This document shows positions 1 through 32,549 of a DNA stretch of 32,549 bases, piece after piece. The notes under the pieces were generated by a model. The model saw only the letters and a list, made by a program, of their open reading frames with translations, had not been told where the DNA came from and did no database searches. The position numbers and the translations under genes are program-made. The DNA lies in NCBI RefSeq assembly GCF_009882945.1, contig NZ_WTUY01000022.1, forward strand, positions 1 through 32,549, in the 5' to 3' direction. The first letter of the stretch is position 1, and every line of letters starts with the position of its first letter. This DNA is from Alcanivorax sp. DP30. GTDB taxonomy: Bacteria; Pseudomonadota; Gammaproteobacteria; Pseudomonadales; Alcanivoracaceae.

Positions 1-83
1 CCTTGCCGAACTCAGAAGTGAAACGACATATCGCCGATGGTAGTGTGGGGCTTCCCCATGTGAGAGTAGGTCATCGTCAGGCT
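1..83 (+). rRNA. rrf: 5S ribosomal RNA, 3' part (5' end outside window)
   Basis: The first bases match the conserved second half of bacterial 5S rRNA: the stretch GCCGAACTCAGAAGTGAAAC, then CGCCGATGGTAGTGTGGGG and the closing GAGAGTAGG helix. Roughly the first 35 bases of the gene lie outside the window. The 3' end is placed near 83 by analogy with E. coli 5S. This is the last gene of an rRNA operon, followed directly by a strong terminator. Confidence 0.95.
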
Positions 84-85
84 CT

Positions 86-140
86 TAAATACAAAAAAAG
101 CCCCTTAGCGTAGTTCGCTAAGGGGCTTTTTTTGTATTTA
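86..140 (+). terminator. Intrinsic terminator of the rRNA operon
   Basis: A perfect 25-bp inverted repeat (86-110 with 116-140) encloses a 5-base loop. The core is GCCCCTTAGCG pairing with CGCTAAGGGGC, flanked by a seven-A and a seven-T tract. It starts three bases after 5S. Because both flanks are A/T tracts it could act in both directions. Confidence 0.93.
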
Positions 141-583
141 GGATCACGAGGAATTCCTTTCCCTACCTTGCGGCGAAGCCGCCATGTGACAAGCGATGCA
201 CCGCAGGGGCCAGCTTGGTGCGCCGCAGGCGTCCCGAAGGGATTACAAGCATGCTTGTTACCTGAGTGGGTCATGCCACGCAGATACACGCAACACGCCC
301 GACGCCCAACACCGCCCGCCCTACGAGCCTGCCTGCAGGCGATCTTCACCCAATCCATCGCCTGCAGGCAGGCTTCTACGGAGAAAACACGTGGCTACCA
401 GCCGCCTCGAATCCGACTACCCGAGGCCTCCACACCGCCAGGAGGCACGAGCATCCCTAGCATCAAGAAAACCCGAACATTACGCCATGCCCATGCCTGT
501 CATCGGATCGCAACTCCCCCTTAACCAGAATTACTAGATTGTCGCTAATACTGGGCAGCAACTTCATTGCCCGGACCAATGCC
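141..583. other. Gene-poor intergenic region between rRNA operon and phosphatase gene
   Basis: About 440 bases without a convincing gene. Short open frames on both strands overlap each other and the REP pair at 326-374, have no clear ribosome binding site and low-complexity translations rich in Arg, Pro and His. Apart from the REP pair nothing recognisable was seen. The distal promoter of the phosphatase gene should lie here, but no convincing -35/-10 pair was found. Confidence 0.6.
326..374. repeat. REP-type inverted pair
   Basis: AGCCTGCCTGCAGGCGAT at 326-343 is followed after 13 bases by its exact reverse complement at 357-374. A single arm of the same sequence recurs at 19375-19400, there with the fuller start CCGTAGGAGC. 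The pattern GTAGGAGC...GGCGAT is that of pseudomonad REP palindromes, which are mobilised by RAYT transposases; none is encoded in this window. Confidence 0.8.
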
Positions 584-1129
584 ATGTTGATTGCCTTGTT
601 GTGCACTGCAGTCGCTATCGCCTTTCTTGTGTATCGCTATCACAAGCTGATGTATCACTTTCGCCCGGTTAAGGCTGGGAAGCTTTATCGCAGCGGCACG
701 CTGGGGCCTGTGGGGCTGTGGGTGGTCCATCGCGTGTTGCGAGTGAACACAATCATCAATTTGCGGCAGGAATCCGAGTACCCCAAGAAAGATTGGTATG
801 CCCGCCAGGCCGCTTTTTGTGAGCACAACCAGATTCGCCTGGTAAATATCCCGATGGCCCAGGACACGCCGCCAACCGAGTTCCAGATCCAGCAGTTTAT
901 GGTCGAGCTGGATCGTGAGGGGAGTGTCTGTCTGATTCACTGCGAAATGGGGGTGATTCGGACCGGAATGATGGTGGTGGCGGTGGCAACACGTCGATTC
1001 GGTGTTCGCGATCATCAGGTCTGGGAGCACTTCCCGTTGTATGGGCACAAGCTGGACTCCCGCCGCCAGCGAGTGCGGGATTTCATCCTGCACTGTGCGG
1101 CGGGCGTACCGGGCAAGGTGTCAGCCTAA
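584..1129 (+). CDS. Membrane-anchored dual-specificity/tyrosine phosphatase family protein
   Basis: The 181-residue protein has one N-terminal membrane segment (about residues 2-17) and a cytoplasmic phosphatase domain. The signature HCEMGVIRTG at 119-128 is the C-X5-R-T phosphate loop, with Cys120 as predicted nucleophile and Arg126 binding phosphate. Family knowledge: such domains dephosphorylate Tyr, Ser/Thr or small phosphorylated compounds; the substrate here is unknown. ATG 584 is chosen because the membrane segment begins there; an in-frame TTG at 539 would add 15 residues, and neither has a strong Shine-Dalgarno. The gene runs toward the lipid kinase gene and their 3' ends overlap by nine bases. 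Confidence 0.75.
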   Translation: MLIALLCTAVAIAFLVYRYHKLMYHFRPVKAGKLYRSGTLGPVGLWVVHRVLRVNTIINLRQESEYPKKDWYARQAAFCEHNQIRLVNIPMAQDTPPTEFQIQQFMVELDREGSVCLIHCEMGVIRTGMMVVAVATRRFGVRDHQVWEHFPLYGHKLDSRRQRVRDFILHCAAGVPGKVSA

Positions 1130-2023
1130 TAGCGGACAATCGCCCGGCAGATAGAGTGCGAGCCTGCCCGGGAGAACCTTGATTTCAAAGCGGGTGTCCT
1201 TGATTGGCTCACCATCCAGATTGAAATGCATGGGGGAGGGAGTTTCGACGGTGAGGGTGCTCACCCGGTGACGAATGAAGAGGCCTTCATAGTCCGGATC
1301 CTGGCGAGCCTCGCTGTCAAAAAGCTCCCTGACCCCTGCAAGCAGATCCATGTCCGCGGGCAGGATAGCCACATCGATCAAGCCATCGTTGATAACGGCA
1401 TCAGGGCACAGACGTTGCCCTCCCCCGGCCTGTTGGCCGTTGCCCAGTCCCACGGCAAGAAACTCTCCCTGCCAGTGGAAGTCGTTGTTGGTAAACGTAC
1501 CTGAAGCGGCCTTGATCTCAGTAAACTTGCTGAGTCCGGTCAGGAAATAGGCTGCGCCGCCCAGCATCTTCTTGAGGTCTTCGGAGGTTTCGGTGGTGAC
1601 TTCCGTTCCAAACCCGCCGGTTGCCATATTGATGAAGTACTGATCGTTGATCTTAACGGCATCACAGGGAATGGGTTCACCATCCAGTAGCGCGAGGGCG
1701 TCAGCTTCGTCTTCAGGGATGGCTGCGGCGGTGGCAAAGTCATTGGCGGTACCCAGTGGCACGATCGCCAGGGCCAGGTCGTCCTTTTCGCTGGCAATCA
1801 TGGCATTGGCAATGTCACGTATGGAGCCATCCCCACCGGCCGCGATGATGGTCTTGTAACCACTACCCAGGGCTTCCCGGACGTACCGTTCAGCGTCCCC
1901 TCCTTCCCACGTGACCCGGACAGCCAGATCCTCGCCGGTGTCCCGGCGTGATTGTACGGCTTTGCGCAGGGCGTCGTTGCTGGCTTGTTTGCCATGCAGG
2001 ATAAGAAATTTTCGGTCACTCAT
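1121..2023 (-). CDS. yegS: YegS-like lipid kinase (diacylglycerol kinase catalytic family)
   Basis: The 300-residue protein is almost the length of E. coli YegS (about 299). It shows the family nucleotide site GGDGS at 63-67 and PLGTANDFA at 89-97, and a C-terminal beta-rich half ending in the typical FNLDGEP segment. YegS phosphorylates lipids such as phosphatidylglycerol in vitro; the physiological substrate is not settled. The start ATG is preceded by GAGGA at a good distance. No minus-strand gene is close upstream, so it probably has its own promoter. It converges on the phosphatase gene with a 9-bp overlap of coding ends. Confidence in the family is high, in the exact orthologue moderate. 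Confidence 0.88.
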   Translation of the reverse strand: MSDRKFLILHGKQASNDALRKAVQSRRDTGEDLAVRVTWEGGDAERYVREALGSGYKTIIAAGGDGSIRDIANAMIASEKDDLALAIVPLGTANDFATAAAIPEDEADALALLDGEPIPCDAVKINDQYFINMATGGFGTEVTTETSEDLKKMLGGAAYFLTGLSKFTEIKAASGTFTNNDFHWQGEFLAVGLGNGQQAGGGQRLCPDAVINDGLIDVAILPADMDLLAGVRELFDSEARQDPDYEGLFIRHRVSTLTVETPSPMHFNLDGEPIKDTRFEIKVLPGRLALYLPGDCPLLG

Positions 2024-2180
2024 CGCATGTCCTCTGCTGAAATGAATAGCTAAATCCTAGCGGGCGATTGTTGCTGCGTCCGCTGTTGTTGGCCTGACTT
2101 TACAACTGTTGATGCTCTTTATCGGGTTTGGCTATCAGTACCATACAGGGATAGTTATAGAGAATGGCGAAAGCATACCT

Positions 2181-2193
2181 GATAATCATTATC
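2181..2193 (+). promoter_or_regulatory. Candidate Fur box
   Basis: GATAATCATTATC is a perfect 6-1-6 palindrome identical to the Fur recognition half-sites of E. coli (GATAAT-N-ATTATC). It continues as ATT, giving further repeats of the motif, and matches 14 of 19 positions of the classical 19-bp consensus. It lies 17 bases before the DUF2061 start codon, where a bound repressor could block transcription or its start. Confidence 0.6.
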
Positions 2194-2210
2194 ATTAAAT
2201 GGAGGCAGCC

Positions 2211-2438
2211 ATGATCAAGACAATGAGCTTTGCGGCAGTGCATTTTTCGGTGGCGTTTGTCGTGGTCTGGGTGATGACCGGAGATTGGCGTATTGGCGGG
2301 TTGACCGCCATGGTTGAGCCTTGTGTGAATACGGTGGCGTATCACTTCCACGAGAAAGTGTGGAAACGTCGCAATAACGGACAATCCCTGAATAAAACGG
2401 TCATGTCACAGGATAAACTCAGTGTTTACTCTGCATAG
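2211..2438 (+). CDS. DUF2061 family small membrane protein
   Basis: A 75-residue protein with two likely membrane segments (about residues 4-20 and 25-42) and the family C-terminal signature NTVAYHFHEKVWKR, which resembles DUF2061 (PF09834). The function of the family is unknown. The ATG at 2211 is preferred to ATG 2199 because GGAGG at 2201-2205 sits five bases before it. The last 20 residues, after VWKRR, are polar and look poorly conserved. It stands alone, between the lipid kinase (divergent) and a TetR gene, directly behind a Fur-box-like palindrome, so iron-responsive expression is possible (inference). Confidence 0.78.
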   Translation: MIKTMSFAAVHFSVAFVVVWVMTGDWRIGGLTAMVEPCVNTVAYHFHEKVWKRRNNGQSLNKTVMSQDKLSVYSA

Positions 2439-2488
2439 GCCGTTGGTTAAGCTATCGCCAAGTATACATTTTCAGGGGTGGATGTCAG

Positions 2489-3178
2489 GTGCAAAGTCGT
2501 AGCAGTGACATAGATGCAATTCGCCAGGTTGTTAACCAGGTACTTGAGGTGCATGCACGTGAGGATGGGGCGCAGCGCTCCCAGGCGCGGGCTGAGATTC
2601 TGATTCACTCCATGCAGGTGTTTGCGCAGCGTGGCCTGCAGAGAACCACCGTGCAGCATCTCTTGGATGCCTCTGATGTATCCCGCCGGACGTTCTACAA
2701 GTATTTCCGCAACAAGATGGATGTGCTGGAAAGCATTTACCGGATCTTTGTGGACAACATGCTTCTGCATTTCCACAAGGAAGTGAAGCAGGCGGGCTCG
2801 GCCAACGACATTATCCGCAACACCACCAAGGTCTACTTCGAGTATCACGTGAGTATGGGGCCTATCATCAAGTTGATGATGGAGGAGGCTCGCTCATCGG
2901 ACTCTGCGCTGGCCCCTCACCGGATGCGTGCCCAAGGGATTGCGTCTGAGGTGCTGGCATCCCAGATCAGCCGCTTTACGGGCCGTGACTACGATCCGTT
3001 GGTGTTCCGCACCATGCTGTGGATGCTGGAAAACTACTCCCTCTACATCTTTGATGATGGCGGTTTTTCCCAGGATAGGCTGGAGCAGTGCCAGCGAGTT
3101 GCCATCGGGATTGCCGAGTCGTTGGTGCTGGGGGAAGTGACACCGGGGATGCTTGATCGCCCGGTGCCCGCATCCTGA
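2489..3178 (+). CDS. TetR/AcrR family transcriptional regulator
   Basis: A 229-residue protein with an N-terminal extension of about 30 residues and then a classical TetR DNA-binding domain. The helix-turn-helix covers about residues 50-75 and includes TTVQHLLDASDVSRRTFYKY. The C-terminal part (about 85-215) is helical and would hold the ligand pocket; no ligand can be read from it. The GTG at 2489 is the only reasonable start near the frame's beginning. A TATACA at 2463-2468 could be a -10 element. The next gene ends seven bases beyond on the opposite strand, so the target is not evident; the upstream DUF2061 gene or its own promoter are candidates. Confidence 0.88.
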   Translation: MQSRSSDIDAIRQVVNQVLEVHAREDGAQRSQARAEILIHSMQVFAQRGLQRTTVQHLLDASDVSRRTFYKYFRNKMDVLESIYRIFVDNMLLHFHKEVKQAGSANDIIRNTTKVYFEYHVSMGPIIKLMMEEARSSDSALAPHRMRAQGIASEVLASQISRFTGRDYDPLVFRTMLWMLENYSLYIFDDGGFSQDRLEQCQRVAIGIAESLVLGEVTPGMLDRPVPAS

Positions 3179-3184
3179 ACGTCG

Positions 3185-3976
3185 TTATTCCGGCTTGATA
3201 AACTTTAGCGTCATGCGGTCGCTTTCGCCGATCGCCTGATATTTCTCCCTGTCCTTGTCGCCCAGTCGCAGCGTGGGCGGCAAGCTCCATACGCCGGCCG
3301 GGTGGTTTGCCTGGTCTTTCGGATTGGCGTTGATCTCGGAGCGCCCGATCAGCTTGAAGCCGGCCTGCTGCGCTTGCTCGATTACATACCCTTCGCTCAT
3401 GTAGCCCGTCTCGATCTGGCGATCCAGCGGTCGTACTTCCGGGGCACGGTGCTCAACCACTCCGAGAATGCCTCCGGGTTTCAGAGCCTTGTAGAAGCTG
3501 GCAAATACGGCTTCACTTTTTCCTGCCTTGGCCCAGTTGTGTACATTCCGGAATGTCAGCACGCGGTCGACGGTACCGGCGGGGGCAATAACAGAGTAGG
3601 CAGGAGGGGCCAGGGCGGTAACCCGAACGTGATCGTAAATGTCGGGATGTTGTGCCAACCGGGTCTTGAATTGGGTGACAGAGCGGCGATAAAAGGCGAT
3701 ATCGCTGTCTTCGGGAAAGTGTGCCGCGTAAAAGGTCCCTGAATCATGCAGCCACGGCGCCAGCAGCGACGTGTACCAGCCGCCGCCTGGCCAGACCTCC
3801 ACCACGGTCATATCCTTCTTAACATCAAAGAACTGGAGTGTTTCTACCGGGTGCCGGTACTCATCACGGGCTTTTTCTGCTGGGGTGCGGTGAGAGGCAT
3901 CAACCAGATGTTGCAGGGTGGATGCGTGCATCACTGAACTGGTGAGCAGGGCGGTGAGAATGAGCGTGAGACGCAT
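3185..3976 (-). CDS. Exported class I SAM-dependent methyltransferase-like protein (COG4798 type)
   Basis: A 263-residue protein. The first 18 residues (MRLTLILTALLTSSVMHA) form a signal peptide with a likely cleavage after HA-S. A methyltransferase fold follows, with a variant motif I, VVEVWPGGGWYT, at 58-69 and the later segment ALKPGGILGVVEHR. This matches the predicted methyltransferases of COG4798. ATG 3976 is chosen over the longer frame from 4063 because GGAG lies at the right distance and because the extension would run inside the TetR gene. The RBS overlaps the stop codon of that TetR gene, so the two are translated as a pair and the regulator may control it. An exported protein that would need cytoplasmic SAM is odd. 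Confidence 0.8.
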   Translation of the reverse strand: MRLTLILTALLTSSVMHASTLQHLVDASHRTPAEKARDEYRHPVETLQFFDVKKDMTVVEVWPGGGWYTSLLAPWLHDSGTFYAAHFPEDSDIAFYRRSVTQFKTRLAQHPDIYDHVRVTALAPPAYSVIAPAGTVDRVLTFRNVHNWAKAGKSEAVFASFYKALKPGGILGVVEHRAPEVRPLDRQIETGYMSEGYVIEQAQQAGFKLIGRSEINANPKDQANHPAGVWSLPPTLRLGDKDREKYQAIGESDRMTLKFIKPE

Positions 3977-3984
3977 GAAAACTC

Positions 3985-4551
3985 CTATCGTAGGCCGCGG
4001 ATAAGCACCTTCATGTAATCTGTGGCCTGTTGCTCCAGGCTGCCTTCGCCGGTGAGGGCCCAAGTGTAGGTGGTGCCGATCACCAGATTTACCATTAACA
4101 GGATGGTATCGTAAGTGGGCAGGGCAACGAAGTAGCCGTCTTTGCGAAGTTCATTGAAAAAGGCGTCGGCCACGGGCAGGTTCTGCTCAATCAGAGCCAG
4201 GTATTGACGCTGGATATCCCCCATGAAATCCCCGGCCTCCTGAATGAGAACCCGGCTGAAGGCCTGGTTCTGTTCCAGATAACCTGCGACCTTGCGGCAC
4301 AGGTTTTCCAGGCGCTGTAGCGGTGTCTCCACGCTCATCAGTGCTGACAGGATGATGTCGCGAATATCGTTAAGGTTCTCTTCTACGATAGTGAGTAGCA
4401 ATGCTTCTTTGGAAGCGAAGAATTTGTAGATGGTGGCCTTGCCCACAGCCGCTTGCTCCGCAATGGTTTTTACCTCTGCGGTGCGGAAGCCTTCGCGGGC
4501 GAAGACTTCCTGGGCGGCTATGAGTATGCGGGCGCGGCGCGGGTCATCCAT
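3985..4551 (-). CDS. TetR/AcrR family transcriptional regulator
   Basis: A 188-residue TetR protein. The helix-turn-helix lies at about residues 24-45 (TAEVKTIAEQAAVGKATIYKFF) and is followed by a helical ligand/dimer domain containing an AcrR-type C-terminal region. The ATG at 4551 gives the usual short lead-in before helix 1. It lies 29 bases after the valS stop on the same strand and eight bases before the methyltransferase gene, so it can be read from valS transcripts unless an internal promoter exists; no clear terminator separates them. It probably regulates the methyltransferase gene and itself (inference). Confidence 0.88.
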   Translation of the reverse strand: MDDPRRARILIAAQEVFAREGFRTAEVKTIAEQAAVGKATIYKFFASKEALLLTIVEENLNDIRDIILSALMSVETPLQRLENLCRKVAGYLEQNQAFSRVLIQEAGDFMGDIQRQYLALIEQNLPVADAFFNELRKDGYFVALPTYDTILLMVNLVIGTTYTWALTGEGSLEQQATDYMKVLIRGLR

Positions 4552-4580
4552 GACTTAAAGTTCCTTGCTGTCCTGACAGC

Positions 4581-7358
4581 TTAGAGGTACTTGATTTTTT
4601 CCAGCTGCTCTTCCAGCTTGGCAAGTTGTGAGCGGTAGTCATCGAGCTTGGCCTTTTCCTTGTCGATGACCGCCTGAGGCGCTTTGTCGACAAAGTTCGG
4701 GTTCTTCAGCTTGCCTTCTCCGCGGCCCACTTCCTTGCGCAACTTGTCGATTTCCTTGCCGAGTCGATTGATCTCGGCTTCCTTGTCGATCAAGCCAGCC
4801 ATGGGTACCAGGATTTCCATGTCTCCCACCAGGGCGGTGGCCGAAGCGGGAGCGGAATCTTCCGGTGCGAGCCAGGTAATGGATTCCAGTTTGGCCAGCT
4901 TGCTGAGGAAGGTGCGGTTGGCATCCAGCAGGGCTTTATCGCTTTCCTTGCCATTGTGCAGGTACAGCGGCAGCGCCTTGCCCAGGGGAATACCCATCTC
5001 GCCACGGATGTTTCGCACGGCGGTGATAACATTCTTGATCCAGGCGATGCCGGTTTCTGCGTCGCTGTCGATCTGGTCATGCTGCGGTGCCGGGAAGGGC
5101 TGCAGCATGATGGTCATGGCGTCTTCACCGGCGGCGGCTGTCTTGCCTGCCAGCGGCGCAATGCGCTGCCAGATTTCTTCGGTAATGAACGGCATGAACG
5201 GATGCGCCAGACGCAGGATGGCTTCCAGTACCCGTACCAGAGTACGGCGGGCGCCACGCTTCTGGGCTTCGGAATAATCGTCGCTGTACAGCACCGGCTT
5301 GGACAGTTCCAGATACCAGTCGCAGTATTCGTTCCAGATGAATTCGTAGGCGGCATGGCTGGCCACGTCAAAGCGGAAGCCATCCAGTGCTTCACTGACT
5401 TCTTGCTCGGCGCGTTGCAGGGCGGAAATGATCCAGCGATCAGCGATGGACAGTTCCACTTCACCGTCGAGGCCGCAGTCCTGCCCTTCGGTGTTCATCA
5501 TTACGTAGCGGGCAGCATTCCAGATTTTGTTGCAGAAATTCCGGTAACCTTCGATGCGTCCCATGTCCCACTTGATGTCACGGCCAGTGGAAGCCAGAGA
5601 CAGGAAGGTAAAGCGCAGGGCGTCGGTGCCGTAGGCATTAATGCCGTCGGGGAAGTCCTTGTGAGTGCGCTTGGTGATCTGCTTTTCTTTCTGTGGCTGC
5701 ATCAATCCTTTGGTGCGTTTTTCTACCAGCTCGTCGAGCTTGATGCCGTCAATCATGTCCAGCGGATCGAGCACATTGCCCTTGGACTTGGACATCTTCT
5801 GGCCGTCATTGTCCCGCACCAGACCATGGACATAGACCTTCTTGAAGGGCACCTGATCCGTGAACTTGAGCGTCATCATGATCATCCTGGCCACCCAGAA
5901 GAAGATAATGTCGAAGCCAGTCACCAACACATCGGTGGGATGGAAGGTGCGCAGGGCGTCCGTATCTTCGGGCCAGCCCAGGGTGGAGAAAGTCCACAGT
6001 GCGGAACTGAACCAGGTATCCAGAACATCATCGTCCTGACTCAGGGGCGTGTCGCCGAGATTATGCTCGGCGCGCACTTCCTCTTCGCTGCGACCTACGT
6101 AGACATTGCCGTCGGCGTCGTACCAGGCGGGGATACGGTGGCCCCACCATAGCTGGCGCGAGATGCACCAGTCCTGCAGGTCGCGCATCCAGGAGAAATA
6201 CATGTTCTCGTAATTCTTGGGAACAAACTGGATATCACCATTTTCCACGGCGGCAATGGCCGGCTTGGCCAGTTCTTCCACGGCAACAAACCACTGGTCC
6301 GTCAGGTAGGGTTCGATGATGACGCCGGAGCGGTCTCCACGCGGTACCTGAAGCGTGTGGTCGGCCACTTTTTCCAGCAGACCCAGGGCGTCCAGGTCGT
6401 CCACCACCTTCTTGCGGGCCTCCACGCGGTCCATGCCTCGGTAGGCTTCCGGCACTTCATCATTGAGTGCCGCATCGATGGTCAGGATATTGATCATCGG
6501 CAGGTCGTGACGTTTGCCCACTTCGTAATCGTTGAAGTCGTGGGCGGGAGTGATCTTCACGCAGCCGGAGCCGAAGTCTGGATCCACGTAGTCATCGGCA
6601 ATGATGGGGATATCGCGATCTGCCAGCGGCAAGCGAATGGTCTTGCCGATCATGTCCTTGTAGCGCGGATCATCCGGGTGTACCGCCACGGCGGTATCAC
6701 CGAGCATGGTTTCCGGGCGGGTGGTGGCGACCACCAGGTGACCGGAACCATCGGATAGCGGGTAGCGGAAGTGCCACATGTGGCCCTGTTCTTCCACATT
6801 CTCCACTTCCAGATCAGAGATGGCTGTATGCAGTTTGGGGTCCCAGTTTACCAGGCGCTTGCCGCGGTAGATCAGGCCTTCCTTGTGCAGGCGCACGAAC
6901 ACTTCGCGCACGGCATTGGACAGGCCGTCGTCCATGGTGAAGCGCTCGCGGGTCCAGTCCACGCTGGCGCCCATGCGGCGCAGCTGGCGGGTAATGGTGC
7001 CGCCGGATTCGCCTTTCCACTCCCAGACTTTCTCGAGGAATTTCTCACGGCCCAGTTCATGGCGATTGGTGCCTTCACCTGCCAGCTTGCGCTCTACCAC
7101 CATCTGGGTGGCGATGCCGGCATGGTCGGTGCCCACTTGCCAGAGAGTATTGCGGCCCTGCATGCGGCGGTAGCGCACCAGGGTGTCCATGATGGTGTCC
7201 TGAAAGGCGTGCCCCATATGCAGGCTGCCGGTCACATTGGGTGGCGGGATCATGATGCAGAAGGAGTCCCCCTGGCCGGAGGGCTTGAAGTGGCCCGCCT
7301 TTTCCCAGGTTTCGTACCAGGATTGCTCAATACGATCGGGTTGGTAAGTCTTTTCCAT
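4581..7358 (-). CDS. valS: Valyl-tRNA synthetase
   Basis: The 925-residue enzyme charges tRNA-Val with valine in the cytoplasm and edits mischarged threonine. Class I signatures are visible: [15 protein letters not shown] (HMGH at 47-50) and KMSKS at 521-525. The editing (CP1) domain lies between them, an anticodon-binding domain follows, and a C-terminal coiled coil rich in Lys/Glu/Leu covers about residues 860-925. Length fits the family (E. coli 951). The start [12 protein letters not shown] matches family N-termini; an in-frame ATG at 7394 would add a 12-residue tail with no family support. A consensus TATAAT lies 50 bases upstream. The holC-unknown-valS order is that of pseudomonads. Confidence 0.97.
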
Positions 7359-7406
7359 GATCAGCGCCTGTTGCCTGAAGAGAGTTGCCAGCAAAAATGA
7401 GGGCGA

Positions 7407-7412
7407 ATTATA
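7407..7412 (-). promoter_or_regulatory. Candidate -10 element of valS
   Basis: Read on the minus strand this is TATAAT, an exact sigma-70 -10 hexamer in an otherwise GC-rich 113-base gap. Transcription would begin near 7400, leaving about 40 bases of leader before valS. The -35 region is weak (GCGACG at 17-bp spacing), so strength is uncertain. Confidence 0.5.
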
Positions 7413-7471
7413 ACGAAGCCGGGCGGCGACGTCGCGCCCTGTCGTGGTCGGCAGGCGGGGAGTAGGGGTGT

Positions 7472-7801
7472 TCAGGTTTTGCGGCGCAGGGCGTCGCGTA
7501 GCCGCAACCGCAGGGCCTTTTCCAGCTTGGGCAGTGCTTCCTCGACCAGGCTATCCACAATCCGCTCGATGTCAGCGTTGCTCAATTGCTGCTGTGGTCG
7601 GGGTGCCGGTTTCGCCGGGGGCGGGCTGGGCCGGGCCAGAAATGGATTGGTTCGCTCGCTGGCCAGCTTGCGAATCTGCTCACTGTCCAACGTGGGGGTG
7701 TGACTGGCAGAAGAAGACGATTCCATATCATCAAGCAGGGACTGGATGTCGCCCAGTTCCTGAAGCAACGCCTGCTTGCGTGATTCCTGGTCGTCTTTCA
7801 T
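7472..7801 (-). CDS. Conserved small protein of the holC-valS interval, function unknown
   Basis: A 109-residue hydrophilic protein without membrane segments. Residues 1-30 are charged and helical, about 31-50 are Ser-rich, about 52-72 are rich in proline ([13 protein letters not shown]), and the last 40 residues form a predicted amphipathic helix ending in [12 protein letters not shown] do not recognise a named family. Position between holC and valS is shared with pseudomonads, where a small gene also lies there, which supports it being real. It begins 24 bases after holC on the same strand, so it is probably cotranscribed with it. A role with the chi subunit is only a guess from context. 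Confidence 0.7.
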
Positions 7802-7825
7802 TCCTGTGATCCTGAGGCGGGCAGT

Positions 7826-8245
7826 TTAGCCCAGTTCGTGAGTGGTGACGGGAAAGCCACGCTCACGGTAAAAACGAAAGCGCTGGCGTCCGGCCTGTCT
7901 TTCATTGTCTGCCCCACTGATCATTTCTGCCACCCTTTGGAAGCGGGAGGCAAAATCCGGTACCTGGTCGGTCAGATTGATGAGCACGTCGTGATGGTCG
8001 CCGGGATCCGGTCCATGGCCCAGAATGACGGGGGCTTGTCCTTCGTTCTGCACCATGTGGGGCAAAAAGCCGGTTTTGGGAGTTTGCCAGAATTCGCTGT
8101 CCAGCTGGCGTGCATGGGCCTCATTCTGGCAATGCACATACACCATTCGCCCTTGTTTCAGGGCCTTGTCGGCGATTCGCCAGGCCAGCGCCTGGCGAAC
8201 ACTGTCGCCGATCTTGCTGCTGAGATAGAAGGTCACTTCCGTCAT
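7826..8245 (-). CDS. holC: DNA polymerase III subunit chi
   Basis: The 139-residue protein is the chi subunit of the clamp-loader complex, which binds single-strand binding protein and psi. Family features visible: the N-terminal MTEVTFYLSS strand, the central VYVHCQNEAHARQLDSEFW segment and the WQTP...FLPH region. Length is as expected (E. coli 147). It follows pepA on the same strand across a 70-base gap carrying an inverted repeat, the usual pepA-holC-valS arrangement. The start ATG at 8245 is the only good one. Confidence 0.93.
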   Translation of the reverse strand: MTEVTFYLSSKIGDSVRQALAWRIADKALKQGRMVYVHCQNEAHARQLDSEFWQTPKTGFLPHMVQNEGQAPVILGHGPDPGDHHDVLINLTDQVPDFASRFQRVAEMISGADNERQAGRQRFRFYRERGFPVTTHELG

Positions 8246-8252
8246 GTTAATA

Positions 8253-8318
8253 AGCCTGAAGCTCGACGCCGGACGCTGGACGGGTGTGGCCTTGTCGGGC
8301 GCCCGGCATCAGCCATCA
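8253..8318. repeat. Heptamer-type inverted repeat between pepA and holC
   Basis: AGCCTGA, AGCTCGA, CGCCGGA, CGCTGGA form four units of seven bases at 8253-8280. The segment 8300-8318 is an imperfect inverted copy (14 of 20 positions when folded back), and its last bases include the pepA stop codon. It is the most degenerate member of the repeat family seen at 19-32 kb. Confidence 0.5.
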
Positions 8319-9785
8319 GGCGTTGTCCATCAGGTAGCGGGTGAGCATGGGGACCGGGCGGCCAGTGGCGCCCTTGGTCATGCCGCCGCTGATCCAGGCG
8401 GTGCCGGCGATATCAAGGTGTGCCCACTTCACGTCCCTGGCAAAGCGTGACAGGAAGCAGGCGGCTGTGATGGAACCCCCTTTGGGACCGCCGATGTTCT
8501 GCATGTCTGCGAAGGGGCTGTCCAGCTGGCTCTGGTATTCGTCCCACAGGGGCATGGGCCAACCGCGATCGCCAGTGGCCTGGCCGGCAGCCAGCAGGGC
8601 CTGACTGAGGTCGTCGTCGTTGGCATACACTGCCTGGGCATGGGAGCCCAGGGCAACCACGCAGGCACCGGTGAGCGTGGCAATGTCGATGACCGTGTGC
8701 GGCTTGTGCTTTTTCTGCACATAGGTGAGCGCATCGCACAGCACCAGACGGCCTTCCGCATCGGTGTTGAGAATCTCCACGGTCTGGCCGGACAGGGTCT
8801 TGACGATATCGCCGGGGCGGGAGGCTCGGCCATCGGGCATGTTTTCCGCTGCCGCGACGACGGCCACCATGTGGATTGGCAAGTCCAGCTCGCAAACGGT
8901 TTTCACCGTACCGAAGACGCTGGCGGCGCCGCCCATGTCGTACTTCATTTCGTCCATGCTGGCACCGGGCTTGAGGGAAATGCCACCGGTATCAAAGGTA
9001 ATGCCCTTGCCAACCAGTGCGACAGGGCCTTGCTTGGTGGGCTTGGTGCCCTTGTATTCCATGACGATGATTTGTCCCTGGCGCTCGGAGCCCTTGGCGA
9101 CTGCCACAAAGGCGCCCATGCCCATTTTTTCAGCCTGAGCCTGGCTGATCACTTTGACGGTGAGCTTGTCGTAGGCCTTGCCCAGATCCCTTGCTACCCC
9201 GCTGAGATATTCCGGGTAGCAGTCATTGGGGGGCAGGTTGCCCAGATCCCGTGCCAGATTCACCCCTTCGGCCACGCCCTTGCCGGTTTTGTGGGCCTTG
9301 GTCAGGGCAGCGTCTTTTTCTGCGTGCCAGAAGGTCCACTTGGCGAGCTTGCCGGCCGGGGCAGGCTGGCTGAGATACTGGTCAAAACGGTAGATGCCTT
9401 CTTCTACAAGGCGCGCGCCTTCGCGAACCTGCCACTCCAGCGGCTGGGGCAGGGTATCGTCCAGCAGCCAGATAGCGTGTTTTACCGGGGCAGTATTCAG
9501 TGTTTTGACGGCATTGCGCAGCAGGGTCTGCCATTGCTGATCACTGGGCTGGCTGTCGCCGGTGCCGATCAGGAGGATGCGGTCTGCACTGATGCCTGCA
9601 GGGCCATGCAGCCATACGGATTGGCCCTTGCCGCCATTGAAGTCGCCAGCTTTGATCAGAGCGGTCAATTGCTTGCCGGTCTCTTCCGGCAGTACGGCGG
9701 GCAGGTCGCTTTTCTTGCCCATTGTTACAATCAGGGCGTCGGCTTTGATTTTGTCCAGGGGCCGGTTACTTGCTGCGAAATCCAT
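8316..9785 (-). CDS. pepA: Cytosol (leucyl) aminopeptidase
   Basis: The 489-residue M17 metallopeptidase removes N-terminal residues such as leucine from peptides and works as a hexamer with two metal ions. The C-terminal catalytic domain shows the signature NTDAEGR at 340-346 and the metal/substrate segment GKGITFDTGGISLKP; the N-terminal macro-like domain covers about residues 1-160. In E. coli PepA also binds DNA at carAB and Xer sites; whether it does so here cannot be told. ATG 9785 is chosen because GGAG stands five bases upstream; an ATG at 9818 is in frame but less well placed. It is divergent from lptF, as in pseudomonads, and heads the pepA-holC-valS block. Confidence 0.95.
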   Translation of the reverse strand: MDFAASNRPLDKIKADALIVTMGKKSDLPAVLPEETGKQLTALIKAGDFNGGKGQSVWLHGPAGISADRILLIGTGDSQPSDQQWQTLLRNAVKTLNTAPVKHAIWLLDDTLPQPLEWQVREGARLVEEGIYRFDQYLSQPAPAGKLAKWTFWHAEKDAALTKAHKTGKGVAEGVNLARDLGNLPPNDCYPEYLSGVARDLGKAYDKLTVKVISQAQAEKMGMGAFVAVAKGSERQGQIIVMEYKGTKPTKQGPVALVGKGITFDTGGISLKPGASMDEMKYDMGGAASVFGTVKTVCELDLPIHMVAVVAAAENMPDGRASRPGDIVKTLSGQTVEILNTDAEGRLVLCDALTYVQKKHKPHTVIDIATLTGACVVALGSHAQAVYANDDDLSQALLAAGQATGDRGWPMPLWDEYQSQLDSPFADMQNIGGPKGGSITAACFLSRFARDVKWAHLDIAGTAWISGGMTKGATGRPVPMLTRYLMDNA

Positions 9786-10038
9786 GTTGTCTCCAAGTCG
9801 ATAAGGTACTGCCAACATCGGGAAATAGTGGGGCCTCGGCGCAGGAAACGCAATCGGGGGCGGGAAGCATTATCACCTTTGATGGCCTGTCAGTTACACT
9901 AGGCGCAATTCTCCGTGGTCTCCGGTGGTGTGCGTTGCCGGTGGCGGTTTTCAAGCGGAGGGTATCGGTGCCGCAGGCATTGCCTGCCTTTACTGGCATT
10001 GATGCTTTTCATGCAGACAGGGACGAGTGGGCCACCCC

Positions 10039-11148
10039 TTGATTCTTCATCGTTATATCAATCGACAATTGTTCATGACCACGGTCATGGTCACCTTCAT
10101 TTTGGTGATGGTGCTGGTCAGTGGGCGCTTCATCAAATACCTGGCGGAAGCGGCCGCGGGTGAAATTGCCGCAGATGCCCTGTTTCTGGTGATGGCATTC
10201 CGGATGCCGGAATTCCTGCAGATGATCGTGCCGCTCAGTCTTTATATCGCCCTATTGCTGGTGCTGGGCCGTATGCACATGGATAACGAAATGGTCGTGC
10301 TGCAGGCGGGCGGCCAGGGCCATGGCCGTATTGTGCGCTCCCTGATCGTGCCGGTGCTGGCAGCGACCACTCTGGTCGGTATGTTTTCCCTGTACATCAC
10401 CCCGCGCGGGGATGCGGAAGTCACCCGTATCTTTGAAGAGCAGAAAGACCGTTCCGTGCTGGAGCTGCTCACGCCCGGCCGCTTCCATGTGAAGGGCTCG
10501 CGCAATGCCCAGCGAGCCACCTATGCGGAGCACCTGAATCGGGAAAAGGGTGTGCTGGAGAATGTGTTTGTGGCCGATGCCCGTTTCGAGGGGCAGGGCG
10601 AAGCCAACCGGCTGCTGACGGTCTGGGCCAAGAGCGGCAAGCTGGTCATGGAAGAGGGCGTCAGTTATCTATTGCTCACGGATGGCTTCCAGTATCAGGG
10701 TAAGCCCGGGCAGCTGGATTACCGGGAAATCGGATTCGATGAAGCCAGGGTGCGCATTGGCGGAGAAAAATCGGACAGCCGCCCTCCTGAGGTGCGCGGA
10801 CGTTCCACCAGGGAACTTGTCACGCTTCGCAGCGATAACCAGGACGCCATGGCGGAATTGCAATGGCGTATTTCCCTGATTCTGACCGTGCCGATCATGG
10901 CACTGGCGGCCATTCCGCTGGCCAGGGTGAATCCACGCCAGGGCCGCTTTTATCGTCTGATACCGGCGGTGCTGGGCTACATGCTTTACGTGGGGATGCT
11001 GCTGGTTTGTCGCAGCGCCATTGAAGACCATCGCGGCGGGCCGCTCCCCTGGTATCTGCATATGGCCTGGATCCATCTGGTGGCAGCCATCACGGTGTTC
11101 CTGCTGTATTTCGGCGGACGCATTTTCCGCCGGAGGGTCAGCACATGA
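10039..11148 (+). CDS. lptF: LPS export ABC transporter permease LptF
   Basis: LptF with LptG forms the membrane part of the LptB2FG machine that extracts lipopolysaccharide from the inner membrane. The 369-residue protein has the family plan: a membrane block at about 12-115 that includes the coupling region GRMHMDNEMVVLQAGG, a periplasmic jellyroll at about 130-265, and three membrane segments at the end. The start is placed at TTG 10039, giving MILHRYINRQL, which lines up with MIIIRYL of E. coli LptF; GTG 10027 would add four residues and is also possible. The stop overlaps the lptG start (ATGA), so the two are translationally coupled. Confidence 0.92.
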   Translation: MILHRYINRQLFMTTVMVTFILVMVLVSGRFIKYLAEAAAGEIAADALFLVMAFRMPEFLQMIVPLSLYIALLLVLGRMHMDNEMVVLQAGGQGHGRIVRSLIVPVLAATTLVGMFSLYITPRGDAEVTRIFEEQKDRSVLELLTPGRFHVKGSRNAQRATYAEHLNREKGVLENVFVADARFEGQGEANRLLTVWAKSGKLVMEEGVSYLLLTDGFQYQGKPGQLDYREIGFDEARVRIGGEKSDSRPPEVRGRSTRELVTLRSDNQDAMAELQWRISLILTVPIMALAAIPLARVNPRQGRFYRLIPAVLGYMLYVGMLLVCRSAIEDHRGGPLPWYLHMAWIHLVAAITVFLLYFGGRIFRRRVST

Positions 11149-12206
11149 AATTGTTGAATCGGTACTTCTGGCGCACGGTGCTGGTGCCCACCATGGCGAT
11201 TCTGGCCATTATTGTCGGCCTTGATTGCCTTTTCGGATTTATCTACGAACTGGAAGCGCTGCGGGGCAATTACCAGGTTTGGCAGGCGTTGCAGTTCATT
11301 CTGACGACGACCCCGCGCCGGGTGTATGAATACCTGCCCATGGCGATTCTGCTGGGTACCCTGATCGGTCTCGGACTGCTGGCCAACAGTGGCGAGCTGT
11401 CCGTGATCCGCGCTGCCGGGGTGTCTACCCTGAGGGTAAGCTGGTTGGTGCTGCGCCCGGTGCTGCTGCTTATTATCCTGTCCATCCCGCTGGGTGAATA
11501 TCTGACCCCGTACACCGAGCAGGTGGCGCAGAGTAACCGCTCCATGGCAGAGGGTGGTGGAGAAGCGCTGCGCTCCAAATACGGCTACTGGCATCGTGAA
11601 GGCAAGGAGTTCATCCATATCAATGCGGTCCAGCCCAACGGCGTGCTGTACGGCCTGACCCGCTATCGCTTTGATGAAAGCCACAAGCTGCAGGAAACCC
11701 AGTTTGTGGAGCGCGCCATTTACCAGGGTGACGTCTGGGTCCTTGAAGGTATCAGCGGAACCCGTCTGACCAACGAGCGCACCCAGGTATACAACCAGAG
11801 CAATGGGGAGTGGGTGACGAAGCTGACACCCGAATTGCTCAGCATTGTGGTACTCGAACCGGATAATCTGGCACTGGAAAAGTTGCTGGAATACACCGCC
11901 TACCTGAAACGGCAGGGGCTGGAAACCGCGGACTACATGCTCAGCTTCTGGCAGAAGTTGTTCATGCCGGTAGCAACTATTGGCATGGTGCTGATTGCCA
12001 TTTCATTCGTATTTGGGCCGCTGCGTGAAGTGACCATGGGGCTGCGCCTTACCGCGGGCATTGTCGCCGGTCTGATCTTCCATTACGGCCAGCAGTTCTT
12101 TGGCCAGTTGTCACTGGTGTTCCACACCGAGCCGCTGGTGGCTGCCGCGTTGCCGCCTGTGTTGTGCTTTGTGCTGGGCATCTGGCTACTGCAACGGGTG
12201 CGATAA
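11145..12206 (+). CDS. lptG: LPS export ABC transporter permease LptG
   Basis: The 353-residue partner of LptF. It begins MKLLNRYFWR, typical for LptG, and has the same layout: three membrane segments at about 12-125 with the coupling stretch SGELSVIRAAGVS, a periplasmic jellyroll at about 135-265 and three closing membrane segments. Its start codon overlaps the lptF stop by four bases. Its own stop is followed after one base by the next gene's ATG, so all three reading frames form one tightly coupled operon. The lptB ATPase gene is not in the window, as is normal. Confidence 0.94.
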   Translation: MKLLNRYFWRTVLVPTMAILAIIVGLDCLFGFIYELEALRGNYQVWQALQFILTTTPRRVYEYLPMAILLGTLIGLGLLANSGELSVIRAAGVSTLRVSWLVLRPVLLLIILSIPLGEYLTPYTEQVAQSNRSMAEGGGEALRSKYGYWHREGKEFIHINAVQPNGVLYGLTRYRFDESHKLQETQFVERAIYQGDVWVLEGISGTRLTNERTQVYNQSNGEWVTKLTPELLSIVVLEPDNLALEKLLEYTAYLKRQGLETADYMLSFWQKLFMPVATIGMVLIAISFVFGPLREVTMGLRLTAGIVAGLIFHYGQQFFGQLSLVFHTEPLVAAALPPVLCFVLGIWLLQRVR

Positions 12207-12207
12207 G

Positions 12208-12918
12208 ATGATCTGGCGTGGGCAGGGACGCACCCATAAGGGACGACGGGCAACCAATGAAGATGCCCTGGTCTGCCGCGATGGCGAGGGGCTGTGGGCG
12301 GTCATCGATGGCATGGGAGGGCATGAGGCCGGGGACCTGGCCGCCAGCATGGTGCGGGAAAGCCTGGAAACCTTGTCTCTCGGCGGCGGTATTACGCATC
12401 GTCTGGTGGCTGTCGAAACTGCCTTGCAAACTGCGAATCATGCGATTCGTCACCATGCAGCGATCAACATGCGCAGCAAGCCCATGGGGGCCACGGTGGT
12501 GGTGCTTCTGATTTATCGTGGGGAAGCGGCCGTGGTGTGGGCAGGTGACTCCCGCCTCTACCGGTTTGATGATGACGCCATGGCCATGCTGACCCGTGAC
12601 CACACCCCGGTGCAGGCGTTGGTGGATGCCGGCCAGCTCGACGAGCAGCAGGCCATGAGTCACCCGCGAGCCAATGTGATTTACCAGGCGGTAGGTATCG
12701 GTGAAAGGCTGCAGCTGGACCAGATCCGTTTTGAAACGCGGGGAACAGAGCGCTTTTTATTGAGCAGCGATGGAATCCATTCAGTGCTGGGGGTGGCAGA
12801 CCTGGCCTCCCTGATGCGTCACCGGGTTTCTCTGTCTGGAGTGCTCAAGGCGGCACTGGATAGAGGTAGCCGGGATAATGTGACCGCAGTAATTGTCGCC
12901 GCAGACAGGGAAGAATAG
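12208..12918 (+). CDS. PP2C-family serine/threonine protein phosphatase
   Basis: A 236-residue stand-alone PP2C (PPM) domain without membrane or sensor parts. The metal-binding motifs are all present: RATNEDA at 14-20, VIDGMGGHEAG at 32-42, AGDSRLYR at 112-119, SDGIHS at 187-192 and DN at 223-224, so it should be an active Mg/Mn-dependent phosphatase. Such proteins usually oppose Hanks-type Ser/Thr kinases, often in type VI secretion or cell-envelope control; no kinase is nearby. ATG 12208 lies one base after the lptG stop, which strongly suggests translational coupling. The longer frame from 12100 overlaps lptG and is not used. Its targets are unknown; a link with the Lpt machine is inferred only from coupling. 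Confidence 0.88.
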   Translation: MIWRGQGRTHKGRRATNEDALVCRDGEGLWAVIDGMGGHEAGDLAASMVRESLETLSLGGGITHRLVAVETALQTANHAIRHHAAINMRSKPMGATVVVLLIYRGEAAVVWAGDSRLYRFDDDAMAMLTRDHTPVQALVDAGQLDEQQAMSHPRANVIYQAVGIGERLQLDQIRFETRGTERFLLSSDGIHSVLGVADLASLMRHRVSLSGVLKAALDRGSRDNVTAVIVAADREE

Positions 12919-12941
12919 CTGGAAAAGCCGACACGGGCTGG

Positions 12942-12947
12942 TATACT
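12942..12947 (+). promoter_or_regulatory. Candidate -10 of the tRNA-Leu promoter
   Basis: TATACT lies 12 bases before the tRNA and is followed by a C/G-rich stretch (CCCGCCCC), the discriminator type of stringently controlled stable-RNA promoters. The -35 is weak (CTGGAA at 12919-12924, 17-bp spacing). It sits just past the PP2C stop codon. Confidence 0.55.
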
Positions 12948-12958
12948 CCCGCCCCACT

Positions 12959-13045
12959 GCCAGAGTGGTGGAATTGGTAGACACGACGGATTCAAAATCC
13001 GTTGCCTTCGCGGGCGTGCCGGTTCAAGTCCGGCCTCTGGTACCA
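12959..13045 (+). tRNA. tRNA-Leu (anticodon CAA)
   Basis: An 87-base class II tRNA with a long variable arm. The acceptor stem GCCAGAG pairs with CTCTGGT, as in E. coli tRNA-Leu genes with a G-U first pair. The anticodon loop TTCAAAA gives CAA, reading UUG. The T arm contains GGTTCAAGTCC, and the 3' CCA is encoded. A terminator follows at once. Pseudomonads also carry a tRNA-Leu just before queA. Confidence 0.97.
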
Positions 13046-13052
13046 AATGAAT

Positions 13053-13081
13053 AAAAAAGCCCGCTTTTTGCGGGCTTTTTT
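13053..13081 (+). terminator. Intrinsic terminator after tRNA-Leu
   Basis: AAAAAAGCCCGC (13053-13064), a five-T loop, then GCGGGCTTTTTT (13070-13081): a perfect 12-bp stem whose GC core is followed by a run of T. It ends the tRNA transcript seven bases after the CCA end. Confidence 0.92.
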
Positions 13082-13119
13082 ATGTCCGACGCAGTGACAC
13101 CTTGGAGATGGAGTCCGGG

Positions 13120-13593
13120 ATGATCGACTATGCCCCCCCTGCCGGTTTGTTCAAGCGCCTGATGGCGCTGGTCTACGATGGCTTTCTGGTGCTGGCGCTG
13201 TGGTTTGTCACTGCCGGAATTTTTGTACTGGTGTATCCCGGTCTGGGTTTGCCGATGGAGTCCATCAATGGTGTGGACCGTGCCGCGCCGGCATACCTTA
13301 AGGGGCTGCTGTTTCCGTTGTTGATGGTTGAGACCTGGGCCTTCTACGCCTGGTTCTGGGTGCGCGGTGGCCAGACCCTCGGCATGCGCGCCTGGCGGCT
13401 GCAGGTCCGCGATTACCGGGGCGGCCCGGTGAAGCTGTGGCAGACAGTGGCCCGTTTTGCCGCTGCCTGTCTGTCCTGGGCGCTGTTTGGCGCGGGCTAT
13501 CTTGTGGTACTGGTTGAGCCTCATCAGACTCTGCATGATCGACTGTCTGCCACCGCTACAGTGCAGCTGCCGAAAAAGCCGAAGAAGAGCTGA
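13120..13593 (+). CDS. RDD family membrane protein
   Basis: A 157-residue inner-membrane protein with three likely membrane segments (about residues 16-38, 57-77 and 105-128). Family marks are the early FKRLMALVYDGF segment, with Arg and Asp in the first helix, and the later GQTLGMRAWRLQV stretch. RDD proteins are probable transport-related or ion-exchanging membrane proteins, mostly without known function. ATG 13120 is preferred because GGAG at 13110-13113 lies six bases before it; TTG 13102 and ATG 13108 are in frame. It lies after the tRNA terminator and before queA, the place where pseudomonads also have small membrane genes. Confidence 0.85.
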   Translation: MIDYAPPAGLFKRLMALVYDGFLVLALWFVTAGIFVLVYPGLGLPMESINGVDRAAPAYLKGLLFPLLMVETWAFYAWFWVRGGQTLGMRAWRLQVRDYRGGPVKLWQTVARFAAACLSWALFGAGYLVVLVEPHQTLHDRLSATATVQLPKKPKKS

Positions 13594-13623
13594 TTCTTCC
13601 TCTGCCCCTCTCGCAAAGCCGCT

Positions 13624-13759
13624 GAAGGAGTTCCTCTTGAGGGACGAATCACGCCTTAGCGAGAAAGGGCTGTCGGGTTTCTCCAGATCGAGCTTGGAGC
13701 CTGGCGTCGTTGCATTTCCTCGCCAAGACTCGGATTCACCCCTCGAGAGGAGCTCCTAC
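13624..13759. repeat. Palindromic intergenic element between the RDD gene and queA
   Basis: The left arm (13624-13667) contains GGAGTTCCTCTTGAGGGACG and ends in TTAGCGAGAAA. The right arm (13713-13759), read on the other strand, contains GGAGCTCCTCTCGAGGGGTG and ends in TTGGCGAGGAAA. The arms agree at roughly three quarters of positions over about 45 bases and enclose a small internal hairpin near 13681-13699. It starts with GGAG like the REP units here but has its own core, so it looks like a second family of mobile palindromes. Confidence 0.65.
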
Positions 13760-13850
13760 GGGGACTCAGTAGAAGCCTTTAAGGGTGTTTTTTCCCTTTC
13801 CAATACCGGGTATCCTTGCCCTCCCTTGAACTTCCGTGCCGGTACAGTAC

Positions 13851-14894
13851 GTGAACGTCGACGATTTTGATTTTGAACTCCCGGACGGGCTGATAGCCCG
13901 CCATCCGCCTGCCCAGCGCCGCGATGCGCGTCTGCTGGCGCTGACTCGTGATGACCTGCAGCACCAGCAGTTCCCGGATCTGCTGAGTCATGTGAGCCCC
14001 GGTGATCTGTTGATCTTCAATGACACCCGCGTCATTCCTGCCCGCCTGTTCGGCCAGAAGGAAAGTGGTGGCAAGGTGGAAGTGCTCATCGAGCGGGTGG
14101 TGGATGATCACGAAGCGCTGGCTCATGTGCGCGCCTCCAAATCTCCCAAGCCTGGCTCCTGGTTGCAATTCGATCAGGGCGTGCGAGCCCAGGTAACAGG
14201 GCGACGGGACGCGTTGTTCATCCTTGAATTCCATGGCTGCGATACCCTGCTCGGTGCTCTCGAGCAGATCGGCCATGTGCCGCTGCCGCCTTATATCGAT
14301 CGTCCGGACGAAGCCGGAGACATGGAGCGTTACCAGACAGTCTATGCACGCGAGCCGGGGGCCGTTGCTGCGCCCACCGCCGGGCTGCATTTTGATGAGG
14401 CGATGCTGGCGGCGCTGGAGCAGCACGGGGTTGATATCGGCTATGTGACCCTCCATGTAGGAGCAGGGACATTCCAGCCGGTGCGCGTGGACAAGGTGGA
14501 AGACCATCACATGCACAGCGAGCGCTATCAGATCCCTGAGACTCTGGTGGAGCAGGTGGCCCGGGCCCATGCTCGCGGGGGGCGGATTGTGGCGGTGGGT
14601 ACCACCGCGTTGCGCGCCCTGGAGGCGGCCAGTCAGTCCGGCGGCTTGATGGCGGGGCAGGGTGAGACTGAAATCTTTATCTATCCGGGCTACCGGTTCC
14701 GGCTGGTGGATTGTCTGGTGACCAATTTCCATCTTCCCAAGTCCACGTTGCTGATGCTGATCAGCGCCTTCGCCGGTCGCGACCGGGTCATGGCCGCCTA
14801 TCAGGCAGCAATTGACGCGCAATACCGGTTTTTTAGCTACGGCGATGCAATGTTTATTGAGCGGGTGGATATGCCTCCCGCAGAGGGGCGTTGA
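13851..14894 (+). CDS. queA: S-adenosylmethionine:tRNA ribosyltransferase-isomerase
   Basis: QueA moves and isomerises the ribosyl part of SAM onto preQ1 in tRNA, making epoxyqueuosine at position 34 of Asp, Asn, His and Tyr tRNAs. The 347-residue protein shows the family stretches [52 protein letters not shown] and [15 protein letters not shown] 13851 gives [13 protein letters not shown], which aligns with the start of E. coli QueA; GTG 13836 would add five residues. Neither has a clear Shine-Dalgarno. The stop is directly followed by the tgt ATG, so queA and tgt, consecutive steps of one pathway in reverse order, are cotranscribed. Confidence 0.95.
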
Positions 14895-16016
<1,122 letters not shown>

Positions 16017-16035
16017 CTGCTTACTGGAGTAAACA

Positions 16036-16398
16036 ATGAAAATCGCAATGCGTTCCCTGTTGGCCCTGCTGGCGTCTGCCATGGTGTCCCCGGCTTTTGC
16101 TGCACCTGCCTCACCGGCTGGCCCGGGTGGCGTCGAACTGATCATGCTGGTTGTGATGATGGTAGTGTTCTATTTCTTCCTGATTCGCCCGCAGCAGAAG
16201 CGTGCCAAGGAGCACAAGAGCCTGGTGGAGAACCTGGGCAAGGGTGATGAGGTCGTCACCAGCGGTGGCATCCTCGGCAAGATTGCCAAGGTCACCGATG
16301 ACTTTGTGGTAGTGGAAATCAGTAACAACCTGGAAATCAAGCTGCAGAAACAAAGCATCCAGGCCACCCTGCCCAAGGGCACCATCAAGTCCATCTAA
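16036..16398 (+). CDS. yajC: Preprotein translocase subunit YajC
   Basis: A 120-residue inner-membrane accessory of the SecDF complex. After an N-terminal hydrophobic signal-like segment (residues 1-22) comes the single membrane helix (about 33-51) with the family stretch VFYFFLIRPQQKRAKEH, then a cytoplasmic domain including GDEVVTSGGILGKI. GGAG nine bases upstream fits ATG 16036. It is translated in the tgt-yajC-secDF operon, but an intrinsic terminator-like hairpin follows its stop codon. Confidence 0.96.
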   Translation: MKIAMRSLLALLASAMVSPAFAAPASPAGPGGVELIMLVVMMVVFYFFLIRPQQKRAKEHKSLVENLGKGDEVVTSGGILGKIAKVTDDFVVVEISNNLEIKLQKQSIQATLPKGTIKSI

Positions 16399-16407
16399 AA
16401 AGACTCT

Positions 16408-16434
16408 GCCCCGTCCTGTACGGGGCTTTTTATT
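16408..16434 (+). terminator. Intrinsic terminator-like hairpin between yajC and secD
   Basis: GCCCCGT (16408-16414), a five-base loop, then ACGGGGC (16420-16426), followed by TTTTTATTA. The seven-bp GC stem and T tract fit a Rho-independent terminator. Located inside the operon, it could lower secDF transcription relative to yajC or be bypassed by a separate secD promoter. Confidence 0.75.
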
Positions 16435-16471
16435 ACACCGGACACAACCGGAATAAACACCGGAAAGAGCT

Positions 16472-18352
16472 ATGACCCGCTATCCACGCTGGAAATTTTT
16501 TCTCCTTCTGGCCGCGCTTGTTGTTTGCGGCCTCTATGCACTGCCTAACCTTTACCCGGATGCTCCGGCTATCCAGATCAGCCACGCAGAAGCTGGTGGT
16601 GAAGTCTCCGATATGACTCGCCAACGTGTGCTGAGCGCCATGGATAAGGCCGGCCTTCAACATGGGCCCGGGGAAGTCGTAGGCACGTCTCTGTTAGTGC
16701 GTCTGTCTGATACCGAAGCCCAGTTGCGTGCCCGCGAGCTGGCCTCTGAAACGCTGGGCGACAATTATGTTGTTGCTCTCAATCTGGCGGCAACCACGCC
16801 TGAATGGCTGCGCGCCATCGGTGCCAGCCCCATGAATCTGGGGCTGGATCTGCGTGGTGGTGTGCACTTCCTGCTGCAGGTGGATATGGATGCGGTCGTC
16901 TCCAGCCGGATGGAAGCCTGGGCAGGCAATGCCAAGCTCACTCTGCGGGATGCCGGTGTGCGCTATCGCAGTGTGGAAATGGATGGCACAACCCTGACCG
17001 TCACCTTTGCGGATCAGGTGGCCGCCGACGCGGCCCGCGCATCGCTCCGTCAGGCGCTGGACAAGTTCACCATGAAGCCCGCGGGGGATTCGCCGGAAGT
17101 GGTGCTGGTGCTGAACGACAGCGCGCTCAAGGAAATGCAGGACTATGCGGTGGACCAGAACCGTACCGCGTTGAACAAGCGAGTGAATGAACTTGGCGTG
17201 GCAGAAGCCGTCGTTCAGCGTCAGGGGGCGGATCGCATCGTGGTACAGCTTCCGGGGATTCAGGATGCCTCCCAGGCTCGCCGGATTCTGGGCCGTACTG
17301 CGACCCTGGAATTCCGGTTGGTCGATAACAGCGTATCTTCTGCGCGTCTGCGTACCGGGATTGCTCCTCCGGGGCTGGAGTTCTTTCCCTTCAAGGGTCA
17401 GGAAGGCCGTATTGTGGCCCTGAATAAATCCAAGATCGCCACCGGTGATCAGGTGATTGATGCTCGTATGGGTTTCGATCAGCAGTCCGGCTCTCCGGAA
17501 GTGAACGTGACTTTGGATTCCGACGGTGCCCGCCGTATGCAGAGGATTACCGGCAAGAACGTGGGCAACCCCATGGGCGTGCTGTTTATCGAAACCAAGA
17601 CTGACGTGAAAAAAGTCGAGGGCGAAGATGGCAAGATGGTGGACAAGATCACCAGCACCACCGACAAATACGTGATCAATGTGGCCACCATTCAGGACAC
17701 CCTGGGCAGCCGCTTCCGTATTACCGGGCTGGATAACCCGGCAGAAGCCTCCGAATTGGCGCTGCTTCTGCGTGCGGGTTCCCTGGCCGCGCCGGTCAGC
17801 ATTGTGGAAGAGCGCACCGTAGGTCCAAGCCTGGGGGCCGAGAATATTGAAGCGGGCCTCAAGTCCATGGCGCTGGGGCTTTCGCTGGTGCTGATCTTCA
17901 TGATCGTCTGGTACAAGCTGTTCGGCCTGATTGCCAATGTGGCTCTGCTGGGCAACCTGATCATCATTGTTGGCATCATGTCCCTGATTCCCGGTGCCAC
18001 CATGACCCTGCCGGGTATTGCCGGCATCGTGCTGACCGTGGGTATGGCGGTGGATGCCAATGTGTTGATCTTCGAACGGATCAAGGAAGACCTGCGTCGT
18101 GGCCTCAACCCCCGCCAGGCCATCGAGGAAGGATACGCCCGTGCATTTACCACTATTCTGGATGCCAACATCACCACACTGATCGTGGCCGTGATCCTGT
18201 TTGCTGCTGGTACCGGTTCTGTTCAGGGCTTCGCGGTGACACTGTTCATCGGCATTCTCACCTCCATGTTCACGGCTATCATTGGTACCCGTGCCATGGC
18301 GGAAATGGTCTACGGGCGCAGCGCTCGTGCACCGACGAAACTGAGTATTTAA
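16472..18352 (+). CDS. secD: Protein translocase subunit SecD
   Basis: SecD with SecF uses the proton gradient to help pull exported proteins into the periplasm after SecYEG. The 626-residue protein has one N-terminal membrane helix (about 7-25), a long periplasmic part with the family stretches LGLDLRGGVHFLLQ near 125 and RVNELGVAEAVVQRQGADRI near 235, and five C-terminal RND-type membrane segments starting near residue 460 with GIAGIVLTVGMAVDANVLIF. Length fits the family (E. coli 615). It lies 12 bases before secF and is followed by it in one operon. Confidence 0.97.
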   Translation: MTRYPRWKFFLLLAALVVCGLYALPNLYPDAPAIQISHAEAGGEVSDMTRQRVLSAMDKAGLQHGPGEVVGTSLLVRLSDTEAQLRARELASETLGDNYVVALNLAATTPEWLRAIGASPMNLGLDLRGGVHFLLQVDMDAVVSSRMEAWAGNAKLTLRDAGVRYRSVEMDGTTLTVTFADQVAADAARASLRQALDKFTMKPAGDSPEVVLVLNDSALKEMQDYAVDQNRTALNKRVNELGVAEAVVQRQGADRIVVQLPGIQDASQARRILGRTATLEFRLVDNSVSSARLRTGIAPPGLEFFPFKGQEGRIVALNKSKIATGDQVIDARMGFDQQSGSPEVNVTLDSDGARRMQRITGKNVGNPMGVLFIETKTDVKKVEGEDGKMVDKITSTTDKYVINVATIQDTLGSRFRITGLDNPAEASELALLLRAGSLAAPVSIVEERTVGPSLGAENIEAGLKSMALGLSLVLIFMIVWYKLFGLIANVALLGNLIIIVGIMSLIPGATMTLPGIAGIVLTVGMAVDANVLIFERIKEDLRRGLNPRQAIEEGYARAFTTILDANITTLIVAVILFAAGTGSVQGFAVTLFIGILTSMFTAIIGTRAMAEMVYGRSARAPTKLSI

Positions 18353-18364
18353 GGCGGTGATGCG

Positions 18365-19288
18365 ATGAGTAAAGGAACCATGAACATTAATTTTATGGGC
18401 GCCCGCAAACCGTTGGGTGTTCTCTCCTTGTTGCTGGTAATTGCCTCGGTGGTGCTGCTGGTGACCCGTGGTCTCAACCTGGGCCTGGATTTCACCGGTG
18501 GTACCACCGTGGTGGTGAAGAGCCCAGTGGATGTGGAGTTGTCACAGGCCCGTTCCGATCTGGCGGCATCCGGTTTTAACGATGCCGTGGTGCAGCATTA
18601 CGGCTCACCCAAGGAAGTGAACGTTCGTGTGGCGCCACGGGAGGGCTCCAATGCGGATGAAGTGGGTTACGACGTTTTTGCCGCACTAAAATTGCACAAT
18701 GAAGAACTTGAGTTGATGAAGGTGGAGTTCGTCGGTCCCCAGGTAGGGGATGAGCTGCGCGACGAATCCGGCACTGCCATGTTGCTCGCTCTGGGGCTGA
18801 TGATGGTTTATGTCTGGTTCCGGTTTTCCAACAAGTTTGGTGTTGCCACGGTGGTGGCCCTGTTTCACGACGTGATTATCGTGCTGGGTATTTTCTCGCT
18901 GGTGCAGTGGCCGTTTGATCTTACGGTGCTGGCGGCGGTACTGGCCCTGATTGGTTACTCGCTCAATGACTCCATCGTAGTGGCAGACCGGATCCGGGAG
19001 GACTTTCGTAATTCCCGGCAGAATGATCCGGATACGATTATCAATAGTGCCGTGAACGCCACTTTCAGCCGGACAATCAACACCTCCCTGACTACCTTGC
19101 TGGTGTTGGTGGCGTTGTATTTCTTCGGTGGTGAAGTGATGCGTGCGTTTTCTGAGGCGCTGCTAGTGGGTGTGTTCGTTGGTACCTATTCATCGATCTA
19201 TGTGGTCAGCAACATTCTGTTCATGATGAAGGTAAGCAAGGAAGACTTCCTGATTCCTGAGCCGGAAGAGATTGATGAAATGCCATGA
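18365..19288 (+). CDS. secF: Protein translocase subunit SecF
   Basis: The 307-residue partner of SecD has an N-terminal membrane helix, the conserved GLNLGLDFTGGT stretch right after it, a periplasmic domain, and five C-terminal membrane segments with GYSLNDSIVVADRIRE. Length fits the family (E. coli 323). ATG 18365 is used; an in-frame ATG at 18380 (MNINFMG) is possible but its purine stretch is only three bases away. A strong terminator follows after an AT-rich heptamer tract that begins seven bases past the stop codon. Confidence 0.96.
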   Translation: MSKGTMNINFMGARKPLGVLSLLLVIASVVLLVTRGLNLGLDFTGGTTVVVKSPVDVELSQARSDLAASGFNDAVVQHYGSPKEVNVRVAPREGSNADEVGYDVFAALKLHNEELELMKVEFVGPQVGDELRDESGTAMLLALGLMMVYVWFRFSNKFGVATVVALFHDVIIVLGIFSLVQWPFDLTVLAAVLALIGYSLNDSIVVADRIREDFRNSRQNDPDTIINSAVNATFSRTINTSLTTLLVLVALYFFGGEVMRAFSEALLVGVFVGTYSSIYVVSNILFMMKVSKEDFLIPEPEEIDEMP

Positions 19289-19294
19289 AAAAGC

Positions 19295-19324
19295 AGTTAA
19301 AAGTTAATGATTAAAAGTTAACAG
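19295..19324 (+). repeat. AT-rich heptamer tract after secF
   Basis: Four tandem 7-base units, AGTTAAA, AGTTAAT, GATTAAA, AGTTAAC, lie between the secF stop and its terminator. A shorter version (AGTTAAT, AATTAAT, AGTGAAA) follows cysE at 30360-30380 in the same relation to stop codon and terminator. Both are led by AAAAAGC. Confidence 0.7.
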
Positions 19325-19327
19325 CGA

Positions 19328-19366
19328 AAACAAAAAAGCCGCGATTCGTTCGCGGCTTTTTTGTTT
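19328..19366 (+). terminator. Intrinsic terminator after secF
   Basis: AAACAAAAAAGCCGCG (19328-19343), a seven-base loop, then CGCGGCTTTTTTGTTT (19351-19366): a perfect 16-bp inverted repeat with A and T flanks. It may work in both directions, since the class I aminotransferase gene converges from the right. Confidence 0.9.
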
Positions 19367-19374
19367 GAGTACTG

Positions 19375-19400
19375 CCGTAGGAGCCTGCCTGCAGGCGATT
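19375..19400 (+). repeat. Single REP arm
   Basis: CCGTAGGAGCCTGCCTGCAG followed by GCGATT repeats the arm found as an inverted pair at 326-374. No partner arm is found in the next bases; instead a heptamer tract starts within two bases. Confidence 0.7.
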
Positions 19401-19401
19401 A

Positions 19402-19562
19402 AGAAGCAAGCTACAGGCTTCAAGCTGCAACACAGAGTAGTGTGGCAGAAGATCCTGGCGCCTTGCCCGCGCACAATTTTCAGCCATCAAGCGGGGTATG
19501 GCATTGTTGCTCAAGATGGCCTTTCTCGCGTTGTAACTTGCAGCTTGAGGCTTGCAGCTTTA
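19402..19562. repeat. Heptamer inverted-repeat element after the class I aminotransferase gene
   Basis: Left arm 19402-19434: AGAAGCA, AGCTACA, GGCTTCA, AGCTGCA, ACACAG. Right arm 19527-19562, read on the minus strand from the stop codon: TAA, AGCTGCA, AGCCTCA, AGCTGCA, AGTTACA, ACGCG. The first heptamer shares its leading A with the TAA. The arms enclose about 90 bases without an open frame of note. Confidence 0.7.
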
Positions 19563-20765
19563 CGAAAAATTTTGTTTCTTCATCCATGGAATAATCCGCT
19601 CGAAGGCCTCTTCAATCTGATCCAGGGAGGTGGAGTAGCTGATGCGCAATGCGCTCTTGCCGGCTTCGCCGAAGGTGTCGCCGGAGATGGTGCAGACGCC
19701 GGTTTCCCGCAGCATTTTCAGGGCCACGTTAGCGCCGTCCACTCCCTCCGGAAGAGAAGGGAAGAGATAGAACGCGCCTTCCGGTCGGTAGCCGGTGAGG
19801 TGTGGGGTCTGTTCCACTAACTCCACCAGGCGGTCGCGGCGTTGCTGGTATTCTTCCACCATGCTGTCGATAAACTGGTTGCTGCCACGCAAGGCCGCGA
19901 CGCCGGCCCATTGGCAAGGTGTGTTGGCTACGGTGGTGGTGAACATGTGGTAGCGGCGCAGTTTCTTGATGGCGCCCTGGCTGCCGATCAGCCAACCTAC
20001 TCGCATGCCTGCCATGGAAAAGGTTTTTGAGAAGCTGCTGATCACCATCACGTGATCCAGATCCGAGCAGCAGGACAGCACGCTGGGGTATTCACGGCCA
20101 TCATAGATCAGATGATCGTAGACTTCATCGCTGATGACATGGATTCCCCGATAGGCAGCTTCTTCCACAATGGCTTCGATGGTTTCACGTGGGTAGATGG
20201 TGCCGGTGGGATTACTGGGGGAATTGAGAACCACGGCAAAGGTGTTGGGCCCCATGGCGTCGATCACTTCCTGGGGATCCAGCTGGTGGTCATTTTCAGC
20301 ACGGGTGGCAATGTGTTTTACCGTGCCACCGTTCATGCGAATCAGTGGGCCATAAAGCATGAACGAGGGATCCGGGACAATGAATTCCCGTCCCGGTGCG
20401 GAGGTGGCTGTCAGGGCCAGATAAATGGCTTCCGTCGCCCCGGTGGTGATCATCATGTTTTCCGGAGACAGTGGGCGGCCGTAACGTTGGCTGTAATAGT
20501 CCGCCAGTGCTTCCAGCAATTCCGGCAAGCCGGCATCCATGGTGTAGCCGGTCTGGCCTGCGTTCAGGGCGTCTACCCCGGCCTGAATGACATGCCCTGG
20601 TGGTTTGAAGTCCGGCTGGCCGATGGACAGGTGGATCACGTCGTCCAGATCTGCGGCCAGGTTCACCATGCGGCGAATGCCCGGCACCGGAATGGTGAGC
20701 AACGCCGGGTTCCAGATCGGGTCTTCGCTTTCGTAGAAATCCGTGTCCAGATTGATATTGCCCAT
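19560..20765 (-). CDS. Class I/II pyridoxal-phosphate aminotransferase (aspartate aminotransferase-like)
   Basis: A 401-residue fold-type-I aminotransferase. Visible residues are Asn185 in SPSNPTGT, Asp213 and Tyr216 in SDEVYDHLIYDG, the PLP lysine Lys247 in SSFSKTFSMAGMRVGW, and the substrate-carboxylate arginine in ALRISYS near the end. It should move amino groups between an amino acid and a 2-oxo acid; the amino acid cannot be told from sequence alone. ATG 20765 is six bases after GGAG; the adjacent ATG 20768 is only three bases away from it. It is the last gene of the minus-strand catabolic block, separated from the amidase gene by a REP palindrome, and its stop codon lies in a heptamer repeat arm. 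Confidence 0.85.
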   Translation of the reverse strand: MGNINLDTDFYESEDPIWNPALLTIPVPGIRRMVNLAADLDDVIHLSIGQPDFKPPGHVIQAGVDALNAGQTGYTMDAGLPELLEALADYYSQRYGRPLSPENMMITTGATEAIYLALTATSAPGREFIVPDPSFMLYGPLIRMNGGTVKHIATRAENDHQLDPQEVIDAMGPNTFAVVLNSPSNPTGTIYPRETIEAIVEEAAYRGIHVISDEVYDHLIYDGREYPSVLSCCSDLDHVMVISSFSKTFSMAGMRVGWLIGSQGAIKKLRRYHMFTTTVANTPCQWAGVAALRGSNQFIDSMVEEYQQRRDRLVELVEQTPHLTGYRPEGAFYLFPSLPEGVDGANVALKMLRETGVCTISGDTFGEAGKSALRISYSTSLDQIEEAFERIIPWMKKQNFS

Positions 20766-20793
20766 CATGTTCTCCTGTTGGCGATCAGTCCTG

Positions 20794-20860
20794 CCGTAGG
20801 AGCGTCGTTGGCGGCGCGATAACCATCGCCGGAATCGCGCCGCCAGCGACGCTCCTACGG
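20794..20860. repeat. REP-type palindrome between aminotransferase and amidase genes
   Basis: A 27-base arm starting CCGTAGGAGCGTCGTTGGCG (20794-20820) is matched by its reverse complement at 20834-20860 with a single G-T difference; the loop is 13 bases. It shares GTAGGAGC and GCGAT ends with the units at 326 and 19375 but has a different core, as expected for one REP superfamily. Confidence 0.85.
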
Positions 20861-20867
20861 AGAGAGG

Positions 20868-22274
20868 CTAGTCCTGCAGCATTGGCGGCAGGTGAACGAA
20901 TGGCTGCGCCTGTTCGAAGGCATGGCCGGCGGCCAGCACCCGGGCATCGTCGAATCGGGCGCCGACAATCTGCAACCCCATGGGCATGCCATTACTGTTG
21001 AGCCCCATGGGCACCGACAGCGCTGGCTGGCCGGTCATGTTGAAGGGGTAGGTAAACGGCGTCCATGTGGGCCAGCGAGTGCTGGGCCAGTCCACCGGCA
21101 CTTCACGGTTGGTGTCGAAGGCTTCGATGGGCAGGGTGGGGGTGATCAACAGATCGTATTTGGTGTGGAACACCGCCATGCGTTCACTCACCGCCATGCG
21201 CTCGTTCATGGCGCCGAGGTAATCAAGCATGCTGAGCTTCTCTGCCTTGGCTGCCACTTCCACCAGAGCCGGATCCATCAGGCTGCGTTGGCGATCGCCG
21301 AGGTCGCGCATGGCATTGGCGGCACCACTGTAGAAAAGGTGACTGAAGGCGGCCAGCGGGTTACTGAAGCCCGGGTCGGCTTCGGTGACGATGGCGCCAA
21401 GGGCTTCGAACACCTTGGCGGCTTCCTTGAAGGCCTTGTCGATGTCCGCATCCACGTCTACGTAGCCCAGATTGGGGCTCATGGCGATGCGCAGCCCCTT
21501 CATGGGCTGATGCAGCTCCTTGACGTAATCGATGTGGCGACGGGGGGCCGCCAGACTGTCGCGGGGATCCGCTTCCGTCATCACGTTCATCATCAGTGCC
21601 GCATCCGCTACCGTGCGGGTCATGGGGCCGGCATGGGCGAGCGTGCCGAAGGGGCTGGCGGGCCAGTGGGGCACTTCACTGAAGGTGGGCTTGTGGCCAA
21701 CGATGCCGCAGAAACCGGCAGGAATGCGGATGGAGCCGCCGGCATCAGTGCCCAGCGCCAGCGGAGCCATACCCGCGGCGACGGCGGCGGAGCTGCCACC
21801 GCTGCTGCCCCCTGCGGTCCGGGCCGGGTTCCAGGGATTGTTGGTGGGGCCGCATAGAGGGCTGTCGGTAATGCCTTTCCAGCCGAATTCCGGTGTGGTT
21901 GTCTTGCCAAGAGGAACATAACCGTGGCGCTCCAGTGCCGCTACGGCAGGGGAGCGTTTATTGAGCGTGGATTCCGGGTCGATGGTTTTTGACCCCTTCA
22001 CCGTCGGCCACATGGGTGTGAGGAACACATCCTTGACCGCCACCGGCACCCCATCCAGCAGACCTTCAGATTTACCATTCTGGTAACGTTGCTCGGATTC
22101 TTGAGCCCATTGCAGTGTGGTGTCACGGTCGATCAGACACCAGGCATTCAATGCTTCATCGTGCTTTTCAATATGATCCAGCAGGGTGGAGCAAACTTCC
22201 ACCGGCGATAAGGCGCCTGTCTGGTAGGCGGCTTTGAGTGCCTGGGCACTCATGGTCAGTAGTTCCTTGCTCAT
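20868..22274 (-). CDS. Amidase signature family hydrolase
   Basis: A 468-residue amidase. The Ser-cisSer-Lys triad is visible: Lys81 in PVAVKDVF, Ser157/158 in AGGSSGGSSAA, and nucleophile Ser181 in LGTDAGGSIRIPAG. Such enzymes hydrolyse carboxylic amides to acid and ammonia; GatA uses the same fold, but no gatB or gatC lies nearby and the specificity region differs, so a catabolic amide hydrolase is more likely. ATG 22274 is chosen because AGGAGG lies seven bases upstream; the longer frame from 22301 would start before that site. It follows the hydroxyacid dehydrogenase gene across a gap of about 75 bases holding a hairpin. Confidence 0.88.
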   Translation of the reverse strand: MSKELLTMSAQALKAAYQTGALSPVEVCSTLLDHIEKHDEALNAWCLIDRDTTLQWAQESEQRYQNGKSEGLLDGVPVAVKDVFLTPMWPTVKGSKTIDPESTLNKRSPAVAALERHGYVPLGKTTTPEFGWKGITDSPLCGPTNNPWNPARTAGGSSGGSSAAVAAGMAPLALGTDAGGSIRIPAGFCGIVGHKPTFSEVPHWPASPFGTLAHAGPMTRTVADAALMMNVMTEADPRDSLAAPRRHIDYVKELHQPMKGLRIAMSPNLGYVDVDADIDKAFKEAAKVFEALGAIVTEADPGFSNPLAAFSHLFYSGAANAMRDLGDRQRSLMDPALVEVAAKAEKLSMLDYLGAMNERMAVSERMAVFHTKYDLLITPTLPIEAFDTNREVPVDWPSTRWPTWTPFTYPFNMTGQPALSVPMGLNSNGMPMGLQIVGARFDDARVLAAGHAFEQAQPFVHLPPMLQD

Positions 22275-22301
22275 CGGCGTACCTCCTGGTTTGACGCTCA
22301 T

Positions 22302-22356
22302 CGCTTGGGTCAGAAGCCCGGGCTGGGTTGTTGTTTCAGGCTTCTGGCATCAAGCG
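22302..22356. repeat. Heptamer-related hairpin between hydroxyacid dehydrogenase and amidase genes
   Basis: CGCTTGGGTCAGAAGCCCG (22302-22320) folds back on CAGGCTTCTGGCATCAAGCG (22337-22356) with about 80% pairing. The right arm contains the stop codon of the hydroxyacid dehydrogenase. Read from that stop on the minus strand, units TGATGCC and AGAAGCC appear. Confidence 0.6.
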
Positions 22357-23321
22357 TTACTTACATAGCCATGTTCCTTGCTGACGGGGTTTTTCAGGGG
22401 TTCCCCTTGTTGCCAGCGTTGAAAGTTATCGACAAATTGTTGGCCAAGTGCCGCGCGCCAGCCGATGAAGTCTCCGGCCATATGGGCAGAGATCATCACG
22501 TTGGGTTGATCCCATAGCGGGTGATCGGCGCGCAGCGGTTCTTCTTCAAAGACATCCAGCGCTGCGCCGCCCAGCCGTCCGCTTTGCAGGGCGGCGAGCA
22601 AGGCGTCGGTTTGCACGATGGGGCCGCGACCCACATTGATCAGCACCGCGCCGGGTTTCATGCGCAGGAACTGGTCTGCATCGAACAGGCCTTCGGTGTC
22701 TGATGTCAGTGGTGCGGTAATGATGACGTAGTCCGCGTCCGGGAGCAGATCTGGCAGATCCTCTTGAGCATGGACCTTTTCAAAGACGGTATCCTCGCGC
22801 GCATTGCGAGCGGTGCCGATGACGTTGACACCCAGAAGCCCGAGCAGGGTGGCTACTTCGCGGCCTATGGAACCGGCGCCCACTACCACAGCCTGGCTGT
22901 CCCGCAGCAATCGGGTTTCGCGATGTTGCCAGCGGTGTTCCTTCATCAGTGACAGATTGGTGAGCGTGTCCTTGGCAAACAGCAGCAGGGCACCGAGCAC
23001 GTATTCGGCAATGCCACGATCAAAAATGCCGCGGGCGTTGGTGACCACGATCTCGCTGTTGCGGATCGGCTCGATCATCAGCGCATCCACACCGGCACTG
23101 GTGGCATGGACCCAGCGCACCGGACAATTCTGTGGCCACACCGCTTCAAGCATCCCGGTACGGAAATCCGTCACCACCAGCACATCGCTCACCGGCAGCG
23201 CCGCTTGCAACTCCCCCCGCGTCCGCGCCTCACGCACCTCGGCCTGACCGGCAAGGGAATCCAGACCAGGCAGGCTCGGTTCGTCTTCGGCGAGCAGGAC
23301 GGTGATGGTGGGTTGTGTCAT
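22350..23321 (-). CDS. D-2-hydroxyacid dehydrogenase family protein
   Basis: A 323-residue NAD(P)-dependent dehydrogenase interconverting 2-hydroxy and 2-oxo acids. The Rossmann motif VVVGAGSIG (residues 145-153) and the catalytic set Arg232 (NVGRGPIV), Glu261 (DVFEEEP) and His280 (ISAHMAGD) are all present. It is shorter at the N-terminus than PGDH, with no ACT domain, so it resembles glyoxylate/hydroxypyruvate or ketoacid reductases. AAGGAG precedes the ATG. It lies in the catabolic block, downstream of the gabT-like gene, with a heptamer inverted repeat between them, and its stop codon is inside another hairpin. The true substrate is unknown. Confidence 0.86.
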   Translation of the reverse strand: MTQPTITVLLAEDEPSLPGLDSLAGQAEVREARTRGELQAALPVSDVLVVTDFRTGMLEAVWPQNCPVRWVHATSAGVDALMIEPIRNSEIVVTNARGIFDRGIAEYVLGALLLFAKDTLTNLSLMKEHRWQHRETRLLRDSQAVVVGAGSIGREVATLLGLLGVNVIGTARNAREDTVFEKVHAQEDLPDLLPDADYVIITAPLTSDTEGLFDADQFLRMKPGAVLINVGRGPIVQTDALLAALQSGRLGGAALDVFEEEPLRADHPLWDQPNVMISAHMAGDFIGWRAALGQQFVDNFQRWQQGEPLKNPVSKEHGYVSNA

Positions 23322-23336
23322 TTAAACTCCTTCGTT

Positions 23337-23481
23337 AGCTACAAGCCGCAAGCCACAAGCTTCAACGCGGGCAAGGTCTGATCCTTTTCAGACTCTGAGC
23401 CCGCGGTTGGGCTGTTGACGCGGCGGAAACCGCTTTCAACTGCAAGACACTGAAGCGCGTTGTAGCTTGCAGCTTGTTGCT
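23337..23481. repeat. Heptamer inverted-repeat element between gabT-like and hydroxyacid dehydrogenase genes
   Basis: Left arm: AGCTACA, AGCCGCA, AGCCACA, AGCTTCA, ACGCG (23337-23369). Right arm: CGCGT, TGTAGCT, TGCAGCT, TGTTGCT (23456-23481). The arms are inverted copies and the ACGCG/CGCGT ends face inward. The core has small hairpins, such as GTCTGA...TCAGAC near 23376-23393. It spans from six bases before the upstream gene's stop codon to the next gene's ribosome binding site. Confidence 0.8.
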
Positions 23482-23486
23482 GTTTT

Positions 23487-24734
23487 TCAGGTTTCTTTCA
23501 GGGCCGCCTCGAACAGGCCAACGGCCTTGTCAATTTCTGCTTCGGTGACGGTGAGTGGTGGTAGCCAGCGGACCACTTGTCCCTGGCTGCCGCAGCGCAA
23601 CATCAGCATACCGTTTTGTTCGCAATGTTTGAGAATCCGGGCGGCGCGGTCACCGTCCGGGGTGTGCGGGGCACTGACCATTTCTACGCCGAGCATCAGG
23701 CCTGCACCCCGGATTTCATCAATGCAGTCGTGTTCCTTCTGCAGGCCTTCCAGGTGGCTGCGTAACGCATTACCGAGTTTTTCTGCGCGGGCGACCAGTT
23801 GTTCTTCCTCGATGACATCCAGGGTTGCCAGGGCGGCGGCACAGGCAACCGCATTGGCACCATAGGTGCCGCCCTGTGAGCCGGGGTAGCCGTGATTCAT
23901 CAGTTCCTTGCTGGCGGCAATGGCGGACAGCGGATAGCCGCTGGCCAGGCCTTTGGCGGTAATGATGATGTCGGGTTTTACGCCGTAATGTTCGTGGCTC
24001 CAGAATTTTCCGGTACGGCCGTAGCCTGCTTGAATCTCGTCGGCGATGAGCAGGATGCCGTGTTTGTCGCAGCGCTCCCGCAGACCTTTCATAAAGGTTT
24101 CGGTGGCGGGGTAGTAGCCGTACTCGCCCTGCACCGGTTCGATAATCATGGCGGCGGTGTCTGCCGGATTACATTCGGTGGCGAAGACATGGTCCAGTTC
24201 GTGCAGGCAGGCCGCGACACACTCATCCATGTCCTGATTGTAACGATAGGCATGGGGGAACGGAGCGATGCTGACCCCGGCCATGAGCGGTTGCCAGCCA
24301 GTGCGTACCTTGCTGGTGGAGGTGGTTAGGGAAGCCGCGGCCAGAGTGCGTCCATGAAAGCCGCCCCGAAATGCGATCAAATTGGTCCGGCCGGTGGCCT
24401 GGCGAGCCAGTCTGACGGCGGCTTCCACGGATTCGCTGCCGGAATTGGAAAACGCCACGGCGTCCAGCCCCTGGGGCAGATGTGAATAGAGGCGATCGGT
24501 CAGGGCGAGCATGTTGGGGTGGGTGACGGTGGCGTACTGGGCATGCACCAGTTTGGCAACCTGCTCCTGGGCGGCTGCTACCACTTTGGGATGGCAGTGG
24601 CCGGTGGCAGTGACGCCAATGCCGGAAGTGAAATCCAGCCAGCGATTGCCGTCCTTGTCGTAGAGCCAGCTACCTTCGCCGCGCTCCGCACAAATGCCAC
24701 TGGACTGTACCAGCAGGGGGGACAGATGACTCAT
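23487..24734 (-). CDS. gabT: Class III aminotransferase, 4-aminobutyrate aminotransferase-like
   Basis: A 415-residue omega-amino acid transaminase. Visible residues are the SNSGSESVEAA cofactor-phosphate segment near 96-106, Asp232 in LIADEIQAGYGRTG and the PLP lysine Lys261 in IITAKGLASGYP. With GabD upstream in the same block, the simplest role is transfer of the amino group of GABA to 2-oxoglutarate, giving succinate semialdehyde. Related enzymes act on 5-aminovalerate, beta-alanine or polyamine products, so the symbol is tentative. A strong AAAGGAGG lies four bases before the ATG. The gap to the upstream dehydrogenase gene is 35 bases, the only junction of the block without a palindromic repeat. 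Confidence 0.85.
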   Translation of the reverse strand: MSHLSPLLVQSSGICAERGEGSWLYDKDGNRWLDFTSGIGVTATGHCHPKVVAAAQEQVAKLVHAQYATVTHPNMLALTDRLYSHLPQGLDAVAFSNSGSESVEAAVRLARQATGRTNLIAFRGGFHGRTLAAASLTTSTSKVRTGWQPLMAGVSIAPFPHAYRYNQDMDECVAACLHELDHVFATECNPADTAAMIIEPVQGEYGYYPATETFMKGLRERCDKHGILLIADEIQAGYGRTGKFWSHEHYGVKPDIIITAKGLASGYPLSAIAASKELMNHGYPGSQGGTYGANAVACAAALATLDVIEEEQLVARAEKLGNALRSHLEGLQKEHDCIDEIRGAGLMLGVEMVSAPHTPDGDRAARILKHCEQNGMLMLRCGSQGQVVRWLPPLTVTEAEIDKAVGLFEAALKET

Positions 24735-24769
24735 GGCGCCTCCTTTCTGTCGCGCTTTGGCCGTTGGGG

Positions 24770-25897
24770 TTATCCCGCAGCCAGTCGTTGACTCAGTCGT
24801 TGCCCGGTTTCTCTTGTTCCCGAGAAAGCGTCTTTCAGATCCTCTGCAATCAGGTCATGCAGATGTTGTGCCGCATTGCCGATGGCCGGATGTTTCGGGG
24901 CCAGATTATCCAGCAGCATGGCGAGACTCATCAGGGTGGCCCTGGGGTCCGCCATGTTGCGGCCCGCAATGTCCGGGGCGCTGCCGTGCACCGGCTCAAA
25001 CAACGCAGGTATACGATCATCCGCCGGATTAAGGTTGGCTGAGGGCGCGAGCCCCGGGCCGCCGCACAGTACCGCGGCCAGGTCTGTGAGAATGTCGCCG
25101 TGCAGGTTGCTGGCCACCACCACATCGAAGCGCCAGGGGCATTGCACGAATTTCATGCAGGCGGCATCCACCAGTTCATGATGTGTGTCTACATCCGGAT
25201 ATTCCTGTGCAATGCGTTCAAAGGTTTCGGTATACAGGTCGCCCCAGAAGGGTTGCGCATTGCGTTTGGTGATCAGACACACCTGAGCCGTGGTGTCGTT
25301 GGCAAAGTGTCGAGTGATGTTGCGCTTTGTGGCGCGTTGGCGAGCGCGTTCGAAGGCATGCCGGATCAGGCGTTCAGTGGCGCCGGCGGTAAAGACTTCC
25401 ACCTGGGTCGCCACTTCGCTGGGCGTGCCCGCGCGTAAACGACCGCCCTGATTGCTGTACTCCCCCTCGCTGTTTTCCCGGATTACCAGCATGTCCACAT
25501 CGTTGGCCCGTGCGTCAGCCAGATACTGGGGGGCGCCGGGCAACCAGCGGGCGGGGCGCTCGCAGGCCCACAGATTCAGTTGCTTGCGCAGTTCCAGCAG
25601 GGGGGAAAGGGAAACACTGTCGGAAAGCACATAGCGCTGTGGGTCATCGATGGGTCCGGGGTCTCCCAGGGCGCCCAGCAGAATGGCATCGAAGGCGCGT
25701 AGTTGTTCGACGCCGTCTGCCGGCATCATCTCTCCATGTTGTTGATGCCAGGCATGGGAAGGCCAGTCGAAATTCACCGCTTCCAGAGGCAGCTTGAAGC
25801 GCTCCACCAGCTGCGCCAACAAGGTCTCGGTGACTGTCATGACCTCGGGGCCAATACCGTCACCGGGGAGTAGGGCGATTTTCAGCGTTTCCGTCAT
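24770..25897 (-). CDS. Isocitrate/isopropylmalate dehydrogenase family, tartrate/D-malate dehydrogenase-like
   Basis: A 375-residue beta-decarboxylating dehydrogenase, dependent on NAD and a divalent metal. The N-terminal ALLPGDGIGPEV, the substrate segment VIRENSEGEYSNQGG and the metal-binding VVASNLHGDILTDLAA with two aspartates are present, as is the NAD-site stretch EPVHGSAPDIAG. RENSEGEYS rather than the leucine-pathway or Krebs-cycle versions points to tartrate dehydrogenase/D-malate dehydrogenase (TtuC/DmlA type), which makes oxaloglycolate or pyruvate. GGAG stands seven bases before ATG 25897. It follows gabD across a repeat-filled gap and precedes the gabT-like gene by 35 bases. Confidence 0.85.
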   Translation of the reverse strand: MTETLKIALLPGDGIGPEVMTVTETLLAQLVERFKLPLEAVNFDWPSHAWHQQHGEMMPADGVEQLRAFDAILLGALGDPGPIDDPQRYVLSDSVSLSPLLELRKQLNLWACERPARWLPGAPQYLADARANDVDMLVIRENSEGEYSNQGGRLRAGTPSEVATQVEVFTAGATERLIRHAFERARQRATKRNITRHFANDTTAQVCLITKRNAQPFWGDLYTETFERIAQEYPDVDTHHELVDAACMKFVQCPWRFDVVVASNLHGDILTDLAAVLCGGPGLAPSANLNPADDRIPALFEPVHGSAPDIAGRNMADPRATLMSLAMLLDNLAPKHPAIGNAAQHLHDLIAEDLKDAFSGTRETGQRLSQRLAAG

Positions 25898-25911
25898 CCA
25901 TAACTCCTGTC

Positions 25912-26060
25912 AGCGGCGAGCTTCCAGCTATCAGCAACGCGCTTAAAACCGGAACCTCGGCATCGCTGCAATCAAGGTTTTTACCCGGCCAAAGGATCAT
26001 CATTGTGTCTGCCCTGTGACCGCGCAGCGGCTCGTCGCAAGAAGCTGGTAGCTGCTTTTA
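25912..26060. repeat. Heptamer inverted-repeat element between gabD and the TtuC-like gene
   Basis: Left arm: AGCGGCG, AGCTTCC, AGCTATC, AGCAACGCG (25912-25940). Right arm, read from the gabD stop on the minus strand: TAAA, AGCAGCT, ACCAGCT, TCTTGCG, ACGAG, then CGCG (26021-26060). The arms pair imperfectly. The left arm ends just before the ribosome binding site of the next gene. Confidence 0.65.
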
Positions 26061-27515
26061 ACTCCCCATGCAGAGATATTTCTCTTCCAGGTATTCGTCC
26101 ATACCCTGGTGAGAACCTTCCCGGCCGAGGCCGGATTCCTTGACGCCGCCGAACGGGGCGGCGGCGTTGGAGATGATGCCTTCGTTGACACCGACCATGC
26201 CGCTTTCCAGCGCCTCTGCCACGCGCCAGCAGCGGTGGATGTTGTTGCTGTAGAAGTAGGCGGCCAGTCCGTAAGGGGTATCGTTGGCGATACGGATGGC
26301 TTCCTCTTCATCGTTGAAGCGGATCACGGCTGCCAGGGGGCCAAAGGTTTCTTCCGCGCAAAGTTGAGCGTCCTGGGTAACGCCGGTAATCAATGTGGGT
26401 TGCACAAAGCTGCCCCCTTTCTGGTGGCGCTGCCCACCTGTTATCACCTTGGCGCCCTTGCCCAGTGCATCCTCAATATGCTCCATGACCTTGTCCGCGG
26501 CGCCGCGGTTGATCAAGGCTGCCTGGGTGACCCCTTCCTCAAGGCCATCGCCAATCTTCATGGCCTCAATGGCGTTTTTCAGTTTTTCCACGAAGGCGTC
26601 ATGGACGCTGTCCTGAACCAGAAAGCGGTTCACGCAGACACAGGTCTGGCCGGTGTTGCGGAATTTGCTGGCCATGGCACCTTCCACTGCCTTGTCCAGG
26701 TCCGCATCGTCAAACACGATGAAGGGCGCATTGCCACCAAGCTCGAGAGATACCTTCTGGATGTGCTTCGCGCACTGGGCCATCAACTTGCTGCCGACCT
26801 CAGTGGAGCCCGTGAAGCTGAGTTTGCGTACAATGGTGGAGTCGGTTAGTGCCGTGGAAATGGCCCCGGCACTGCCGGTAATCACGTTGAATACGCCGGC
26901 GGGAATGCCTGCTCGCTCTGCCAGTTCTGCCAGTGCCAGGGCCGAATAGGGAGTGGCACTGGCCGGTTTGACCACCATGGTGCAACCGGCGGCCAGTGCT
27001 GCACCGGCCTTGCGAGTGATCATGGAAGAGGGAAAGTTCCAGGGGGTAATCGCTGCGGTAACACCGATGGGTTGCTTGATGACGACAATACGCTGACCGG
27101 GCTTGGCACCGGGAATGGTGTCGCCGTAGGCGCGGCGTGCTTCTTCGGAGAACCATTTCAGAAAAGAAGCGGCGTAGGCAATTTCCCCCTTGGCTTCGGC
27201 CAGTGGTTTGCCCTGCTCAAGCGTCATCAACCGTCCGAGATCGTCTTGATGCTGCATCATCAGGTCGTGCCAGGCTTCAAGCAGGTTGGCGCGCTCTGCT
27301 GCCGGCTTGTCCCGCCAGGCCGGGAAGGCCGTATTGGCAGCCTCGATGGCCTTGTTGGTCTCGGCTTCGCCCATGCGGGGGGCGGTGCCTATCGCTTCTT
27401 CGCTGGCCGGGTTATCTACCTGAATGGTGCTTCCGTCGTCGGCATCACACCATTGCCCATTGATGTAACACTGTTCACGGAATAGGGCCTGATCCGATAG
27501 CTTTACTGAGGTCAT
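26058..27515 (-). CDS. gabD: NAD(P)-dependent succinate-semialdehyde dehydrogenase
   Basis: The 485-residue aldehyde dehydrogenase oxidises succinate semialdehyde to succinate, the second step of GABA breakdown. By eye it is closely similar to E. coli GabD along its whole length, for example LMTLEQGKPLAEAKGEI and KVSLELGGNAPFIVFDDADL. Catalytic residues are Asn160, Glu258 and Cys292 (GQTCVCVNR). GGAG lies eight bases before the ATG. It is the first gene of the minus-strand catabolic block; the promoter should lie in 27516-27610, an AT-richer stretch, though no firm -35/-10 pair was found. A heptamer repeat separates it from suhB upstream, and another sits at its stop codon. Confidence 0.93.
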   Translation of the reverse strand: MTSVKLSDQALFREQCYINGQWCDADDGSTIQVDNPASEEAIGTAPRMGEAETNKAIEAANTAFPAWRDKPAAERANLLEAWHDLMMQHQDDLGRLMTLEQGKPLAEAKGEIAYAASFLKWFSEEARRAYGDTIPGAKPGQRIVVIKQPIGVTAAITPWNFPSSMITRKAGAALAAGCTMVVKPASATPYSALALAELAERAGIPAGVFNVITGSAGAISTALTDSTIVRKLSFTGSTEVGSKLMAQCAKHIQKVSLELGGNAPFIVFDDADLDKAVEGAMASKFRNTGQTCVCVNRFLVQDSVHDAFVEKLKNAIEAMKIGDGLEEGVTQAALINRGAADKVMEHIEDALGKGAKVITGGQRHQKGGSFVQPTLITGVTQDAQLCAEETFGPLAAVIRFNDEEEAIRIANDTPYGLAAYFYSNNIHRCWRVAEALESGMVGVNEGIISNAAAPFGGVKESGLGREGSHQGMDEYLEEKYLCMGS

Positions 27516-27614
27516 TCCGGGTCTCCTTGCGAACGCGTCTGTCTTTCACGCTAGCAAAGCCCACGGATATGTCTATGCCGAATTTCAAAAATCAGTTTGG
27601 GGCCTAAGGAAATC

Positions 27615-27769
27615 AGCTGCTAGCGATTAACTGTGAGCTGCGGGAAAAAGTGGAGAAGCAGAAACACTGAACAGGAAGGACGCTGCCACAGAGGGCGATG
27701 GGGCGCGGCTCAAGAAGTGCAGGTTGGCACTGGGCTTGGGCCGCGTTGCAGCTAGAAGCTGGCAGCTTA
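27615..27769. repeat. Heptamer inverted-repeat element between suhB and gabD
   Basis: Left arm: AGCTGCT, AGCGATT, AACTGTG, AGCTGCG (27615-27642). Right arm: CGCGT, TGCAGCT, AGAAGCT, GGCAGCT, TA (27742-27769). The right arm runs into the suhB stop codon, so on the minus strand the stop TAA leads directly into AGCTGCC, AGCTTCT, AGCTGCA, ACGCG. Confidence 0.72.
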
Positions 27770-28585
27770 TCTCCGCAGTCCCTCGGTAAGGTGGGGTTTG
27801 ATCTTTTGCAGCAGGCCCTTGAAGACTTTCGGGCTGCCGGCGACGACGCCGCCGCTTTCCAGGAATTTATGGCCACCGCTCAGATCGCCGATCAGACCAC
27901 CGGCTTCCGTGATCAGCAGTGCGCCCGCGGCCATGTCCCACTCGGCCAGGCCGAATTCGAAGAAGCCGTCCAGACGACCGGCGGCCAGCCAGGCCAGATC
28001 CAGTGCCGCGGAGCCGGGCCGACGCAGGCCGGCGGTGCTGGCGGCGATATCGGCGAACATGCCCAGGTAGGCGTCCATGAAGGGAGCTTGATCCTGACGG
28101 AACGGGAAGCCGGTACCGATCAGGCAGCCTTCCAGACCGGGGCGGTTGGTGCAGCGGATACGGCGGCCATTGAGCGCGGCGCCGCGGCCCCGGCTGGCGG
28201 TAAACTCTTCATCACGGTTGGGATCATAAATGACAGCATGTTCCAGCTTGCCCTTGTACTTGAGGGCAATGGAGACACAGAACTGTGGGAAACCGTGAAT
28301 AAAGTTGGTGGTGCCATCCAGTGGGTCGATGATCCACTGGTAGTCGGCGCCTTCGCCCTTGCCTTCGATGATGCCGGATTCCTCGGCGAGAATGCCGTGG
28401 TCCGGGTAGGCTTTGAGGAGGGTTTCGATGATGCGTTTTTCCGCCGCACGATCCACTTCAGTAACGAAGTCATTCATGCCTTTCTTGCTGACAGATACCG
28501 GGTCGCTGCTCTCGGCGGCTCGTCGAATCAGGTTGCCCGCGGTACGGGCGGCTCGCAGGGCGATATTCACTTGCGGCGCATGCAT
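27767..28585 (-). CDS. suhB: Inositol-1-monophosphatase family protein SuhB
   Basis: The 272-residue Mg-dependent phosphatase resembles E. coli SuhB (267), which dephosphorylates inositol phosphate and also joins rRNA antitermination complexes. Metal-binding motifs are ILAEESG (65-71, Glu68/69), [12 protein letters not shown] (84-95) and the C-terminal [21 protein letters not shown] 28585 aligns with family starts ([18 protein letters not shown]); the longer frame to 28729 would run through the promoter region. GAGGA lies eight bases upstream. It is divergent from trmJ, as in many gammaproteobacteria, and its stop codon lies in a heptamer repeat arm. Confidence 0.93.
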
Positions 28586-28658
28586 GCATCTGTCCTCAAA
28601 AAAGAAATAGGCTGTCAAAGAACGCCGGTGCACAGGGCGAACCTGTCCGGGGGCGCGA

Positions 28659-28664
28659 ATTGTA
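28659..28664 (-). promoter_or_regulatory. Candidate -10 element of suhB
   Basis: Read on the minus strand the hexamer is TACAAT, five of six positions of the sigma-70 -10 consensus, in a GC-rich background. It would give a leader of about 65 bases. A matching -35 is not clear. Confidence 0.4.
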
Positions 28665-28762
28665 GCAGAGCCCGGGCGTTGTGGGCAGCTTAAGCGGTCA
28701 TTAATACAGTCCCATGATAACATTGCCATCTTTTACGACCAGACCTCTGTACAGGAACGCTG

Positions 28763-29536
28763 ATGCTGGAAAATGTGCGTATCGTGATGGTGGAAACCAC
28801 CCATCCCGGCAATGTGGGGGCGGCAGCCCGGGCCATGAAAACCATGGGGCTGTCGGATTTGCGTCTGGTGCAGCCGCAGTCTTATCCCAATGTGGAGGCC
28901 ACTGCGCGGGCCTCCGGGGCCGGTGATGTGCTGGAGGCGGCCCAGGTCTGCCAGAGCCTGGATGAAGCCCTGGAAGGTGCCACTCTGGTGATCGGCACCA
29001 GTGCCCGTCAGCGGCGCATCCCCTGGCCCTGTCTGACCCCGCGTCAGCTGGCCGCTCAGTTGTCCCACGAGCCAGACGAAACCCGTATTGCGGTGCTGTT
29101 CGGCCGCGAAGACCGCGGGCTCACCAATGATGAGCTGCGCCGTTGCAACCTGCATGTGAGTGTGCCTGCCAACCCGGAATACGGGGTGCTGAATGTGGCC
29201 TCGGCGGTGCAATTGATCAGCTATGAGCTACGCCTGGCCCTGCTGGGGGAAGATTTTGATCTGCAGGAGTCCCGTTCGCGCAGGGAAGCCATGCCGTTGC
29301 CGGAAATGTTCTGGGATGAACCCCTGGCCACCAACGATGCAGTGTCCGGTTTTCTTGATCACCTGGAACGGGTCATGGAGCAGAGCGGCTTCCTCAATCC
29401 CGAGCAGCCTGGGCAGGTAATGACTCGCATGCGCCGTTTGTTTATGCGGGCGCGACCGGACAAAATGGAAATGAGCATCTTGCGCGGTGTGCTGGTGGCA
29501 CTGGAGAAAAGAATGAACGGTACGGACAAGCCTTAA
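28763..29536 (+). CDS. trmJ: tRNA (cytidine/uridine-2'-O-)-methyltransferase TrmJ
   Basis: A 257-residue SPOUT-class enzyme that methylates the 2'-OH of residue 32 in several tRNAs using SAM. The three family motifs are visible: the N-terminal [17 protein letters not shown] (about 13-29), the central [15 protein letters not shown] (about 110-124) and the knot segment [17 protein letters not shown] (about 135-151). The C-terminal tail of about 90 residues with [14 protein letters not shown] is typical for TrmJ. It is the first gene of the plus-strand trmJ-cysE pair and divergent from suhB. Confidence 0.94.
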
Positions 29537-29586
29537 GCGGTGCCTGCTCCGTATCAATCAGGGCTTTGGTCCGTGATGAGGTAGTT

Positions 29587-30354
29587 ATGTTTGATCGAGT
29601 ACGCGAGGACATTGCGTCGGTTTTTCACCGGGACCCGGCGGCCCGCAACACCCTGGAGGTGTTGCTTAATTATCCCGGCTTGCATGCGGTGCTGTTTCAC
29701 CGTCTGGCTCATGCCTTGTGGCGGCGGAGTTTCAAGCAACTGGCGCGATTTGTCTCTACTTTTTCGCGCTGGGCCACTGGCATTGAAATTCATCCCGGTG
29801 CCCAGATTGGTCGGCGCTTCTTTATTGATCACGGCATGGGAGTGGTGATCGGGGAAACCGCAGAGATCGGTGACGATGTGACGCTCTATCACGGTGTTAC
29901 CCTGGGCGGCACCAGCTGGAACAAGGGCAAGCGTCACCCGACTCTGGAAGACGGTGTTGTGGTGGGTGCCGGTGCCAAGGTGCTGGGCCCGTTTACCGTA
30001 CACAAGAATGCCCGAATCGGTTCCAATTCCGTGGTGACCAAGGAGGTGCCTGAAGGCGCCACGGTGGTGGGTATCCCCGGTCGGGTTATCAACAAGCCAA
30101 TGACGGAAAAGGAAAAGACCCGCAAGGAGATGGCCGACAAGATAGGCTTTGAGGCCTACGGTGTCAGCAATGACATGCCGGATCCGGTAGCGGAAGCGAT
30201 TCATCTGCTGCTGGATCACATGCACGCGGTCGATAACAAACTGGACAGGGTTTGCACCAACCTGAAGAAGCAGGGCATTCAGGGGTGCGATGAGAAGTTG
30301 CCGGAATTGAAGGATGAAGACTTCGAGCCGGTGAATGCTGGCGGGACGGACTAA
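29587..30354 (+). CDS. cysE: Serine O-acetyltransferase
   Basis: CysE acetylates L-serine with acetyl-CoA, the first step of cysteine synthesis. The 255-residue protein has a helical N-terminal domain and a left-handed beta-helix of hexapeptide repeats (about 60-165) with the family stretches [27 protein letters not shown] and [13 protein letters not shown]. The extended tail after residue 190 is charged. ATG 29587 is used because GAGGTAG precedes it at a good distance; ATG 29566 lies before that site. In pseudomonads cysE is followed by iscR and the isc cluster; here a terminator and the convergent ychF follow instead. Confidence 0.95.
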
Positions 30355-30359
30355 AAAGC

Positions 30360-30380
30360 AGTTAATAATTAATAGTGAAA
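30360..30380 (+). repeat. AT-rich heptamer tract after cysE
   Basis: AGTTAAT, AATTAAT, AGTGAAA lie between the cysE stop and the terminator and match the tract after secF in order, spacing and the preceding AAAAAGC. Confidence 0.6.
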
Positions 30381-30420
30381 CAAAAAAGGCCGCATCCGGC
30401 AGGGTGCGGCCTTTTTGTTT
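30378..30420. terminator. Bidirectional intrinsic terminator between cysE and ychF
   Basis: GGCCGCATCC pairs with GGGTGCGGCC (one G-T pair) around a small loop, flanked by AAACAAAAAA on the left and TTTTTGTTT on the right. Both strands therefore show a GC stem followed by T, serving the convergent genes cysE and ychF. Its flanks resemble those of the secF terminator. Confidence 0.88.
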
Positions 30421-30441
30421 GCGTGTTGCCAGCTGCGGCTT

Positions 30442-31533
30442 TTAGACGTTAAAGCGGAAGTGCACCACGTCGCCATCCTTGACGATATATTCCTTGCCTT
30501 CCAGGCGCCATTTGCCGGCTTCCTTGGCACCGGATTCGCCGTTGTACTCGATGTAGTCGTCGTAGGCGGTGACTTCGGCGCGGATGAAGCCTTTTTCGAA
30601 ATCGGTGTGGATTACGCCGGCAGCCTGGGGAGCGGTGGCGCCGACTCTGACGGTCCAGGCGCGGACTTCCTTCACCCCGGCGGTGAAGTAGGTCTGCAGA
30701 CCCAGCAGGCTGAATCCGGCGCGGATGACCCGGTTCAGGCCCGGTTCTTCCATGCCCAGATCCGCCAGGAAGTCTGCCTTTTCTTCATCATCCAGTTCGG
30801 CAATTTCAGATTCGATCTTGGCGCAGATCGGCACCACGGAAGCATTTTCCTTCTCGGCCAGCTCGCGCACGGCGTCCAGCAGGGCATTATCTTCAAAGCC
30901 GCCCTCGTCCACATTGGCAATGTACATGGTGGGCTTGAGGGTAAGCAGGTTAAGGCTCTTGATGGCCTTGCGCTCGTCGTCACTGAGTGCCACAGAGCGA
31001 GCCGGCTCGCCTTCGTTGAGCGCGGGCATCACCTTGTCGAGTACTGGCAGCAAACCCTTGGCGTCCTTGTCCTGTCCCTTGGCGGCCTTGGTGGCACGCA
31101 GGTGGGCTTTTTCCACGGTATCCAGGTCGGCCAGGGCCAGCTCGGTGTTGATCACCGCAATATCATCCAGTGGGGAGACCTTGCCTGCCACATGGATCAC
31201 ATTCTCATCGTCAAAGCAGCGCACCACGTGGGCAATGGCATCGGTTTCGCGGATGTTGGCCAGGAACTTGTTGCCCAGCCCTTCACCCTTGGAGGCGCCA
31301 GCCACCAGGCCGGCAATGTCCACGAATTCCATGGTGGCAGGCATTACCCGTTCCGGGTTGACGATGGCCTCCAGCTTGCCCAGACGGGGGTCTGGCACCG
31401 GGACTACGCCGGTGTTGGGCTCAATGGTGCAGAACGGGAAGTTCTCGGCATCAATCCCCGCCTTGGTGAGCGCGTTGAACAGGGTGGATTTACCCACATT
31501 GGGCAGACCGACGATACCGCATTTGAAACCCAT
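30442..31533 (-). CDS. ychF: Redox-regulated ATPase YchF (OLA1 family GTP-binding protein)
   Basis: A 363-residue member of the Obg-related ATPases that binds the ribosome and favours ATP over GTP. The P-loop [14 protein letters not shown] is at about 9-22, the switch segment [18 protein letters not shown] near 69-86, and a coiled coil and TGS-like C-terminal domain ([15 protein letters not shown]) follow. Length is typical. GGAGG precedes the ATG. In many relatives ychF lies beside pth; that partner is not in this window. Just after its stop on the minus strand come AAAGCCGCAGCTGGCA, a short heptamer-type run, and then the shared terminator. Confidence 0.96.
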
Positions 31534-31705
31534 GACAGACCTCCGTAATTCGAGGGCGCAATGCTACTCAACGCGGGCTGAAAAAGCGACCACCACAGGG
31601 CGGATAGGGCGGTTGCTGGGGGGACGACGGGGCCAGGCGCTGGTGCCGATGTTCGCGGGGGAGGCTGGGCTAGACTTGTCTCAATCATGGCAGATTGATG
31701 ACATT

Positions 31706-32446
31706 ATGACGGACCGTATTCTCTACCAGTTTCCGATTTCCCATTATTGCGAGAAAAGCCGCTGGCAGCTGGACTTCAAGGGACTCGATTACCAGGAGAA
31801 GAACCTGTTGCCCGGGCCCCATCGCCTGCGCACCCGCTGGATGGCGCGGATCGATACCCTGCCGATTCTGCGCGATGGCCGGCGCACGGTGGGCGACTCC
31901 ACCAAGATTGCCTATTACCTGGAGAAATATTACCCGCAACGGAGCCTGTTACCGGTAGCTCCGGATCAGCGGGCCCGGGTCATCGAGCTGGAGCAGAAAT
32001 TCGACAGGCTGGGCGTGGATGTGCGCCGCTGGCTGTATGGGCAGATTATCGATCGCCCTGAAGTGATGCAGGCCATGCTCAACCCCTATGGCTTGCCCGG
32101 TGTGGTTCAGTCGGTGCTGACACCGCTGACCAGGGAAGGGGTGCGGCGCTTGTACCGGATCGAGCCGAAAGCAGTAATGCGTGCCGGTCAACGGCTTGAG
32201 GAGGGGCTGCTGTTGCTGGAAGAGCAGCTCAAGAAGGGTAGCGGTCGCTATCTGGTGGGCGATCAACTGACCCTGGCCGACATCGCCGCCGCCAGCCTGT
32301 TGGCCCCTCTGCTTAGCCCTGCCGGTACGCCCTGGGATATCTTCGATGAAAGCACCCTGCCATCAGCGTTGCAGTCCGAGCTGCAGAAACTCCGCGAGCG
32401 GCCGGCCGGGCAATGGGTGTTGGCGCGATACGCGGAGGATCGGTGA
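31706..32446 (+). CDS. Glutathione S-transferase family protein
   Basis: A 246-residue protein with an N-terminal thioredoxin-like domain (about 1-80; ISHYCEKSRWQLDFKG near 10-25, with a Cys at the usual active-site place) and a helical C-terminal domain with GRYLVGDQLTLADIAAASLL near 190-210. The proline after IDTL (residues 50-53) matches the cis-Pro of the glutathione site. Such proteins conjugate or reduce with glutathione; the substrate is unknown. ATG 31706 is the first Met of the domain; the frame stays open far upstream, but that part is the antisense of ychF and is not credible. No strong Shine-Dalgarno is seen. The tandem heptamer array begins five bases after the stop. Confidence 0.82.
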   Translation: MTDRILYQFPISHYCEKSRWQLDFKGLDYQEKNLLPGPHRLRTRWMARIDTLPILRDGRRTVGDSTKIAYYLEKYYPQRSLLPVAPDQRARVIELEQKFDRLGVDVRRWLYGQIIDRPEVMQAMLNPYGLPGVVQSVLTPLTREGVRRLYRIEPKAVMRAGQRLEEGLLLLEEQLKKGSGRYLVGDQLTLADIAAASLLAPLLSPAGTPWDIFDESTLPSALQSELQKLRERPAGQWVLARYAEDR

Positions 32447-32451
32447 CGATC

Positions 32452-32549
32452 AGCTACGAGCTACGAGCTACGAGCTACAAGCTACAAGCTACAAGCTACA
32501 AGCTACAAGCTACAAGCTACAAGCTACAAGCTACAAGCTACAAGCTACA
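32452..32549 (+). repeat. Tandem AGCTACR heptamer array running off the window end
   Basis: Fourteen perfect 7-base units: AGCTACG three times, then AGCTACA eleven times, up to the last base. It starts five bases after the stop codon of the glutathione S-transferase gene. The array is probably longer than shown. There are no spacers, so it is not a CRISPR array. Confidence 0.97.

Follow-up and report, generated by a model that had tools for sequence, protein, structure and literature searches.

Stems of rRNA intervening sequences (IVS) are cut by RNase III, and rRNA IVS lacking an open reading frame (ORF) also exist. The IVP/S23 protein family, known from rRNA inserts, has a solved structure. 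Degenerate 7-mers make up both the cyanobacterial STRR heptads and the heptad hairpins of tRNA-Leu introns, in which they lie on both strands of the hairpin. For Coxiella burnetii, the portion of PMC4990558 used here describes a 23S rRNA IVS with complementary ends and an ORF for S23p, a protein without known function, preceded by three tandem GACAGAT heptamers with an RNase III site at the first repeat. Heptamer repeats from Xanthomonas (GGGAATC) and Nostoc are reported as intergenic and mostly of four units, with mean distances of 28 nt to the neighboring ORF on the 5' side and 160 nt to the one downstream (PMC4692102, in excerpt).

The window analyzed here is a 32,549-bp stretch of the marine bacterium Alcanivorax sp. 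DP30 (GCF_009882945.1, contig NZ_WTUY01000022.1, positions 1 to 32,549). Heptad elements of this genus resemble the Coxiella IVS, as far as that portion of the report describes it, in their complementary ends, tandem heptamers and, in coding members, a similar-sized IVP-family ORF. Unlike rRNA IVS, they are located between protein genes rather than inside rRNA and have non-coding copies dispersed in the genome; unlike the Coxiella IVS as described there, they carry heptad arms on both sides. With the Xanthomonas and Nostoc repeats they share an intergenic position and a length and sequence that vary between close species, but those are described as single G-rich arrays with possible quadruplexes, and inverted partners and IVP genes go unmentioned in the excerpts of PMC4692102. 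The Beggiatoaceae TAACTGA repeats are likewise tandem intergenic 7-mers, two to six per set, but have a single fixed sequence, lie mostly just 5' of start codons and include one inverted set only (PMC4679880, in part); the terms S23 and four helix are absent from that article. GTAG REPs and REPINs, as covered in part of PMC3733652, are also extragenic palindromes that sometimes touch stop codons and are probably mobile, but are distinguished by a GTAG tag, 20-40 bp units, the lack of heptads and a dedicated transposase (RAYT). The Alcanivorax elements have no such tag beside a 20-40 bp palindrome; their ends are heptads of changing sequence.

Heptad elements in the window

The following features were annotated, with gene names as read in the original prediction or in this analysis:

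19289..19364, + strand: AT-rich AGTTAAN heptads followed by a terminator-like hairpin, 3' of secF, read from the sequence
19402..19559, no strand: palindromic heptad element that occupies the whole gap between secF and the aminotransferase gene and lies beside the terminator of secF; arms 19402-19429 (+) and 19532-19559 (-)
23337..23481, no strand: palindromic heptad element separating gabT from the next gene; arms 23337-23364 (+) and 23461-23481 (-)
25912..26057, no strand: degenerate heptad element between LeuB and gabD; left arm 25912-25946, score 9.3
27620..27767, no strand: heptad element of the gabD-suhB gap, degenerate in part; arm 27747-27767 (-) 3' of the suhB stop
30355..30441, no strand: cysE-ychF gap with AT-rich heptads (cysE), a terminator-like hairpin and degenerate opposite-strand heptads (ychF)
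32452..32549, + strand: (AGCTACG/A)14 array 3' of the GST gene, cut by the contig end

The original prediction described AGCTNCA arrays beginning directly behind stop codons, and such arrays abut the stop of the class I aminotransferase gene (0 bp), lie 5 bp past that of gabT, share one base with that of suhB and follow the GST stop with 14 units that run to the contig end. For gabD and ychF, named in the same list, heptads are present in degenerate form and remain below the score of 9 used as cut-off for calling a window array. The AT-rich AGTTAAN runs described 3' of secF and cysE were confirmed and represent a dialect of the same 7-nt period; in the cysE-ychF gap, the dialect differs between the two sides. 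Inverted partner arms had been claimed for four gaps, two of which contain strong ones (19402-19429 and 23337-23364), while the LeuB-gabD partner is weak and the gabD-suhB partner degenerate. The two strong elements measure 158 and 145 bp.

Folding differed among these elements. The strongest signal was obtained for 23337..23481 (z -6.5), the core of which holds ACGCG, CCGCG and CGCGT boxes. Values for 19402..19559 and 27620..27767 were z -2.9 and z -2.7, with the signal of the former coming entirely from the arms (core alone, z -0.1), and the LeuB-gabD element folded no lower than its shuffles (z -0.2). In relatives, the gabT gap carries other heptad dialects or lacks the element, the LeuB-gabD gap contains clearer heptad elements than that of the window, the core GCGGCTCAAG...CTTGAGCCGCG of the gabD-suhB element is conserved in many species, and the AT-rich dialect behind secF recurs in most. 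The GST array belongs to an array type also present 5' in IVP elements; the box expected 3' of it would fall beyond the contig end. In an Rfam scan of the window, only tRNA and 5S rRNA reached the gathering score and the arrays matched no family; weak sub-threshold matches overlap the secF and cysE terminators.

Period 7 behind stop codons

The repeat AGCTNCAAGCTNCA occurs in 358 copies in the genome versus none for its reversed form, and arrays scoring at least 11 numbered 70 versus 3 in reversed sequence (814,705-bp sample). A sequence-blind test gave a lag-7 self-match of 0.309 in the 45 nt 3' of stops (z 17.7, n = 409), compared to z 2.3 upstream of starts. Far beyond the window, period-7 tracts are enriched 3' of stops throughout this genome and Alcanivorax, and neighboring periods are not. 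Of the proposed unit form, the 7-nt period stood, while AGCTNCA as the motif was rejected, being one dialect among many that include AGTTNAA, TTAATAA and GTCNGAC. Different genes, and orthologous gaps of different species, carry different dialects. The conserved feature is therefore the period rather than any single motif, and the heptad sequence is free to change. Long perfect AGCTACA arrays interrupt the assembly.

AGCTNCA arrays mostly form the arms of ~150-bp palindromes. Every one of the 60 arrays sampled was intergenic, between called protein genes, and in 29 of the 37 whose outer side has a sense gene the array starts at -2 to +6 bp from the sense stop, which bears out the stop anchoring noted initially. 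The sense direction of the units, noted at the same time, is automatic for a palindrome, both arms of which read inward. In the same sample, the GTAG-tagged REP-like repeat GTAGGAGC, which is separate from the heptad elements, was within -3 to +6 of a sense stop in none of 31 cases (one at -4). Convergent gaps were most often occupied by arrays (13/64), compared to 2 of 100 divergent gaps, and heptad elements also occur between tandem genes. In Alcanivorax, elements fill entire intergenic gaps, so that they shape many mRNA 3' ends.

Element cores vary widely. Among 27 elements, a count that leaves out 32 loci retrieved by a pattern requiring the boxes, 12 cores begin with ACGCG and 14 finish with CGCGT, and CCGCG or CGCGG lies centrally in 26 versus 12 of the 27 reversed cores. 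Many cores contain a terminator-like hairpin, and the convergent family has a central GC hairpin. No covariation was detected at the variable base of paired heptads (35/92 equal; permuted mean 0.386), and not all of 17 folds gave end-to-end pairing above the best shuffle.

IVP genes between heptad arms

Coding members of the family contain a 23S-rRNA-IVP gene (S23, four-helix-bundle, PF05635); the ~150-bp elements of the window lack it. We surveyed the best-scoring PF05635 genes for lag-7 tracts within 150 nt. Such tracts flanked 26 of 30 Alcanivorax loci (21 on both sides), 25 of 28 at class level (15), 24 of 28 at phylum level (16) and 14 of 17 loci on mostly cyanobacterial plasmids (10), leaving 4, 3, 4 and 3 loci without a tract, respectively. 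Other lags reached at most 2 at genus and class loci. Counted by flank window, tracts were found in 44/58 versus 14/345 control windows of the same loci for the class and in 40/56 versus 6/322 for the phylum; 10/186 control windows of the plasmid loci had one. The link spans Pseudomonadota, Cyanobacteriota and one Bacteroidota locus. The flanking tracts are usually inverted, dialect-matched arms: in 40 pairs, arms of one locus were inverted copies with a mean likeness of 0.80, compared to 0.51 across loci and 0.53 in direct orientation. These complementary ends can form a stem, and not every copy folds above the best shuffle. No rRNA match was found in any of the 40 loci scanned of 104.

The arm lay within -3 to +9 of the upstream stop in 22 of 48 measured loci (4/16 genus, 7/11 class, 5/9 phylum and 6/12 plasmid), the remainder of the 104 comprising 38 loci with no clear IVP ORF by the motif rule, 11 lacking an upstream tract, five without a usable upstream ORF and two cut short. 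Stop anchoring of IVP elements is thus suggested, not proven. PF05635 was found in 16 of 17 genus genomes, with four matches in DP30 itself, and one A. borkumensis-like genome (G015) has seven array matches and no PF05635 match. Free heptad tracts occurred at 10/406 flanks in IVP-positive versus 3/352 in IVP-negative genomes, so that across genera they track the presence of IVP weakly. A box found 3' of the array in IVP elements recurs in four arrays that have no IVP.

Proposed mobility and origin of the elements

Copies dispersed at unrelated sites are 63-90% alike within aligned parts. A comparison of orthologous gaps between species found both filled and empty sites, including among close relatives. 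The element was more alike than the flanking genes in three of six species pairs and not so in the other three. Inversion in place, visible as reversed cores, and replacement in place were also seen, and at one site the likeness of the IVP genes disagrees with that of the flanks; no target duplication was observed. At one convergent site, 11 of 14 readable species have the same core. Because of the dispersed copies, the presence or absence between species and the greater likeness of the element in three of the six pairs, a mobile palindrome fits best among the three readings offered originally, with stops either targeted or merely tolerated. The second of these, a role at message 3' ends, may also hold, since many cores have a terminator-like hairpin.

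We consider it rather probable that these are selfish palindromic elements, similar to rRNA IVS, that live between genes and have coding versions with an IVP gene. The inverted tandem 7-mer arms can base-pair as a transcript stem, the full element would be an IVP gene between arms, and the ~150-bp elements of the window would be its non-coding relatives, many of which have a central hairpin that resembles a terminator. A site directly 3' of a stop would cost the host least, and RNase III cutting of the stem, by analogy with rRNA IVS, would release both messages. IVP may help the element to spread or persist, and the non-coding copies may have arisen from IVP elements or rely on them.

A purely host-serving origin, in which the elements are bidirectional terminators or message stabilizers and the heptads a slippage by-product in fast-evolving stems, appears unlikely: the central GC hairpin of the convergent family, the preference for convergent gaps and the core kept at one convergent site agree with it, but the element is missing from orthologous gaps of close relatives, elements also separate tandem genes, cores are highly variable and IVP genes lie between such arms far beyond the genus. 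We see little likelihood in mobilization as REP/REPIN-like elements by Y1 transposases (RAYTs). PF01797 is present in 16 of 17 genus genomes, and REPs are likewise palindromic and extragenic, with GTAG REPs reported to supply the stop codons of neighbors (PMC3733652, in part); yet no constant GTAG tag marks the element ends, and the resident GTAG-tagged repeat is placed differently.

Neutral simple-sequence repeats, generated by polymerase slippage in 7-nt steps and tolerated behind stops, are quite improbable as a full explanation. Over-representation of heptamer repeats in several bacteria, for which slippage has been proposed (PMC4692102, in excerpt), and the long perfect AGCTACA arrays that break the assembly speak for such a process, but slippage alone cannot make inverted, dialect-matched arms around IVP genes, recurrent core boxes or similar copies at unrelated sites; it may still shape the arms. 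Binding-site arrays for a DNA- or RNA-binding host protein, a role comparable to that suggested for the Beggiatoaceae heptamers (PMC4679880, in part), seem very improbable here, as the unit changes between genes and orthologous gaps and no single site is kept.

For the selfish-element interpretation, the tendency of the IVP gene to lie between 7-base arms in distant bacteria points to a widespread, little-noticed kind of selfish hairpin element. More tentatively, IVP/S23 proteins could mark a bacteria-wide class of hairpins behind stops with 7-base arms of free sequence, of which the Xanthomonas, Nostoc and Coxiella heptamers would be parts and rRNA IVS a special case. This would unite several separate, unexplained reports of heptamer repeats. 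The location between inverted arms in most examined loci gives the IVP family a setting and a testable partner hairpin, and would open the long-standing conjecture of IVS mobility to tests outside rRNA. The listings and passages of open-access literature covered by our search yielded no link of IVP genes with heptad arms outside rRNA, and the exact heptad strings did not occur in the papers searched.

The two IVP elements of L033 are 80% identical (361/449), and a reading as near-copies was dropped on this value. The arrangement of a DGR with Avd, a reverse transcriptase adjoining an Avd/IVP-like gene, was not found for these elements, and a reverse transcriptase as needed partner was rejected for DP30, which has no RVT_1 match yet four PF05635 matches. 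Across the genus, RVT_1 occurs in 6 of 17 genomes, and IVP genes adjoining cas or RT genes may be passengers.

Tandem heptads behind stop codons

The window is the whole of contig C16 in a 3.62-Mb genome assembled in 24 contigs. Genes were called with a purpose-built hexamer gene finder on 814,705 bp, comprising the window and 40 fetched stretches; L001–L033 are two parts of contig C20 chosen by position, while L034–L040 were chosen for array hits there, making array densities a biased estimate. A sequence-blind test of the 45 nt past stops gave a lag-7 self-match of 0.309 in this genome (z 17.7, n = 409) and of 0.392 in 16 relatives, measured over the syntenic stretch (z 24, n = 196 flanks, not independent because the loci are orthologous). 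Lags 14 and 21 came next; other lags exceeding shuffles were 1, 3 and weakly 4 in the genome itself and 3, 17 and 24 in the relatives. Upstream of starts, lag 7 reached z 2.3 and 4.9, respectively. Tracts scoring at least 8 occurred in 46/409 3' flanks at lag 7 versus 1–3 at lags 4–6 and 8–13, and in 22/465 5' flanks versus 0–2 at other lags; one listed tract is an N run. Four units followed by CGCG is a common form. As heptad versions ('dialects') include AGCTNCA, AGTTNAA, TTAATAA, GTCNGAC, CACGTAA, ACGCAAC and TGACGCC, it is the period that is conserved, not one motif.

All 60 strand-resolved arrays (score at least 11) in the 814,705-bp sample are intergenic. Among the 37 with a sense gene on their outer side, 29 start −2 to +6 bp from its stop. 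Arrays occupy 13/64 convergent, 19/241 tandem and 2/100 divergent gaps of at least 60 bp. The GTAG-tagged repeat GTAGGAGC is placed otherwise in the same sample, with 0/31 copies within −3 to +6 of a sense stop, so lack of space alone does not explain array placement. One GTAGGAGC copy lies at −4, where the stop is the repeat's own TAG; in other genomes, GTAG REPs are reported to touch stops (PMC3733652). The window itself carries a REP-like pair, unrelated to the heptads:

20780–20866, inverted repeat with a GTAG tag, GTAGGAGCG...CGCTCCTAC, in the aminotransferase–amidase gap

Abundance of the AGCTNCA dialect

The AGCTNCAAGCTNCA pattern is present in 358 copies in the genome (reversed form, 0), in 7 to 626 copies in each of 16 other genus genomes, 152 times in one other genus of the family and only 0–2 times in each of the remaining 19 genomes compared. 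Three consecutive AGCTNCA units were found in 2/368 other genomes of the class sample, once in G312 and 30 times in G324, a member of another family, pointing to patchy spread of the dialect. A search of GTDB genomes with a complete-element pattern yielded 32 stretches: 24 from records titled Alcanivorax or Alcanivoracaceae, seven in one Pseudomonadales bin and one, an Alcanivorax-type element, on a Desulfomonilaceae metagenome-bin contig (L075), which may reflect wrong binning or transfer. Long AGCTACA arrays stand at the start of C15, the end of C16, the start of C18 and the scaffold gaps (N runs) of L033; array lengths are underestimated because the assembly breaks at long arrays.

Element architecture and turnover in place

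We collected 27 paired AGCT elements without use of core boxes. Their cores (median 99 nt) start with ACGCG in 12/27 and end with CGCGT in 14/27, and CCGCG or CGCGG lies mid-core in 26/27 versus 12/27 reversed cores. A z of −2.5 or lower was reached in 16/18 folds, the signal of the whole element often being due to the arms alone. The variable base of facing heptads showed no covariation (35/92 equal; permutation expectation, 0.386). Eight elements with AT-rich arms in convergent gaps at unrelated sites are 63–90% alike over aligned parts and have a GAGGCCGCGCCC / GGGCGCGGCCTC hairpin in common at their center, which two elements of the AGCT dialect contain as well.

Across 17 species, the gabT gap shows one architecture in four dialects; in six of them, it measures only 26–36 bp or the genes overlap. 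At one convergent site, 11/14 readable gaps are filled and the other three measure 57, 73 and −6 bp; three further loci gave no next gene. Six genome pairs were compared there, picked after a screen in which 5/45 pairs passed the inversion mark. The gap is inverted between G009 and G002 (127/129 reversed, 0.75 forward; flanking genes 0.90–0.91). The same holds for G016 versus G014, where the gap is 0.94 alike in reverse and 0.80 forward with flanks at 0.78 and 0.97. G000 and G003 are 0.94 alike in the gap and 0.78–0.81 in the flanks. For G000–G011, G001–G012 and G009–G001, element likeness was about equal to, or below, flank likeness.

IVP genes between heptad arms

Two L033 elements, mutually 80% identical, each carry an ORF between heptad arms. 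The ORF family is PF05635 (23S_rRNA_IVP), and phmmer retrieved the solved protein 2gsc (XCC0516) at 4.1e-14. PF05635 matches occurred in 16/17 genus and 0/14 control genomes, and 77/369 class and 62/398 phylum genomes were positive. We then analyzed best-scoring rather than random loci: the best 30 of 46 genus matches, 29 from the class (one left out, its ORF not being readable) and 28 further from the phylum (27 of them from other classes, with one genus supplying several). A lag-7 tract lay within 150 nt of the IVP gene at 26/30 genus loci (21 two-sided) and 25/28 class loci (15 two-sided), with non-7 lags at most 2; in the class, 44/58 flank windows bore a tract versus 14/345 control windows from the same loci. 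Phylum loci gave 24/28 (16 two-sided; four loci incomplete, two of them counted as tract-bearing), corresponding to 40/56 windows at lag 7, four at lag 8 and none at other lags (control, 6/322). On plasmids, tracts accompanied 12/14 cyanobacterial, 1/1 Riemerella (Bacteroidota), 1/1 Azospirillum and 0/1 Gemmatirosa loci, 10/17 being two-sided (control windows, 10/186); lag 8 reached 8/34 windows owing to the low complexity of some arms. Arms of the same locus are inverted copies: over 40 pairs, the mean was 0.80, versus 0.51 across loci and 0.53 in direct orientation, with a score of 0 for two pairs of short overlap. Exceptions are the pairs at L164 and L172, which are more alike directly.

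Three plasmid IVP genes have cas neighbors (L267, Pseudanabaena; L274, Anabaena; L276, Picosynechococcus), the flanking pair being cas6–cas4 in two and cas10–cmr3 in one; period-7 arms are present in L267 and L274. A CRISPR survey names IVP among CRISPR-linked genes in a legend (PMC10910872). These IVP genes may be passengers. Separately, the 1.5-Mb genome G361 holds 11 weak PF05635 matches, several equal in score, possibly a diverged amplified family.

Apparent exchange and relation to non-coding copies

At a site between genes that we take, by reading, to be a transporter and cysC, 13/16 genomes have a PF05635 match. G015 retains what by eye is a degenerate remnant; in G005 and G016, the gap is short and the upstream gene is a different one. 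The IVP of the window's genome shares 98% identity with its counterpart in G004 and 90% with those in G001 and G010, whose transporters are 88–89% identical, but just 61–64% with its counterparts in G003, G011 and G007, despite transporters at 95–96%. Dialect tends to follow IVP subfamily. There has apparently been exchange of entire elements at this site.

An AGTTCCC box follows arrays in L030, L036, L038 and L039, loci without a PF05635 match, and is shared with the IVP elements of L033, L128, L131 and L139. The array that closes the window belongs to the same type, the box position lying beyond the contig end. In other genera, lag-7 tracts occurred in 10/406 flanks of ten IVP-positive versus 3/352 of ten IVP-negative genomes, a weak association in the right direction. 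By this comparison, the Alcanivorax non-coding copy number is unusual.

A proposed nature and mode of spread

In Coxiella, the rRNA intervening sequence (IVS) combines complementary ends with an S23p ORF and with tandem heptamers, the RNase III site being at the first repeat (PMC4990558). This architecture leads us to propose that the present elements are selfish hairpins of IVS type which, whereas the Coxiella IVS lies within rRNA, would live between genes. RNase III would process the heptad hairpin in the transcript, and IVP would have a role in spread; a terminator role may exist alongside the selfish one. The passages considered from PMC4692102, PMC4679880, PMC3733652, PMC10053308 and PMC10910872 do not join heptad arms with IVP outside rRNA. 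PMC10053308 covers the likeness of Avd to IVP. Reverse transcriptase is absent from the window's genome. Y1 transposases, found in 16/17 genus genomes, may be involved in element spread. G030, a genome of the same order, has 49 Y1_Tnp matches, many of them fragments at contig ends.
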